Assembly: GCA_036381035.1 (NCBI GenBank)
Contig: DASVDQ010000021.1
Location: forward strand, 1 to 64,000
Length of the DNA stretch: 64,000 bases
Reading direction: 5' to 3'
From: Trueperaceae bacterium
GTDB lineage: Bacteria > Deinococcota > Deinococci > Deinococcales > Trueperaceae
In this document: positions 1 through 64,000 of the stretch, piece by piece
Numbering within the stretch: position 1 is the first letter of the stretch
Layout of the letters: each line of letters opens with the position of its first letter
Program-made: the position numbers and the translations under genes
Notes under the pieces: generated by a model
Seen by the model: only the letters and a program-made list of their open reading frames with translations
The model's database searches: none
Told to the model about the DNA's origin: nothing

Positions 1-557
1 GACCAGGGCCTTATGACGATGGCCCCGTCCTTCAGGAGCGCGACCTCGGGGCCGCGTCCGTTCGCCTCGTCGTGGCCGGCGGCCTGCGCCACGGCACCGC
101 CGATGCGGAGCTGGGGGCTCAAGATGCGCTCGGCCCAGATCACCGCCTTCTCGTTGCCGCCGGCGCCGGCGTGGGCCAGGCCCCGCAGGGTGCCGATCAC
201 GATGATGTCGTCGTTGGCGAGGACCTCGGCGCCGGCGTTCACGTCGCCGAGGACCACCACGGAGCCCGTGGACTCGACGCGTCCGCCGCTGCGCACGGTG
301 CGCGCGACGATAACGGTCTCGCCCCGCGACTGCAGCTTGTTCACCGGCGGACGCACGTCGGTGAACGTGCCGCCGGCGTCGCGCACGCTGCGGGCCACGG
401 CCTCGATCACCTCGACCGGCGTCCTGTCGGAGACCTCGAGCGCGACCCTCTCCTTGAGCAGGTCGGCGTGGGCGTTGAGCGACTCCTCGACCTTGGCGAC
501 GTCGTCGCCGGGCTCGAGGCTCAGCAGTATGCCGCCGCGCGTACCCCTGGCCTTCAC
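1..557 (-). CDS. minC: Septum site-determining protein MinC (C-terminus outside window)
   Basis: MinC inhibits FtsZ ring assembly away from midcell and works with MinD at the membrane. About 185 codons are visible. The last part is the C-terminal right-handed beta-helix domain, with the typical GDVNAGAEVLANDDIIVIGT stretch and the following LRGLAHAGAGGNEKAVIWA, read on the minus strand. The N-terminal domain is short. I place the start at GTG 557, which overlaps the TGA stop of mrdA as GTGA and implies translational coupling. The gene runs off the left edge after the PEVALLKDGAIVIRPW segment, so only its last residues should be missing; minD would be expected next but cannot be seen. Confidence 0.88.
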   Translation of the reverse strand, partial: MKARGTRGGILLSLEPGDDVAKVEESLNAHADLLKERVALEVSDRTPVEVIEAVARSVRDAGGTFTDVRPPVNKLQSRGETVIVARTVRSGGRVESTGSVVVLGDVNAGAEVLANDDIIVIGTLRGLAHAGAGGNEKAVIWAERILSPQLRIGGAVAQAAGHDEANGRGPEVALLKDGAIVIRPW

Positions 558-2353
558 CGGGAAGCCTGCACCTCCACACCCTTGAGCTGCCAGTACCCGG
601 CGAGGAAGTCCCGGGCCACCGGGACCGAGACGCGCGAGCTGGAGCCGCCGTACTCGATGAATACCACGAGGGCGATCTGAGGCTCCTCGACGGGGCTGAA
701 GCCCATGAACCAGGCGTGGGTCCAATCGCCGCCGCGGCCGGTCTGGGCCGTGCCGGTCTTGCCGGCGACCGTCCACGGGTAGACGCGCGGGCCCATGGTG
801 TTCGCCGAGGGGTAGTCGGTGAACATCAGCTCCATGCCGTCGATGAGCGTCTCCCAGTGGACGCCGGGCACCTGCGTGACGCGCGGCTCCATCACCTGGT
901 CGCCGATGCGCTTGACGAGGAACGGCCGCGGCATCAGCCCGCGGTTGGCGATCGTGCACACGAACTGGGCGATCTGCACCGGCGTCGCCAGCACGTCGCC
1001 CTGGCCGATCACGGTGTTGAGGGTGAAGCCTGGGAGCCAGCCGTGCTCGTAACGGGGCTGGGCCCTCACCCACTGGTCGTCAGGTATGCGGCCGGCCTTC
1101 TCCTCGAGCAGGCCGACGCCGGTGGGGCGTCCGAACCCCAGCTCGCGGGCGCGCTCGACGAGGTCGGCGATGAAGGGCGCCCAGCCGCGACCGAAGTCGG
1201 GGGTCGAGTAGGCCGCGTTCCAGTAGTAGGTGTTGCAGCTGTCGGCGATCGCGTGGCGCACGTCGTACATGCCCTTGTCGAAGGTGGCCCAGTTGCGCCA
1301 GGTGATGCCGCCGTAGCGGAACACCGCGGTGCAGGGGAAGCGCTGGTCGGGCGTGACGTAGCCGTTCTCGAGCAGCGTCGAGGAGGTCACGACCTTGAAC
1401 GTCGACGCCGGCGGGTAGGCCTCGACCGCGCGGTTCGTCAGCGGGTTGTCGTCGTCGTGGAGGATCGCCTCGACGGCCTCGGGGTCCGACGGCCGGTGCG
1501 TGAACACGTTCTGGTCGTAGGTGGGCGAGCTGGCCATCGCCAGCACCTCGCCCGTGCGCGGGTCGAGGGCGATGATCGCGCCCTTGGCCACGTCCTCCGT
1601 GGGCAGGCCGACGCGCAGGCGGTCCTCGTTCACGTACGTCAGCGACCGCTGCAGGACGTCCTCGGCCAGGCGCTGCAGCTGCGGGTCTATGGTGAGCACG
1701 ACGTCGTAGCCGGGCTGGGCCGACCACAGCACGTGCGAGGCGACGACGGTGCCGCCGGAGTCCACCTCCACCTGACGCGCGCCCGCGCCGCCGAAGAGCG
1801 CCGCCTCGTAGGCCGCCTCGATGCCGGAGACGCCCACCAGGTCGTTGACCGAGTAGCCCGGGTTGCGCACGGGGTCGGCCTGCTGCGTGTAGCCGACGAC
1901 CTGCGCCGCCAGGTTCGTGGGGTAGGTGCGCTCGATGCGCTCGCGCAGGTAGAGGTTCTCGCTGCCCGCCACGCGCTCCTCGACCGCCGGCACCAGCTCG
2001 TCTGGGATGTTCCACACGGCCACGGCGCCGCTCACGACCTCCTCCGGCTTCGTAGGGTCGGGCTCGCGCAGGTCGCCGGTGACGCCCAGCAGCGCCTTGA
2101 TGCGCTCCCACTCGGGCGCCGGCCCGCCCCTGTACATGAGGTCGTGGGCCACGCGGTCGTCGGCCAGCACGGTGCCGTCGCGCGCCAGGATCCGTCCCCT
2201 GAGCGGCGTGATGCGCTGCTGGGCCAGCGAGTTCTGGATGCTCTTGAGCGCGTACTCCTCGGTCCGCACGAGCTGCAGGACCATGAGCCGCCCGGTGAAC
2301 ACCGCCAGGACGGTGAAGAAGAACGCCAGCAGGAGGCGCATCCGCGCGACCAT
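554..2353 (-). CDS. mrdA: Penicillin-binding protein 2 (peptidoglycan transpeptidase, elongasome)
   Basis: Class B penicillin-binding protein that cross-links peptidoglycan during side-wall growth with RodA and the Mre proteins. The 599-residue protein starts MVARMRLLLAFFFTVLAVF, giving one N-terminal membrane anchor. A dimerisation region (RGRILARDGTVLADD) follows. The transpeptidase domain carries all three motifs: SxxK (PPASTFK, about residue 316), SxN as SCN (about 372) and KTG (GKTGTAQTG, about 529). Start ATG 2353 overlaps the mreD stop as TGATG, and the end overlaps minC. No rodA lies between mrdA and minC. A longer reading upstream of 2353 is only overlap with mreD. Confidence 0.95.
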   Translation of the reverse strand: MVARMRLLLAFFFTVLAVFTGRLMVLQLVRTEEYALKSIQNSLAQQRITPLRGRILARDGTVLADDRVAHDLMYRGGPAPEWERIKALLGVTGDLREPDPTKPEEVVSGAVAVWNIPDELVPAVEERVAGSENLYLRERIERTYPTNLAAQVVGYTQQADPVRNPGYSVNDLVGVSGIEAAYEAALFGGAGARQVEVDSGGTVVASHVLWSAQPGYDVVLTIDPQLQRLAEDVLQRSLTYVNEDRLRVGLPTEDVAKGAIIALDPRTGEVLAMASSPTYDQNVFTHRPSDPEAVEAILHDDDNPLTNRAVEAYPPASTFKVVTSSTLLENGYVTPDQRFPCTAVFRYGGITWRNWATFDKGMYDVRHAIADSCNTYYWNAAYSTPDFGRGWAPFIADLVERARELGFGRPTGVGLLEEKAGRIPDDQWVRAQPRYEHGWLPGFTLNTVIGQGDVLATPVQIAQFVCTIANRGLMPRPFLVKRIGDQVMEPRVTQVPGVHWETLIDGMELMFTDYPSANTMGPRVYPWTVAGKTGTAQTGRGGDWTHAWFMGFSPVEEPQIALVVFIEYGGSSSRVSVPVARDFLAGYWQLKGVEVQASR

Positions 2354-2844
2354 CAGATGAGCTCCTTCTGCAGCACGCGGCTCTTGTCGAGGAGCGCGGC
2401 GCTCCACGGCAGCACGAGCAGCCCGGCCAGCACGGTGAGCGCGCTCTCGACGGCGACGACGGCGCCGAGCCTGTCGAGGCTGTACGGCCCGCCGACGAGC
2501 CAGGCGAGGAGCAGGGCCATCACGGCCCACTTGCCCACCACGGCGACGAAGACGACGAGCAGGCGCTCGAGGGCGCCCGCGTTCGTGAGCTGCGCGCGCA
2601 CGAACGTGGCGGCCAGCGCCCCGCCGGCCAGCGCCATCGCGTGCATGCCGAGGACCCCCTGGCCGGCGACGTCCTGGACGAGGCCGATGCCGTAGGCGAC
2701 GAGCACGAGCTGCCACGGCTGGACCCGCCACAGGAGGGTCAGCGCCGCGAGGAGGAAGAGGTCGGGCGCCGGCAGCGGCGCGAGGAGCGCCGAGAGGAAG
2801 CCCTGCGACACGAGCAGGACCAGGTAGAAGAGCACCAGGCGCAT
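2353..2844 (-). CDS. mreD: Rod shape-determining protein MreD
   Basis: Small polytopic membrane protein of the elongasome. The 163 residues are almost entirely hydrophobic, with about five predicted membrane segments, beginning MRLVLFYLVLLVSQGFLSAL. The family is weakly conserved, and placement directly upstream of mrdA and minC supports the call. It appears to be first in its operon; mreB and mreC are not here. A -10 hexamer TAGACT (minus strand, 2851-2856) lies six bases before the ATG with no Shine-Dalgarno, so the mRNA is probably leaderless. Confidence 0.85.
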   Translation of the reverse strand: MRLVLFYLVLLVSQGFLSALLAPLPAPDLFLLAALTLLWRVQPWQLVLVAYGIGLVQDVAGQGVLGMHAMALAGGALAATFVRAQLTNAGALERLLVVFVAVVGKWAVMALLLAWLVGGPYSLDRLGAVVAVESALTVLAGLLVLPWSAALLDKSRVLQKELI

Positions 2845-2850
2845 CGCGTC

Positions 2851-2856
2851 AGTCTA
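2851..2856 (-). promoter_or_regulatory. -10 hexamer TAGACT of mreD operon (leaderless)
   Basis: TAGACT on the minus strand sits six bases before the mreD ATG. The start codon would coincide with the expected transcription start, and no ribosome binding site is present. Confidence 0.6.
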
Positions 2857-2965
2857 ACCAGGGGCTCAGCCGCGCCCCATGGGCGGCGCCGGCCCCTGCC
2901 GGGAGCCGAGCCGGACCGGGGCCGGGCCGCCACGAGGTCCGGCGCACGCGGCTATGCTGGCCTGC

Positions 2966-3877
2966 ATGCCCGACGGTACTGCGGCTCGACGCGGCGCGGC
3001 GGCGAAGCGTTTCACCGTCGAGCGCGCCCCCGCCGACCTCGCGGGTCGGCGGGCGTTCGCCGCGCGGGTCGTCGCCCACCTGGCCAGGCACGAGGCCGAG
3101 AACAACCTGCCCATAGGGGTCGCGAACTCCGTGGCCGACGGCCTCTACACCGGGGACGACGTCGAGCTCCTCCTCGCCGTCGACGCCGCCGGCGAGACCC
3201 GCGCCGCCCTCGTGATGACCCCGCCGCACCACCTGCTCGTGGCCTACGGCGACGACGAGGACGCGCGCGCGACGCTCCTCGCCGACATGCGCTCGCGCGG
3301 CGCGGTGCCGCCCGGCGTCACGGGCATCGAGCCGGACGCCGCGGCGGTCGCGCGCTGGTGGGCCGAGGGCGAGGGGCTCGCGGTGCGGCAAGGCATGCGC
3401 CAGGGCGTGTACCGTCTCTCGCGCGTGCTGCCTGCGGCCAGGGCGCCCGGCAGCGTGAGGGTCGCGACCGCCGGCGACGCCGCGCTGGTCGTGCCGTGGT
3501 TCGAGGCCTTCTACGCCGAGGTGAACGTGCACATCTGCTCCCCGGAGGAGGCCTTCCGCCTCTTCATCGGCCACGAGTACCGGCGGCTCTACCTCTTCGA
3601 GGTGGGGGGCGAGCCGGTGAGCCTCGCCGGCCTGGGAGCGCGCACGCCCCACGGACGGCGCATCGGGCCGGTCTACACGCCGCCGCCGTTCCGTCGGCGC
3701 AGCTACGCCGAGAGCCTAGTGGCGAGCGTGAGCGAGGGCGTGCTGGCCGCTGGCTACCGCTTCTGCTTCCTCTACACCGACCTCGCGAACCCCACCTCGA
3801 ACCCGCTCTACGAGCGGATCGGGTACGAGCGCATCGCGGAGTCCGCCGAGTACGGCCTGGTGCGACCGGGCGGTTGA
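2966..3877 (+). CDS. GNAT-family N-acetyltransferase
   Basis: A 303-residue protein with an N-terminal half of unknown role and a C-terminal GNAT fold. The typical late segment is visible (residues about 250-300): a GFRRR/SYAES-like cofactor loop (PPPFRRRSYAESLVASVS), then FLYTDLANPTSNPLYERIGY, the beta5-alpha4 region of acetyl-CoA-dependent acetyltransferases. The substrate cannot be predicted. I chose ATG 2966 because a TATGCT -10 hexamer ends seven bases before it; upstream in-frame starts would lie within or before the promoter. It is divergent from mreD. Confidence 0.75.
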   Translation: MPDGTAARRGAAAKRFTVERAPADLAGRRAFAARVVAHLARHEAENNLPIGVANSVADGLYTGDDVELLLAVDAAGETRAALVMTPPHHLLVAYGDDEDARATLLADMRSRGAVPPGVTGIEPDAAAVARWWAEGEGLAVRQGMRQGVYRLSRVLPAARAPGSVRVATAGDAALVVPWFEAFYAEVNVHICSPEEAFRLFIGHEYRRLYLFEVGGEPVSLAGLGARTPHGRRIGPVYTPPPFRRRSYAESLVASVSEGVLAAGYRFCFLYTDLANPTSNPLYERIGYERIAESAEYGLVRPGG

Positions 3878-3993
3878 CGGCGGGCGGGACGGGCGGCGCG
3901 CCTCGACCGAACCCTGCCGGGCACGCCCCGCGGACGCGTCCACGAGGTCCCTAGCCCGCCTGACGAGCAGGGCCCGCCCCGCCGACCCCCTGG

Positions 3994-3999
3994 TAACTT
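3994..3999 (+). promoter_or_regulatory. -10 hexamer TAACTT of iaaA (leaderless)
   Basis: TAACTT is followed by seven bases and then ATG 4007, with no Shine-Dalgarno. It decides the start against the earlier in-frame TTG. Confidence 0.55.
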
Positions 4000-4006
4000 G
4001 GCGCCC

Positions 4007-4897
4007 ATGGCGATGCTCCTCATCCACGGCGGCGCCGGCACCGTGCCGGAGAGGTACCGGGACGCCTACCGCGCGGGCCTGCGGGAGGCGGCCGACGCCG
4101 GCTACCGCGAGCTCCTGGCCTCCGGCGACCCGGTCGGCGCGGTGATCGCGTCGGTGAGCGCGATGGAGTCGAACGAGCGGGCCTTCAACGCCGGGGTGGG
4201 CGGCGCGCCCACGCGCGAGGGGCGGGTGGAGCTCGACGCCTGCGTGATGGCGAGCGACGGCAGCGCCGGGGCGGTGGCGGCGGTGACGAACTCGCGGAAC
4301 CCCGTGCGGCTGGCGGAGAAGGTGCGTACGTCGACGCCGCACGTGATCCTCGCGGGCGAGGGCGCCGAGCGCCTCGAGGAGCATCCGGTGCCGAACGAGT
4401 CCCTGCTCACGGAGCGCACGAGGGAGGAGCTCGAGCGTTGGCGACAGCGCGGCACGGACAGGCCCGGACGCGGCACCGTGGGGGCGCTGGCGCTGGCCGA
4501 CGACGGCCGGCTGGCCGCCGCCACCAGCACCGGCGGCATCCTGGCCCAGTACCCGGGACGCCTCGGCGACACGCCCGTGCCCGGCGCCGGCACCTGGTGC
4601 GACGAGCGCCACGCGCTGTCGGGCACCGGCATCGGCGAGGCGTTCCTCCGCAGCGCGGCCTGCCGCTCCGTGGCCCTGCGCATCGACCTGGGCGCGAGCC
4701 CCGCGGAGGCGCTGCAGGCCGGCCTCGACGACCTGGTGCGGGCGAGGGGCGACGGCGGCTTCATCTACCTCGGGCGGGACGGCCGCTTCGGCTTCGCCTA
4801 CAACACGCCCATGCTGGCCCTGGCGTACAGGACGTCCCGAGCCTCCTACGAGGACGTGCAGCAGGAGCCGGGAGTGCACCTCTTCGACGACCGCTAG
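4007..4897 (+). CDS. iaaA: Isoaspartyl peptidase / plant-type L-asparaginase (Ntn hydrolase)
   Basis: Ntn-hydrolase that cleaves asparagine or isoaspartyl dipeptides after autoproteolysis into two subunits. Diagnostic segments are LLIHGGAGTVP at the N-terminus, the autocleavage site GRGTVGALAL with the nucleophile Thr at about residue 157, then AAATSTGG, and the substrate-binding ALSGTGIGEAFLRS. Its 296 residues match the family. The start is ATG 4007: TAACTT at 3994-3999 precedes it by seven bases, so an upstream TTG at 3998 would fall inside the promoter. The gene is monocistronic. Confidence 0.9.
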   Translation: MAMLLIHGGAGTVPERYRDAYRAGLREAADAGYRELLASGDPVGAVIASVSAMESNERAFNAGVGGAPTREGRVELDACVMASDGSAGAVAAVTNSRNPVRLAEKVRTSTPHVILAGEGAERLEEHPVPNESLLTERTREELERWRQRGTDRPGRGTVGALALADDGRLAAATSTGGILAQYPGRLGDTPVPGAGTWCDERHALSGTGIGEAFLRSAACRSVALRIDLGASPAEALQAGLDDLVRARGDGGFIYLGRDGRFGFAYNTPMLALAYRTSRASYEDVQQEPGVHLFDDR

Positions 4898-5004
4898 GGG
4901 CGCCTACCCCGGGGTCGCGGAGGCCTGCCAGCCGGGACGCCGCGTCCGCGCGGGGCGCCCCCGAGCGGTCGGCGCTGCGGGGCGGGGCTGACGGCTCTCC
5001 CGGG

Positions 5005-6105
5005 TCAGGCCCCGCCGCGCCGCGCGGCCAGCACGAGCAGCGCGTCGCCGAACTCGTGCCAGAGGTAGCCGCGCTCCTCGGCCGCCGCGTAGCAGCGGTG
5101 CACCAGCTCCTCGCCCGCGACGGCCTCGACCAGCGCCCGGTGCGAGGCGCCGGCCTCGTGCCAGCCGGTCAGGAGCCCGTCGACGGCCCTCACCCCGCGC
5201 TCCGGGCCTATCAGCAGCTCGGTGCGCCCGCTGCCGGGGTGGACGACGCCGGCGGAGTCGGCGACGGTCTCGAGGGCACGGGCCGCGGTGGTACCCACGG
5301 CGACCACCCTCCGGCCGGCTGCGCGCGCCTGGTTGACGAGCCGCGCGGTGGTCTCGCCCACCTCGTAGCGCTCGGCGTCGGGCCTCTCGCCGGCCTCGAA
5401 GGACGCCACGCCGCAGTGCAGGACCACGGGGGCGAAGACGACGCCGGTAGCGGCGAGCCGGGCGACGAGCCTGGCCGTGAACGGCCGGCCCGCGCTCGGC
5501 ATCTCGGCCGAGCCGGGCGTGCTGGCGAAGACGGTCTGGTAGGCGCTCAGGGGCCGCGCCCGACGCTCGTGTGCGTAGCGGATGGGCTGGCCGTGTCGCC
5601 GCAGGTAGGCGAGCACGTCGCCCACGCCCCGCAGCTCGGCGAGCCACAGGCGCGGCGAGCGGGCGTCGCGCGCCAGCAGCTCCGCCGCGGCGCCCGCCGG
5701 CAGCTCGACCTCGCCGCCGGCGAACTCCCGCCAGGGCGCCGAGCCGACGCCCAGGGGCCGACGCGGCTCCACCGTCCACACGGCGCCGGCCACCGGTGAG
5801 GAGAGGTGCAGGCGCACCGGCCCCTCGGCGCCGACCCCGTCGAGGGCCGCCGGCACCGTGGCCGAGACGTTGACGACGAGCACGTCGCCGGGCGCCAGCG
5901 CCTCGGCGATGCCGTCGAAGCGTCCGTGGGAGATCGCGCCAGTGGCGGCGTCGGCGATCATCAGCCTGACCGCGTTCCGCGGTCGGTAGCCGGACGCCGG
6001 GGCGCGGGACGGGGCCCCCGCGGAGCCGGTCCGCGCGGCCGCCCCGGCACCCGGAGCCGCGACCGGTCCGCCGCCCGGCGACGCGCCGCGCGTCGTCAGC
6101 GTCAC
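5005..6105 (-). CDS. QueA-like S-adenosylmethionine:tRNA ribosyltransferase-isomerase family protein
   Basis: The fold and many motifs are those of QueA, the enzyme that transfers the ribosyl part of SAM to 7-aminomethyl-deazaguanine in tRNA: GDVLVVNVSATVPAAL, YQTVFASTPGSAEMPSAGRP, VVLHCGVASFEAGERPDAE, VAVGTTAARALE and ELLIGPERG. It lacks the usual N-terminal Asp-Tyr-x-x-Pro segment and begins instead with a low-complexity Ala/Gly/Pro stretch of about 35 residues. PTAGLHF of true QueA is PSAGRPF here. This is a divergent paralogue, so queuosine synthesis is doubtful. GTG 6105 overlaps the upstream SDR stop as GTGA, so the two are co-translated under SoxR control. Confidence 0.75.
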   Translation of the reverse strand: MTLTTRGASPGGGPVAAPGAGAAARTGSAGAPSRAPASGYRPRNAVRLMIADAATGAISHGRFDGIAEALAPGDVLVVNVSATVPAALDGVGAEGPVRLHLSSPVAGAVWTVEPRRPLGVGSAPWREFAGGEVELPAGAAAELLARDARSPRLWLAELRGVGDVLAYLRRHGQPIRYAHERRARPLSAYQTVFASTPGSAEMPSAGRPFTARLVARLAATGVVFAPVVLHCGVASFEAGERPDAERYEVGETTARLVNQARAAGRRVVAVGTTAARALETVADSAGVVHPGSGRTELLIGPERGVRAVDGLLTGWHEAGASHRALVEAVAGEELVHRCYAAAEERGYLWHEFGDALLVLAARRGGA

Positions 6106-6827
6106 CCGGGCACCTCCTCCGCCCTGGCGAGGTAGCGGCCGGACGGCGGGCGCTCGTCCACGAGGCGCAGGATGCCGGGCACGCTGGCGCTCGGCGGCGG
6201 GCGGTCCGAGACGTCCTCGCCCGGGTAGGCGTCCTGCTGCATGCGCGTGTTCATGTCGCCCGGGTCGACCCAGTAGACGCGCACGCGCGGCTGCTCGGCG
6301 GCCAGGACGCGGCTCAGCTGCTCGAGCGCGGCCTTCGAGGCGCCGTAGCCGCCCCAGCCCGCGTAGCCCTCGACGGCGGCGTCCGAGGTCACGTTCACGA
6401 CCGCGCCGCCCGCCGCCTCCAGCGCCGGCAGGCAGGCCTGGACCAGCGCCAGCGGCGCGAGGACGTTCGTCTCGATGACCTCCCTGAGCGCGGGGAGCGG
6501 GTAGTGGGCCAGGCCGGGCAGCGGCGTCGGTCCGAGCGTGGAGGCGTTGTTGACGAGCAGCTCCAGGGCGCCCAGCTCTCTCGCCGCGGCCACGAGGCGC
6601 TCGCGGTGGACCGGGTCTGTCACGTCGCCGGGGACGGCGCGTACGCGGGGCCCGAGGCCGGCGACCGCCTCGGCCAGCTCGCCCCCGTGGCGCGCGTCGA
6701 CGACGACGCTCCAGCCGCCTGCCACCAGCCGCTTGGTCAGCTCCAGCCCCAGGCCGCGGGAGGCGCCGGTGACGATGGCGACGCGCCCGTCCGCCGTGCC
6801 GTCTTCGTCGGTTCGCGGAGGGTTCAT
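6102..6827 (-). CDS. Short-chain dehydrogenase/reductase
   Basis: Classical SDR of 241 residues with the Rossmann motif TGASRGLG near residue 20, the NNAS segment, and the catalytic Ser and YxxxK in VNVTSDAAVEG...YGASK. It is probably an NADP-dependent oxidoreductase of unknown substrate. I start at ATG 6827, not the upstream in-frame codon at 6848: a -35 TTGACT and a -10 TACCTT separated by 19 bases lie just upstream, with the -10 ending six bases before the ATG. The SoxR box occupies that spacer, so it is a likely target of the divergent soxR. It overlaps the QueA-like gene. Confidence 0.85.
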   Translation of the reverse strand: MNPPRTDEDGTADGRVAIVTGASRGLGLELTKRLVAGGWSVVVDARHGGELAEAVAGLGPRVRAVPGDVTDPVHRERLVAAARELGALELLVNNASTLGPTPLPGLAHYPLPALREVIETNVLAPLALVQACLPALEAAGGAVVNVTSDAAVEGYAGWGGYGASKAALEQLSRVLAAEQPRVRVYWVDPGDMNTRMQQDAYPGEDVSDRPPPSASVPGILRLVDERPPSGRYLARAEEVPG

Positions 6828-6833
6828 GGCCGC

Positions 6834-6864
6834 AAGGTACAACTTCAAGTAAACTTCAAGTCAA
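6834..6864 (-). promoter_or_regulatory. SoxR-activated promoter of the SDR gene, 19-bp spacer
   Basis: Minus-strand -35 TTGACT (6864-6859) and -10 TACCTT (6839-6834) are 19 bases apart. Over-long 19-20 bp spacers are characteristic of promoters activated by MerR-family regulators including SoxR, which distort the DNA to realign the two elements. Confidence 0.75.
6843..6860. promoter_or_regulatory. SoxR box
   Basis: CTTCAAGTAAACTTCAAG matches the enterobacterial SoxR box CCTCAAGTTAACTTGAGG at 14 of 18 positions (comparison from memory of the consensus). It lies between soxR and the SDR gene, inside the spacer of the SDR promoter and overlapping the soxR -10 element, so it could serve both activation and autoregulation. 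Confidence 0.75.
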
Positions 6865-7301
6865 TGGCCCTGCCCAGCCACATCACGATCGGCGAGCTGG
6901 CCCGCCGCACCGGCGTGGCCACGTCGGCGCTGCGGTTCTACGAGCAGCGCGGCCTCATCAGGTCGGAGCGCACTTCCGGCAACCAGCGACGCTACCCGCG
7001 CGCCACGGTGAGGCGCGTCTCGGTCATCCGCGCCGCCCAGCGCTGCGGCATCTCGCTGGCCGAGATCGCCTCGGTGCTCTCGCGCCTGCCGGACGACCGC
7101 ACGCCCACGGCGGCTGACTGGCACGAGCTCTCCACGGCCTGGCGCCAGAGCCTCGACGAGCGCATCGCCACGCTCCAGGGCCTGCGCGACAAGCTCACGG
7201 GCTGCATCGGCTGCGGCTGCCTCTCCCTCGACCGCTGCTGGCTCGTCAACCCCGACGACCAGGCGGCGAGCGGCGGTCCCGGTCCGCGGTTCCTCACCTA
7301 G
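6864..7301 (+). CDS. soxR: Redox-sensitive transcriptional activator SoxR (MerR family, [2Fe-2S])
   Basis: A 145-residue MerR-family regulator. The N-terminal winged helix begins ITIGELARRTGVATSALRFY, followed by the dimerisation helix. The C-terminal CIGCGCLSLDRC is the Cys-x2-Cys-x-Cys-x5-Cys ligand set for the [2Fe-2S] cluster that defines SoxR, which senses redox-cycling compounds or superoxide. ATG 6864 is chosen because TAAACT (6850-6855) ends eight bases before it and the SoxR-like protein starts there; an in-frame extension back to 6504 only reads through the divergent SDR gene. The likely regulon here is the SDR plus the QueA-like gene. Confidence 0.93.
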   Translation: MALPSHITIGELARRTGVATSALRFYEQRGLIRSERTSGNQRRYPRATVRRVSVIRAAQRCGISLAEIASVLSRLPDDRTPTAADWHELSTAWRQSLDERIATLQGLRDKLTGCIGCGCLSLDRCWLVNPDDQAASGGPGPRFLT

Positions 7302-7403
7302 CCGCTCGCCCCGTCGGCCCGCGGGCGCGGCCTCGCCCCCCGCTGGCATGGCGAGCGCCGTCGACCGGCGGGTCTCGCGGCCGCTATGACCTGCGCCCGC
7401 CCT

Positions 7404-7416
7404 GGGGCGGCGCCCC
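7404..7416. terminator. Weak bidirectional hairpin between soxR and ftsK
   Basis: A five-base-pair GGGGC/GCCCC stem with a three-base loop lies in the 145-base gap between these convergent genes. There is no U-tract, so it is only a candidate. Confidence 0.3.
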
Positions 7417-7446
7417 GGCCGTTGCGGACCGGGCCGCCGAGGGCGC

Positions 7447-10530
<3,084 letters not shown>

Positions 10531-10537
10531 GTCGCCG

Positions 10538-10543
10538 AGTCTA
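10538..10543 (-). promoter_or_regulatory. -10 hexamer TAGACT of ftsK (leaderless)
   Basis: TAGACT on the minus strand, seven bases before GTG 10530 and with no Shine-Dalgarno, fixes the ftsK start. Confidence 0.6.
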
Positions 10544-10635
10544 CCGCCTCGGGGGTAGGTGCCCGAGGGGAGAACTGGTACACTTCGCCGCGAACTGAGC
10601 ACATGTGAAGCTGTGGCGAGGATGAGCGTTCGGCA

Positions 10636-12999
10636 GTGAAGGGCTTGGGCTACGGGAGCGGTCGCCCAGGGCCGGCGTTGATGTTCGGGTTGTGGGGCCT
10701 GGCCGGCGCCGCCGTCGTCACCCTCCCGCTGTCGGCGGGCCGGTTCATGCCCTGGCACGGCTTCCTCATGGCCGTGCCCTTCATGGCCGCCACCGCCTGG
10801 TTCGGCTGGACCGTGGCGGCGTTCCTCGTGCCGATCTCGCTGCTCCTCGTGTGGGGCTTCGACGTCACCGGCGGGGCGGGCCCGTTCGGCGCCGGCTCGT
10901 ACCTGGGGCTCATGCTGACGATGCTGCTGGCCACCGTCGTCGGCGACCGCATGCACCGCGTCTGGCGCGAGTCCGAGGCCAGGGCGCGCGGCAACGAGCG
11001 GCGCGCTCGCCTGCTGCAGCAGGCCGCGCTGGAGCTGGACCAGGCCGACGACGACGCCCACCTCTTCTCCGCCGCCCCGCGGCTCCTCTCCGACATCCTC
11101 ACCTTCACCCACGCCGAGCTGTTCGTGCCCGAGGGCGACGGCCTGACGCTCGCCAAGGCCTGGCGCTGGGACGCGAAGCCCGGCTTCCGCGTGCCGCTCA
11201 CCTCGGTGATAGGGCGCGCCTACCGCACGGGCGAGCCCCAGTACGTCCCCGACACGGCGCGGGACGCCGAGTTCGTCGTCGCCCCCGGCGCCGTGCCGAC
11301 GCGGTCGGAGCTGGCGCTGCCCGTCAAGGTCCGCGGCGAGGTGAGGGCCGTCATCAACCTCGAGCACACGGCGCCCGACGCCTTCTCCGGCGACGACCAC
11401 GACACGCTGCGGGCCTTCACCCGCATCGTCGCCGAGGTCCTCGAGCGCCTCGACGCCAGGGCCGAGCTCGACGCCGAGCGCCAGGAGCAGGAGTTCCTGG
11501 CCCGCCTCTCGCACGCGCTGCTGCACGCCGACGACGCCAAGCAGGCGGCCAGCACCGCCGTCACCGACCTCGTGAGGTTCCTCGGCCTCGACGCCGGCGG
11601 GGTGCTCGAGCTGCGTCAGGCCAGGGTGCGCCCGCTGGTCCGCGTCGGCACCCTGCCGCCGGCCATCGCGAGCCGCGCGGAGTCCGGCCTGGAGTTCGCC
11701 GGCCTGATCGAGGAGACGTGGCTGCAAGGACGACAGGTGCAGGTGCCCGACCTCCAGGAGCGGCGCCTGTCGGGCGGCGCCTTCGCCTGGCTGGAGGGCG
11801 AGGGCGGGGTGAGGACGGTGGTCCTCTCACCCCTGCACAACGGCCAGGGCGACGTGAGGTACCTCCTCGGGCTCGTCAGCCTCGGCCGGCCCAAGCCCCT
11901 GAGCGAGCGCCAGTTGACGCTCGTGAGGCGCGCGGCGGAGGCGCTGGGCGCCGCCCTCAGCCGCGTGGTGCTGAACAAGCAGCTCTTCGCCACGCTGGAC
12001 GTGATAGGCCAGCTGGCCCGCGCCGAGGCCCCCAGCACGCTGTTCCAGCGCGCGGCGGAGGCGGCGGTCGACCTGATCATCGGCGCCGAGGCGGCCAGCG
12101 TCCTCGTGCGCGACGGCGACCTCTACCGCTTCGAGGCGGCTGTGGGCTACGACCTCGACGCGATCAAGGAGGGCGCGGGGCCGTTCACGCTCGCCGAGCA
12201 GCTCAAGTGGTACGCCGGCTCGGAGGCCGACTTCAGGCGCGGCATCGGGCGCATCGCCCGCGGCGAGGACGTCATGCGCTTCTCGATCGCCAGCTCGAAC
12301 GAGAGGACGCCGGCGAACCTCGCCGCCGCCCGCGTGCCGGACATCAAGGCGAACATCGTCATCCCCATCACCGAGGGCTCCGAGGTCGTGGCGCTCCTCA
12401 ACGTCGACAACTTCTCCAGCGAGGCCGCCTTCAGCTCGAACTCGCTGCGCATCGCCGAGGCGTTCGCGCAGCACATCGCCGTGATCGTGCGGCAGGTCGA
12501 GCAGGTCAGGCGCCTCGAGGAGAGCCTCGTCACCGACGGCCTCACCCGCCTGGGCAACAGGGAGGGCTTCCAGCGCCGCCTGCAGGCCGAGCTGGCCCGG
12601 GCCGAGCGGTACGGCCACCCGCTGAACCTCGTGATGGTGGACCTCGACAACTTCAAGCAGATCAACGACCGCTTCGGGCACGCCGCCGGCGACGCGGCGC
12701 TGGTCGCCGTGGCCGACTCGCTGACGCGGCACCTGCGCTCCTCCGACCACGCCTTCCGCTGGGCCGGCGACGAGTTCGTGCTGCTGCTGCCGGAGGTGCG
12801 GCCCGAGGAGGCCCAGGCGGCGGCGGAGCGCTTCGTCGAGCTCGTCTCCCAGATCGAGGTTCACGGGGTCAGCCTGGCGGCCTCGGTGGGCGTGGCGTCC
12901 TACCCCATGGACGGCCACGACCCCGAGACCCTGCTGCGGCGGGCCGACGACCTCATGTACTTCCGCAAGCAGCGCAGCCGCCCCACCGAGGCGACCTGA
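10636..12999 (+). CDS. Membrane diguanylate cyclase with three GAF domains
   Basis: This 787-residue protein makes cyclic di-GMP. About three membrane helices occupy residues 15-105. Three GAF-like sensory domains follow (about 130-270, 290-440 and 450-620), then the GGDEF domain (about 630-787). The active-site motif is WAGDEF (about 711-715), an AGDEF variant found in active cyclases, and [12 protein letters not shown] marks the start of the domain. No EAL domain is present. The start is GTG 10636; the ATG at 10681 would trim 15 residues and cannot be excluded. It is transcribed divergently from ftsK. Confidence 0.9.
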
Positions 13000-13026
13000 G
13001 GCGCGCGGGCGGCCTCCCGCCGCGCC
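13000..13026. terminator. Hairpin terminator between convergent genes
   Basis: A GC-rich inverted repeat, GGCGCG-CGGG against CCCGCCGCGCC with one bulge, starts immediately after the diguanylate cyclase stop codon and could serve both it and the convergent AI-2E-type gene. There is no U-tract. Confidence 0.5.
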
Positions 13027-13081
13027 CCGAGGAGGGCGCCTCCCTGCCCTGCGCCGTCCGGGCGCGCCGCCCCGGGCCGCC

Positions 13082-14326
13082 TCAGGCGAAGGGGAGGTCC
13101 TCCTCGTCGAGGTCCTCCGGGTCCACGTCGGGCGGCACCGACAGGAACTCGCGCCGGCTGAGCACGTAGTCCTCGAGCACGACCTTCGCGAACGCGACGG
13201 TCGGCACCGCCAGCAGTGCGCCCACGAGCCCGAACAGCCCCAGGCCGGCCATGATCGCCAGCAGCACGGTCACGGGGTGCAGGTTCGTGGAGCGCGAGAG
13301 GACCAGCGGCGAGAGGATGTTGCCCTCGACCTGGTTCGCGATCACGAAGACGCCGATCGTGAACAGGGCCGTCAGCGGGCTCACGGTGAGCGCGAGCAGG
13401 ACGGCGGGCACGGCGCCGATCACCGGCCCGAGGTAGGGCACGAGGTTGAACACGGCCGCCAGGAAGGCGATCGCCGTGGCCAGCGGCACGCCGAGGATCG
13501 TCAGGCCGATCCAGATCGTCACGCCCACGATGGCCGTGATGAGGAGCTGGCCCCTGAGGTAGCCGCCGACGGCCGTGTCGGCCTTCTCGCTCACCTCGGT
13601 GAAGATGCCGTGGTAGCGCGTGGGCACCAGGCGCCTGAACTGGGCCGTGAAGCGCGGGTAGTCGTAGAGGAAGTAGACGCTGGCCAGCACGATCAGCACG
13701 ATCTGCAGGCCCGTCGAGATCACGACGGTGGCCCCGGTGTAGAGGATGCCCGGCCCGCGGCTGAGGAAGCTCTCCATCAGCGTGGCGAAGTCGCTGCCCA
13801 GCTGCTGCAGCGCGGCGATGACGCGGTCCCTGATCTCGGTGCCGAGGATCCCGTTCGGGTCCACGTCCTGGAGCCCGTCGGAGAGCAGGAACGGGATCCT
13901 GTCGAGCCACGTCAGGACGCGTCCCTGGACCTCGCCGACGATGCGCGACAGGCTCTCGAACGCGTCGGGGAGCAGGTTGACGAAGGTGGCGGCCTCGGCC
14001 ACCACCTGCGCGACCAGCATCGAGCCGAGCGTGACGAGGCCGCCCAGCAGCACGTAGGTGACGAACACGGACCAGCCGCGGTTGAGCCGCAGGCGCATCA
14101 GCAGGCCGACGAGCGGGTTCAGGATGTAGGCCAGCAGGAAGCCGAACAGCGCCACCTGCAGCGCGAACATGTAGCCGGCCCTGGCGCGCCACAGGACGAC
14201 CAGGGCGAGGACGATGAGGCTGACGTAGACGACGGCCCGTACCCACGGGTGCCGCCACGCCCACCTGAGCGCGGGGAGCTGCTCCTCCGCCGGGCGCGGG
14301 TCGGGGCTGACGCGGGTCTCCCTCAT
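13082..14326 (-). CDS. AI-2E family transporter (PerM/TqsA-type membrane protein)
   Basis: A 414-residue membrane protein of the AI-2E exporter/PerM superfamily. It has two N-terminal helices, a soluble region of about 100 residues (residues 110-210) and a block of roughly five helices with the family-typical Pro/Gly-rich segments PYLGPVIGAVPAVLLAL and GNILSPLVLSRSTNLHPV. It ends in an acidic tail. The substrate is not predictable; relatives move autoinducer-2, sodium or other small molecules. ATG 14326 overlaps the upstream LytM-like gene as ATGA, so the two are coupled and may work together at the envelope. Confidence 0.9.
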   Translation of the reverse strand: MRETRVSPDPRPAEEQLPALRWAWRHPWVRAVVYVSLIVLALVVLWRARAGYMFALQVALFGFLLAYILNPLVGLLMRLRLNRGWSVFVTYVLLGGLVTLGSMLVAQVVAEAATFVNLLPDAFESLSRIVGEVQGRVLTWLDRIPFLLSDGLQDVDPNGILGTEIRDRVIAALQQLGSDFATLMESFLSRGPGILYTGATVVISTGLQIVLIVLASVYFLYDYPRFTAQFRRLVPTRYHGIFTEVSEKADTAVGGYLRGQLLITAIVGVTIWIGLTILGVPLATAIAFLAAVFNLVPYLGPVIGAVPAVLLALTVSPLTALFTIGVFVIANQVEGNILSPLVLSRSTNLHPVTVLLAIMAGLGLFGLVGALLAVPTVAFAKVVLEDYVLSRREFLSVPPDVDPEDLDEEDLPFA

Positions 14327-15051
14327 GGCCCCACGAACAGGGACGCGGCCTCGAGCCTGACCTGCTCGGGGGTGAGGCCCTCGCCGAAGTACCGTCCCTC
14401 GTCGGGCCACACCTCGAAGCGCAGGCGGGGCCGTTCCCGACCGCCAGCCGCCCCGGCGTCGGTGCCGGAGTTCCCCACGTAGCCGACCACCTGGCCACGA
14501 TACACAGTGCGCCCGACGCTCACGCCGCTGGCCACACCGGACAGGTGGCCGTAGCGCAGCACGGTGCCGCCCGAGGTCTGTATCCACACCTGGCGCCCGC
14601 GGAGCAGGTCGAGCTCCTCCTCGGTGGCGCCGTCCTCGACCTCCTCGAGCAGGCGCTCCCACCTCTCCGCGGAGAGCTCCGCGTAGGCGAGGTCGGCCCT
14701 GATCACCTGGCCGGCCGCGGCGGCGATCACCGCGGCGCCGTAGGTGACGGGCACGTCGAGGTCGCCGTCGACGAAGTCGAAGCCCTGGCTGACGCCGGCG
14801 CGGTAGGGGCGCGGCGCGCCGGGCAGGTTCGAGTCGCTGCGCGGGAGCCTCGCGCCCGGGATGGGGAACCACAGGCCCTCCGGACCGTAGGCGGCCGCCT
14901 CCCCCCTGCCCGCCGGCGCGGGCGGCGGAACCTCCCCTCTCCCTGCGTCCCCGGCGGGCGCCGCGGGTCTGGCGAACAGCAGGACCGACACCACGACGGC
15001 GTAGACCGTGACGGCCGCGAGCACGTACCAGCCGGGCTTGACCCTGCGCAC
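14323..15051 (-). CDS. LytM/M23-like envelope protein lacking zinc ligands
   Basis: A 242-residue protein with one N-terminal membrane anchor (WYVLAAVTVYAVVVSVLLFA) and a LytM-like beta fold. Active M23 endopeptidases bind zinc through HxxxD and HxH. Here the first site reads SQGFD, keeping only the Asp. The YGHLS His is kept, but the final HxHFE is replaced by RLRFEVW. Two of the usual ligands are therefore missing, suggesting a non-catalytic binding or amidase-activator role as in EnvC or NlpD. It is the first gene of a pair overlapping the AI-2E-type permease. Confidence 0.75.
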   Translation of the reverse strand: MRRVKPGWYVLAAVTVYAVVVSVLLFARPAAPAGDAGRGEVPPPAPAGRGEAAAYGPEGLWFPIPGARLPRSDSNLPGAPRPYRAGVSQGFDFVDGDLDVPVTYGAAVIAAAAGQVIRADLAYAELSAERWERLLEEVEDGATEEELDLLRGRQVWIQTSGGTVLRYGHLSGVASGVSVGRTVYRGQVVGYVGNSGTDAGAAGGRERPRLRFEVWPDEGRYFGEGLTPEQVRLEAASLFVGP

Positions 15052-15065
15052 GCGCGGAGTCTAGC

Positions 15066-16073
15066 TCAGCCGTCACCCACGCACTCCAGCACCGCCAGCA
15101 GGGGCCTGTGGCCGCCGTGCTCCACGCGCCGTGCCGCCACCGTCCGCCAGCCGCCCTCGCGCAGCAGCCTCTCGACGAGCCTGACCTCGTGGCTGAGCAG
15201 CGCGAAGCGCCCGCCGGGGGCCAGGTGGCGCCGGGCGGCGGCGAGCAGCGCGCGGTACAGCGTCTCGTTGGCGGCGTGGTCGCCGACGGCGTCGCCCCAC
15301 GGCGCGTCGGCCGCCACGACGTCGAACGCGCCGGGCACCCTGAAACCGGGCCGGGCGACGTCGTCGACGACGAGCTCGGCGCCCTTAACCCCGGCCGCCG
15401 CGAGGTTGCGCCGCGCGCAAGCCACGGCCTCGGACGAGACGTCGACGCCCACGAGCGGGCCGCCGGGACCGGCCAGAGCACGCTCCACGAGCAGCGTGCC
15501 GGAGCCGCACATCAGGTTGAGGTACGAGCCGCCGGCGCCCGCGAGGTCGGCCATCGCCGCCGCCACCGTCGCGTTCGCCCCTCCCGGCAGGTTGCACACG
15601 CGCCAGGGGCGGGTCGAGAGCGGCCGCGGCGTCAGGCGCAGCAGGGCCTCCCAGCCGGACCCCGACCGGCGGAAGCGCGCCAGCAGCTCACCCCCGTCGG
15701 GCTCGTGCGCGAGGCCGGTGGACGCGGCGAGGGCCTCGGCGAGGCGCCGGAACGCGGGGGAGTCGACGCCGGCGGCGGCCAGCCTGAAGCCGCGCATGCC
15801 GGCCGCCTCCGCGACCTGGCGCACCGCGCCGGAGAGCCGCCGGAACGCGGCGTCGCCGAGCAGCGCCTTGGGCCGCGGGACGTCGAAGGCCAGCGACAGG
15901 TAGACGGCCGAGGCGAGGCGCGAGCGCCGCAGCACCCTGGCGACCTCCGGGTGGTCGAAGCGGACCTCGCCTCTCCCCTCTGCCACGGACGCGGCGCCCA
16001 GCCGCCGCAGCTCCGCGGCGGCGAGGTCCTCGAGCCCGGAGACGACGTCGGCGACGTAAGGGGCGCTGCGCAC
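15066..16073 (-). CDS. THUMP-domain RNA methyltransferase (TrmN/Trm14-like)
   Basis: A 335-residue SAM-dependent methyltransferase. An N-terminal THUMP-type RNA-binding half (residues 1-150) precedes a Rossmann domain with motif I NLMCGSGTLLVERA, motif II GVDVSSEAVACARRN and the catalytic loop ADAPWG, the D/N-P-P/W type of N-methyltransferases. Thermus and archaeal relatives make m2G6 in tRNA, which is the best guess here. I choose GTG 16073, seven bases after a TATAGC hexamer (minus strand, 16081-16086). It sits 14 bases upstream of the LytM-like gene on the same strand. Confidence 0.82.
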   Translation of the reverse strand: MRSAPYVADVVSGLEDLAAAELRRLGAASVAEGRGEVRFDHPEVARVLRRSRLASAVYLSLAFDVPRPKALLGDAAFRRLSGAVRQVAEAAGMRGFRLAAAGVDSPAFRRLAEALAASTGLAHEPDGGELLARFRRSGSGWEALLRLTPRPLSTRPWRVCNLPGGANATVAAAMADLAGAGGSYLNLMCGSGTLLVERALAGPGGPLVGVDVSSEAVACARRNLAAAGVKGAELVVDDVARPGFRVPGAFDVVAADAPWGDAVGDHAANETLYRALLAAARRHLAPGGRFALLSHEVRLVERLLREGGWRTVAARRVEHGGHRPLLAVLECVGDG

Positions 16074-16126
16074 GCCGCATGCTATAGGCCCGGCGCACCG
16101 CCGACCGGGCCCGCTCGGCACGCGGC

Positions 16127-16132
16127 TATGAT
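16127..16132 (+). promoter_or_regulatory. -10 hexamer TATGAT, probable promoter of ABC transporter operon
   Basis: Five of six bases match TATAAT in a GC-rich intergenic stretch upstream of the permease genes. No convincing -35 element is visible. Confidence 0.5.
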
Positions 16133-16138
16133 GGTCCC

Positions 16139-16192
16139 GTGCCTCGACCCAGCCCAGACTCGGCCGCGGCAGGCCAGCCGAAGTTGCCATGA
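16139..16192 (+). CDS. Possible leaderless leader peptide before ABC transporter operon
   Basis: A near-consensus -10 hexamer TATGAT (16127-16132) is followed after six bases by GTG and a 17-codon reading frame beginning VPRPSPDS and ending at TGA. It fits the leaderless pattern of the other genes here and precedes the first permease by 57 bases, so it could be a translated leader or upstream ORF. No protein homology is expected for so short a frame, and chance is possible. Confidence 0.3.
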   Translation: MPRPSPDSAAAGQPKLP

Positions 16193-16248
16193 CGCCAAGC
16201 CGCCAACAGCCCCTGGGCCGCGCCGGCGGTCCGGGGGAGGGCTAGCGC

Positions 16249-17427
16249 ATGCGGGCGGCCGCGCGCGTCGGGAGGCCGCGCGTCTCCGCCTTCCGGCGCC
16301 GCGAGTGGCTCACCGGGTACCTCTTCGTCCTGCCGGCGACGCTGATCATCGGCGTCTTCGGGATCTTCCCCATCGGCTACGCGATCTACATGAGCCTGCA
16401 CCGCTGGCGCATCCGCCGGGGCGCCTTCATCGGGCTCGAGAACTACCGCGACGTCCTCGGCGACTGGTGGGGCGCGCTGGCGTTCTTCGGCGGGCTGCTC
16501 CTGGTCCTGGCCGCGCACTGGCTGTGGACCGACGCCTTCAGGCGCGACGAGGGCACCGTCCCCCTCGTCGGTCGTCTCCTGGGAGCGCTCGTGCTACTCG
16601 GCTCCGGCGTGTCCGTCTCGCTCGGCTGGCGCCTGATGACGGCGGAGGGGGACCGCCGCTTCCTGGCCGGGCTGACCCGCACCGTCTACTACGGCTTCGG
16701 CTCGGTGCCCGTGCAGATCGTGCTGGCCCTGGTCATCGCCACGCTGCTGTTCCAGAACCTGCGCGGGCAGGAGCTGTTCCGCATGCTCTACTTCCTGCCC
16801 TACGTCACGCCGGCGGTGGCGGCCGCGGCCGTGTTCCGCAACATCTTCAGCCCGCGGCCCGAGCGTCCCGCCAACACGGTCCTCGAGTGGCTCGGCCTCC
16901 CGCCGCAGCAGTGGCTGTTCGAGACGCGGCCCATCACCGAGGTGCTCTTCGGCGGCCTCTTCGACAGGCTGGGGATCGACCCCTCCGGCTTCTGGGCCGG
17001 CCCGTCGCTGGCGCTGGTGACGGTGATCGTCTTCGGCGTCTGGACCTACACCGGCTACAACGCCGTGATCTTCCTCGCCGGCCTCGGCAACATCCCCAAG
17101 CAGCTCTACGAGGCGGCGGCCATCGACGGCGCCACGCGCCTGCAGCAGTTCAGGCACATCACGGTGCCGCTGCTCTCGCCCGTGACGTTCTACCTGACGG
17201 TGCTGGGCTTCATCGGCACGTTCCAGGCGTTCACGCACATCTACGTCATGCGCTCGCCCAGCACGAGGGACGCCGTCGACACCGCGTCCATAGTGATCTT
17301 CGACACCTTCTACGGCCGCAACAACTTCAGCCTCGCCGCGGCGCAGTCGGTGATCCTCTTCGTGATCATCCTCATCCTCACGCTGCTGCAGAACCGCTTC
17401 TTCGGGCGGAGGGTCGTCGGTGTCTGA
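16249..17427 (+). CDS. ABC sugar-type importer permease, MalF/UgpA family
   Basis: Inner-membrane permease of a family 1 carbohydrate-type importer. The EAA loop that contacts the ATPase is clear: YEAAAIDGATRLQQFRHITV followed by PLLSP. At 392 residues it is about 90 longer than usual. The extra length lies between the first helix and the core, where two additional hydrophobic segments (LAFFGGLLLVLAAHWLW and LLGALVLLGSGVSVSL) occur. The start ATG 16249 has a GGGGGAGGG ribosome binding site. It overlaps the next permease by eight bases. Confidence 0.9.
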   Translation: MRAAARVGRPRVSAFRRREWLTGYLFVLPATLIIGVFGIFPIGYAIYMSLHRWRIRRGAFIGLENYRDVLGDWWGALAFFGGLLLVLAAHWLWTDAFRRDEGTVPLVGRLLGALVLLGSGVSVSLGWRLMTAEGDRRFLAGLTRTVYYGFGSVPVQIVLALVIATLLFQNLRGQELFRMLYFLPYVTPAVAAAAVFRNIFSPRPERPANTVLEWLGLPPQQWLFETRPITEVLFGGLFDRLGIDPSGFWAGPSLALVTVIVFGVWTYTGYNAVIFLAGLGNIPKQLYEAAAIDGATRLQQFRHITVPLLSPVTFYLTVLGFIGTFQAFTHIYVMRSPSTRDAVDTASIVIFDTFYGRNNFSLAAAQSVILFVIILILTLLQNRFFGRRVVGV

Positions 17428-18328
17428 GCAGGCGCTGGGGACCGTGGCCGCCGAACCGCCGCGGACCGTGCGGACCGCCGCCGCGGCGCGCGAGCCCTAC
17501 GAGTTCAGGCTCGCGCACCTGCCCGTCTACCTCGCGCTGCTGATCGGCGCGGTCGTGTCGATGAGCCCGTTCCTCTACATGGTCTCGACCAGCCTCATGA
17601 CCCTCGGCGAGACGATCAACAGGCGGCTGCTGCCCCGTTCGCCGCAGTGGTCGAACTACCGGACGGCCTGGTCGGAGGCCGACTTCGCCCTCTACTTCCG
17701 CAACAGCGTGATCATCACGGCGCTGGTGATCGCCGGCGTGCTCGTCACCTGCACGCTCGCCGGCTACGCCTTCGCGCGCATCGAGTTCCCGGGACGCGAC
17801 GCGATCTTCCTCGTGCTGCTCGCCACGCTGATGATCCCCGGCACCGTGACGTTCCTGCCCAACTTCCTCATGATCAGGGGCGAGGTGATCCCGTGGGGGA
17901 GCTGGCTCAACACCCTGCCGGCCCTCACGGTGCCCTTCATGTCGACGGCCTTCATCATCTTCCTGTTCAGGCAGTTCTTCCTGGGCATCCCGCACGAGCT
18001 CTACGACGCCGCGCGCATCGACGGCGCCGGGCACCTGCGCTTCCTCACCTCCGTGGTCGTGCCGATGAGCAAGCCCGTCATGATGACGGCCACGCTGCTC
18101 ACCTTCGTGACGTCGTGGAACGAGTTCCTGTGGCCGTTGCTCGTCACCACCACGCCCACGTGGCGCCCGTTGGGCGTGGGCCTCTACACGTTCATCTCCG
18201 AGGCCGGGCCGGAGACCCACCTGCTGATGGCCGGGGCCGTCATCACGGTCCTGCCCGTGCTAGTCGTCTACTTCGTGACGCAGAAGCAGTTCACCGAGGG
18301 CATAGCCACCTCGGGCCTGAAGGGGTGA
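17420..18328 (+). CDS. ABC sugar-type importer permease, MalG/UgpE family
   Basis: The partner permease, 302 residues with six membrane segments and the EAA motif YDAARIDGAGHLRFLTSVVV followed by P. The N-terminal 30 residues are hydrophilic. GTG 17420 lies inside the end of the preceding permease, indicating coupling. No ATPase gene is found beside these permeases, so a shared MsmK/MalK-type ATPase elsewhere in the genome probably energises the system. Confidence 0.92.
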   Translation: MSEQALGTVAAEPPRTVRTAAAAREPYEFRLAHLPVYLALLIGAVVSMSPFLYMVSTSLMTLGETINRRLLPRSPQWSNYRTAWSEADFALYFRNSVIITALVIAGVLVTCTLAGYAFARIEFPGRDAIFLVLLATLMIPGTVTFLPNFLMIRGEVIPWGSWLNTLPALTVPFMSTAFIIFLFRQFFLGIPHELYDAARIDGAGHLRFLTSVVVPMSKPVMMTATLLTFVTSWNEFLWPLLVTTTPTWRPLGVGLYTFISEAGPETHLLMAGAVITVLPVLVVYFVTQKQFTEGIATSGLKG

Positions 18329-18402
18329 TGAAGCCGGGACCAGCACGCGATACTCAGGCCAGCAACGCGCGACTAACATCAAGGCGAGAGGCAACGTCCA
18401 CG

Positions 18403-18418
18403 GGGCCGAACTCGGCCC
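18403..18418 (+). other. Intra-operon hairpin before the binding-protein gene
   Basis: GGGCCG-AACT-CGGCCC forms a six-base-pair stem with a tetraloop, 20 bases upstream of the binding-protein start codon and before its Shine-Dalgarno. Such hairpins can set differential mRNA stability so that binding protein exceeds permease. TAACAT at 18374-18379 could also be an internal promoter. Confidence 0.4.
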
Positions 18419-18438
18419 GCAAGGGAGAAGGAGCGCAG

Positions 18439-19812
18439 ATGAAGCCAAGGGCACACTTCCCGGTAGCGGTCCTAGTCACTCTGCTCGCGCTCGCGGGCGC
18501 CGCCACGGCGCAGGAGAGCCTCGAGGGGGTCGACTGGGACAGCGTCGACCCCAGCGGCCAGACCGTCACGTTCTGGCACCAGCACACTCAGGAGCGCGAG
18601 ACCGCGCTGCAGGAGATCATCGCGGAGTTCAACGAGACGAACGAGTACGGCATCACCGTGGTCGCCGAGTACCAGGGCGGCTACGGCGACATCTTCCAGA
18701 AGATGCTCGCCCTGCTCGGCACCTCCGACACGCCCAACATCGTGGTCGCCTACCAGAACCAGGCCGCCACCTACCAGCTCGTCGACGGGCTCGTCGACCT
18801 GAACCCGCTCGTCGAGTCGGAGCGCTGGGGCCTGAGCGAGGAGGACATCGCCGACTTCTTCCCCGGCTTCTGGAACTCCGACGTCTTCCCGAGCTTCGAC
18901 GACAAGCGCCTCGGCATCGCGCCGAACCGCTCGATGGAGATGCTCTACTACAACATCGACTGGCTGGCCGAGCTGCGCGAGGGCGGCTACATCGACTTCG
19001 ACGGACCGCCCACCACCCCCGAGCAGTTCAGGCAGGCCGCCTGCGCCGCCACCGAGCACCCGTTCTCCGGCGCCACGGCCGAGGGCGCCAGCATCGGCTA
19101 CGAGCTCGCCCCCGACGCCAGCCGCTTCGCCTCGTGGACCTTCGCCCACGGCGGCGACGTCTTCGACTACGAGGAGAGCCGCTTCACCTACGACTCCCCC
19201 GCCGCCGTGGAGGCGATGACGTTCCTGCAGCAGCTCTTCGCGGACGGCTGCGGCGCGGTGACGACCGAGCAGTTCGGCGACCAGACGAACTTCGGCGCCG
19301 GACGCACCCTCTTCACGGTCGGTTCGTCCTCGGGCCTGCCGTTCTACGCCAGCGCTGTCGAGGAGGGCTCGGGCCACCAGTGGAGCGTGGCGGCGATCCC
19401 GCACACGACCGAGGACCCGGTCATGAACATCTACGGCGCCTCCGTCAGCCTGCCCGCGGGCCACAGCCCCGAGGAGACGCTGGCCGCCTGGATCTTCCTG
19501 AAGTACTACACGGGCCCAGAGGCGCAGGCCGAGTGGGCCGCGGCCAGCCAGTACTTCCCGGTGCGGCAGAGCGTGGCGGCGAACCTCGGCCCGGTCTTCG
19601 AGGCGGTCCCCGGCTACGAGGTCGCCTTCAACCTGCTGCCCTACGGCGTCGCCGAGCCGCCCGTGCCCGGCTACGACTTCGTCCGCGACATCGTGACCTC
19701 GACGATGGTGGACATCGTCACGAACCCCGACCTCGACGTGCAGGAGGCCCTGACCGAGCTCAACGAGGAGGCCAACGAGATCCTCGCCGAGCAGATGGCC
19801 GAGCTGCCCTGA
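18439..19812 (+). CDS. ABC transporter solute-binding protein, family 1 (UgpB/MalE-like)
   Basis: A 457-residue secreted binding protein with a signal peptide (VAVLVTLLALAGAATAQE, cleavage near ATA-QE) and no lipobox cysteine. The mature start TVTFWHQHTQERETALQEII and the later QGGYGDIFQKMLA resemble glycerol-3-phosphate/sugar binding proteins such as UgpB, so a phosphodiester or oligosaccharide substrate is plausible but unproven. ATG 18439 has a strong GGGAGAAGGAG site. It is third in the operon after the two permeases and is followed by a strong terminator. Confidence 0.9.
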   Translation: MKPRAHFPVAVLVTLLALAGAATAQESLEGVDWDSVDPSGQTVTFWHQHTQERETALQEIIAEFNETNEYGITVVAEYQGGYGDIFQKMLALLGTSDTPNIVVAYQNQAATYQLVDGLVDLNPLVESERWGLSEEDIADFFPGFWNSDVFPSFDDKRLGIAPNRSMEMLYYNIDWLAELREGGYIDFDGPPTTPEQFRQAACAATEHPFSGATAEGASIGYELAPDASRFASWTFAHGGDVFDYEESRFTYDSPAAVEAMTFLQQLFADGCGAVTTEQFGDQTNFGAGRTLFTVGSSSGLPFYASAVEEGSGHQWSVAAIPHTTEDPVMNIYGASVSLPAGHSPEETLAAWIFLKYYTGPEAQAEWAAASQYFPVRQSVAANLGPVFEAVPGYEVAFNLLPYGVAEPPVPGYDFVRDIVTSTMVDIVTNPDLDVQEALTELNEEANEILAEQMAELP

Positions 19813-19834
19813 CCCGCGCACCGGTCTGAGGCAT

Positions 19835-19861
19835 GGGGCGGCGCCCGTCGGGCGCCGCCCC
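19835..19861 (+). terminator. Hairpin terminator after ABC transporter operon
   Basis: A perfect 12-base-pair stem (GGGGCGGCGCCC with its complement) around a GTC loop lies 22 bases after the binding-protein stop. It is followed by CGCTCTAT, only weakly T-rich. Confidence 0.75.
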
Positions 19862-19989
19862 GCTCTATCGCGGGCGCTCCCACGCCTCGTCCGCCGCGGA
19901 GGGCGCCGCCTCGCTCCGCGCCCGCCGCGGCGGCGGCTGCCACCCGTCGCGTCCGCTGCCGCGCCACCGGCCGCGGCGCGTCCGCCCGG

Positions 19990-19995
19990 TAACCT
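19990..19995 (+). promoter_or_regulatory. -10 hexamer TAACCT of hemW (leaderless)
   Basis: TAACCT plus eight bases then ATG 20004, with no Shine-Dalgarno in between. Confidence 0.55.
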
Positions 19996-20003
19996 CGGCT
20001 GGC

Positions 20004-21122
20004 ATGGCCGCCCTCTCCCTCTACGTGCACGTCCCGTTCTGCCCGAGCGTCTGCCCCTACTGCGACTTCCACAAGATGCTCAGGCACGAGGGGCTGGCGG
20101 CGCGCTACGTAGCCCGGCTCGAGGCCGAGCTGGCGGAGCTGGCCGCCGAGCACGGCGGACCGCTAGACACGCTCTACCTCGGCGGCGGCACGCCCTCGCA
20201 CCTGCGCGACGACGAGCTGGAGCGGGTGTTCGCGGCCCTGCGGGCGTTCGGGGGGCCCGGGCGGCGCGAGACGACCCTCGAGGCCGACCCCCTCACCTTC
20301 GACGCCGAGCGGCTCGCCTCGTTCGGCGCGCTGGGCGTCACGCGCCTGTCGATCGGGCTGCAGTCGACCCAGGACCGCGTGCTCTCGTTCCTCGGCCGGC
20401 TGCACGACGGCGCGCAGGGCCTCGCCGCCGTGGAGACGGCCCTGGCCAGCGGCCTGCGCGTGAACGTCGACGTCATGGCGGCGATCGCGGGGCAGGACCT
20501 GGAGCTCGACCTGTCGAGGGTCGTGGGGGCGGGAGCCAAGCACGTCTCCGTCTACTCGCTCACCGTGGAGCCGCACACGCCCTTCGCGCTGCGCGGCGTC
20601 ACCGTCGACGAGGAGGTCGACGCCGCCGCCTTCGAGCTCGCCGCCGCGGTCCTCTCCCGCGCCGGCCTCCGCCGCTACGAGGTGAGCAACCACGCCGTCC
20701 CCGGCGAGGAGTCGCTGCACAACCTCGTGTACTGGCGCGGCGGCCACTACCTCGGCGCCGGGCCCTCAGCGGCGTCCCACCTGCCCGGCGGCGACGGCTT
20801 CGGCGTCCGCCTGAGGAACCCGCCGCTCAAGGGCTGGCTGGCCGGCGAGCCGCCGGAGACGGAGGTGCTCACGGCCGACGACGTGGTCCTCGAGAGGCTT
20901 ATGACCGGCCTGCGCACGCTCGAGGGGGTCGACCTCGCCGCCCTCGAGTCGTTCACGGGCTACGCCGTGGAGTCGGGGGCCGCGCGCTGGCTCGAGGACT
21001 GCCTGTCCCACGGCCTGCTGGCGCTGGAGGGGCGGCGCCTCGCGGCCACGCCCGCCGGCCTCGTGCGGCTCGACGCGGTCCTGCGCGCGTTCGTCGCCAC
21101 GCGCCGGTCCGCCGCCGCTTAG
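20004..21122 (+). CDS. hemW: Radical SAM heme chaperone HemW (oxygen-independent coproporphyrinogen oxidase-like)
   Basis: A 372-residue radical SAM protein. The cluster motif is CPSVCPYCDF (Cys-x3-Cys-x2-Cys), with the conserved YLGGGTPS and RLSIGLQST segments after it. HemW binds heme and delivers it to respiratory enzymes; the family was long misannotated as HemN. The C-terminal domain (LERLMTGLRTLEGVDL) is typical. ATG 20004 lies eight bases after TAACCT (19990-19995), so the transcript is probably leaderless. It converges on the NAD-GDH gene with only three bases between stops. Confidence 0.9.
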   Translation: MAALSLYVHVPFCPSVCPYCDFHKMLRHEGLAARYVARLEAELAELAAEHGGPLDTLYLGGGTPSHLRDDELERVFAALRAFGGPGRRETTLEADPLTFDAERLASFGALGVTRLSIGLQSTQDRVLSFLGRLHDGAQGLAAVETALASGLRVNVDVMAAIAGQDLELDLSRVVGAGAKHVSVYSLTVEPHTPFALRGVTVDEEVDAAAFELAAAVLSRAGLRRYEVSNHAVPGEESLHNLVYWRGGHYLGAGPSAASHLPGGDGFGVRLRNPPLKGWLAGEPPETEVLTADDVVLERLMTGLRTLEGVDLAALESFTGYAVESGAARWLEDCLSHGLLALEGRRLAATPAGLVRLDAVLRAFVATRRSAAA

Positions 21123-21125
21123 GCC

Positions 21126-24100
21126 TCAGGCCGCCGGCGCCAGTGAGAGCAGCCGCGCGAGGACCGCCCCGCCGGCGAGGCTCAGCTCTCCCGGCAGGCG
21201 CAGCTCCCGTACCGCGGCGTCGTAGCGCTTCGCGAACGGCTGGCGCGCGACGAACGCGTCGACGGTCAGGCGCGGCTCCTCCCGCGCGGCACGCAGGTAG
21301 GCGGCGGTGAGCCGCTGCTGCGCGGCGCGCAGGTCCATGACGATGCCCGTCTGGGCGATCTTCTCCCACTTCCCCTGGGCGGGCAGGGCGCGCAGGGCGT
21401 CGCGGAGCTGGCCCAGCGCGAGCCTGTCGCCGAGGGCGAAGAACGCCGTGGCGGCCACCTCCAGCTCGGCGCCGGCGGCGCGCGCCGCCTCCACGAGCCC
21501 CATGCCGGCCGGCACGTACTCGAGCCCGGCGACGCTCGCCGCCGTCGCCTCGTCGTGGCCGGCCTTGACGTAGTGCTTGACGCTGGCGCGGAAGCGCCGC
21601 TTCTCGGCCGCCGGCAGGAAGCCCTCCAGGTCGCGGCGCAGCGCGTCCAGCGCGCCGCCGTAGGCGTCCACGACCTCGCCGAGCGGCCGCCGCGCCTGGT
21701 CGGTGGCGAGCAGCCAGCCCACGACGCCCTCGACGGCCTGCCCCATGGCGCGGAGCGCGGCGTAGGAGGCCTCGGGCGGCAGCTCCTCGTCGCGCGCCTG
21801 CAGCTCCTCGGCGAAGGCGAGCGTGTGCAGCAGCTCCATGGCCGCCAGGGCGGCGCGGACGACCTCGACGGGGGTGGCGCCGTTCTGGCGCACCGCGCGG
21901 TGCACGAACTCGACGCCGAGCAGGTCGACGACCGCGTTCGTGATCTGCGTGGCGGTGATCTCGCGCCGCAGCTGGTGCGCCGCTACCGCGTCCGGGAAGC
22001 GCTCCCGCAGGACGGCAGGGAAGTAGTCGCGCAGGTAATGGGCGAGCTGCGGGTCGTCGGGCAGGTCGGTCTCGAGCAGCCGACGGTAGAGGCCCATCTT
22101 CACGTAGGCGAGCATCACGGCCAGCTCGGGGCGCGTGAAGGTCACGCCCTCGGCGCGGCGCTCGGCGAGCTGGCGCGCGGTCGGCAGGAACTCGACGCTC
22201 CTGTCGAGGCCCGCCGACTCGACGAGGTAGTCGAGCAGCGAGCCGAACAGCTCCTGGTCGGAGGCGGACGACCTGAGCGCCAGGCTTATCGCCTGCGACT
22301 GCCTGTCGTTGTCCCGCAGGACCAGCCGGGCCACGTCGTCCTGCATCTCGGCGAGGAGGGCGTCGCGCTCCTCGCGGCTCAGGCGCCCCGCCCGCAGCAG
22401 GGGCGCGAGGCAGATCTTGATGTTCACCTCGTGGTCGGAGGTGTCCACGCCGGCCGAGTTGTGGATCGCGTCGGTGTCGATGCGCCCGCCGGCGCGCGCG
22501 TACTCGATGCGGGCCAGCTGCGTGAACCCGAGGTTCCCGCCCTCGCCGACGACCTTGCAGCGCAGCTCGCCGGCGTCGACGCGCACGGCGTCGTTCGCCG
22601 AGTCCCCGACCTCGGCGTGCCGCTCGGCTGACGCCTTCACGTACGTGCCGATGCCGCCGTTCCACAGCAGGTCGACGGGCGCGCGCAGCACGGCCCTGAT
22701 CAGCTCGGGCCCGGAGAGCTCGTCGGCGTCTATGCCCAGCGCGCGCTTCATCTCGGGCGTCACGGCGATGCGCTTGGCGCCGCGCTCGAACACGCCCCCG
22801 CCGGGGCTGATCAGGCTCCTGTCGTAGTCGTCCCACGACGAGCGCGGCAGCTCGAAGAGGCGCCTCCGCTCGGCGTACGACCGCGCGGGGTCGGGGTCGG
22901 GGTCGACGAACACGTGCCTGTGGTCGAAGGCCGCGACGAGCCTGATCTTGTCGGTGTAGAGCATGCCGTTGCCGAAGACGTCGCCCGACATGTCGCCGAT
23001 CCCGACGACCGTGAACTCGTCGCGGAAGACGTTCAGGCCCATCTCGGCGAAGTGGCGCTTCACGCACTCCCAGGCGCCGCGGGCCGTGATGCCCATGCCC
23101 TTGTGGTCGTAGCCGGCCGAGCCGCCCGAGGCGAACGCGTCGCCGAGCCAGAAGTCGTACTCGGCCGCGGTGGCGTTGGCGAGGTCGGAGAAGGTGGCCG
23201 TGCCCTTGTCAGCCGCGACCACGAGGTACGGGTCCGGCTCGTCGTAGACGAGCACGCCGCGAGGGTGCACGGTCTCGCCGTCGACGACGTTGTCGGTGAC
23301 GTCGAGGAGCCCGCGGATGTACTCCTGGTACTGCGCCCTCACGTGCTCGCGCAGCGCGGCCGGGTCCGCCGGCGCGCGCTTGACGACGAAGCCGCCCTTC
23401 GACCCCACGGGCACGATGACGGCGTTCTTCGTCATCTGCGTCTTCATGAGGCCGAGCACCTCGGTGCGGAAGTCGTCGGGCCGGTCCGACCAGCGGATCC
23501 CGCCGCGGGCGACCTTGCCGCCGCGCAGGTGCGTGCCCTCGACCGTGGGCGAGTGCACGCCGATCTCGTAGAGGGGCCGCGGCTCCGGCATGCTGCCCAC
23601 CTTGCGCGAGTCGATCTTGAAGCTGATGCGGGCGTGGCCCAGGTAGTAGTTCGTGCGGACCGTCGCCTCCATCAGGTCGAGCAGGCCCCTCAGCGCCTGG
23701 TCCCCGGCCAGCGACGCGACCGTGGAGAGCGCCCCGCGGACGGCGTCGGCCGCCTCCGCCAGGTGGGGCGCCCGCTCCCGCGGGGCCAGCGGCGCGTCGC
23801 CGCCGCCCGCGAAGGCGGGGTCGAAGCGGCGCTCGAAGTACTCGACGAGCAGCCGCGCCACGTCGGGGTGCGCCAGCAGCGTGGCGGTGACGAACGCCGG
23901 GCTGGTCACGAGGTTGAGCTGCGAGTAGTACATCTGGTACGCCCGCAGCAGCGCGACCTGCCTGATCGTGAGGCCGGCGTAGAGCACGAGCCGGTTGAGG
24001 GCGTCGTTCTCGGCCTCGCCGGAGGCCAGCGCCCGCAGCGCCGCGATGAGCCTCTCCTCGTCGCGCGCCACGTCGAGCCGCCGGCCCTCCATGTCGGTGA

Positions 24101-25952
24101 CGCGGTAGACGTCCACGGCGCGCTCGCCGCCATCGAGCGCGACGTCGTAGGGGTTCTGGTCGACGACCCTCAGGCCCAGGTTCTCGAGCATGGGCAGCAC
24201 GTCAGACAGCGCCCGCCTGCGGCCGGCCGGGTAGTAGACGAGGACCGTGGCCTCGCGGTCCTCCTCGTCGTCCACGAGGTCGAAGCCCGTCTCGCCGGGC
24301 CCGAGGCGCTCGAGGTTCGCGATGTCCTGGACGGCGCGGGCCGGCCTCACCTCGGCGTAGTAGCCCTCGTCGAAGGCGCCGCCGTAGCGGCGGGCCAGGG
24401 CGCGGCCCTCGGCCTCGCCGAACCTCTCGATCAGGCGCTCCTGCAGCTCCTCGCGCCAGCTGCGCGACAGCCGGGCCACGTTCCGCTCGAGCTCCTTGAC
24501 GTCGACGTCCTCGAGCTCGACGTCGGTGGCGAAGTAGAAGTGGAACCTGGCGTGGTCCTGGTCCTCCGAGAGCGCCAGCCGGTAGTCGACGTGCGTGGCG
24601 GAGAGCGACCGCTGCAGGTACTCCTGTATGCGCTGCCTGACCTGGCTGTTGAAGCTCTCGCGGGGCATGACGACCATGGCGAGGATCCCGCGCTTCAGGG
24701 GGTCGGCCCGCAGGCGCAGACGCGCGCCGCGCTCCTCCCCCGGCGAGAGGATCGCGCGGATGTCCTTGTGGAGCTGCTCGGGGTCGGCGCCGAACAGCTC
24801 CTCGCGCGGCAGCGAGTTGAACGCCGACACGATGGCCTTGTAGTCGTGGCTGCCCGGGACCGCCTCGTCGAGCTCGAGGACCTGCCGCAGCTTGCGCCGG
24901 AGTATGGGTATCGCGTCGACGGGCGTGTTCTGCGCCTTGCTGGTGAACAGGCCCAGGAAGCGCCGCTCGCCGACGACCTCGCCGCCGTCGCCCAGCTCCT
25001 TGACGCCCACGTAGTCCATGCGCCTGGCGCGGTGGACGGTGGCCTCCGAGTTCGTCTTCGTCACGACGAGCAGCCGGCCGCCGACCACCCGCTGGCGGAG
25101 CTGCCTCGGCAACCCGGAGACGGCCACCGGCTCCCTGTAGCGGCTGTCGGCGTCGTCCGACAGGATGCCGAGGCCGGTGCCGCGCCTCACCTGCAGGTGC
25201 GGCTCGCCCCCCACGTCCTTGAGCTCGTACTCGCGGTAGCCGAGGTAGACGAAGTTCTCGTCGAGGAGCCACCTGATGAACTCGGCGTACTCCTCGAGCT
25301 CGTCCTCGAGGTCGCTGCCCACCTCGTCGGCCTTGATGCCCGCCGCCGGCTGCACGCCCGACCGGGCCAGGACGAGGAGGTAGTCGACGGCCTCCCGCGA
25401 GCGCTCCTGCATCGGCAAGTAGTCGCGGGTGGCGCGGTAGACGTCGTGCAGGACGGCCTTGACCCGGTTCCGCAGCCGCCGCAGCGCCGCGCCCTCGACG
25501 CGCTCGACGAAGAACATCTCGAACGCCTCGGGACGCCCGCCGGCGTCGCCGTCGACGTCGACGAGGCGGCCCCGCTCGTCGCGGACGACGTCGAGGATCG
25601 GGTGGAGCTGGTAGGCGAGCTCGAGCCCCTGCCTCGCGACCTCGGCCTGGACCGAGTCGACGATGAAGGGCCTGTCCGTCATCACCAGGCGGACGACCGT
25701 GAAGGGCGACTCCCAGCCGTTCGCCGCCCTCGTCGGGTTGAGCACCTCGACCTTGAACACGCCGGCGAGCTCCCGCAGGAACTCGAGACCGTCCACGGCC
25801 ATCGCGTAGAGGTCGGCGCCGTCGAACTGCGCGGCGAAGCCCTCCTCCGCCTTGTCGAACAGCGCCGTCACGAAGCGCTCGAGCAGCCCCGCCTCGGCCG
25901 CCGCGTCGCCGCGGCCGATGTGCTGGCGCACGAGGTCCACCGTTGCCGCCAT
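21126..25952 (-). CDS. gdh2: NAD-specific glutamate dehydrogenase, large (GDH 180-kDa class)
   Basis: Oxidatively deaminates glutamate to 2-oxoglutarate, feeding amino-acid carbon to the TCA cycle. The 1608 residues match the about 1600-residue L_180 class, not the 450-residue hexameric enzymes. The N-terminal half holds ACT-like regulatory domains. The catalytic part (about residues 700-1200) shows KVARGGIRWSDRPDDFRTEV, KTQMTKNAVIVPVGSKGGFV with the active-site lysines, and VGIGDMSGDVFGNGML. I choose ATG 25952, which has GGGAG eight bases upstream, over GTG 25961. It is expressed alone. Long open frames on the opposite strand here are GC-driven shadows. Confidence 0.95.
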   Translation of the reverse strand: MAATVDLVRQHIGRGDAAAEAGLLERFVTALFDKAEEGFAAQFDGADLYAMAVDGLEFLRELAGVFKVEVLNPTRAANGWESPFTVVRLVMTDRPFIVDSVQAEVARQGLELAYQLHPILDVVRDERGRLVDVDGDAGGRPEAFEMFFVERVEGAALRRLRNRVKAVLHDVYRATRDYLPMQERSREAVDYLLVLARSGVQPAAGIKADEVGSDLEDELEEYAEFIRWLLDENFVYLGYREYELKDVGGEPHLQVRRGTGLGILSDDADSRYREPVAVSGLPRQLRQRVVGGRLLVVTKTNSEATVHRARRMDYVGVKELGDGGEVVGERRFLGLFTSKAQNTPVDAIPILRRKLRQVLELDEAVPGSHDYKAIVSAFNSLPREELFGADPEQLHKDIRAILSPGEERGARLRLRADPLKRGILAMVVMPRESFNSQVRQRIQEYLQRSLSATHVDYRLALSEDQDHARFHFYFATDVELEDVDVKELERNVARLSRSWREELQERLIERFGEAEGRALARRYGGAFDEGYYAEVRPARAVQDIANLERLGPGETGFDLVDDEEDREATVLVYYPAGRRRALSDVLPMLENLGLRVVDQNPYDVALDGGERAVDVYRVTDMEGRRLDVARDEERLIAALRALASGEAENDALNRLVLYAGLTIRQVALLRAYQMYYSQLNLVTSPAFVTATLLAHPDVARLLVEYFERRFDPAFAGGGDAPLAPRERAPHLAEAADAVRGALSTVASLAGDQALRGLLDLMEATVRTNYYLGHARISFKIDSRKVGSMPEPRPLYEIGVHSPTVEGTHLRGGKVARGGIRWSDRPDDFRTEVLGLMKTQMTKNAVIVPVGSKGGFVVKRAPADPAALREHVRAQYQEYIRGLLDVTDNVVDGETVHPRGVLVYDEPDPYLVVAADKGTATFSDLANATAAEYDFWLGDAFASGGSAGYDHKGMGITARGAWECVKRHFAEMGLNVFRDEFTVVGIGDMSGDVFGNGMLYTDKIRLVAAFDHRHVFVDPDPDPARSYAERRRLFELPRSSWDDYDRSLISPGGGVFERGAKRIAVTPEMKRALGIDADELSGPELIRAVLRAPVDLLWNGGIGTYVKASAERHAEVGDSANDAVRVDAGELRCKVVGEGGNLGFTQLARIEYARAGGRIDTDAIHNSAGVDTSDHEVNIKICLAPLLRAGRLSREERDALLAEMQDDVARLVLRDNDRQSQAISLALRSSASDQELFGSLLDYLVESAGLDRSVEFLPTARQLAERRAEGVTFTRPELAVMLAYVKMGLYRRLLETDLPDDPQLAHYLRDYFPAVLRERFPDAVAAHQLRREITATQITNAVVDLLGVEFVHRAVRQNGATPVEVVRAALAAMELLHTLAFAEELQARDEELPPEASYAALRAMGQAVEGVVGWLLATDQARRPLGEVVDAYGGALDALRRDLEGFLPAAEKRRFRASVKHYVKAGHDEATAASVAGLEYVPAGMGLVEAARAAGAELEVAATAFFALGDRLALGQLRDALRALPAQGKWEKIAQTGIVMDLRAAQQRLTAAYLRAAREEPRLTVDAFVARQPFAKRYDAAVRELRLPGELSLAGGAVLARLLSLAPAA

Positions 25953-26090
25953 GCAGATCACTCCCGGGGCCGAGAGAGGCCCTCAGCGTCGTTGGGGCCA
26001 CCATATCCCCGGCCCGCCGGCGGCCGCGTAGACGGCTTCTCACCCGGGAGAACGCCGGCGCGCGGGCGCTACCCGCGCCGGCGCGAGGAC

Positions 26091-26096
26091 TATACT
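26091..26096 (+). promoter_or_regulatory. -10 hexamer TATACT of lspA (leaderless)
   Basis: A near-consensus TATACT lies eight bases before ATG 26105. No Shine-Dalgarno is present. Confidence 0.65.
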
Positions 26097-26104
26097 CGGG
26101 CGCG

Positions 26105-26761
26105 ATGACGCTTCTCCTGGCGGCCCTCTTGGTCGCTGTCGACCAGCTCAGCAAGGCCTGGATCGCCAGGAACCTCCCGCTGAACCAGGCGGACATCCCC
26201 GTCCTCCCCGGCCTCGGCATCACCCACACGCGCAACAACGGCGCGGCCTTCGGGATCCTGCGGGACATCGACCTCACGGTCCTCGGCCTGCACATCGACG
26301 GCACCAGGCTGCTCGGCCTGCTCTCGGGCGTCGTCGCCCTCGTGCTCGTCGTCTACCTCGCCACGCACGGCCGCCGGCTCGCGGCGCTGCAGCGCGTGGC
26401 CCTCGGCCTCGTGCTCGCCGGCGCGGTCGGGAACATGATCGACCGCCTGCGCATCGGGTACGTCGTCGACTTCGTGCACCTGCGCAGCGGCGGCTTCAGC
26501 TTCCCCGTGTTCAACGTCGCCGACGCCTGCATCGTCGTGGGCGCGGCGCTGCTGCTGCTCTCCGGCCTGCGCGGACCGCGCGCCGGCGCCGGCGAAGCGG
26601 AGCCGGAGCCGAGCGGCTACGACACCTCGGAGGAGGACGAGCCCGTCACCTACGCCGCCCGCCCGGCGCCGAACCACCCCAGGACGGCCCGCGAGCGCAA
26701 GCGCCCCCTCGACGAGCTCCCCGAGCTGCCGCCGCTGCGCCGCGCTTCCGAGGCGGAGTGA
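26105..26761 (+). CDS. lspA: Lipoprotein signal peptidase (signal peptidase II)
   Basis: Aspartyl protease that removes signal peptides from prolipoproteins, with four membrane helices. Conserved elements are VDQLSKAWI, THTRNNGAAFG, the first catalytic Asp in GNMIDRLRIGYVVDF and the second in FNVADACI. At 218 residues it is longer than the usual 160 because of a hydrophilic Glu/Pro/Arg-rich C-terminal tail of about 55 residues. ATG 26105 follows TATACT (26091-26096) by eight bases. The window encodes candidate substrates: the ExeM-like nuclease and the FnIII lipoprotein. Confidence 0.95.
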   Translation: MTLLLAALLVAVDQLSKAWIARNLPLNQADIPVLPGLGITHTRNNGAAFGILRDIDLTVLGLHIDGTRLLGLLSGVVALVLVVYLATHGRRLAALQRVALGLVLAGAVGNMIDRLRIGYVVDFVHLRSGGFSFPVFNVADACIVVGAALLLLSGLRGPRAGAGEAEPEPSGYDTSEEDEPVTYAARPAPNHPRTARERKRPLDELPELPPLRRASEAE

Positions 26762-27015
26762 GGCGGTGACTGCGGCGTCGGGATCGGCATCTACGCCAGC
26801 GTCCTCCGGGCGCTAGGGCTCCGCGACAGCGCGCCGTTCCATCCCCGGCGCGGGCGTCGAGTCACCCGGACATCGTCGACGCTAGCCCGAGCACGGCGAC
26901 CTCGAGAGGGCAGTGGTGCTCTAGCGCGCTGCCGCACGGCTTACAGCCCGGTGGGCCCGCGCCGGACCAGCCACTCGACGTGCCCAGGGCGGCCGGCGGA
27001 GCGTCCGGGAGCCGC
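26762..27015. other. Gene-free interval between lspA and prmC
   Basis: About 250 bases between these convergent genes. I find no convincing ORF, tRNA-like structure, repeat or strong terminator here. Confidence 0.5.
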
Positions 27016-27891
27016 CTACCGCCTGGCGACCACGAACCTCTCGCGGCCCGCGAGGTCCTCCTCGACGCGCACGCCGCCCCAGCCGCGCAGCTCAGCGGCG
27101 AGGGCCCTCACGTTGCGCGGGTCGAGCTCCAGGGCGACGAGGGCGCCGGGGCGCAGCGCCTCCGCCAGCTGCGCCGCCAGCCGCCTGGCCACGTCGAGCC
27201 CGTCCACGCCGGCGAAGAGCGCCGCGGCCGGCTCGGCCGCGACCTCGGGCGGCACCGCGTCCCGGTCCGACGCGGGCAGGTAGGGCGGGTTCGACACCAC
27301 GGCGACGGCTCGTCCGGCGGCCGCGCGCACGTCAGGGTCGGCGAGCAGGTCGGAGTGCCTCACCTCGAGAGGCAGCCCCAGCGCCTCGGCGTTCCGCCGC
27401 GCCAGCGCCAGCGCGTCCGCCGAGACGTCGGTAGCCCACACCTCCGCCCGCGGGTGCGCGCGCTTGAGCGCCAGCGCGATCGCGCCGCTGCCCGTGCCCA
27501 CGTCGAGGAGCACGTCGCCCGGTCCGGGCGGGTCGTCCGCCAGCTCCGTGAGCGCCAGCTCGACGAGGCGCTCGGTCTCGGGCCGCGGCAGGAGCACGCC
27601 GGGCGCCACCGACAACGTGAGGTCGAGGAACGTCGCCTCGCCGAGCACGAGCTGCAGCGGCTCGCGCCGCTCCCGCCGTGCCAGCAGCGCCAGGAACGCG
27701 GCGCGCTGCGGCTCGGTCAGGGCGTCGCCGCGGCGAACGAGGAGCTCGGTGCGCGACAGGCCGAGGACGTGGCCGAGGACCCGCGCGGCGTCGGCGGCGG
27801 GGCTGTCCACGCCGGCGGACGCCAGGCGCTCCTCGCCGTAGGCGAGCGCCGCCCCGACGGTGTCGGCGCGGCGGCCTGCGCCTGCGCTCAA
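27016..27891 (-). CDS. prmC: Release factor glutamine methyltransferase PrmC
   Basis: Methylates the GGQ glutamine of peptide chain release factors. The 291-residue protein has an N-terminal helical domain, PGVLLPRPETERLVE, the SAM motif LLDVGTGSGAIALALK and the catalytic NPPY loop (VVSNPPYLP). The start appears to be TTG 27891, ten bases after the khpB stop, with a weak GAGAG site; no ATG or GTG fits better. It is the last gene of the rpmH operon. Confidence 0.93.
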   Translation of the reverse strand: MSAGAGRRADTVGAALAYGEERLASAGVDSPAADAARVLGHVLGLSRTELLVRRGDALTEPQRAAFLALLARRERREPLQLVLGEATFLDLTLSVAPGVLLPRPETERLVELALTELADDPPGPGDVLLDVGTGSGAIALALKRAHPRAEVWATDVSADALALARRNAEALGLPLEVRHSDLLADPDVRAAAGRAVAVVSNPPYLPASDRDAVPPEVAAEPAAALFAGVDGLDVARRLAAQLAEALRPGALVALELDPRNVRALAAELRGWGGVRVEEDLAGRERFVVARR

Positions 27892-27901
27892 GGCGTCTCT
27901 C

Positions 27902-28507
27902 TCAGACGGGCTTGACGACCACGCGCCGCTCGGCGCCCTCGCCCGTCGATTCCGTGGTGACCCCGGACTCCTCCGCCAGCGCCATGTGCACGACGCGGCG
28001 CTCGGCGGCCGTCATGGGCTCGAGCTCGACGGCGACGCCGCTCTTGCGCACGCGGGCGGCCGCGGCGAGCGCGGTCTCGCGCAGCCTGGCGTCGCGGCGG
28101 CGCTTGTAGCCCCCCACGTCGATGTTCACGCGCACGGGACGCCCGCCCTCGCGGTTCACGACGGCGTTGGTCACGTACTCCAGCGCCGCCAGCGTGCGTC
28201 CGGCGCGGCCGATGATCTTGCCCGGGTCCCCGCCGTAGACCTCGATGAAGACCTCCTCGTCGGTGACGCCGTCCACCTCGACGGCGTAGGCGGGGTCGAT
28301 GTTCAGCAGGAGGTTCACGAGGAACGTCTCGGCGCGCTCGGCGGGGTCGCCCTGCACGACGATCGCCGCGTCGTAGGCGGCGACGTCGAACTCCTCGAGC
28401 TCCGGCTCGGCGTCGTCGAGGCGCTCGAGGACCTCGGGGGCGGCGTCGTCCTCCCCGACGTTGATGCCGATGCCCTCGAGGTACCGGTCCAGATCGGAAT
28501 CGCTCAT
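27902..28507 (-). CDS. khpB: KH-R3H RNA-binding protein KhpB (Jag/SpoIIIJ-associated)
   Basis: A 201-residue RNA-binding protein. A hydrophilic N-terminus with an acidic linker precedes a KH domain with the GxxG loop (GGDPGKIIGRAGRTL) and an R3H domain (MTAAERRVVHMALAEE). Its position after yidC is conserved in many bacteria. In Gram-positives it affects cell division and elongation. ATG 28507 has GTGAGG eight bases upstream, located in the end of yidC. Confidence 0.92.
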   Translation of the reverse strand: MSDSDLDRYLEGIGINVGEDDAAPEVLERLDDAEPELEEFDVAAYDAAIVVQGDPAERAETFLVNLLLNIDPAYAVEVDGVTDEEVFIEVYGGDPGKIIGRAGRTLAALEYVTNAVVNREGGRPVRVNIDVGGYKRRRDARLRETALAAAARVRKSGVAVELEPMTAAERRVVHMALAEESGVTTESTGEGAERRVVVKPV

Positions 28508-28517
28508 CTAGGTGGCC

Positions 28518-30164
28518 TCACTTGCCGCGCTTGCCGGTCGCCAGCGCCGGTGTCGCGCCGGCCGGGGCGCTCCTGCCCCGGTAGAGCAGCCAGTACTGGA
28601 ACACCTGTACCAGCATGGACACCACATAGTAGAGCAGCACGCCCGCCGGGAAGCCGAAGATGATGATGCCGAAGACCACGTTGATGATCATCGACTGCCG
28701 CATCTGCTGCGGGTTGGCCCGCGACGAGAAGTACGACATCGCGACCATGACGGCCACGTAGAGGATCGGCAGTATGAAGGTGGGGTCGGCCCGGCCGAGG
28801 TCGGGGATCCAGATGAAGCCCTCGGCGAACTCGAAGTTCACGAACACGCGCCACAGGATCAGGAACAGCGGCATCTGCACGAGGATCGGGAGGCACCCGC
28901 CGGCGGGGTTCACGCCCGCCTCGCGGTAGAGCTTCATCGTCTCCTGCGTCAGCTTCTCGCGGTCGTCCTTGTACTTCTTCTGCAGCTCCTGCAGCTTCGG
29001 CTGGAGGGCCTGCATGCCGAACATCGACTTCGTCTGCGTGCTGATCAGCGGCCAGATCACGGCCCTGAACAGCAGCGTGAGCACGATGATCGACAGGCCC
29101 CAGCTCGGCACGTAGTCGTGGATGAACTCCAGCAGACGCACCACGAGGAGCGAGAGCCGCCCGAGGATGTTCGGGTTGAAAAGGCCGGGCAGGTCGAGGT
29201 AGCCCTCCTGCGTGTAGCGCACCAGCTCGTTGGGCCCGGCGTAGAGGTCCACGGCCAGGGTGACCGCGTCCTCGTCGGCCGGCAGCGGCGCCTGCAGGAC
29301 CCCGAAGTTCGGGCGCAGGAAGGCGCCCTCGAGGGTCGCGCCCTCGTCGCGCGGGAGGAGGATGATCGCCTCCTCGCGGTTGTTGTTCGACTTCTGCAGC
29401 GACACGTAGGTGACGTCGCCGAACGGCCTCTCGCCGGGGTTCATGGCGAACGTCTCGCCGTAGCCGACCTTCACGACCGGGTCGGCCACGCGCCCGATGC
29501 CCGGCGCCGCCACCTGCAGCAGCACCTCGCCCGCGCCCGTCGGGGCCTCGGCGCCGCCCGCGCCGTCGGCGCCCTCAGCGGCGGCCGCGCCCTCACCGGC
29601 GGCCGACCCGCCCGCGGGCCGCTCGGCGCCGGCCCTGGTCACGACCAGCGTGTGGGAGGCCGTCTCGCTGACGCTGCTGACGACGACCGTCCTCTCGACG
29701 AGGAGGTCGCCGGCCCGGTACGTGAAGGTGCCCGTGAGCGTGACGTCGTCGGTCTGGACCCAATCGCCGCTGACGTCCTCGGGCGGCAGGTACTCGCCGT
29801 CTACGAGCAGCGCGCCGCCGGGCGCGATGGCGTCGAACGGGATCACGTTGTTGCCCGCCGTGACGTTGTACTCGTTCTGCTCCTGGCCGCGCCTGACCTT
29901 CACGAACGCGGCGGCCAGCTCCCCGGCCGGCGTGAAGAAGAAGTCGGCGCCCTTCGTGGGCACGCGCGTCAGCTCGTCGTCCTCGAGGTGGCAGAAGAAG
30001 GAGGGCTGGGCGCTCTCGCAGGTGGCGAGCGCCTCGTCGAGGCCGCGGAAGCCGGCCGGCTCGAACGGGCCGGACTCGATGGCCTCGCGCGCCGCCGCCG
30101 GCGGGGCGACGAGGGCCAGGACGATGGCCGCCGCTAGGGCCAGCCGGGCTGGTCTCGCTGTCAA
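28518..30164 (-). CDS. yidC: Membrane protein insertase YidC
   Basis: Inserts and folds inner-membrane proteins with or without Sec. The 548-residue protein has a signal-anchor at its N-terminus, a large periplasmic beta-sandwich domain (residues about 30-340) containing an Ala/Gly-rich insert, and the conserved insertase core: [17 protein letters not shown] with the groove arginine, then the [18 protein letters not shown] coiled loop and further helices. This is the long periplasmic-domain form typical of diderm bacteria. TTG 30164 overlaps the yidD stop as TTGA and has GGAGG upstream, so an unusual start is likely. Confidence 0.93.
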
Positions 30165-30475
30165 CGTGCCTCCGGGCGGGCGCGGCGGACGCGGCGCGGC
30201 GCCACGAAGCCGTGGTCGACGCCGTGGCGGTGGGGCTCGCCCCGCCGACGCGGCGGCACCGGGTCGTAGCCCCCCGGGTTGAACGGGTGGCAGCGCAGCA
30301 CCCGCCACGTCGCCAGGGCCAGGCCCTTGAGGACGCCGTGGGTCTCCACGGCCTGGATCGCGTACTCGCTGCAGGTGGGGTGGAAGCGGCAGCTCGGCGT
30401 GGCCTTGAGCGGCGAGAGGTAGCGCCGGTAGAGGCGCACCGGGGCGAGGACGACGTCGGCGAGCAGGCGGCTCAC
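30161..30475 (-). CDS. yidD: Membrane protein insertion efficiency factor YidD
   Basis: A 104-residue protein with the family signature [19 protein letters not shown] and [17 protein letters not shown]. It assists YidC-dependent insertion and associates with the inner face of the membrane through an amphipathic helix. GTG 30475 overlaps the rnpA stop as GTGA, and its stop overlaps yidC as TTGA. Confidence 0.93.
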
Positions 30476-30816
30476 GCCGCGCCCCCGCGCGCCAGCGCCG
30501 TCCGCAGCGACGCCTTGAGGTCGGCGAAGGACGCCTCCGCCGCCGACGGCTTGGCGACGATCATGACGTCGAACGAGGGTCTGGAACCGCCCTCCCGCAG
30601 CAGCGCCAGGAGCGCCTCGCGCAGCCTGCGGCGGACGCGGTTGCGGACCACTGCCTTGCCGACCTTGCGGCTGACGACGATCGCGACCCTCACCTCTCCC
30701 GTACGGGTCTCGCGCACGCGCACCGTCACGTGCCTGCTGCCGGACGCCCGTCCCCTGACCAGCCGCTGGAAGTCGCGCTCCGACTTCAGCGAACGCAGCC
30801 TGGGGCCTTGCGTCAG
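30472..30816 (-). CDS. rnpA: Ribonuclease P protein component (start uncertain)
   Basis: Protein subunit of RNase P, which trims tRNA 5' leaders. The core is clear: [14 protein letters not shown], then [20 protein letters not shown] with the RNR motif, and VMIVAKPSA. The frame has no ATG, GTG or TTG between a TTG at 31107 and the middle of the protein. I list CTG 30816, which overlaps the rpmH stop as CTGA (like GTGA and TTGA at the next two junctions) and gives a normal 114 residues. The alternative is a Thermus-type extended protein starting upstream of or within rpmH, for example TTG 31107 (211 residues). Confidence 0.85.
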
Positions 30817-30956
30817 CGATCGGAGACCGTCAGGCGCTTGCGGCCCTTCGCCCTGCGGCGGGCGAGGACGCGGCGGCCGGCTGGCGTCGCCATGCGCGCC
30901 CTGAAGCCGTGCGTCTTGGCGCGCTTGCGGCGGTTCGGCTGGTACGTGCGCTTCAT
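30813..30956 (-). CDS. rpmH: 50S ribosomal protein L34
   Basis: A 47-residue protein beginning [20 protein letters not shown] and ending RLTVSDR; this is the full L34 pattern. ATG 30956 has GAGGAG five bases upstream. It is the first gene of the rpmH-rnpA-yidD-yidC-khpB-prmC operon. Its stop overlaps the most likely rnpA start, and the rnpA frame stays open through the whole gene, recalling the rpmH/rnpA overlap of Thermus. Confidence 0.97.
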
Positions 30957-31259
30957 ATCTGCTCCTCGGACGGCCCGGCGGCAGGACCGCCTGCCTGTGA
31001 GGCGCCTCCGCTCGGTCGCTTGGCGTGCTCTTCTCCTCCCGGCGGGCGCTCGGGCGAGAGCGCTGGCGCCCGCAGGGGACCCCGCCGGCGCGGCGGCGGA
31101 CGGTCAAGCCGGAGAAGCATATCACACGCACCGGCGTGTCTGCAGGTCGGGTCGCCGCCCCGCGGGGCGCCGCGCCGGCGTGGGCGTCATGCGAGACACG
31201 CGCGCGGCCGGGCGCCTGCTAGCTTCGCGCATCCGCCCCGAGGGACGGAGGAGGTGCGC
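30957..31259. promoter_or_regulatory. Divergent control region of rpmH operon and ATP-grasp gene
   Basis: About 300 bases without a confirmed gene. On the minus strand TATGCT (31116-31121) may be the rpmH operon -10 element, giving a leader of about 150 bases; it also stands eight bases before the in-frame TTG 31107 of rnpA. On the plus strand TAGCTT (31219-31224) precedes the GGACGGAGGAGGTG site of the ATP-grasp gene. Confidence 0.45.
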
Positions 31260-32303
31260 ATGACGGCCTCGCCGAGGATCGGCGTCTTCTACGAGCACCC
31301 TGTCTGGTTCGAGCCCCTGTTCGACGAGCTGGCCCGCCGGGGCATCGCGTTCGACAGGATCCTCGCCCACTCCCACTCGTTCGACCCCCTGGAGACGCGC
31401 CCGACGCACGACCTCATCGTCAACAGGATGAGCCCCTCGGCGTTCACGCGCGGTCACGCCAACGCGATCCCCTACACCCTCGAGTACCTCGCGCACCTCG
31501 ACGCCGTCGGCGCCCAGGTGATCAACGGCCTGGCGGCCTACAGGTACGAGTTCTCGAAGGCGCGGCAGCTGCAGCTCATGGCGCGCCTCGGCGTGCGCCA
31601 CCCGCGGGCCAGGGTCATCAACCACCCGTCGCAGGCCGCGGACGCGGCGGAGGGCCTCACCTTCCCCGTGCTGGTCAAGCCGAACGTCGGCGGCAGCGGC
31701 GCCGGGATCAGGCGCTTCGAGACGCCGGACGAGCTGCGCCGGGCGAGCGAGGACGGCTCGATCGACCTCGGCCTCGACCACGTCGGCATCGTCCAGGAGC
31801 ACCTGCCGGCCCGCGACGCGAGCATCGTGCGCGTCGAGGTCCTGGGCGGCAGGTTCCTCTACGCCATAAGGCTGCGGCTCGAGTCGCCCACGTCGTTCAA
31901 CCTCTGCCCCGCCGACTACTGCCGCCTGCCGGCCCCGGGCGAGGCCGCCGGCGCCGCTCCGGTCCGGGCCGTCGCAGCCCCTCAGGTCGCGACCGTCGTC
32001 ACCGCGCCCGGCGAGGCCGCCGGCGCCGTGGGCAGCGTCGACGAGTGGGTGCCAGTCGAGGGGTACTCGCCCCCGCGCGAGGCGATCGACACGGTGCTGC
32101 GCCTGACCCGCGCGGCCCACATCGAGGTGGGCGGCGTCGAGTACCTCGTGAACGACAGGGACGGCGAGGTCTACTACTACGACGTCAACGCCCTCTCGAA
32201 CTTCGTGGCGAACGCCCCCGACGTCGTCGGCTTCGACCCGTTCCCCCGGCTCGTCGACTACATCGAGCAGCGCGCGGGCCTGCGGGCCGCGGCCGCGGAC
32301 TGA
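31260..32303 (+). CDS. ATP-grasp (RimK-like) ligase
   Basis: A 347-residue ATP-grasp protein. Visible features are the ATP-binding segments FPVLVKPNVGGSGAGIRRF and VGIVQEHLPARD, and the metal-binding end VYYYDVNALSNFVANAP. Such enzymes ligate a carboxylate to an amine or thiol through an acyl-phosphate; the substrate here is unknown. Residues about 220-260 form an Ala/Pro/Gly-rich insert containing PGEAAGA twice, from two identical 19-base copies 72 bases apart. ATG 31260 has a strong GGAGGAGGTG site. It is monocistronic. Confidence 0.75.
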   Translation: MTASPRIGVFYEHPVWFEPLFDELARRGIAFDRILAHSHSFDPLETRPTHDLIVNRMSPSAFTRGHANAIPYTLEYLAHLDAVGAQVINGLAAYRYEFSKARQLQLMARLGVRHPRARVINHPSQAADAAEGLTFPVLVKPNVGGSGAGIRRFETPDELRRASEDGSIDLGLDHVGIVQEHLPARDASIVRVEVLGGRFLYAIRLRLESPTSFNLCPADYCRLPAPGEAAGAAPVRAVAAPQVATVVTAPGEAAGAVGSVDEWVPVEGYSPPREAIDTVLRLTRAAHIEVGGVEYLVNDRDGEVYYYDVNALSNFVANAPDVVGFDPFPRLVDYIEQRAGLRAAAAD

Positions 32304-32315
32304 CCCGCCCGGCGC

Positions 32316-33650
32316 TCAGGCCGCCAGCGCGCCGGACAGCCGCTCGGCGAGGTCCAGCAGCGCGTCGTCCGACCAGCGCGCGCCGATCAGCTGCACGCCC
32401 ACGGGCAGACCGTCGTCTCCCGCCCCGGCCGGGACGCTCACGGCCGGCAGGCCCGCCAGGTTCGCGAGGCAGGTGGCGACGTCGCCGGCGTACATGGCCA
32501 CGGGGTCGGCGAGCTTCTCCCCCAGGCGGTAGGCCGTGCTCACGGCCGTGGGCGTCAGCAGGGCGTCGACGCCCGCGAGCGCGGCGGCGAGGCCGGCGGC
32601 GACCAGCCCCCTGGCCCTCACGGCGCGCCCGTAGTAGGCGTCGCGGTAGCCGGCGGAGAGCGCGAACGAGCCCATCAGCACGCGGCGCTTCACCTCGGGA
32701 CCGAACAGGGCGCTGCGCGTGCGGGCGCTCACCGCCGCCTGGCCCTCGGCGGGGTCGCCGACCCTGGCGCCGAACGTGGCGCCGTCGTAGCGCGACAGGT
32801 TGCTGGCGGCCTCCGCGGTCGCGATCAGGTAGTAGGCGGCCACCGCGTACTCGACCGCCGCGACGCTCACCTCCACGACCTCGAGACCGGCCTCCGCCAG
32901 CGCCGACCTGGCCCTCGCCAGGCCCTCGAGCGCGTCCCGCGACATGCCCTCGCCGGACAGCTCGCGCAGCACCGCCACCCGCCCGGTGGAGGCCGGGGCG
33001 GGGCCCGGCTCGCGGCTGGTGGGGTCCAGCTCGTCCGGGCCCCGCATCGCGTGGAAAGCCCGCCGCGCCACGCCCACGTCGCGGGCGACGATCCCCACCT
33101 GGTCGAGGGAGCTGGCGTAGGAGATGAGGCCGTAGCGCGACAGCGCGCCGTACGTCGGCTTGAAGCCCACTACGCCGCAGAACGCCGCCGGCAGCCTGAC
33201 CGAGCCGCCCGTGTCGCTGCCGAGGGCCAGCGGCACTACGCCCGCGGCGACGGCGGCCGCCGACCCGCCCGACGAACCGCCGGCGACGCGTCCGGGGTCG
33301 TGGGGGTTGAGGACCGGCCCGTACGCCGAGTTCTCGTTCGTCGAGCCCATGCCGAACTCGTCGAGGTTCGTCTTGCCCACCACGACGGCCCCGGACGCCT
33401 CGAGCCGCTCGACCACGGTCGCGGTGTAGGGCGGCACGAAGCCCTCGAGCGCGCGCGACCCCGCCGTGGCGGGCAGGCCAGCGACGCAGATGTTGTCCTT
33501 CACGGCCACGGGCACGCCGGCCAGGGGCGCGTCGGGGCGGACCGCCGCGGCGGACGCCCGCGCCCGCTCCGGCGCCAGGGCCAGGAACGCGTTCGTGCGC
33601 GACTGCGACTCCGCCGCCGCCGCCAGGGACCGCTCGACCGCCTCAGACAC
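32316..33650 (-). CDS. gatA: Aspartyl/glutamyl-tRNA amidotransferase subunit A
   Basis: Amidase subunit that releases ammonia from glutamine for transamidation of misacylated Glu-tRNA(Gln) or Asp-tRNA(Asn). The Ser-cisSer-Lys triad is present: GVPVAVKDNICVAG, GGSSGGSAAAVA and GSDTGGSVRLPA. I choose GTG 33650 (444 residues) because TATGCT (33658-33663, minus strand) ends seven bases before it; an in-frame ATG at 33662 would lie within the -10 element. gatB lies 12.6 kb away and gatC is not in the window. Confidence 0.92.
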   Translation of the reverse strand: MSEAVERSLAAAAESQSRTNAFLALAPERARASAAAVRPDAPLAGVPVAVKDNICVAGLPATAGSRALEGFVPPYTATVVERLEASGAVVVGKTNLDEFGMGSTNENSAYGPVLNPHDPGRVAGGSSGGSAAAVAAGVVPLALGSDTGGSVRLPAAFCGVVGFKPTYGALSRYGLISYASSLDQVGIVARDVGVARRAFHAMRGPDELDPTSREPGPAPASTGRVAVLRELSGEGMSRDALEGLARARSALAEAGLEVVEVSVAAVEYAVAAYYLIATAEAASNLSRYDGATFGARVGDPAEGQAAVSARTRSALFGPEVKRRVLMGSFALSAGYRDAYYGRAVRARGLVAAGLAAALAGVDALLTPTAVSTAYRLGEKLADPVAMYAGDVATCLANLAGLPAVSVPAGAGDDGLPVGVQLIGARWSDDALLDLAERLSGALAA

Positions 33651-33657
33651 GCGCGGC

Positions 33658-33663
33658 AGCATA
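33658..33663 (-). promoter_or_regulatory. -10 hexamer TATGCT of gatA (leaderless)
   Basis: TATGCT on the minus strand, seven bases before GTG 33650, overlaps an in-frame ATG and so argues against that start. Confidence 0.55.
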
Positions 33664-33770
33664 CCAGCCCCGCGCCCCGCCCCGGCACCCCGGGAGAGCC
33701 GTCCAGGACGGCATCCTGCGCGTCGTGGACGCACCGTCTCTCACGGCCGCGCTGGTATCATCGAGGGCGC

Positions 33771-34769
33771 ATGAGCTCGGCGCTGGCACCCAGGCCCAAC
33801 GGCGCGTCCGCCGCGCCGCGCGGCGAGACCGTCGTCGTGGGCGCCGGCGCCAGCGACCCCGGACGCGTGCGCAGCCTGAACCAGGACGCGTACTTCTGCG
33901 GCCGCGTCGGGCCGCACGGCTACCTCGGCGCCGTGGCGGACGGCATGGGCGGGCACATCTCCGGAGAGCTCGCCAGCCGCCGCGCCGTCGAGGTCCTCGT
34001 GGAGACGCTGCAGCGCAGCCGGGCGCACGCGCCCGTGGCGCTGGCGCGCGCGGCGCAGGCGGCGAACGTCGAGGTCTACAACCACGCTCTCGAGCACCCC
34101 GAGCACAGGGGCATGGGCACCACGCTCACCGCCGTGCTCGTCGACGACCAGGTCGGCCTCGTGGGCCACGTGGGCGACTCCCGCGCCTACCTGCTGCGCG
34201 AGGGGCAGCTCCTGCGGCTCACCGACGACCACTCCTGGGTGGCCGACCGCGTGCGGCAGGGCCTACTCTCCGAGGACGAGGCGAGCCGGCACCGCTACCG
34301 CAACGTCATCACGAACGCCATCGGCGCCACGCCGCGCTTCCGGCTCGACGTCCTCCACTTCGAGGTGCGCCGCGGCGACCGCCTGCTCCTCGTCTCGGAC
34401 GGCGTGAGCATGCTGCTGCCCGAGGCGCTGATGGCGCAGGTCGTGGCCGAGAGCCCGCCCGAGGAGGCCGTGCGGCGGCTGCTGCGCGAGGCGAACGACC
34501 GCGGCAGCCCCGACAACGTCACCGCCGTCGTGCTCCAGGTGAGGGAGGTCGTGCCGCGCCACAAGCGCTACGACCTGCCTGCGAACCAGCTCGAGGTCGC
34601 GACGGTCGCGATCGGCGACACGATGTCGGGCATCAGGCAGGTGGAGGACGGCTACCCGCCGAACGGCCCGCTGGCGCGCCTGAGGCGGCACCCGTGGTAC
34701 CCGTACCGCGGCTGGGTCTTGGGCTCCGCGCTGCTGTTCGTGCTCCTGGTGGTGCTGCTCGCGCTCTGA
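33771..34769 (+). CDS. PP2C-family Ser/Thr protein phosphatase with C-terminal membrane anchor
   Basis: A 332-residue Stp/PrpC-type phosphatase that opposes Hanks-type kinases. Metal-binding and family motifs are SLNQDAYF, VADGMGGH, GMGTTLTAVLV, VGHVGDSRAYLL, LVSDGVS and GSPDNVTAVVL. The catalytic domain ends at about residue 255. A linker leads to one C-terminal membrane helix (GWVLGSALLFVLLVVLLAL), so the catalytic domain should face the cytoplasm. ATG 33771 is nine bases after TATCAT (33756-33761). No partner kinase is in the window. Confidence 0.93.
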   Translation: MSSALAPRPNGASAAPRGETVVVGAGASDPGRVRSLNQDAYFCGRVGPHGYLGAVADGMGGHISGELASRRAVEVLVETLQRSRAHAPVALARAAQAANVEVYNHALEHPEHRGMGTTLTAVLVDDQVGLVGHVGDSRAYLLREGQLLRLTDDHSWVADRVRQGLLSEDEASRHRYRNVITNAIGATPRFRLDVLHFEVRRGDRLLLVSDGVSMLLPEALMAQVVAESPPEEAVRRLLREANDRGSPDNVTAVVLQVREVVPRHKRYDLPANQLEVATVAIGDTMSGIRQVEDGYPPNGPLARLRRHPWYPYRGWVLGSALLFVLLVVLLAL

Positions 34770-34900
34770 GCGCCGGCCGGCGCGCCGCGTGCGCCTCGAG
34801 CGCCGGTCCGCGGGAGCCTCGACGCTCGATGACCGGGGCCCCCGCCCCACCCCTGACACGGGCGCCGCGCCCGCCCGCACCGCCGGGCCTCCCTCCCTGC

Positions 34901-34906
34901 TAGGCT
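34901..34906 (+). promoter_or_regulatory. -10 hexamer TAGGCT of ridA (leaderless)
   Basis: TAGGCT, then six bases, then ATG 34913. There is no Shine-Dalgarno. Confidence 0.5.
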
Positions 34907-34912
34907 CCCGGC

Positions 34913-35290
34913 ATGCGCCAGACGATCACCACGACAGGAGCGCCGGCAGCGGTGGGTCCCTACTCGCAGGCCGTCAGGGTGGGCGACCTCGTGTTCACGG
35001 CCGGCCAGGTCGCGCTGCGCCCAGACGGCAGCTTCGTCGGGGGCTCGGTCGCGGAGCAGACGGAGCAGGTCATGCGCAACCTCGCCGCCGTGCTCGAGGC
35101 GGCGGGCACGGGCTTCGAGCACGTGGTCAAGGCCACCTGCTTCCTCACCGACATGGCGAGCTTCGACGAGTTCAACCGCGTCTACGGCGCCCACTTCCCC
35201 GGCGAGCCGCCGGCGCGCACCACCGTGGCGGTGGCTGACCTGCCCCGGGGCGCCGCCGTGGAGGTGGAGCTCGTGGCGCGCGTGCCGTAG
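34913..35290 (+). CDS. ridA: RidA family reactive intermediate deaminase
   Basis: A 125-residue Rid/YjgF protein, which as a trimer hydrolyses reactive enamines and imines from PLP enzymes. Signature regions are GPYSQAVRVGDLVFTAGQ, KATCFLTDMASFDEFN and the active-site Arg in PPARTTVAV. ATG 34913 follows TAGGCT (34901-34906) by six bases, so it is leaderless. The downstream nuclease gene follows after 23 bases and might be co-transcribed. Confidence 0.93.
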   Translation: MRQTITTTGAPAAVGPYSQAVRVGDLVFTAGQVALRPDGSFVGGSVAEQTEQVMRNLAAVLEAAGTGFEHVVKATCFLTDMASFDEFNRVYGAHFPGEPPARTTVAVADLPRGAAVEVELVARVP

Positions 35291-35313
35291 GCCGCGCGGG
35301 GCTCCCGGTCCCG

Positions 35314-37932
35314 ATGGAGCGACCCGCCCGCGTCGTACTCGGCGTCCTGCTGCTCCTGCCCGTCGCCTGCTCCGAGGTGACGAACCCGTCCGCGAACGCC
35401 GCGGCCGAGGAGGCGTCCCTGCGGGTCGCCCTGGCGGCCGCCGAGCTGCTCATAAGCGAGTACGTCGAGGGCTCCTCGAACGACAAGGCGCTCGAGGTCT
35501 TCAACGGCACGGGCTCCGACGTCGACCTGGCGGCCGGCCGCTACGACGTGCAGGTGTTCTTCAACGGCAGCTCCGCGGCCGGGCTGACGATCCCCCTGAC
35601 GGGCACCGTCGCCGCCGGCGACGTCCACGTGCTCGCCCACGCGTCCGCCGACCCGGCGATCCTCGCCGTGGCCGACCAGACGAACGGCGCCGGCTGGTTC
35701 AACGGCGACGACGCCGTGGTCCTGCGCCGGGGCGGGACCGTCATCGACGCGATCGGGCAGGTGGGGTCAGACCCTGGCTCCCAGTGGGGCGCCGTCCTCG
35801 CGAGCACCCAGGACAACACGCTGCGCCGCAAGGCCGACGTGACCGCCGGCGACGACGACCCGACCGACGCCTTCGACCCGAGCGCCGAGTGGGAGGGCTT
35901 CGCGACCGGCACCTTCGACGGGCTCGGCCGCCACGGCGACGGGGGCGACGACACGGACCCGGCCACCTGCGAGGAGCCCGCCGAGCTCACGCCCGTCAGC
36001 GCCGTCCAGGGGCCAGGCGAGGCGACGCCGCTGGGCGGGAGCGTCGTGACGATCGAGGGCGTCGTCGTGGGCGACTTCCAGGACCTCCCCGACGAGGAGG
36101 GCGACGTCTTCGGGACCGACCTCGGCGGCTTCTTCGTCCAGGAAGAAGCTGAGGACCAGGACGGCGACGCGGCCACCTCAGAGGGCGTCTACGTCTTCGG
36201 GGCCGCGGTCGACGTGGTGGTCGGCGACAGGGTGCGGGTGACCGGCCGGGCGGGCGAGTTCCACGGCCTGACCCAGCTCTCGTCCGTGTCGTCGGTCGTC
36301 GTCTGCGGCGCGGGCGTGGAGCTCCCCGCCGCCGCGTCCGTCGAGCTGCCGGTGGAGAGCCTCGACGACCTCGAGGCGCTCGAGGGCATGCGCGTGACCT
36401 TCCCGCAGGAGCTGTACGTCGCCGAGTACTTCGACTTCGACCGCTTCGGCGAGGTCGTGCTCTCCGCGCCCGTCGACGGCGGCAGGCCGCGCCAGCCGAC
36501 CGCGCTGCTCGGGCCGGACGACCCGGCGATCGCGGGCCTCCGGGACCTCATCGCGCGCTCGCGCATCGTCCTCGACGACGGCCGCGGGCGCCAGAACCCC
36601 GACCCCGCCAGGCACCCGAACGGCGCGGTCTTCGACCTGGGCAACCTGTTCCGCGGCGGCGACACGCTCCAGGGCGTGACCGGCGTCCTCGACTTCGCCT
36701 TCGGCCTCTACCGCGTGCAGCCGACGCAGGGCGCCGTCCACGCCGCCGCCAACCCGCGGCCGGAAGCGCCCGACCCCGTGGGCGGCTCGGTGCGCGCGGC
36801 CGCGTTCAACGTCCTGAACTACTTCGAGGACTTCGGCTCGGTCTGCGGCCCCGACGGCGACGAGGACTGCCGCGGCGCGGACGACCCCGAGGAGTTCGAG
36901 CGTCAGCGGGCGAAGATCGTCGCCGCGCTCACCGCCTTGGACGCCGACGTGGTCGGCCTCATCGAGATCGAGAACGACCGCGACCAGGGCGCGCTGGAGG
37001 ACCTCGTCGGCGCGCTCGACGCGGCCGCGGGCGCGGGGACGTACGCCTACGTCGACGCCGGTGGGCCCGTCGGCACGGACGTGATAAGGGTCGCGCTGGT
37101 CTACCGGCCGGCTGCCCTCACGCCCGTGGGGGCGCCGGCGGTGCTCGACGACCCGGCGTTCCTCGACCCCAACGACACGGGCGAGGACCGCAACCGCGCC
37201 GCGCTGGCGCAGACGTTCGAGGACGCGGCGGGCGGACGCTTCACCGTCGTCGTCGACCACCTCAAGAGCAAGGGCGACGGCTGCGGACCCGGCGACGACG
37301 ACCCGGTCCAGGGCAGCTGCAGCGTCACGCGCCTGCTGGGGGCCCTCGCCCTCCTCGAGTGGCTCGGGACCGACCCTACCGGCTCAGGCGACCCCGACTT
37401 CCTGCTGCTCGGCGACCTCAACTCCTACGCCGCGGAGGACCCGATCGCGGCGCTCACCGCCGCGGGCTACGTGGACCTCCTGCGGGAGCACATCGGGGAG
37501 GGGGCGTACACGTACGTCTTCGACGGCCAGCTCGGCTACCTCGACCACGCCCTCGCCAGCGCGAGCCTCGCGCCGCAGGTGACGGGCACGACGGCCTGGC
37601 ACATCAACGCCGACGAGGTCGACCTCATCGACTACGACACGACGTTCAAGCTCCCGAACCAGGACGCGCTGTACGCGCCCGACCCGTACCGCTCCTCCGA
37701 CCACGACCCCGTGATCGTCGGCCTCGAGCTCAACGCCTCGCCCAGGTGCGACGCGGCGTCCCCGAGCGTCCCCGAGCTCTGGCCCGCGAACCACCGCATG
37801 GTGCTCGTCGCGGTCGGCGTGCCCGACCCGGAGGGCGACGCGGTCGCGGTGAGGGTCGCGGTGCCCCGCGGACGGGGACGCGACGGCGCGGCGGTCGACG
37901 ACGGGCCGCTGTTCGACTCGACGGTTCCCTGA
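35314..37932 (+). CDS. Extracellular ExeM-like endonuclease/exonuclease/phosphatase lipoprotein
   Basis: An 872-residue secreted nuclease. A lipobox (LLLLPVACS) suggests a lipoprotein. Residues about 45-200 resemble a lamin-tail domain (LLISEYVEGSSNDKALEVFN), then an OB-like region (about 220-370), then the exonuclease-endonuclease-phosphatase catalytic domain (about 490-810) with AAFNVLNYF, IEIEND, HLKSKGDGCG, LLLGDLNSY and SSDHDPVIVGL. The family degrades extracellular DNA for nutrients or biofilm dispersal. The C-terminal Ig-like segment (ELWPANHRMVLVAVGVPDPE) stops after about 45 residues and looks cut short. ATG 35314 has no strong ribosome site. Confidence 0.87.
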   Translation: MERPARVVLGVLLLLPVACSEVTNPSANAAAEEASLRVALAAAELLISEYVEGSSNDKALEVFNGTGSDVDLAAGRYDVQVFFNGSSAAGLTIPLTGTVAAGDVHVLAHASADPAILAVADQTNGAGWFNGDDAVVLRRGGTVIDAIGQVGSDPGSQWGAVLASTQDNTLRRKADVTAGDDDPTDAFDPSAEWEGFATGTFDGLGRHGDGGDDTDPATCEEPAELTPVSAVQGPGEATPLGGSVVTIEGVVVGDFQDLPDEEGDVFGTDLGGFFVQEEAEDQDGDAATSEGVYVFGAAVDVVVGDRVRVTGRAGEFHGLTQLSSVSSVVVCGAGVELPAAASVELPVESLDDLEALEGMRVTFPQELYVAEYFDFDRFGEVVLSAPVDGGRPRQPTALLGPDDPAIAGLRDLIARSRIVLDDGRGRQNPDPARHPNGAVFDLGNLFRGGDTLQGVTGVLDFAFGLYRVQPTQGAVHAAANPRPEAPDPVGGSVRAAAFNVLNYFEDFGSVCGPDGDEDCRGADDPEEFERQRAKIVAALTALDADVVGLIEIENDRDQGALEDLVGALDAAAGAGTYAYVDAGGPVGTDVIRVALVYRPAALTPVGAPAVLDDPAFLDPNDTGEDRNRAALAQTFEDAAGGRFTVVVDHLKSKGDGCGPGDDDPVQGSCSVTRLLGALALLEWLGTDPTGSGDPDFLLLGDLNSYAAEDPIAALTAAGYVDLLREHIGEGAYTYVFDGQLGYLDHALASASLAPQVTGTTAWHINADEVDLIDYDTTFKLPNQDALYAPDPYRSSDHDPVIVGLELNASPRCDAASPSVPELWPANHRMVLVAVGVPDPEGDAVAVRVAVPRGRGRDGAAVDDGPLFDSTVP

Positions 37933-37953
37933 GGGGAGGTCGTCCGGGGCGCC

Positions 37954-37972
37954 CCAGGGGCGGGCCCCCTGG
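37954..37972. terminator. Hairpin between convergent nuclease and TPR genes
   Basis: CCAGGGG and CCCCTGG form a seven-base-pair stem with a five-base loop, 22 bases past the nuclease stop. It is a candidate bidirectional terminator without a U-tract. Confidence 0.5.
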
Positions 37973-37993
37973 CTCTCGGCGTCCGGCCCGCCC

Positions 37994-38593
37994 TCAGTCG
38001 GCCGCCTGGGCGTCGCGCAGCTCGCCCAGGTCGCCGAGCAGGCGGTCCCGCGCCTCCTCGTCCTCCACCTGGTGGGCCAGCAGCCACGCCTCGGCCCGGT
38101 GGAACTCGGCCCTGTCGAGGTCGCCGCTCAGGGCGTGGGCGCGGGCCAGCGCCTCGTGGGCGCAGCCCAGCAGGTAGGCGGGCTCGTCCTCCGGCGGACG
38201 GGAGGGCGGCGCGTCGTCCCGCACCCCGGCAGGGACCGTGTCGGTAGCCACGGGAGGCATGTCGGCGGCGAGGGCTGTCGCGTGCTGGGCGTTGAGGTCC
38301 CTGGCCGCCTCCAGCGCGAGCCGCGCGTGCGCCAGGGCGGGCTCGGCGCGGCCCAGCAGGCAGTTCACGCGCGACAGCTGCCAGTGACCGATGGCGCGCT
38401 TGGCCACGCCGTAGTCGGGCCGCCTGGTCCAGTGCCACAGCGAGGCGTGCGCCAGCAGCAGCATCTCCTCGTCGTCCTGCGCGGTGCGCTCCGCCTTCTC
38501 CATCAGTTCCCAGCAGGCGTTGAAGCACTCCGCCGCGAAACGCTCGTGGGCGGCGGGGTCTCCGGTGGCGGACCCGTCCCGTCCTGCAGCCAT
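37994..38593 (-). CDS. TPR-like helical protein of unknown function
   Basis: A 199-residue, cysteine-poor, soluble helical protein. Repeated motifs such as WQLSRVNCLLGRAEPALAHA and AHEALARAHALSGDLDRAE have the tetratricopeptide pattern. A disordered Pro/Asp-rich loop interrupts it at about residues 110-135. No catalytic residues are apparent; a protein-binding role is likely. ATG 38593 has GGAGGTGAGGC upstream, and a TAGGCT -10 element lies 20 bases before it, so this gene has a normal short leader. Confidence 0.7.
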   Translation of the reverse strand: MAAGRDGSATGDPAAHERFAAECFNACWELMEKAERTAQDDEEMLLLAHASLWHWTRRPDYGVAKRAIGHWQLSRVNCLLGRAEPALAHARLALEAARDLNAQHATALAADMPPVATDTVPAGVRDDAPPSRPPEDEPAYLLGCAHEALARAHALSGDLDRAEFHRAEAWLLAHQVEDEEARDRLLGDLGELRDAQAAD

Positions 38594-38799
38594 GCCTCAC
38601 CTCCGCAGGTGCGAGCCTAGACGGACCTCTCATGAGGCGGCTCAGAGGCTCGTCCGCCCCCAGCCGCAGGGGTCTCGGGACCGGTCCGTGGCCGCCGGCG
38701 CCTCGCTGGCCGGACCGTCCCGGAGCGGGCGGCGTGAGCGGCCTCACCTCGAGCGCCGCGGCCCGCCCTTCCCTCGCCATGCCGAGAGGCTAGCGCGCC

Positions 38800-39498
38800 T
38801 CAGGCGCGGCGGTAGAGGATCTCGCGCTTGACCTCTTCGATGGCCTGCGTCACGGGGATGCCGCGCGGGCAGGCCTCCGTGCAGTTGTAGGCGGTGCGGC
38901 AGCGCCACACGCCGTTGAGGTCGTTCAGCACCGCGAGCCGCTGGGCCGAGCCCCTGTCGCGCGAGTCGAAGATGAAGCGGTGCGCGTTGACTATGGCGGC
39001 GGGACCGATGTAGCGCCCGTTCGTCCAGAAGACCGGGCAGGAGGACGTGCAGGCGGCGCACAGGATGCACTTGGTGGTCGCGTCGAAGCGCTCGCGGTCC
39101 TCGGGGCTCTGCAGACGCTCCGTCGCCGGCGGCGCCTCGTCGTTGATGAAGTAGGGCAGCACCGCCCTGTAGGCGTCGAAGAACGGCTCCATGTCGACGA
39201 TGAGGTCCTTGAGGACCGGCAGGCCCGGCAGCGGCTCCACCGTGATCCGCGGTCCCAGGTCCTTCACCAGCACCTTGCAGGCGAGCCGGTTGGTGCCGTT
39301 GATGAGCATGGCGTCGGAGCCGCAGATGCCGTGGGCGCACGACCGCCGGAACGACAGGCTGCCGGAGCGCTCCCACTTGATGTGATGGAGGACGTCGAGG
39401 ACCCGCTCGTTCGGGTCGACGTCGAGCTGGTGCTCCTCCCAGCGGGGCCGCTTGTCGGCCTCGGGGTCGAAGCGCTTGATGCGAACCGTGATCTGCAT
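38800..39498 (-). CDS. sdhB: Succinate dehydrogenase iron-sulfur subunit
   Basis: A 232-residue subunit carrying electrons from FAD to quinone. The [2Fe-2S] site is RRSCAHGICGSDAMLING with the later CKV cysteine; the [4Fe-4S] and [3Fe-4S] ligands are CILCAACTSSCPVF and CRTAYNCTEACPRGIPV. ATG 39498 has GGGAG five bases upstream. It is the last gene of sdhCDAB, separated from sdhA by 72 bases. Confidence 0.96.
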   Translation of the reverse strand: MQITVRIKRFDPEADKRPRWEEHQLDVDPNERVLDVLHHIKWERSGSLSFRRSCAHGICGSDAMLINGTNRLACKVLVKDLGPRITVEPLPGLPVLKDLIVDMEPFFDAYRAVLPYFINDEAPPATERLQSPEDRERFDATTKCILCAACTSSCPVFWTNGRYIGPAAIVNAHRFIFDSRDRGSAQRLAVLNDLNGVWRCRTAYNCTEACPRGIPVTQAIEEVKREILYRRA

Positions 39499-39570
39499 GG
39501 TGCTCCCTAACGGCCGCGCCGTCCAGGGCGCGACCTCGCTGCTGACGCTGTCGGGTTCCGCATGACGCTC

Positions 39571-41310
<1,740 letters not shown>

Positions 41311-41347
41311 CTACCCCTCTTCGGCCGAGGCCCCGCGGCGCGCCGGC

Positions 41348-41803
41348 TCACTGGCCGAGGTTCCTCACGGCCTCGCCCATCTCGTCGAAGGTGTACGTCC
41401 AGAGCGTCATGACCCCGACGACGAAGACGGCGAAGACAACCGTGTAGAGGACGGCCTTGACCCAGAAGCGCGCCTGCGGGCGCCTGATGTGGTCGTCGAC
41501 GACGTAGCGCAGGCCGTTCGTCCCGTGCAGCAGCGCCAGGCCGAGCAGGAACGAGTCCATGACCCGCACCGCCGGCTGCGCCAGGCGCTCGGCGACGTAG
41601 TCGTAGTCGATGGTGCCGGCGTTGGTGACGATGTTGTTCACGAACACGTGGGCGAAGACCAGGAAGACCAGCAGGAACCCGCTGATGCGCATGAACACCC
41701 ACCAGGCGAGCTCGCTGTTCGTGGCGTAGGCGGACCGCGCCTCGCGCAGAGTGCGCGGGCGCGCCGCCCCGGTCGTGCGGGCGTCCACCGCCACCTCAGG
41801 CAC
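41348..41803 (-). CDS. sdhD: Succinate dehydrogenase membrane anchor subunit
   Basis: A 151-residue anchor with three helices. RISGFLLVFLVFAHVFVNN and LLHGTNGLRYVVDDH are the quinone/heme-side motifs of SdhC/D-type anchors. GTG 41803 lies within the last codons of sdhC (eight-base overlap). Confidence 0.9.
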   Translation of the reverse strand: MPEVAVDARTTGAARPRTLREARSAYATNSELAWWVFMRISGFLLVFLVFAHVFVNNIVTNAGTIDYDYVAERLAQPAVRVMDSFLLGLALLHGTNGLRYVVDDHIRRPQARFWVKAVLYTVVFAVFVVGVMTLWTYTFDEMGEAVRNLGQ

Positions 41804-42155
41804 CTCCGATGATCTCGGGGACGATCTTGATGAGCACCGGGATGCCGATCGCGACGGTGATGCCGAGGACGCCGTACCACATGACGCGCTGGTAGCGGAT
41901 CGCCCACGGCGTGAAGTCGAGGAGGATGATCCGCAGCCCGTTGAGGGCGTGGTAGACGACGCCCGCGATGATCAGGATCAGGCCGATGCGGAACGGCCAC
42001 TGGTGGTAGAAGAGCAGGAAGTCGTTGAAGGGGCCCTCGGGCCCGTACATCACCAGGCTGATGTCGAACACGTGCAGCAGCAGGTAGAGCGCCAGTGCGA
42101 CACCGGAGATGCGGTGCAGGAAGTACGCCCACTGGCCCTCGCGGCCTCGGTACAT
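41796..42155 (-). CDS. sdhC: Succinate dehydrogenase cytochrome b556 subunit
   Basis: A 119-residue heme-binding anchor with three helices. LHRISGVALALYLLLHVFD and IAGVVYHALNGLRIILLD hold the conserved HRxSG motif and the heme-ligand histidine. ATG 42155 has GGAGG five bases upstream, which selects this start over much longer open frames. It is the first gene of the sdh operon. Confidence 0.92.
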   Translation of the reverse strand: MYRGREGQWAYFLHRISGVALALYLLLHVFDISLVMYGPEGPFNDFLLFYHQWPFRIGLILIIAGVVYHALNGLRIILLDFTPWAIRYQRVMWYGVLGITVAIGIPVLIKIVPEIIGGA

Positions 42156-42296
42156 GCCAACCTCCGTACGAGCGAGCCGACCGCCTCGTAGAGGCGCCCT
42201 GGGTATCGTACACCCGCCTCCGGAGCCGTCCCCGACGGCAGGAGAGCCGAGCGAGACAACGCGGCCTGCGCTGCCTGGGAAGCCGCTCGGACGGGG

Positions 42297-42302
42297 TAAC
42301 CT
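42297..42302 (+). promoter_or_regulatory. -10 hexamer TAACCT of HAD gene (leaderless)
   Basis: TAACCT, then seven bases, then ATG 42310. No Shine-Dalgarno. Confidence 0.5.
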
Positions 42303-42309
42303 GCTGCGG

Positions 42310-43083
42310 ATGCTCCTCGCCTTCGACCTCGACAGGACGCTCGTCGCGGACGACTTCACGCTGCCCGACGACGTCGCCGACGCGATAAGCGCCGCGCGCG
42401 CCGCGGGCCACCACGTCACGGTCCTCACCGGCAGGCCCCTGGTGGCCGCCAGGGGGTACCTCGAGCGCCTCGCCGTCGACAGGCCGTACGCCGTGAACCA
42501 CGGCTCGACGATCCTCGCCCCCGACGGGTCGCTCATCGACCGCAAGCGCCTGCGGGAGGACGAGGTGAGCGCGATCCTGGGGGCGTTCCTCGCCGACGCC
42601 GAGCTCGAGTTCTCCTGCGTCGTGGACGACCACATCTACGTGCGCGACCCGGCCCACGAGCGCTGGCTGCACGCCCACGCCCAGGGACGCGTCGTCGCCC
42701 GCTACGCCGCGGGCCTCGAGCTGGCGGCCGACAAGGTCGTCTTCCACGCGAACGGACGCTGCGCCGAGGTCGACGCCCACGTCGCGCGCAGCCACCCGCA
42801 CCTCGTGCGCTACGCCTGGGGGGACGGCTGGCTCGAGGTCGTGCCCACCGGCGGCGACAAGGGCTCGGCCCTGGCGCGGATCGCGGAGCTCCTCGACGTC
42901 CGCCGCGACGACGTCGTGGCCTTCGGCGACGGCCTCAACGACGTCAGCATGCTGAGCTGGGCCGGCCACGCCGTGGCGGTGGGTCCCGAGGCGCACCCCG
43001 AGGCCCTCGCCGTCGCGCACGAGCGCGTCGCCGCGCCCGAGGCGGGCGGCGTGGCCGAGTGGCTGCGGGCCAACGCCCTCTGA
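42310..43083 (+). CDS. Cof-type HAD hydrolase (sugar-phosphate/FMN phosphatase-like)
   Basis: A 257-residue HAD phosphatase. Motif I is LAFDLDRTLV, motif II VLTGR, motif III a Lys in GGDKGSALARIAELL, and motif IV FGDGLNDVSML, with a Cof-type C2 cap between about residues 85 and 190. The substrate is unknown; relatives dephosphorylate sugar phosphates, PLP or FMN. ATG 42310 follows TAACCT (42297-42302) by seven bases. Confidence 0.9.
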   Translation: MLLAFDLDRTLVADDFTLPDDVADAISAARAAGHHVTVLTGRPLVAARGYLERLAVDRPYAVNHGSTILAPDGSLIDRKRLREDEVSAILGAFLADAELEFSCVVDDHIYVRDPAHERWLHAHAQGRVVARYAAGLELAADKVVFHANGRCAEVDAHVARSHPHLVRYAWGDGWLEVVPTGGDKGSALARIAELLDVRRDDVVAFGDGLNDVSMLSWAGHAVAVGPEAHPEALAVAHERVAAPEAGGVAEWLRANAL

Positions 43084-43084
43084 G

Positions 43085-43106
43085 GCCGGCGCCCTCGGGC
43101 GCCGGC
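43085..43106. terminator. Hairpin between HAD gene and folE
   Basis: GCCGGCGCCC is followed after two bases by its exact complement. The hairpin begins one base after the HAD stop codon and may terminate both convergent genes. There is no U-tract. Confidence 0.5.
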
Positions 43107-43168
43107 GCGGCGAGCAGCCACCGCGCGGACCGGCGGGCCGGCGACGCGCAGGGCCCCGCCGGCGGCCG

Positions 43169-43771
43169 CTAGCCGATCGCCTGCATGAACTCCTGGCGGG
43201 TGCGGGCGTCCTCCCTGAAGATGCCGCGCATCGCGCTCGTCACGGTGACGGAGCCCTGCTTCTCGACGCCGCGCATCATCATGCACAGGTGGCTGGCGCG
43301 GGTGACGACGGCCACCCCCTGCGGCTCGAGGATCTCCTCGAGGGCGTCGGCGATCTGCGCGGTCATGCGCTCCTGCACCTGCATGCGCCGGGCGAAGACG
43401 TCGATCACGCGGGCGAACTTCGACAGGCCGAGGATCCTGTCGCCGGGCACGTAGCCGATGGCCGCCGTGCCGAAGAACGGCAGCATGTGGTGCTCGCAGA
43501 GCGAGTAGAACTCGATGCCGGTCAGCACGACCATCTCCGAGCTCTCGGCCTTGAACAGGGCCCCGTTGATCACCTGCTTGGGGTCCTGGGCGTAGCCGCT
43601 GGTCAGGTACCTCAGCGAGCGCTCCACGCGCTGCGGTGTCCTCCGCAGGCCCTCGCGCGTGACGTCCTCGCCGAGGACCGTGATGAGCTGGGCGATGAGG
43701 GGCTCGAGGCTGGTCTCGCCCACCTCGTCGAAGTCGTCGACGCGTCCGAAGTCCACCCTGGTTTCTCTCAC
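43169..43771 (-). CDS. folE: GTP cyclohydrolase I
   Basis: First enzyme of tetrahydrofolate/pterin synthesis, converting GTP to dihydroneopterin triphosphate. The 200 residues contain the zinc and active-site segments FYSLCEHHMLPFFGTAAIGY, SKFARVIDVFARRMQVQERM and TRASHLCMMMRGV. GTG 43771 is the likely start; TAGCAT lies nine bases upstream. It is monocistronic and divergent from the AlaX gene. Confidence 0.96.
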   Translation of the reverse strand: MRETRVDFGRVDDFDEVGETSLEPLIAQLITVLGEDVTREGLRRTPQRVERSLRYLTSGYAQDPKQVINGALFKAESSEMVVLTGIEFYSLCEHHMLPFFGTAAIGYVPGDRILGLSKFARVIDVFARRMQVQERMTAQIADALEEILEPQGVAVVTRASHLCMMMRGVEKQGSVTVTSAMRGIFREDARTRQEFMQAIG

Positions 43772-43835
43772 TGGGCTGTCATGCTAGCCCACGTCGCTCA
43801 TCCCCACCCTCGCCGGTGTACGCAGGGCCGCGGGC

Positions 43836-43841
43836 TACTCT
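43836..43841 (+). promoter_or_regulatory. -10 hexamer TACTCT of AlaX gene (leaderless)
   Basis: TACTCT, then seven bases, then GTG 43849; it rules out the upstream in-frame start at 43816. Confidence 0.5.
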
Positions 43842-43848
43842 TGTGGGC

Positions 43849-45084
43849 GTGCGACTCGACAGGCTGCACAGCTACCTGACGCGGTTCGAGACCACGGTGA
43901 CCGCCGTCGAGACGGCGGACGGCGGCGCCTGGGTGCGCCTCGACCGCTCCGCCTTCTACCCCACGGCCGGGGGGCAGCCCCACGACACCGGGCTCCTCGC
44001 CGGGCGCAAGGTCGTGGACGTCGAGGCGCGGGGCGAGGAGGTCTGGCACCTGCTCGAGCCGGGCGAGGCGCCCGCCGTGGGCGACGCGGTGGTCGGCGAG
44101 GTCGACTGGGAGCGCCGCTACGCCCACATGCAGCGCCACACCGCCCAGCACATGCTCTCGCAGGCCTTCATGCGCGTGGGAGCCGCCCGCGGCGCGGCGG
44201 ACGAAGGCGGCGAGCCCGGCTACCACACCCGCTCGGTGAGCATGCGCGGGCCCGACTGCACCCTCGACCTCACCGGCGAGCCCGACGACGAGGCGCTTGC
44301 CGCCGCCGAGGAGGAGGTCAACGCCGCCGCCCGGCGCGCGCTGCCCGTGCTGGCGTTCGAGGTGCCGGAGGGGATGCTGAGCCACTACCGCCTGCGCCGG
44401 CCGCCGAAGGTGCGCGGCCTGGTGCGGCTCGTCGCCGTCGGCGACTACGACCTCGTGGCCTGCGGCGGCACGCACCTGAGGAACAGCGCCGAGGCGCTGC
44501 CCGTGAAGGTCATGGGCCTCGAGCGCGTGCGCGGCGGCCTCACGCGGGTGACGTTCAGGGCCGGCGCGGAGGCGCTCGCCGACCACGCCCTCAAGCACGC
44601 GGTGGCCAGCGGCCTCACGGCGCTCCTGAGCGCCCCGCCGGCCGACCACCCGGAGCGGGTGCGCGCGCTCCTCGACCGCGTGGGCGAGCTGGAGCACGAG
44701 CTGGGCCGCGCCCGCTCCCGCCTCGCCGACGGCCTGGCCGACGCGCTGCTGCGGGGCGCGCGGGACGAGCTGCCGGGCGGCGTCAGGCTCCTGGCGCACG
44801 CCCTCGAGGAGGGCGACGCGGCCCTCCTCGAGCCGCTCGTGGAGCGGCTGCAGGGCGAGCCCGCGTGCGTGTCCCTCCTCGCGTCGCGCGGGGGAGGCGC
44901 GGCGCGGCTGTCGTTCCTCGCCGGGCCGGGGGCGGACGTGGACGTGAGGCCGGCTCTCGCGGCCGCCCTCGAGGTCCTGGGCGGACGGGGCGGCGGCCGT
45001 CCGGACCGCGCACAGGGCGCCGGGCCGGACCGGGGCCGCCTGGGCGAGGCCATGGCTGCGGCCGTCGCCGCGCTGCGCGGCTGA
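43849..45084 (+). CDS. Alanyl-tRNA editing protein, AlaX-L type
   Basis: A free-standing editing enzyme that deacylates Ser- or Gly-tRNA(Ala). The 411 residues comprise an N-terminal beta barrel (SAFYPTAGGQPHDTG), the zinc-binding editing domain with HTAQHMLSQAF and the CGGTH motif, and a C-terminal DHHA1-like part after a coiled-coil (residues about 265-300). GTG 43849 is chosen because TACTCT (43836-43841) lies seven bases upstream; the earlier in-frame start falls before the promoter. Confidence 0.9.
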   Translation: MRLDRLHSYLTRFETTVTAVETADGGAWVRLDRSAFYPTAGGQPHDTGLLAGRKVVDVEARGEEVWHLLEPGEAPAVGDAVVGEVDWERRYAHMQRHTAQHMLSQAFMRVGAARGAADEGGEPGYHTRSVSMRGPDCTLDLTGEPDDEALAAAEEEVNAAARRALPVLAFEVPEGMLSHYRLRRPPKVRGLVRLVAVGDYDLVACGGTHLRNSAEALPVKVMGLERVRGGLTRVTFRAGAEALADHALKHAVASGLTALLSAPPADHPERVRALLDRVGELEHELGRARSRLADGLADALLRGARDELPGGVRLLAHALEEGDAALLEPLVERLQGEPACVSLLASRGGGAARLSFLAGPGADVDVRPALAAALEVLGGRGGGRPDRAQGAGPDRGRLGEAMAAAVAALRG

Positions 45085-45129
45085 GCCCGTCACCGCATCT
45101 CATCGCCGGCCCGCCTACCGTGCGGTGAG

Positions 45130-45153
45130 GGACGCGGACCCGGGTCCGCGTCC
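45130..45153. promoter_or_regulatory. Perfect 24-bp palindrome in the dps leader
   Basis: The half-site GGACGCGGACCC is followed directly by its exact complement. It lies nine bases downstream of a possible -10 element (TACCGT, 45116-45121) and seven bases before the GGGAGG ribosome site, so it would start near the transcription start. It is either an operator for a dimeric regulator or a cruciform/hairpin controlling translation. Confidence 0.6.
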
Positions 45154-45165
45154 GTGGGAGGCGAC

Positions 45166-45675
45166 ATGGCGACGAAGACCGGGGCCAAGCAGGAGAAGCT
45201 CTTCGCCACGCGGATCGACCTGCCCGAGGAGGAGCGCGGCGCGCTGGTGGCGCTCTGCAACCAGATGCTGGCCGACACCTTCGACCTCTACTCGCAGGCG
45301 AAGCAGGCGCACTGGAACGTCAAGGGCACGGACTTCATGCAGCTCCACGAGCTCTTCGACGGCGTCGCCGAGGCCGTGCTCCCGTTCGTCGACGAGATCG
45401 CCGAGCGCGCCGCGACCCTGGGCGGGGTCGCGCTCGGCACCGCGCGCCTGGCGTCCGCGGCGTCGCGGCTCGCGGAGTACCCGGAAGGGCTGGTGGAGGG
45501 CCGGGAGCACCTCGAGGCGGTGCGCGAGCGCCTGGCCCAGTACTGCGGCGCGCTGCGCGAGGCGATCGAAGAGGCGGAGCGGCTCGGCGACCCGACGACC
45601 GTCGACCTCTTCACCGAGGCCTCGCGCGCGGCCGACCTGCAGCTCTACTTCGTCGAGTCGCACCTGCAGGGGTAG
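45166..45675 (+). CDS. dps: Dps ferritin-like DNA-protection protein
   Basis: A 169-residue Dps. It forms a dodecamer that oxidises Fe(II) with peroxide and protects DNA. Ferroxidase residues at the dimer interface are visible in AKQAHWNVKGTDFMQLHELF, plus the following Asp/Glu. A short Lys-containing N-terminal tail (MATKTGAKQEKLF) could contact DNA. ATG 45166 has GGGAGG four bases upstream, so unlike many neighbours this gene has a leader, containing a 24-bp palindrome. Confidence 0.92.
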   Translation: MATKTGAKQEKLFATRIDLPEEERGALVALCNQMLADTFDLYSQAKQAHWNVKGTDFMQLHELFDGVAEAVLPFVDEIAERAATLGGVALGTARLASAASRLAEYPEGLVEGREHLEAVRERLAQYCGALREAIEEAERLGDPTTVDLFTEASRAADLQLYFVESHLQG

Positions 45676-45768
45676 GTCTGCGCGGCGCGCGGGTGGCCGC
45701 GCCCGGTGTTCGGCCGGGACGCCCGGGTCGCCGCGCCGCGCACCGGACCGCTGCCGCTCGGCCCGCGC

Positions 45769-46188
45769 TCAGGCCTCGGCGCCGCCGCCGAACTCGTCGC
45801 GCAGCGCGCTCTGCTCCAGCACGTGCTTGGCGACGTAGACGGGCGCCTTGACGCGCACCGCCAGCGCCAGCGCGTCCGACGGACGGGCGTCGACGTCGAA
45901 GCGCACGCCGCCCCGCTCGAGGATCAGCATCGCGTAGTACGTGCCGTCGACGAGGTCGGTGACCTCGACGCGCGCGATCTGGACGCCGAGCAGCTCCAGC
46001 ACCGAGACGAACAGGTCGTGGGTGAGCGGGCGCTCGAGCTTCTCGTTCGAGCGACCCGCCGCGATCGAGATCGCCTGCATGGCGTCGATGGCGATGGGGA
46101 GGATCTCGCCTTCCCCGCTCTTCAGCAAGGCCAGGAACTGGTTCTCGTCCCCGGAGACGGCGATCTCCTCCAGCTCCACCTTGACCAT
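45769..46188 (-). CDS. Bifunctional nuclease family protein (DUF151)
   Basis: A 139-residue DUF151/BFN-domain protein, with LPIAIDAMQAISIAAG and the conserved VDARPSDALALAVRVKAPVY at the end of the domain. Plant relatives have DNase and RNase activity; the Thermotoga structure shows the fold, but bacterial function is not settled. It is transcribed divergently from gatB and has no obvious operon partner. Confidence 0.88.
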   Translation of the reverse strand: MVKVELEEIAVSGDENQFLALLKSGEGEILPIAIDAMQAISIAAGRSNEKLERPLTHDLFVSVLELLGVQIARVEVTDLVDGTYYAMLILERGGVRFDVDARPSDALALAVRVKAPVYVAKHVLEQSALRDEFGGGAEA

Positions 46189-46215
46189 GGCGGCATGATA
46201 GCCCGGGCGCTTGGG

Positions 46216-46221
46216 TACACT
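46216..46221 (+). promoter_or_regulatory. -10 hexamer TACACT of gatB (leaderless)
   Basis: TACACT, then eight bases, then ATG 46230, with no ribosome site. Confidence 0.55.
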
Positions 46222-46229
46222 CTGAGCCC

Positions 46230-47642
46230 ATGTTCGAGCCCGTGGTCGGTCTCGAGGTGCACCTGGCGCTGAGGACCGCCACCAAGCTCTTCTGCGCCTG
46301 CCCCGCCGACGTCGAGGGCGGCGAGCCCAACGAGAACGTCTGCCCCGTCTGCCTCGGCCTGCCAGGCACCCTGCCCGTCGTGAACGAGCGGGCGCTCGAC
46401 CTGGCCGTCACCTTCGCGCTGGCGCTGGGCGCCGAAGTGGCCCCGGCGGCGCGGTTCGACAGGAAGCACTACTTCTACCCCGACTCCCCGAAGAACTACC
46501 AGATCAGCCAGCACGCCCTGCCCATCGGCCGCGGCGGCGGCGTGAGGCTGCCCTCTGGCAAGGTCGTGCGCATCGCGCACTGCCACCTCGAGGAGGACGC
46601 GGGGCGGCTGGTGCACCCGCCGTACGCCCCGTACTCGCTCGTCGACCTGGGACGCGCCGGCACCCCGCTCGTCGAGCTCGTCACCGAGCCGGACATCGCC
46701 TCGCCGGAGGAGGCGCGGGCGTTCCTCGAGGAGGTGCAGGCCATCGCGCGCGCCACGGGCGTCTCGGACGCCTCGCCCGAGGAGGGCAAGATGCGCGCCG
46801 ACGTGAACGTCTCGCTCAGGGGCGATGACGGCGGGCCCGGCACGAAGGTCGAGGTCAAGAACCTCAACTCCTTCCGCAACGTCGCGTCCGCCGTCGCGTT
46901 CGAGGCGCGGCGGCAGCGGCGGGTGCTGGAGGCCGGCCGCGCGGTCGTGCAGGAGACGCGCGGCTTCAACGAGGGCGGCCAGCGCACCTACACGCTGCGG
47001 GTGAAGGAGGGCTCGGAGGACTACCGGTACCTCGCCGACCCCGACCTGCCCGGCATCGACCTGACGGGTCGGATACGGGAGCTCGCCGCGGCGCTGCCGG
47101 AGCTGCCGGCCGAGCGGGCGGAGCGCTACGAGGGCCTGGGCCTGCGGGCGGAGGACGCGCGCCTGCTGGCCTACGACCCGGCCGCCGCCCGGGTGTTCGA
47201 CGACGCCGTCCTGGCCGCCCCCGGGCACGTCAAGGCCCTGGCGGCCTGGCTCACCGTCGACGTCGCCGGCGCCCTGGCGTCCGCGGGACGCTCCCTCGAC
47301 CCGGAGACGTTCCCGACCGAGGGCTTCTCCAAGCTCGTCTCGCTCGTCGAGGAGGGGAGGGTGTCGGGACCCACGGCGAAGGGCCTGCTGGGCGAGGTCC
47401 TGGCCGGCGCCGACCCGGAGGCCCTCGTGGACGCGCGCGGCCTCGCGCAGGTGAGCGACGAGGGCGAGCTGGGCGACGTGGTCGACGAGGTCGTGAGGGC
47501 GAACCCCGAGCTCGTCGCGCGCGTCAGGGTGAACCCCAGGGCGCTCAACGCCCTGCTCGGCGAGGTGATGCGCGCCACCCGCGGCACCGCCAAGCCCGAC
47601 CTCGCCCGCCGCCTGCTCGAGGAGAGGCTGCTGGGGGGATAG
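46230..47642 (+). CDS. gatB: Aspartyl/glutamyl-tRNA amidotransferase subunit B
   Basis: Kinase/transamidase subunit of GatCAB; it phosphorylates and amidates Glu or Asp on tRNA. The 470 residues show EPVVGLEVHLALRTATKLFC, CPVCLGLPGTLPVVNERA, RKHYFYPDSPKNYQISQ and KVEVKNLNSFRNV, then a C-terminal YqeY-like tail. The PROSITE-type signature (D-x-N-R-x-G-x-P-L) reads DLGRAGTPL, with Gly for Asn. The gene is leaderless. gatA is elsewhere in the window and gatC is not seen. Confidence 0.95.
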   Translation: MFEPVVGLEVHLALRTATKLFCACPADVEGGEPNENVCPVCLGLPGTLPVVNERALDLAVTFALALGAEVAPAARFDRKHYFYPDSPKNYQISQHALPIGRGGGVRLPSGKVVRIAHCHLEEDAGRLVHPPYAPYSLVDLGRAGTPLVELVTEPDIASPEEARAFLEEVQAIARATGVSDASPEEGKMRADVNVSLRGDDGGPGTKVEVKNLNSFRNVASAVAFEARRQRRVLEAGRAVVQETRGFNEGGQRTYTLRVKEGSEDYRYLADPDLPGIDLTGRIRELAAALPELPAERAERYEGLGLRAEDARLLAYDPAAARVFDDAVLAAPGHVKALAAWLTVDVAGALASAGRSLDPETFPTEGFSKLVSLVEEGRVSGPTAKGLLGEVLAGADPEALVDARGLAQVSDEGELGDVVDEVVRANPELVARVRVNPRALNALLGEVMRATRGTAKPDLARRLLEERLLGG

Positions 47643-47813
47643 CGCTCGACGAGAGGCTGCCCGATGGCCGGCGCCCGCGGCGCCTCCGCCGATGGGACGC
47701 GTCTCGCGGCGCGGCGGTCGGGGGCTAGACCCTCTCATCGAGAGCCAAGCGGTCCGCCGCTACCCTGGACCCGTAGGCACACGCCAGGCGCACGACCCAG
47801 GGAGGTATGACAC

Positions 47814-49589
47814 GTGCTCCAGCGCGCGCAGCGCCCCGTCCAGCGGCTCGGCCGCGCGTCCGCGGCGCTGGCCGCGGCCCTCTGGCTGTCCTCGTGCGCC
47901 GCGCCCGGCACCCAGCCCGGGCCGGTCACCGCGGTCACCGTCACCGCCGTGCCGGCGGGGGTCGTGGTCGCGTGGTCGGGGGGCGAGGGCGCTTCCGGGT
48001 TCGTCGTCTACCGCGCCCCCGCCGGCGAGGGGATGACCGAGCTCGCGCGCGTGCCCGGAGCCGCCAGGAAGCACGCCGACTACACCGCCGAGCCCGGCGT
48101 CGCCTACGCCTACGCGGTCGCCGCCGTCGGCCCGGGCGGCCCCGGCGAGCACGTGGTCCAGGAGGCCGGTCCCGTCGCCGCGCTGCCCGGCGCGCGCCTG
48201 ACCGTGGACGTCGACGGGCCCGGCACGGTCGTTGTCGAGGGGCCGGCCGGACCCGTCACCTGCAGCGAGGACTGCGTGGTGGGCTTCGAGCCGGGGTCCG
48301 AGGCCTCCCTGGCCGGCGTCGACGGCGACCTCGCGTTCGCCGGCTTCGGGGAGCCGTGCCCGCCGACGCCCGAGTGCCTCCTCACCGTGGATGAGGACAT
48401 CAGCGTCGAGGCCCTCTTCCGCGCCCACGTGCTGCGCCTGAGCCTCGACGGCGACGCCCCCGTGAGCGTGACCTTCTCCCCTCCCGACGACAGGGGCCAC
48501 GACGCCTGCCAGGTGCGCCCCGACGCCGACTGCCTCCTCGGCTTCACCTACACGGCCGGGAGCACCCTGCAGGTCAGCGTGAACGCGGCCCCGGTCGACC
48601 CTGACGCCGCCCGGGTACTCGGCCTGGCCGGGGACTGCGAGACGAGCCAGCGCTTCTGCGTCGCCGACCTCGGCGGCGCCGCGTCGGTGGCGGTGATCGC
48701 CGCCGTGACGCCGGTGGCCGTGCCGGACGACTTCGCGGTCAGGGCCGACAGCGCCTACGACGTCGGCGCGCCCGGCGTGCTGGCCAACGACGAGGTCGGC
48801 GGGACGGCTCGCGTCGAGCTCGTGGAGTTCGCGGGCCCGGGCCAGCTCCATCTCGGCGCCGACGGGTCGTTCAGCTACTCCCCGCCCGCTCGTCCGCCCG
48901 AGAACGTGACGTTCTCGTACCGGGTGCGCGGCGCCCACGACGTGGCCGGACCCGCCGCCGAGGTGGGCCTCGCGCTCGTGCCGCCTCCCCGCGCGGCGCC
49001 GGACGAGTACGCGACGGCCGAGGACGCCGACCTGAGCGTGCCCGCGCCCGGGGTGCTGGCGAACGACGCGGCGGACGGCGAGGTCGAGGTCGAGCTGGTG
49101 GCGGCCGACGGCCACGGCGAGGTCGACCTCGCCCCCGACGGCTCGTTCGTGTTCCGTCCGGGGCCCGACGACGTGAGGCCCTACGGCTTCACCTACCGCG
49201 TCAGGAACGAGCTGGGCGCCGTCAGCGAGGAGGCGACCGTGACCGTCGCCGTGGCGCCCGTCAACGACCCGCCCTCGTTCGCGCTGCTGCAGGAGACGGT
49301 GAGCGCTCGGCCCGGCCAGGCGGTGACGGTGGAGGGGTTCGCCCACGACGTCTCGCCAGGGGGCGGCGAGGACGAGGCGGGCCAGGGCCTGCGGTTCCTC
49401 GTGAACTGGCACGAGGGCGACAGGCCGCCGTTCTTCCCGGCGCCCTCGATAGACGGCCAGGGGACGCTGCGGTTCACCGGCTTCGGGACCGGGTCCGCGA
49501 CGTTCGAGGTCGTGCTGCGGGACTCGGGCGGGGCGGGCGGCGGACCGGCGCGGTCGGAGCCGCGCTACTTCACGATCACGCTGCAGTAG
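47814..49589 (+). CDS. Surface lipoprotein with FnIII and Ig/cadherin-like repeats
   Basis: A 591-residue lipoprotein (lipobox LWLSSCAA at about residue 28). Residues about 38-125 are fibronectin type III-like (VAWSGGEGASGFVVYRAP). A Cys-containing beta domain follows (about 130-300), with four or more cysteine pairs. Two tandem VCBS/cadherin-like repeats (about 300-480) share the pattern APGVLAND and YRVR. A final beta sandwich ends at YFTITLQ. An adhesive or structural envelope role is likely. GTG 47814 has GGGAGG eight bases upstream. Confidence 0.75.
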   Translation: MLQRAQRPVQRLGRASAALAAALWLSSCAAPGTQPGPVTAVTVTAVPAGVVVAWSGGEGASGFVVYRAPAGEGMTELARVPGAARKHADYTAEPGVAYAYAVAAVGPGGPGEHVVQEAGPVAALPGARLTVDVDGPGTVVVEGPAGPVTCSEDCVVGFEPGSEASLAGVDGDLAFAGFGEPCPPTPECLLTVDEDISVEALFRAHVLRLSLDGDAPVSVTFSPPDDRGHDACQVRPDADCLLGFTYTAGSTLQVSVNAAPVDPDAARVLGLAGDCETSQRFCVADLGGAASVAVIAAVTPVAVPDDFAVRADSAYDVGAPGVLANDEVGGTARVELVEFAGPGQLHLGADGSFSYSPPARPPENVTFSYRVRGAHDVAGPAAEVGLALVPPPRAAPDEYATAEDADLSVPAPGVLANDAADGEVEVELVAADGHGEVDLAPDGSFVFRPGPDDVRPYGFTYRVRNELGAVSEEATVTVAVAPVNDPPSFALLQETVSARPGQAVTVEGFAHDVSPGGGEDEAGQGLRFLVNWHEGDRPPFFPAPSIDGQGTLRFTGFGTGSATFEVVLRDSGGAGGGPARSEPRYFTITLQ

Positions 49590-49617
49590 GGCGCTCGAAC
49601 CGCGGACGCCTCGGCGG

Positions 49618-50748
49618 TCAGCCGGGGTCGCCGGGCGGTCCCTGCGGACCCTGCGGTCCCTGAGGACCCGGCGGGCCCTCGGGGCCGGGCGGACCCTGCG
49701 GACCAGGGGGGCCCTCTGGTCCCGGCGGACCCTGCGGTCCGGGCGGGCCCGGCGGACCTTGCGGTCCGGGCGGGCCGGCCGGGCCCCGTTCGCCGCGGCA
49801 GTCGAGGACGCCCACCACGCCGTCGGCGTCGAGGTCCTCGCCGAGGTCGGGCGCGCCGTCGGCGTCGAGGTCCCAACAGGCCGTGCCGGGCTCGCCCGCC
49901 GGACCGGGCGGTCCGGGCGGGCCGGGCGGGCCCGCCTCGCCGGGCTCCCCTGGCGGACCCTGCTCGCCCGGCGCTCCGGGCGCTCCCGGGAGACCTAGCG
50001 GCCCGCGCTCGCCCGGGGGCCCCGGCGGTCCCGGGGGACCCGCGGGACCCGGCGCCCCGTCGGCACCGCGGCAGTCGCGGACGCTCACGACCCCGTCGCC
50101 GTCCCGGTCCTCGCCCGGGCCGGCCTGCCCGTCGCCGTCGACGTCCCAGCACGCGACGCCGGGAGGGCCCGCCGGTCCGGGCGGGCCGGGCGGACCCGCG
50201 GGGCCGACGAACTCGCCGGCGGCCATGGCGTCGAGCACGGCCTGGAGTCGGCTCCCGAGCGCGTCGACGCGCTCGTACAGCCTCTCCTCGCCGCAGACGA
50301 CCTTCTCCATCGCGAGGTCCAGGGCCCTGTCGAGGAGCAGCGCCGTCTGGTAGCCGGTGAGGAACGCGTCGCCGTGGAACTCGCCCGACGGGAACGCGAC
50401 GCCCACGCCGAGCGACGCGACGCGCTCCACCGAGGAGCGCGCCCAGTGGTCCGCGGGCACGTCGGCGAAGCCGAACCCCTGGTCGGGCCCGGCCACGAGC
50501 TGGTCGGGGCAGCCGGTGGCGGCGTCGACGCGGGAGAGCATGCGGTCGACGAGCACCGCGGCCTGGTAGCCCGTGAGCGAGCCCCCGCCGAGGAAGGAGC
50601 CGTCGGGGAAGGTGACGTCGACGCCCTTCTCGCCGAGGCCGCGCACGGCGTCGCGGCCCCACTGGACGTCGCCCTGGGTCAGGCCGAACGTGGCCAGGAC
50701 GAGGAGGAGCGCCGTCGGTAGGAGCCTGCCCGTGAACCTCGCACGCAT
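49618..50748 (-). CDS. SLH-collagen-EF-hand surface protein, short paralogue
   Basis: A 376-residue secreted protein. After a signal peptide ([18 protein letters not shown]) come two SLH-type repeats (about 30-140; [20 protein letters not shown] and [12 protein letters not shown]). A short helix precedes three Gly-X-Y collagen blocks of about 6, 21 and 19 triplets. The blocks are separated by two inserts with Cys-bracketed EF-hand loops ([15 protein letters not shown] and [28 protein letters not shown] and [13 protein letters not shown]). The protein ends inside the last collagen block without a cap. ATG 50748 follows TACCCT by five bases. It is a tandem paralogue of the upstream gene. Confidence 0.85.
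49794..49886 (-). other. Cys-bracketed double EF-hand loop module 2 of short paralogue
   Basis: Encodes about 28 residues: [15 protein letters not shown] then [13 protein letters not shown]. Both loops have Asp at positions 1, 3 and 5, Gly at 6 and an acidic residue at 12. The module interrupts the collagen repeat. Confidence 0.7.
50069..50157 (-). other. Cys-bracketed double EF-hand loop module 1 of short paralogue
   Basis: Encodes [15 protein letters not shown] then [13 protein letters not shown]. The loop geometry (acidic at 1, 3, 5 and 12, Gly at 6) is that of calcium-binding EF-hand loops, but there is no room for flanking helices. Confidence 0.7.
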
Positions 50749-50753
50749 GGCCC

Positions 50754-50759
50754 AGGGTA
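50754..50759 (-). promoter_or_regulatory. -10 hexamer TACCCT of short SLH-collagen gene
   Basis: TACCCT on the minus strand ends five bases before ATG 50748. This suggests the short paralogue can be transcribed on its own, not only from the upstream paralogue. Confidence 0.45.
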
Positions 50760-50817
50760 GAGGAAGCGGCGCGCGGGCCGATGTGCCGCCCGCGCGCGCT
50801 CTCGCGTCCCCGGGCCG

Positions 50818-52449
50818 CTAACCTCCGCCCGGCCCCCGCGCGGTGAGCTCCAGGCTCGGCAGCGGCTCGATCACGTAGTCGACGCCCGGCGGCAGGCCGC
50901 CGGCGGCGCAGGCGGCCTGGACCGTCCCGATCACGGCGAATGCGTCGGCGTGGCCCGGCGCGGGCGCAGACGCCACCGTCGCTCCCGGCTGGCTCAGGGC
51001 CTCGGGGCACTCGCACACGCCCGGCTCGCCCTGCGGTCCGGGAGGACCGGGCGGACCGGGCGGACCCTCGGGGCCCGCCTCGCCCTGGTCGCCCTTGGGT
51101 CCCGGCGGGCCAGGCTCACCGTCCTCGCCCGGGTCTCCCTTGTCGCCCTTGGGACCTGGCGGGCCTTCGGGACCACGCGGACCCGGCGGACCCTCCTCGC
51201 CCTGCGGACCCTCCTCGCCCTGGTCGCCCTTGGGACCGGGCGGTCCCTCGGGCCCCGCCGGACCAGGCGGACCTGCCTCGCCCTGCGGACCCGGAGGGCC
51301 CATCGGGCCCGGGTCGCCCTGCGGGCCCGGCGGACCCTGCTCGCCCTGCGGACCGGGCGGGCCCTGCTCGCCCTGCGCCCCCGGCGCTCCGGGAGGACCC
51401 GGCGGGCCCATCTCGCCCGCGGGCCCCGGCGGTCCGGGCGGGCCCATGGGTCCCTCATCGCCCTGCGGCCCGGGGGGTCCTGGCGGACCGACGCAGTCGC
51501 TCGCCCCGACGACCCCGTCGAGGTCGACGTCCTCGCCCTCGCTGGGCAGGCCGTCGCCGTCGCTGTCCCAGCACGCCAGCCCGTCGCGTCCGTCGGCGCC
51601 GGGAGGCCCCGGCGGCCCGGCGGGACCGGGCGGGCCCGCCTCGCCCTGAGGCCCGGGCGGTCCGGGCGGACCCGCGGCGCCCACCTCGCCCGGCGCGCCC
51701 GCCGGGCCGACTGGGCCCTCGGGCCCGGCAGGACCGACGGGGCCCGGGGGACCGGGCTCTCCCGCCGGGCCAGGAGGACCCGGAGGTCCCGCGGGACCCT
51801 CGGGCCCGGGGGGACCCTCGGCGCCAGCCTCCCCGGGCGGGCCTGGCGGTCCCGGAGGCCCGGGCGGGCCCGTCTCGCCCTGAGGCCCCGGCGGCCCGGG
51901 AGGCCCCTGCAGCGCTCCCTCGGCGATGGCCGCCCGCACCGACTGGACCTCGGCGCTCATCTCGCCGAGACGGTCGGCGACGCTCGCCTCGCCGCACCCG
52001 ACCTTGGCGTCGATCGCCGACACCGCGCCGGCGATCAGCGCCGCCGTCTGGAAGCCCGTGAGGAACTCGTCACCGTTCAGGCGCCCGTCGGGGAACGCCT
52101 CCTGCACGCCCAGCGCCGCCACGCGCGCCGCGGCGCCGGCCGCCCAATGGTCCTCCGGCACGTCGCTGAACGCGAAACCGGTGTCGGGTAGCCCGGCCAT
52201 GGCGTCGGTGCAGCCGGTGGCCGCGTCGGCGCGCGCCAGCAGCCTGTCGACGAGCACCGCCGCCTGGTAGCCGGTCACGGCGCCCTCGCCCAGGAACGAG
52301 CCGTCGGGGAAGCCGAGGTCGAAACCGGCCTCGCCCAGCTGCCCCAGCGCCTCGCGACCCCAGTCGGGCCCGCCACCGTCCTGGCTCGAGCCGATGGCCA
52401 GCAGCGCTAGGGCGGCCAAGGCGGCCGTCAACGGTCGAAGCCTTCGCAT
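50818..52449 (-). CDS. SLH-collagen-EF-hand surface protein, long paralogue
   Basis: A 543-residue secreted protein. Signal peptide ([17 protein letters not shown]), two SLH-type repeats (about 30-140, with [20 protein letters not shown] and [24 protein letters not shown]), then a collagen block of about 37 Gly-X-Y triplets. One Cys-bracketed double EF-hand loop follows ([28 protein letters not shown]), then a second collagen block of about 52 triplets rich in [14 protein letters not shown] and similar charged triplets. A 65-residue C-terminal domain starts with CECPEALS. Start ATG 52449 or GTG 52455. A 20-bp palindrome lies upstream. Likely function: surface-anchored trimeric stalk. Confidence 0.87.
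51490..51579 (-). other. Cys-bracketed double EF-hand loop module of long paralogue
   Basis: Encodes [15 protein letters not shown] then [13 protein letters not shown] between two collagen blocks. All positions expected for two calcium-binding loops are acidic or Gly. Confidence 0.7.
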
Positions 52450-52465
52450 CCGCACCTGCCGATCC

Positions 52466-52485
52466 CGCCGCCGGGCCCGGCGGCG
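52466..52485. promoter_or_regulatory. Perfect 20-bp palindrome upstream of long SLH-collagen gene
   Basis: CGCCGCCGGG is followed directly by its complement, 17 bases before ATG 52449. It could be an operator or, in the mRNA, a hairpin close to the ribosome site; pure G/C composition makes chance more likely than for the dps palindrome. Confidence 0.4.
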
Positions 52486-52542
52486 TCATGCGCTCATGAT
52501 TAGGCCTCCCCCATGTGAACCCGTCTACGGAACGCACGGCGC

Positions 52543-52548
52543 TAACCT
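52543..52548 (+). promoter_or_regulatory. -10 hexamer TAACCT of TPR protein gene (leaderless)
   Basis: TAACCT, then six bases, then GTG 52555. No Shine-Dalgarno. Confidence 0.5.
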
Positions 52549-52554
52549 TTACCC

Positions 52555-54426
52555 GTGTCCCACCGTCGGCTCAGACACGCCTCGCTGCCCGCGCTGGCGC
52601 TGGCCTGGGCCCTCTCCGCGGCGCTGGCTCAGGGCGCGCTGCCCGAGGAGGCCGCCGCGGCCCTGCGCGCCGGCCAGGCGGCCGCCGCCGAGGCCGTGGC
52701 CACCTACGAGGCCCACTTCCCCGACCAGCCGCTGTGGCGCGAGGCCATCGCGCAGGGCGAGCGCGCGCGCTCGCTGGCTCCCGACCGACTCGAGCCGCTG
52801 CGGTTCCTGGCGCAGGTCTACGGGATCACGGGCTGGACGTCGCGCACCTGGGAGGCGTGGCAGGCCTACCTCGAGCTGGGCGGCACGCTCGACGCGCGCG
52901 CCCGTGCCGACGCGGCCCGCGCCGCGCTCGTCCTCGGCTACCAGGCGTTCACGGCCGGGGCCATGGAGAGGGCGCGGGAGCTGCTGGAGGCGAGCCACGA
53001 CCTCGTGCCCGACGACCTGACCACGGTCACCTACCTGGGCCAGGCGCGGCTGCAGACGGGCGACGTGGAGGGCGCGATACCGCTGCTCGAGGTCGCCGCC
53101 GAGACCTACCCGCAGCTCAGGCCGACCCTGCAGAGGGCCGCCCTCGGCGCCGAGCACGGCCTCGGCGCGGCCGACGCGTTCCTGGCGGCGGAGCGCGAGT
53201 TCGCGCGGGACAACATGGCCGGCGCCCTCTCGCTCTACGTGGCTGCCATGCAGGGAGACCCGGGCTTCGTCGAGGCCATCAAGGGCGCCGCCGAGGCCAA
53301 CGCCGCCCTGGGCCGCGCCGACGAGGCGCGGCGGCTGTGGGAGCGTGCGCTGGAGGTGGACCCGGGCGACGCGGAGGTGCAGGCGGTGCTGGCCAGGCTC
53401 GACGCCGCGGCCGAGGCCGCGGACGTCGCCGCCCAGGCGGCTCAGGAGGCGCAGGCCGCCGCCGAGGCGGAGGCGGCCGCGCAGGCGGCGGCCGAGGCCG
53501 AGGCGCCGCCGGTGGTGCTGGCGCCGCCGGGCGCCCAGCCGCCCGGCGCGGCTCCTGGGGGTCCGGCGGACGAGGGGCCGGAGGACGCGGGGCCGCCGGC
53601 GGAGGAGCCGGAGGACGTCGAGGCCCAGCCGCCCGCCGAGGAGCCGCCAGTGGCTGAAGAGCCCGCCGAGGAGCCGCCAGTGGCCGAGCCTCCCGCGGAG
53701 GAGCCCCCCGTGGCCGAGGAGCCCGCGGAGGAGCCGCCGGCCGAGGAACCTCCGGTCGCCGAGGAGCCGGAGGAGCCCCCGGTCGAGGAGCCGCCCGTGG
53801 CGGAGGAGCCGGAGGAGGAGCCCCCGGTCGCCGAGGAGCCTCCCGCCGAGGAGCCCGGGGAAGATGGCCTCGCCGCGGTGCCGCCCGCACCCGCGCCACG
53901 GCCCGCGCCGGGGCTGGGGGGCGCCCAGACGCTGGCCCTCGTCGACGCGACGATCAGTCCGCGGCCCGTGGAGCAGGGCGGCGAGGGGGCCTTCACGTTC
54001 CTGGAGGCGCCCGCCGCCGCGGTGGGCGACCTGGGCGCCTACGGCCAGGGCACCCTGCACGTGCAGGTCGAGCTGCTCGAGAAGCCGACCGACGACCCCG
54101 TGCTCGTGCAGCTGTGCCTGGTGCCAGACGACCTGATCACGGTGCGTCCCGCCTGCAGCGAGCCGAGCGCGCTGCGCCTCGAGGGCGAGGGCGTGGTCAG
54201 CGCCGCGCAGAGCGTGGCCGGCATGGAGGGCGCCGCGGCCATCGACTGGTCGCAGGGCATGGCCCAGGTCCTCGTCGTGCTGCGCGACGCAGCCGGACGC
54301 CCGCTCGACGCCCGCTACGCCTACGACGAGCAGGGACGCCCGCTCGACGTCGCCGCCTACTACCCGATGAGCCTACGCGTGCGCGCCGCGCTGGTACCGG
54401 CGGGCGGCACGTTCACCGGCTGGTGA
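52555..54426 (+). CDS. Secreted TPR protein with Pro/Glu repeat linker
   Basis: A 623-residue exported protein. After a signal peptide (LPALALAWALSAALAQG) come about five TPR-like helical repeats (residues 30-290; ALGRADEARRLWERALEVDP is the clearest). An Ala/Glu helix leads to a linker of about 110 residues built from imperfect PPVAEEPAEE repeats (about 335-440). The C-terminal 160 residues form a beta-rich domain (TLHVQVELLEKPTDDPVLVQ) of unknown family. The PE-rich rod could span or attach to the wall. GTG 52555 is leaderless. It is divergent from the collagen genes. Confidence 0.75.
   Translation: MSHRRLRHASLPALALAWALSAALAQGALPEEAAAALRAGQAAAAEAVATYEAHFPDQPLWREAIAQGERARSLAPDRLEPLRFLAQVYGITGWTSRTWEAWQAYLELGGTLDARARADAARAALVLGYQAFTAGAMERARELLEASHDLVPDDLTTVTYLGQARLQTGDVEGAIPLLEVAAETYPQLRPTLQRAALGAEHGLGAADAFLAAEREFARDNMAGALSLYVAAMQGDPGFVEAIKGAAEANAALGRADEARRLWERALEVDPGDAEVQAVLARLDAAAEAADVAAQAAQEAQAAAEAEAAAQAAAEAEAPPVVLAPPGAQPPGAAPGGPADEGPEDAGPPAEEPEDVEAQPPAEEPPVAEEPAEEPPVAEPPAEEPPVAEEPAEEPPAEEPPVAEEPEEPPVEEPPVAEEPEEEPPVAEEPPAEEPGEDGLAAVPPAPAPRPAPGLGGAQTLALVDATISPRPVEQGGEGAFTFLEAPAAAVGDLGAYGQGTLHVQVELLEKPTDDPVLVQLCLVPDDLITVRPACSEPSALRLEGEGVVSAAQSVAGMEGAAAIDWSQGMAQVLVVLRDAAGRPLDARYAYDEQGRPLDVAAYYPMSLRVRAALVPAGGTFTGW
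53640..53860 (+). repeat. Pro/Glu-rich coding repeat in TPR protein
   Basis: Imperfect tandem units of roughly 21-33 bases encode PPVAEEPAEE-like segments. Such tracts change length readily by slippage or recombination. Confidence 0.7.
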
Positions 54427-54517
54427 GGGCCGCGCGCTGCGCCCGCCGGCCCCGGGTCGGCGACGGGACGGCTCGGCGCTCGGGCGGCCGCCACGCGGCT
54501 ACCGGGCGGACCGGACC

Positions 54518-55873
54518 TCAGCGACCCACGCCCACGTAGTCGAGGCCGGCAGCCCTCACGGCGTGCGGCTGGAGGTAGTTGCGCGCGTCGAGGAGGAGCG
54601 TCCCGCGCATGCGCCGCTTCAGGGCGGCGAGGTCGAGCTGCCTGAACTGCGGCCAGTCGGTGACGAGGACGAGCGCGTCGCAGCCCACGGCCAGGCACTC
54701 GGGGTCGCGGCAGTACTCGACGGGCAGGTCCGGGTGGAGGCGCCTGGCGTTGTCCATCGCCACGGGGTCGTAGACCTTGACGATGGCGCCGCGGTCGGCG
54801 AGCTGCTCGATCAGCGTGAGCGCGGGCGAGTCGCGCAGGTCGTCGGTGTTGCCCTTGAAGGCGAGCCCCAGGAGGCCGATCGTCGTGCCGCGCAGGACCT
54901 TGAGGTGGTGCTGCAGCTTCTCGACGATGAACTGGCGCTGTCGCCGGTTGACCTCGATCGCCGAGCGGACGATGGGCATCGTGTAGTCGTAGCTCGCGGC
55001 CAGGGCGAGCACGGCGGCCGTGTCCTTGCCGAAGCAGGAGCCGCCCCAGCCGATCCCGGCGTGGAGGAACCGCGGGCCGATGCGCTGGTCGAGGCCGATG
55101 GCGCGGGCGACCTCGGTGATGTCGGCGCCGACCATCTCGGCGAGCTGGGAGAACTCGTTGATGAAGCTGATCTTCGTGGCGAGGAACGCGTTGGCCGCGT
55201 ACTTGGTGAGCTCGGCGCTGGTGGCCGACGTCGTGATCAGCGGCGGCAGCTCGTAGCGCTCGGGCCGCGGCGTGCCCGGCGGCGGGTCGAACGTCTGCTC
55301 GAGGATCGGTTGGTACAGCTCGCGGAGCAGGCCGACGGCGAACGGGTCCTCGGCGCCGATGACGATGCGGTCCGGGTAGAACGTGTCGTGGACCGCCTTG
55401 CCCTCGGCCAGGAACTCGGGGTTCGACGCCACGTGCACCGCGGCCGTCACCCCGCGCGCCTCCAGGCACCGCTTGATGATGCCCTCGACGTGGCGGGCGC
55501 TGCCCACGGGCACGGTGGACTTGTTCACCACCACCAGCCGCGCGCCCTCCTGGATCAGGTCGGCGACGTCCTTGGCGGCGGCGTCGACGTACCTCATGTC
55601 GGCGTCGCCGTTCTCCTTCGACGGCGTGCCCACGGCGATCATCACGACGCCCGTGCCGGCCAGGGGCGGGATGTCGGTCCGGAACGAGATGCTGCCGCTC
55701 ACGGCCTGCAGCAGCTCGGCGAGGCCGGCCTCGTGGATCGTGGGCTCGCCGCGGCCGAGGGCCTCCACGACGCGCTCCTGCTTGTCGACGCAGGTGACCC
55801 TGTGGCCGAGGTAGGCGAGCGCGGTCCCGGTGGTCAGGCCGACGTAGCCGGTGCCGATGATCGTTACGTTCAC
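54518..55873 (-). CDS. ugd: UDP-glucose 6-dehydrogenase
   Basis: Oxidises UDP-glucose to UDP-glucuronate for exopolysaccharide. The 451 residues show the NAD motif VTIIGTGYVGLTTGTAL, NKSTVPVGSA, SNPEFLAEGKA and the catalytic Cys in GWGGSCFGKDT, then the C-terminal LLGLAFKGNTDDLRDSP. GTG 55873 is preferred over ATG 55888 because GGAGG lies eight bases before it, inside the longer reading. It follows the Wzc-like gene, with 25 bases between. Confidence 0.93.
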   Translation of the reverse strand: MNVTIIGTGYVGLTTGTALAYLGHRVTCVDKQERVVEALGRGEPTIHEAGLAELLQAVSGSISFRTDIPPLAGTGVVMIAVGTPSKENGDADMRYVDAAAKDVADLIQEGARLVVVNKSTVPVGSARHVEGIIKRCLEARGVTAAVHVASNPEFLAEGKAVHDTFYPDRIVIGAEDPFAVGLLRELYQPILEQTFDPPPGTPRPERYELPPLITTSATSAELTKYAANAFLATKISFINEFSQLAEMVGADITEVARAIGLDQRIGPRFLHAGIGWGGSCFGKDTAAVLALAASYDYTMPIVRSAIEVNRRQRQFIVEKLQHHLKVLRGTTIGLLGLAFKGNTDDLRDSPALTLIEQLADRGAIVKVYDPVAMDNARRLHPDLPVEYCRDPECLAVGCDALVLVTDWPQFRQLDLAALKRRMRGTLLLDARNYLQPHAVRAAGLDYVGVGR

Positions 55874-55898
55874 CGCTTCTTCCTCCATGGGCCGCGGC

Positions 55899-57491
55899 TC
55901 AGCCGCGGCGGTTGGTCGTGGACCTCACGCTGACCCGCGCCTCGGGGCGGGGCGGGGCGGCGGGCTCCGTGGGCGGCGGGGCGCCGTAGCCGTAGCCGTA
56001 GCCGACGGTCCTCAGGCGCGGCTCGTCGACCATCGTGGCGGCGATGCCGAGCAGCCTGACGCCCATGCGCTGGAGCAGGTCGAGGGTGGCGCGCAGCGGC
56101 CGCCTGTCGGCCTTGCGCAGGCTGACGGCCAGGACGGCGCCGGTGCACGACGGCGCGATCGTGAGGGCGTCGGCCACGGCCAGCACAGGCGGCGAGTCGA
56201 CGACGATGACGTCGTAGTCGTGGCCCCAGCGGTTCACGCACGCCGAGAAGCCGCGCCCGAGGATCTCGGCCGCCTGGGTCGAGACCTGGAACGAGGGGAC
56301 GATGTCGAGGCGCTGGCGTCCGCCGAGGGGCACGCGGGCCACCATGTGCGGTCCGTCGGGGTCGCGCAGGAAGTCGAGCAGCTCCGAGGCCTGGCCGCGC
56401 CTGAGCCCGTACTCCTGGAACAGCACCGGCTGCCTGAGGTCGGCGTCGACGAGCAGCGTCCGGTAGTCGTTGCGGGCGAAGCTCTCGGCGAGGTTGAGGG
56501 CGACGGCCGACTTGCCCTCGCCCGAGCGCCCGCTCGTCACCAGGATCACGCGCGGCGAGGCGTCGGCGGTGGCGAAGAGCACGCCGGTGCGCAGGTAGCT
56601 CGCGGCCTCCCGCGGGAAGCGCCGGCCGGGCTTGGAGAGGCGCTGGAACTCGGCGAGGATGGGCACGCCGGAGACGGCCTCGACCTCGGCGACGTCGGTG
56701 ATGCGGGTGTTCATGAGCGAGCGCAGGATCACGATGCCGTAGGCCACTACGAGGCCGGCCAGCGCGGCCAGCAGCGCGTTCACCAGCGGACGCGGCGCCA
56801 CCGGCGAGGCGCTCGGCACGGCCTCCTGGATGACCTCGAGCCGGCCGATGGCCGACACGCCCATGGCGCGCGCCACGGCCAGCGACTGCTGCTGCTGGGC
56901 GCGCAGCGAGATGAGGCCGTCGATCTCCGACTGCCGGCTCGGGTCGCCGAGCGCCTGCAGCGCGCGCACCTGCTCGGTGAGCGCGGCGATCTGCTGCTCG
57001 AGCGCCTGCACGACCTGGCCCACGCTGCGGGTGGCGCGCTCGACGTCCCAGGCGACGAGGGCCGACGCCACGGCGTTCGCCACGCCGGCCGCGCGCTCGG
57101 GCGTGCCGGCGCGTCCCGTGATCGTCAGCAGCGCCGACGTGCCGTCGTCGCGCGACGTCACGCGGTACTGGGCGCGGATCGCAGAAGGCGGCTGGTCCTG
57201 CTCGCCCAGCTGGGCCTGCGCCGTCTTCGCCACGGCGTCGCTGCGGCTGGCCACCTCGTAGGCGCTGGCGTCGATCGCCGGCGCCACGAACGGCGACACG
57301 CCGAACGACCTGAAGTCGGCGGTGGAGGAGGACACGAGCACCGTCGCCTCGGCCTCGTAGACGGGGGGCTGCCCCTGCGACCAGAGGTAGACGGCGAGGC
57401 CGAAGACGACCGCCAGCACCATCCCGAGGCTGAGGCCACGGCGCACGAGCCGCATGGCCTCGCCCACGGCGACCGACACGTCGTTGGTCAT
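55899..57491 (-). CDS. Wzc-like polysaccharide co-polymerase with BY-kinase domain
   Basis: Controls chain length and export of capsule or exopolysaccharide and autophosphorylates on tyrosine. The 530 residues begin with a Wzz domain (helix at about 20-38, periplasmic part with coiled-coil QVVQALEQQIAALTEQVRAL, second helix about 235-255). The cytoplasmic kinase follows with Walker A SGRSGEGKSAVALN, A' LLVDADLRQP and Walker B VIVVDSPPV. The C-terminal tail holds the tyrosine cluster VGYGYGYG. ATG 57491 has GAGAGGT. It is the first gene of the pair with ugd. Confidence 0.92.
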   Translation of the reverse strand: MTNDVSVAVGEAMRLVRRGLSLGMVLAVVFGLAVYLWSQGQPPVYEAEATVLVSSSTADFRSFGVSPFVAPAIDASAYEVASRSDAVAKTAQAQLGEQDQPPSAIRAQYRVTSRDDGTSALLTITGRAGTPERAAGVANAVASALVAWDVERATRSVGQVVQALEQQIAALTEQVRALQALGDPSRQSEIDGLISLRAQQQQSLAVARAMGVSAIGRLEVIQEAVPSASPVAPRPLVNALLAALAGLVVAYGIVILRSLMNTRITDVAEVEAVSGVPILAEFQRLSKPGRRFPREAASYLRTGVLFATADASPRVILVTSGRSGEGKSAVALNLAESFARNDYRTLLVDADLRQPVLFQEYGLRRGQASELLDFLRDPDGPHMVARVPLGGRQRLDIVPSFQVSTQAAEILGRGFSACVNRWGHDYDVIVVDSPPVLAVADALTIAPSCTGAVLAVSLRKADRRPLRATLDLLQRMGVRLLGIAATMVDEPRLRTVGYGYGYGAPPPTEPAAPPRPEARVSVRSTTNRRG

Positions 57492-57630
57492 CTGACCTCT
57501 CTCGGGCCGATGGCTCGGCCAGAACGGACTGTAGCAGACGGTTCCTGAGAGCTCTCAGCCGCACTCACAGCCGCCCGGTGGAGGACGCCGGCGCTGTGAC
57601 GGTGCGGGCGGGCCCCGCCGCCCCCGGCGC

Positions 57631-57636
57631 TAACCT
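57631..57636 (+). promoter_or_regulatory. -10 hexamer TAACCT of TolC-like gene (leaderless)
   Basis: TAACCT, then six bases, then GTG 57643. It faces away from the Wzc-like gene, making this a divergent control region. Confidence 0.5.
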
Positions 57637-57642
57637 GGCCGC

Positions 57643-58941
57643 GTGCCGACGACCGCGAGACCGGGCGCCCGCGTCGCGCTCGCGCTCGCCCTGACCCTGG
57701 CGTCGGCGGCGGCGCGTTCGCCGCTGGAGCCTCTCGGCCCCCTGCCGGCGTCGGCCGACCCCTTGAGGGAGGACCTCGCGCTGCTCGCGACGAGGGTCAG
57801 CGACGAGGCGGCGCTGCGCCTCGCGCAGGTCCAGGCCGCGCGCGACGAGCTCGACCTGGCGCTCTGGGACCCCACGGTGGCGCTGGAGGCGTCGCCGGAG
57901 GCCGAGTACGAGCTCGACCTGCTGGCGGGCCAGGGCGGCTGGGACGCCGGCTTCGAGGCCTTCCTCGAGCTGGGGGCCGAGCGCGACGAGGACCGCCTCC
58001 TCGCGGCGCGCGCCGCGCTGGCGGCGGCCGAGGGCAGGTACAGGGCCCAGCTCCGCGCCGACCTGCGCCAGGGCCTGCTGGCGCTGTCGCAGGAGCGTCT
58101 GGCGCGGCGAGAGCTGGCGGACGCCGAGGCGGAGGCCGCGGCGGCGTCCGCGGCGCTCGCGGAGGCGCAGGCCGCCGGGGCCACGGAGCAGGAGCTGGCC
58201 GCGCTCGAGGTCGAGGCGGGCCTGGCCGACGTGGAGCTGGAGCGCCGGCGGCTCGCCTACCGGCCGCGGGAAGCGCTCCTCGCCGAGCTCGGCGTGGCCG
58301 GCGCGTCCGCGAGCGCCGACGCCTACCTCGCGGGACCCGTGCCTCCCGGCGTGGAGCGCGCCTCCCCGCACCGCGAGGCCGCCGCGCTGCGCATCGCGGC
58401 CGAGCGCGCCGACCTGGCCGTGCGCGAGCTGCCGTTCCAGAGCCTGCCCGAGCTCGAGGTCACGGCGTCCTACCGCGACGGCGGGTTCTCGGTCGGCGCC
58501 GAGCTGGGCCTGCGCCGCGGCGTGCCCACGGCCGACGCGCGGCTCGGCTGGAGCAGCGGTGACGACGACCGCGCCCTGCGCTTCGGGGTGAGCGCCAGCC
58601 TGCTCTTCAGCAACGGCTCATCGAGCCGTTCGACGCTGGTCTTGGCCGAACGGGAGCTCGCGCTGAGGGCGCTGGCCGAGTTCGAGGCCGCGCAGCCCGC
58701 CCGCGAGCGGGAGTCCCTGGCGCTGCTCGAGCTCGCCTACGAGGAGCTGCACCTGCTCCTGGCCGCCCGCGACGAGGCGGCCGCGGCCCTGGAGGCGGCG
58801 CTGGCGGAGGGTCGGGACACCGACCGGCTCGCCGCCGCGGCCAGGCGGGCGGAGGACGCGGCCGAGAGGGCGTGGCAGCGGTACGTGCGAGCGCTGTTCG
58901 ACTACCTGGAGACGACCGACGCGGTCCTCGGCGGCGCCTAG
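57643..58941 (+). CDS. TolC-like outer-membrane efflux/export protein
   Basis: A 432-residue exported protein with a signal peptide ([16 protein letters not shown]). Long Ala/Glu/Leu heptad helices flank beta-strand segments ([36 protein letters not shown]), the layout of TolC-type channels with two repeats. The sequence is divergent, so substrate and partners are inferred: beside Wzc and sugar-nucleotide genes it is likely the outer-membrane exit for the polysaccharide. About 38 bases separate it from the following epimerase gene. Confidence 0.7.
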
Positions 58942-58978
58942 CGCCCCCGGGGGCGGTTGGGGACGAGAGGTGAAGGTG

Positions 58979-60079
58979 ATGCGAGTTCTGGTGACCGGAA
59001 CCGAGGGCTACCTCGGCACCCTAGTCGCGCCGGAGCTGATGCGGCGCGGCCACGAGGTCACGGGCGTCGACACCGGCTTCTACAAGGAGGGCTGGCTCTA
59101 CCACGACCCCGCCGCCACGCCGCTCACGAAGGCCCAGGACCTCAGGCGGCTAACCGTCGAGGACCTGCGCGGCTACGACGCCGTCGTGCACATGGCCGAG
59201 CTCTCGAACGACCCCACGGGCGAGCTGCTGCCCGCCATCACCTACGAGATCAACCACGTGGGGTCGGTGAACCTCGCCAACCTCGCCAAGCAGGCGGGCG
59301 TGACGCGCTTCGTCTACATGTCGTCGTGCAGCGTCTACGGGGTGGCGGAGAGGGACTTCGTCGACGAGACCTCGCCGGTGAACCCGCAGACCGCCTACGC
59401 CGAGTGCAAGGTCCTCGTCGAGCGCGACCTCACGCGGCTGGCCGACGACGGCTTCTCGCCCACGTTCCTGCGCAACGCCACCGCCTACGGCGCCAGCCCG
59501 CGCATGCGCTTCGACATCGTGCTCAACAACCTCGCCGGCTACGCGCACACGACCGGCGAGATACGCATGGTCTCCGACGGCACGCCGTGGCGTCCGCTGG
59601 TGCACGGACGCGACATCGCCAAGGCCGTGGCCTGCGCGCTCGAGGCGCCGCGCGAGGCCGTGCACGCCCAGGTGTTCAACGTCGGCGACACGCGCCACAA
59701 CTACCGCGTCAGGGAGGTCGCCGAGATCGTCGCCGACGTCTTCCCCGGCTGCCGGCTCTCGTTCGGCGACCGCGGCGCCGACAACAGGAGCTACCGCGTG
59801 CGCTTCGACAAGATCGCCGCGGAGCTGCCCGGCTTCTCCTGCGACTGGGACGCCCGGCAGGGCGCCGAGGAGCTCAGGGCGGTGTTCGAGCGCATCGGCC
59901 TCACGCGCGAGCAGTTCGAGTCGCGCATGTACACGCGCCTGAAGATGCTCAAGCACCTGCTCGCCACCGGCCAGGTCGACGAGCGCCTCTACTGGCTCGA
60001 CGCGCGCACGCCGCTGGACGCGGCGTCCGCCGCCGGCCAGCCGCCCGTGCCGGCGGAGGCCCTGGAGGCGGGCGCGTGA
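58979..60079 (+). CDS. Extended SDR nucleotide-sugar epimerase/dehydratase
   Basis: A 366-residue NAD-dependent enzyme. Motifs: [12 protein letters not shown] (Rossmann), HMAELSNDP in place of the usual HLAA, SSCSVYG, and catalytic YAECK. It could be the 4,6-dehydratase, epimerase or reductase of the cassette. ATG 58979 has AGAGGTGA upstream; GTG 58970 is possible. Its stop overlaps the next gene as GTGA, the first of three such junctions in a row. Confidence 0.85.
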
Positions 60080-60642
60080 TCTTCACCGAGACCGGGCTCC
60101 CGGGGGCGTACATCGTGGAGCTCGAGCGGCGCGAGGACCACCGCGGCTTCTTCGCGCGCACCTACTGCGCCGAGGAGTTCGCGGCGCACGGGCTGAAGCC
60201 TGTCGTGGTGCAGGCGAACCTCTCGTACAACCACGCGGCCGGCACGCTGCGCGGGATGCACTACCAGCTCCCGCCGGCCGCCGAGACGAAGCTGGTGCGC
60301 TGCACGGCGGGGGCGGTGCACGACGTGATCGTCGACCTGCGGCCCGACTCGCCCACGTACCTGCGGCACTTCGGCGTCGACCTCACGGCCGAGAACCGGC
60401 TGGCCCTCTACGTGCCCGAGATGTTCGCGCACGGCTACCTCACCCTCACGGACGGCGCCGAGGTCGTCTACCAGGTCGGCGAGTTCTACACGCCCGGCGC
60501 GGAGCGCGGCATCCGCTACGACGACCCGGCCCTGGGCATCCGCTGGCCGCGCGAGGTCGCCGTGGTCTCCGCGAAGGACGAGGCGTGGCCGCCGTTCCGG
60601 CCCGCGCCGCGTCCCCCGGCGGCGACGGAGGCGGTCCGGTGA
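60076..60642 (+). CDS. dTDP-4-dehydrorhamnose 3,5-epimerase family protein
   Basis: A 188-residue RmlC-type cupin. The active-site His and Lys regions are present: [34 protein letters not shown] and the later [13 protein letters not shown]. With a CTP-sugar enzyme in the cassette, the substrate may be a CDP-4-keto-6-deoxyhexose and not the dTDP sugar. GTG 60076 and the stop both overlap neighbours as GTGA. Confidence 0.9.
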
Positions 60643-61985
60643 TCCTCGTCGACACCGCGCTGAGGCGCCGCGAGGAGGAGGGCCGTCCGGTGCGCGTGGC
60701 GATGGTCGGCGCCGGGTTCATGGGCCGCGGCGTGGCGAACCAGATCGTCAACCGCACGCCGGGCATGCGGCTCGTGGGGATAGCCAACCGCACGCCACAG
60801 CGCGCCGAGGAGGCCTACGCCTACGCCGGCGTCACCGAGGTCGCGCGCGCCGCGACGGCCGCCGAGGTGGCCAGGGCGTTCGCGTCCGGCACCCCCGTCG
60901 TCACCGACGACCCGCTGCTCCTGGCGCGGGCCGACGGCGTCGACGTCGTGCTCGAGGCCACCGGCGCCGTCGAGTACGGCGCGCACGCGGTCGTCGCGGC
61001 GATAGAGGCGGGCAAGCACGTCGTGCTCCTGAACGCCGAGCTCGACGGCACCGTGGGGCCCATCCTCAAGGCCATGGCCGACGAGGCCGGCGTCGTCTAC
61101 TCCGTCTCCGACGGCGACCAGCCGGGCGTGCAGGCGAACCTCATCCGCTTCGTGAAGGGCATCGGGCTCGAGCCCCTCGTGGCCGGCAACATCAAGGGCC
61201 TGCAGGACCCGTACCGGAACCCCACGACCCAGAAGGCGTTCGCCGAGCGCTGGGGCCAGCGGCCGAGCATGGTCACGAGCTTCGCCGACGGCACGAAGAT
61301 CAGCTTCGAGCAGGCGAACGTGGCCAACGCCTTCGGGTTCACGATCGAGAGGCGCGGGATGACGGGCCGCGAGCACCGCGAGCACGTCGACGCCGCGGTG
61401 CGCTACTACGACGTCGACAGGCTGCGGGAGCTGGGCGGCGTCGTCGACTACCTGGTGGGCGCCCTACCGAGCCCCGGCATCTTCGTCTTCGCCGCCGAGG
61501 ACGACCCGAAGCAGCGGCACTACCTGGACCTCTACAAGCTGGGCCCAGGCCCGCTCTACAGCTTCTACACGCCCTACCACCTCTGCCACTTCGAGGTGCC
61601 CACGTCGCTGGCCCGCGCGGTCCTGTTCGGCGACGCCGTCCTGGCGCCGGCGGGACCGATGCGCGTCGAGGTCGTGGCGACCGCGAAGCGCGACCTGAAG
61701 GCCGGCGAGGTCCTCGACGGGCTGGGCGAGTACATGACCTACGGCCAGTGCGAGACGGCCGCGGAGACCCGGCGCCTCTCCCTGCTGCCCATGGGCGTCG
61801 CCGAGGGCTGCCGGCTGAAGCGCGACGTCCCCCGGGACCGGGTCATCACCTACGACGACGTCGAGCTGCCGCAGGGGCGGCTCGTCGACGAGCTGCGCAC
61901 GCGCCAGGCGCGCCGCTTCGGGCCGCCTGGCGACGAGGCGCCACGGCCCGCGCGGGGCGACGCGCCAGCGGAGGTGAGGACGTGA
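60639..61985 (+). CDS. NAD(P)-dependent oxidoreductase with SAF domain
   Basis: A 448-residue protein: an N-terminal Rossmann domain (VAMVGAGFMGRGVANQI) like homoserine dehydrogenases, a middle catalytic-like region (SDGDQPGVQANLIRFVKGIG), and a C-terminal SAF domain (about 340-420) of the kind in sialic acid synthases and antifreeze proteins. Relatives occur in polysaccharide clusters beside glucose-1-phosphate cytidylyltransferase; the reaction is not known to me. GTG 60639 and the stop overlap both neighbours as GTGA. Confidence 0.82.
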   Translation: MILVDTALRRREEEGRPVRVAMVGAGFMGRGVANQIVNRTPGMRLVGIANRTPQRAEEAYAYAGVTEVARAATAAEVARAFASGTPVVTDDPLLLARADGVDVVLEATGAVEYGAHAVVAAIEAGKHVVLLNAELDGTVGPILKAMADEAGVVYSVSDGDQPGVQANLIRFVKGIGLEPLVAGNIKGLQDPYRNPTTQKAFAERWGQRPSMVTSFADGTKISFEQANVANAFGFTIERRGMTGREHREHVDAAVRYYDVDRLRELGGVVDYLVGALPSPGIFVFAAEDDPKQRHYLDLYKLGPGPLYSFYTPYHLCHFEVPTSLARAVLFGDAVLAPAGPMRVEVVATAKRDLKAGEVLDGLGEYMTYGQCETAAETRRLSLLPMGVAEGCRLKRDVPRDRVITYDDVELPQGRLVDELRTRQARRFGPPGDEAPRPARGDAPAEVRT

Positions 61986-62782
61986 AGGCTGTGATCCTCG
62001 CCGGGGGCTTCGGGACCCGGCTCTCAGAAGAGACCACGGTGAAGCCCAAGCCCATGGTCGAGGTGGGGGGACGCCCCATCCTCTGGCACATCATGAAGAT
62101 CTTCGAGGCCGGCGGCGTGGACGAGTTCGTGATCGCGCTCGGCTACAAGGGCGAGGTCATCAAGGACTACTTCCTGAACTTCTACGCCATCAACAACGAC
62201 ATAACCGTCGACCTCGCGACCGGCGCGACGACGATCCACGACGGCAACCAGCCCGCCTGGAAGGTCCACCTCGTCGACACGGGCCTGCACACGATGACGG
62301 GCGGGCGCCTCAAGCGCCTCGAGCGGTGGCTGACCCCCGGCGAGGCGTTCTTCTTCACCTACGGCGACGGCGTGGCCGACCTTGACGTGAGGAGGCTGGC
62401 GGCGTTCCACCGTTCGCACGGGCGCCTCGCCACCGTCACCACGGTGCGGCCGCCGGCGCGCTTCGGGAACCTCACGTTCGAGGGCGACAGGGTCGAGAAC
62501 TTCCACGAGAAGCCCGAGGAGGGCGAGGGCTGGATCAACGGCGGCTTCTTCGTCCTCGAGCCGCAGGCCATCGACTACATCGACGGCGACGCCAGCGTCT
62601 GGGAGCGCGAGCCCGTCGACCGCCTCGTGCGCGACGGCCAGCTCATGGGCTACCGCCACTACGGATTCTGGTCGTGCATGGACACGCTCAAGGAGAAGCA
62701 GATGCTCGAGGAGATGTGGTCCTCGGGCGCGGCGCCGTGGAAGGTGTGGGAGGCGACGCGGGAGCCCGTCACCGCTCCCTGA
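61982..62782 (+). CDS. rfbF: Glucose-1-phosphate cytidylyltransferase
   Basis: Makes CDP-glucose from CTP and glucose-1-phosphate. The 266 residues carry the nucleotidyltransferase start KAVILAGGFGTRLSEET, KPKPMVEVGGRPILWHIMK, then the RfbF-specific YKGEVIKDYFLNFYAINNDI, and FTYGDGVADLD. RfbG (CDP-glucose 4,6-dehydratase), its usual partner, is not next to it. GTG 61982 overlaps the SAF gene as GTGA. It is last in the cassette and is followed by a hairpin. Confidence 0.94.
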   Translation: MKAVILAGGFGTRLSEETTVKPKPMVEVGGRPILWHIMKIFEAGGVDEFVIALGYKGEVIKDYFLNFYAINNDITVDLATGATTIHDGNQPAWKVHLVDTGLHTMTGGRLKRLERWLTPGEAFFFTYGDGVADLDVRRLAAFHRSHGRLATVTTVRPPARFGNLTFEGDRVENFHEKPEEGEGWINGGFFVLEPQAIDYIDGDASVWEREPVDRLVRDGQLMGYRHYGFWSCMDTLKEKQMLEEMWSSGAAPWKVWEATREPVTAP

Positions 62783-62811
62783 GGGGACGACCCCGCCGCC
62801 CGGTCGTCCTC
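62781..62811. terminator. Bidirectional hairpin terminator between rfbF and NYN gene
   Basis: GAGGGGACGACC pairs with GGTCGTCCTC, with one bulged G, around a nine-base C/G-rich loop. It spans the 27-base gap between the two convergent stops. Confidence 0.6.
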
Positions 62812-63346
62812 AGCGGGGCGGCAGGAAGATGCGCTCGACCTGCGTGAGGTCGACGAACCGGTCGCAGGCGTCCTTCAGCTCCTGGCCGGCGAAGTCGCGG
62901 AACGCCAGCACCTCGACGCGCGCCCCGCGCTCCTGGGCCAGCTCCACCAGCGGCGTGAAGTCGGCGTCGCCGGTCGCCAGCGCGACGACGTCGCAGCGCC
63001 CGAGGGACCTCACGACGTCGACGGCGATGCCGAGGTCCCAGTCGCCCTCGAGGACCTGCCTGTCGTCCTCACCCACCCGCACGCGCACCTTCAGCCGCCT
63101 CACGCGGTAGCCGAGGGCGGTGAGCTTGGCCACGAAGCCGTGGTTCGCGGTGTCGCCCTCGCGCTCGACGACGTAGGCCGTCGCCTGCGCCAGCCGACGA
63201 CCGCGCCCGGCGACCTCGAGGAGCCTGGCGTAGTCGACGGCGGCGCGGCTCAGGTCGCGGGCCGCGTAGAACAGGTTCTGGGTGTCGACGAAGAGGGCGA
63301 CGCGCTGCTCGCCCCACTCGAACGCGTCGGCCGGCTCGCCGCTCAC
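62810..63346 (-). CDS. NYN-domain (LabA/DUF88) ribonuclease-like protein
   Basis: A 178-residue PIN-like NYN protein. The acidic active site is visible as VALFVDTQNLFYAA, the middle EGDWDLGIAVDVV, and ATGDADFTPLVELAQERGARV. These proteins are probable RNases in RNA processing. GTG 63346 follows TAGACT (63354-63359, minus strand) by seven bases, hence leaderless. Confidence 0.9.
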   Translation of the reverse strand: MSGEPADAFEWGEQRVALFVDTQNLFYAARDLSRAAVDYARLLEVAGRGRRLAQATAYVVEREGDTANHGFVAKLTALGYRVRRLKVRVRVGEDDRQVLEGDWDLGIAVDVVRSLGRCDVVALATGDADFTPLVELAQERGARVEVLAFRDFAGQELKDACDRFVDLTQVERIFLPPR

Positions 63347-63353
63347 GGCGGCC

Positions 63354-63359
63354 AGTCTA
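63354..63359 (-). promoter_or_regulatory. -10 hexamer TAGACT of NYN gene (leaderless)
   Basis: TAGACT, then seven bases, then GTG 63346 on the minus strand. It is the same hexamer and spacing as ftsK. Confidence 0.6.
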
Positions 63360-63430
63360 CCCGGCCCGTGGCGGGCCCCTGCCCGCGGGCCGGTCGCGGC
63401 GCACCGAGGCGGCGCCCGCCCCGACGGCGC

Positions 63431-63961
63431 CTAGCCGCCCGGGGGCGCCCCCGCCAGCCAGCGCGCCATGATCACGTTGTCCTCGAACTCGTCGCGTCCG
63501 GGCCGCAGGCGCACCTGCCCCCTCTCGCGCCCCTCGACTACGAACCCCTCGGACTCGTAGAGCGCGATCGCCGCGGCGTTCCCGGCGCGCACGTTGAGGC
63601 TGACCTTCAGCACGCCCACGCGCCGGCACCAGTCGTACGACCGCCGCATGAGGCTCCTGCCCACGCCGCGGCGGCGCTGCGCGGGCGCGACGGCCAGCGT
63701 GAGCACGGCCACGTGGCTGAGCCGCCAGGCCGCAGAGCGGTGCAGCTCCAGCCAGCCGGCCACCTCGCGGCCGCAGAGCGCGACGAGGTAGAGCGACTGC
63801 GTGGGGTCGTCGGCGGCGATGCGGGCGGCCAGCGACGAGGCGGGCGCCGGAGCGTCGCCGACGAAGTAGCTCTGCTCTGAGTAGATGACCTCGAGGAGCC
63901 TCGTCACGCCGGCCGCGTCCGCCGCGCGGGCGCTCCTCACCTCGAGACCGGCCGGGCCCAC
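63431..63961 (-). CDS. GNAT-family N-acetyltransferase (RimI-like)
   Basis: A 176-residue acetyltransferase with the acetyl-CoA loop TLAVAPAQRRRGVGRSLMRR (Q/RxxGxG/A type) and the later VSLNVRAGNAAAIALYESEG, as in RimI and related enzymes. The substrate is unknown. GTG 63961 stands six bases after a TATACT element (63968-63973, minus strand). Confidence 0.88.
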   Translation of the reverse strand: MGPAGLEVRSARAADAAGVTRLLEVIYSEQSYFVGDAPAPASSLAARIAADDPTQSLYLVALCGREVAGWLELHRSAAWRLSHVAVLTLAVAPAQRRRGVGRSLMRRSYDWCRRVGVLKVSLNVRAGNAAAIALYESEGFVVEGRERGQVRLRPGRDEFEDNVIMARWLAGAPPGG

Positions 63962-63967
63962 GCCGCG

Positions 63968-63973
63968 AGTATA
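63968..63973 (-). promoter_or_regulatory. -10 hexamer TATACT of GNAT gene (leaderless)
   Basis: A near-consensus TATACT on the minus strand, six bases before GTG 63961. Confidence 0.65.
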
Positions 63974-63989
63974 GGCGCCGGCGTGCTGA

Positions 63990-63995
63990 TATCCT
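63990..63995 (+). promoter_or_regulatory. -10 hexamer TATCCT of a gene starting just outside the window
   Basis: TATCCT on the plus strand lies five bases from the window end. By the spacing seen elsewhere, a divergent leaderless gene should start at about 64001-64004. Confidence 0.45.
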
Positions 63996-64000
63996 TGCCG

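Follow-up and report, generated by a model that had tools for sequence, protein, structure and literature searches.

A perfect 24-bp palindrome in the dps leader of a Trueperaceae bacterium and its possible role as a 5′-terminal mRNA stem-loop

Results

The stretch of DNA analysed here (the window) covers 64 kb of a Trueperaceae genome of approximately 72% GC, which is available as 3.43 Mb of sequence at 96% completeness. On the forward strand lies dps (45166–45675), encoding a protein of 169 amino acids that matches Pfam Ferritin (E = 1.2e-22) and NCBIfam PRK09448 Dps (184 bits; cut-off 114) and that is the sole PF00210 match detected in the genome. The gene 5′ of dps, on the same strand, encodes an AlaX-like alanyl-tRNA editing protein that scores below the NCBIfam equivalog cut-offs (43843–45084; the start is that of our own gene finder, the open reading frame list giving 43816). 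Convergent with dps, on the reverse strand, is a gene whose product was assigned a bifunctional nuclease (BFN) domain by a domain search (45769–46188). The 81-nt gap between the AlaX-like stop codon (45084) and the dps ATG (45166) houses a palindrome on the forward strand at 45130–45153, which begins 45 nt 3′ of the stop codon and ends 12 nt 5′ of the ATG, 3 nt short of the Shine-Dalgarno sequence GGAGG (45157–45161, forward strand). A preliminary description had called it an exact 2 × 12 inverted repeat with a spacer of 0, and a sequence check confirmed that the arms, GGACGCGGACCC (45130–45141) and GGGTCCGCGTCC (45142–45153), are 100% complementary.

Leaderless TANNNT promoters are described for Deinococcota (PMC12340547). 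In the present genome the TAnnnT motif peaks exactly 12 nt 5′ of the start codon, as seen in 42 of 351 upstream regions. This position relative to leaderless starts calibrates the distance from the −10 element to +1, and the dps transcription start is therefore predicted at A45128 (forward strand). A −10 matrix built from 61 leaderless promoters of the same genome returned TACCGT (45116–45121, forward strand) as the best candidate for dps. It is a weak one, scoring 6.2 (next best 1.4) against a 10th percentile of 8.8 and a median of 12.3 in the training set, and no clear −35 element was seen with it. No −10 candidate was found between the hairpin and the dps ATG. Thus the stem, starting at 45130, would follow almost directly upon a +1 at 45128 whose prediction rests on a weak −10, and the earlier placement of the palindrome between the likely transcription start and the ribosome site is supported by this prediction and by the position of GGAGG.

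As RNA, the palindrome is predicted to form a 10-bp stem closed by a CCGG loop, with a folding energy of −19.4 kcal/mol alone, as stable a stem as a 5′-terminal stem-loop stabiliser calls for, and of −22.7 kcal/mol together with the rest of the leader. The folding z-score of the leader was only −1.36, and 21 of 200 shuffled sequences folded equally well. No Rfam match was found up to E 5 in 44900–45300, and assignment to a known structured RNA family was dropped on this basis.

How surprising the palindrome is depends on the background chosen. Under an order-3 Markov model of the window, 0.17 spacer-free palindromes with arms of at least 12 are expected per 64 kb and one was seen; for arms of at least 10 and a spacer of up to 10, 5.8 are expected and eight were seen. 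In a 732-kb sample of the genome, however, 215 tandem gaps contained 12 perfect palindromes with arms of at least 12 (spacer up to 8), a density of 0.34 per kb that corresponds to approximately 0.03 in one 81-nt gap, while the 97 divergent gaps of this sample contained none. For arms of at least 11, a 348-kb sample showed a density of 0.019 per kb within genes, compared with 0.400 per kb, about 20 times as many, in gaps; one hairpin is counted twice here (L124 and L146 overlap), a duplicate that was removed for the 732-kb sample. The earlier claim that the repeat is too long to be likely by chance therefore loses force in hairpin-rich intergenic DNA: the palindrome exceeds chance for coding sequence but is typical of the hairpins in the gaps of this genome. 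It is one hairpin among many, though its place is unusual. That it is a chance product or neutral relic in GC-rich DNA is very improbable in our judgement; the expected 0.17 per 64 kb, the density of 0.34 per kb in tandem gaps and the lack of conservation of its sequence in the family speak for this reading, against which stand its exact place between the predicted start and the Shine-Dalgarno sequence and the fact, described below, that stems recur in the leaders of four other dps genes.

The abundance of gap hairpins also bears on a second alternative, in which the palindrome, lying 3′ of the AlaX-like gene, would be an intercistronic or terminator-like hairpin that does nothing specific for dps. 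The 215 tandem gaps hold 24 perfect palindromes with arms of at least 10, many of them 6–50 nt behind a stop codon, and the 20-fold enrichment in gaps points the same way. However, the hairpin has no T-run, and a canonical terminator was rejected because no terminator-like site (hairpin followed by a T-run) was found in 44900–45900. Most other gaps between AlaX and dps genes in the family have no hairpin. Moreover, with no −10 candidate between the hairpin and the ATG, dps would need read-through to be expressed under this alternative, which we regard as unlikely.

Hairpins in a leader position, with arms of at least 9, were seen at 18 of 364 genes of the genome. Inspection showed these to be a mixed set, some of them lying 5′ of a leaderless −10 and others occupying short gaps that follow a stop codon, and the idea of a genome-wide leader-hairpin class was dropped. 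Other long hairpins occur in the window at 19835–19861 and 50769–50797, one of the two lying 22 nt behind a stop codon and the other 5′ of a −10-like TACCCT and the gene of a collagen-like (GXY-repeat) protein. In the genome sample, hairpins were also observed directly 5′ of ABC-transporter permease genes, named by eye (L132:8241, C65:1508, C12:31857 and L122:9787), three of the four being close behind the preceding stop codon.

The preliminary description had implied that a regulator responding to peroxide, iron or manganese binds here and has further targets. Throughout the genome, one other site lies within three mismatches of the 24-mer, and it is intragenic. The 16-bp core, allowing up to two mismatches, gave 19 sites, fewer than the 35 of its reversed pattern; the half-site search that had been proposed returned 17 matches for the outer half-sites compared with 56 for the reversed-pattern control. 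The near-copies checked (five loci at four places), among them the nearest core or half-site matches, were all intragenic. No further copy was found 5′ of another gene or of a regulator in this 96%-complete sequence of 3.43 Mb. For want of intergenic copies, a multi-gene regulon sharing this site as its operator was rejected, and the idea of a regulator site with other targets is left unsupported. With no regulon emerging and the nearest matches lying inside genes, the palindrome is unlikely to serve a multi-gene iron or peroxide regulator as operator. Nor did conservation come to the aid of the earlier proposal at the family level: the 24-mer is absent from the other 22 family dps leaders examined, which were drawn from a comparison family of 39 genomes with no other member of the same genus.

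Many relatives carry a different element 5′ of dps. Thirteen of the 23 family dps loci have a match within two mismatches to a Fur-type box, TCGGAATNATTCCGA, in the 200 nt 5′ of the start (173 nt for L004), whereas none of 640 genes in a sample of the present genome has one. The best match in the 200 nt 5′ of the present dps has seven mismatches, and no operator of Fur/PerR type was recognized there. The earlier remark that the half-site matches no Fur consensus is thus borne out, the box of the relatives being quite different. Nine other family dps loci, from four genera, likewise lack the box. In the present genome TCGGAATNATTCCGA sites precede the gene of a Fur-family protein of 137 amino acids (G000:C30:28376, L145), a P1B-type ATPase gene (C30:4209, L144) and an Rrf2 regulator gene followed by a cysteine desulfurase gene, named by eye (C24:209011, L143). 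No NCBIfam equivalog cut-off is reached by the Fur-family protein, for which the Irr and PerR models score best; among solved structures, Fur and PerR proteins are its nearest relatives. Together with the dps genes of the relatives, the genes preceded by TCGGAATNATTCCGA constitute a candidate iron/peroxide regulon, and the present dps appears to lie outside this regulon, which would hold more than half of its family relatives.

Lacking the box found at these 13 loci, dps could have been taken over by another regulator. Accordingly, a single-target dimeric repressor (TetR, MarR or similar) might block dps transcription by binding over its start, at the 24-bp site, and the perfect, spacer-free symmetry at the predicted start would suit such a protein. 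However, no second site was found in the genome as sequenced, even near a regulator gene, and the neighbours of dps encode the AlaX-like and BFN-domain proteins rather than regulators. Furthermore, spacer-free palindromes are not specific to operators. Among the 35 intergenic palindromes of the genome G037 whose arms reach at least 11, 15 are spacer-free, and ten of these lie behind stop codons or between convergent genes, which weakens spacer-free perfection as a mark of protein binding. We consider a private operator of this kind conceivable but doubtful. The G037 stretches (L196–L235) have an excess of perfect palindromes lacking a spacer among their intergenic hairpins. An operator-like sequence, TTGACTCTTAAGAGTCAA, was observed twice in one contig of the present genome (L121:18850–18867 and 2564–2581), the first copy adjoining a near-copy, TTGACGCTTAAGTGTCAA, 20 nt 5′ of a gene.

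To compare leader structures, a stem was scored when at least 8 bp long and starting 10–16 nt after TAnnnT, a rule set after cases had been seen. The 27 dps loci counted comprised the 23 family loci and four from other families of the order, leaving out L027 (a fragment), L028 (a weak match), G074 and G078. A stem was present in the same leader place at five of the 27, compared with 13 of 886 other genes (4/358 in the present genome, 2/212 in G006 and 7/316 in G037), giving by this post hoc criterion a Fisher p of 1e-4, or 1e-3 without the discovery locus. In addition to the present dps, the stem-bearing loci are those of G006 (a 9+2+9 palindrome), G005 and G018 (a 10-bp stem with a 5-nt loop in both, these two being of one genus) and G037 (a perfect 34-bp palindrome). 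Apart from the same-genus pair, the five stem sequences are unrelated; four other dps leaders carrying stems of unrelated sequence would lend indirect support to structure over sequence. The G037 palindrome reaches about 4 bp 5′ of the predicted start, which an RNA function alone would not need. Five further dps loci from another family of the order (L238–L242), scored for perfect palindromes with arms of at least 7 rather than by the exact stem rule, yielded none, and the proposition that long 5′ stems are general to dps in the order failed here. For 5 of 33 loci the Fisher p is 2.7e-4, a total in which L025 is counted twice (again as L237), so that 32 are distinct. Most of the 23 Trueperaceae dps leaders have no long stem.

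Discussion

Taken together, the palindrome is most likely a modest, fairly ordinary control element of a known kind, a stem-loop that probably acts on the stability or translation of the dps message. With moderate confidence, based on sequence and predicted folding, we read it as encoding a 5′-terminal stem-loop of the dps mRNA. Transcription would start at approximately A45128, producing a message of two unpaired bases followed by the GC-rich stem and its loop, then the Shine-Dalgarno sequence and the start codon. A stem-loop in this place would hinder attack on the 5′ end, both RppH-type conversion and 5′–3′ exonuclease digestion by RNase J, and the dps message would therefore live longer; it may also limit ribosome loading. 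The lack of a regulon for the 24-mer and the recurrence of stems of unrelated sequence in other dps leaders speak for this reading; against it stand the weak −10 candidate, the folding z-score of the leader, the post hoc stem rule with two of its cases from one genus, the lack of long stems in most Trueperaceae dps leaders and at L238–L242, and the upstream reach of the G037 palindrome. We infer in this way the transcription start, the stabilising effect and any stress response of the leader. The genome encodes an RNase J homologue (539.9 bits against a cut-off of 400), and 5′ hairpins are known to protect mRNA in E. coli and B. subtilis (PMC3997798, PMC7509114). No paper on this dps leader was found among the open-licence PMC papers listed.

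Known 5′-terminal stem-loop stabilisers (E. coli ompA and papA, and the 5′ hairpins of B. subtilis) resemble the dps leader in having a stable stem at, or within a few nucleotides of, the 5′ end, here a predicted one, and a strong Shine-Dalgarno sequence after it. Unlike the ompA type, dps has just one perfect palindrome, which lies right against its ribosome site, and its transcription start is a predicted one; the ompA leader is also longer. Fur-family operators (PerR, Fur and Zur boxes) are of the 7-1-7 type. The relatives carry such a box, TCGGAATNATTCCGA, in their dps promoters, whereas the 24-mer is 12-0-12, GC-rich and located 3′ of the −10 candidate. Control of dps through its 5′ leader has a counterpart in E. 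coli, where CsrA binds the dps leader, as stated in portions of PMC6686035. In contrast, the present genome (96% complete) gave no match to CsrA (PF02599) at E ≤ 0.001, and a CsrA-controlled leader was rejected.

A broader scenario, which we offer tentatively and think unlikely, is that in this lineage dps left the Fur-type peroxide/iron regulon to which it belongs in sister genera and that its expression passed to a sequence-free 5′ stem-loop keeping the message long-lived, an arrangement that would have arisen repeatedly with unrelated sequences in the dps genes of stress-resistant Deinococcota. If this were true, message stability would have replaced a metal/peroxide repressor in the control of a key stress-protection gene within one bacterial family, and a long-lived dps mRNA would be predicted. 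A by-product of the analysis is the candidate Fur-type dps regulon of Trueperaceae with its box, which is directly testable. Among 80 dps loci sampled more widely, five (L085, L087, L090, L092 and L099), all titled Acidobacteria or Pyrinomonadaceae, are preceded by a similar palindrome of the type TTAGAATTATTCTAA, which we take to resemble PerR boxes.
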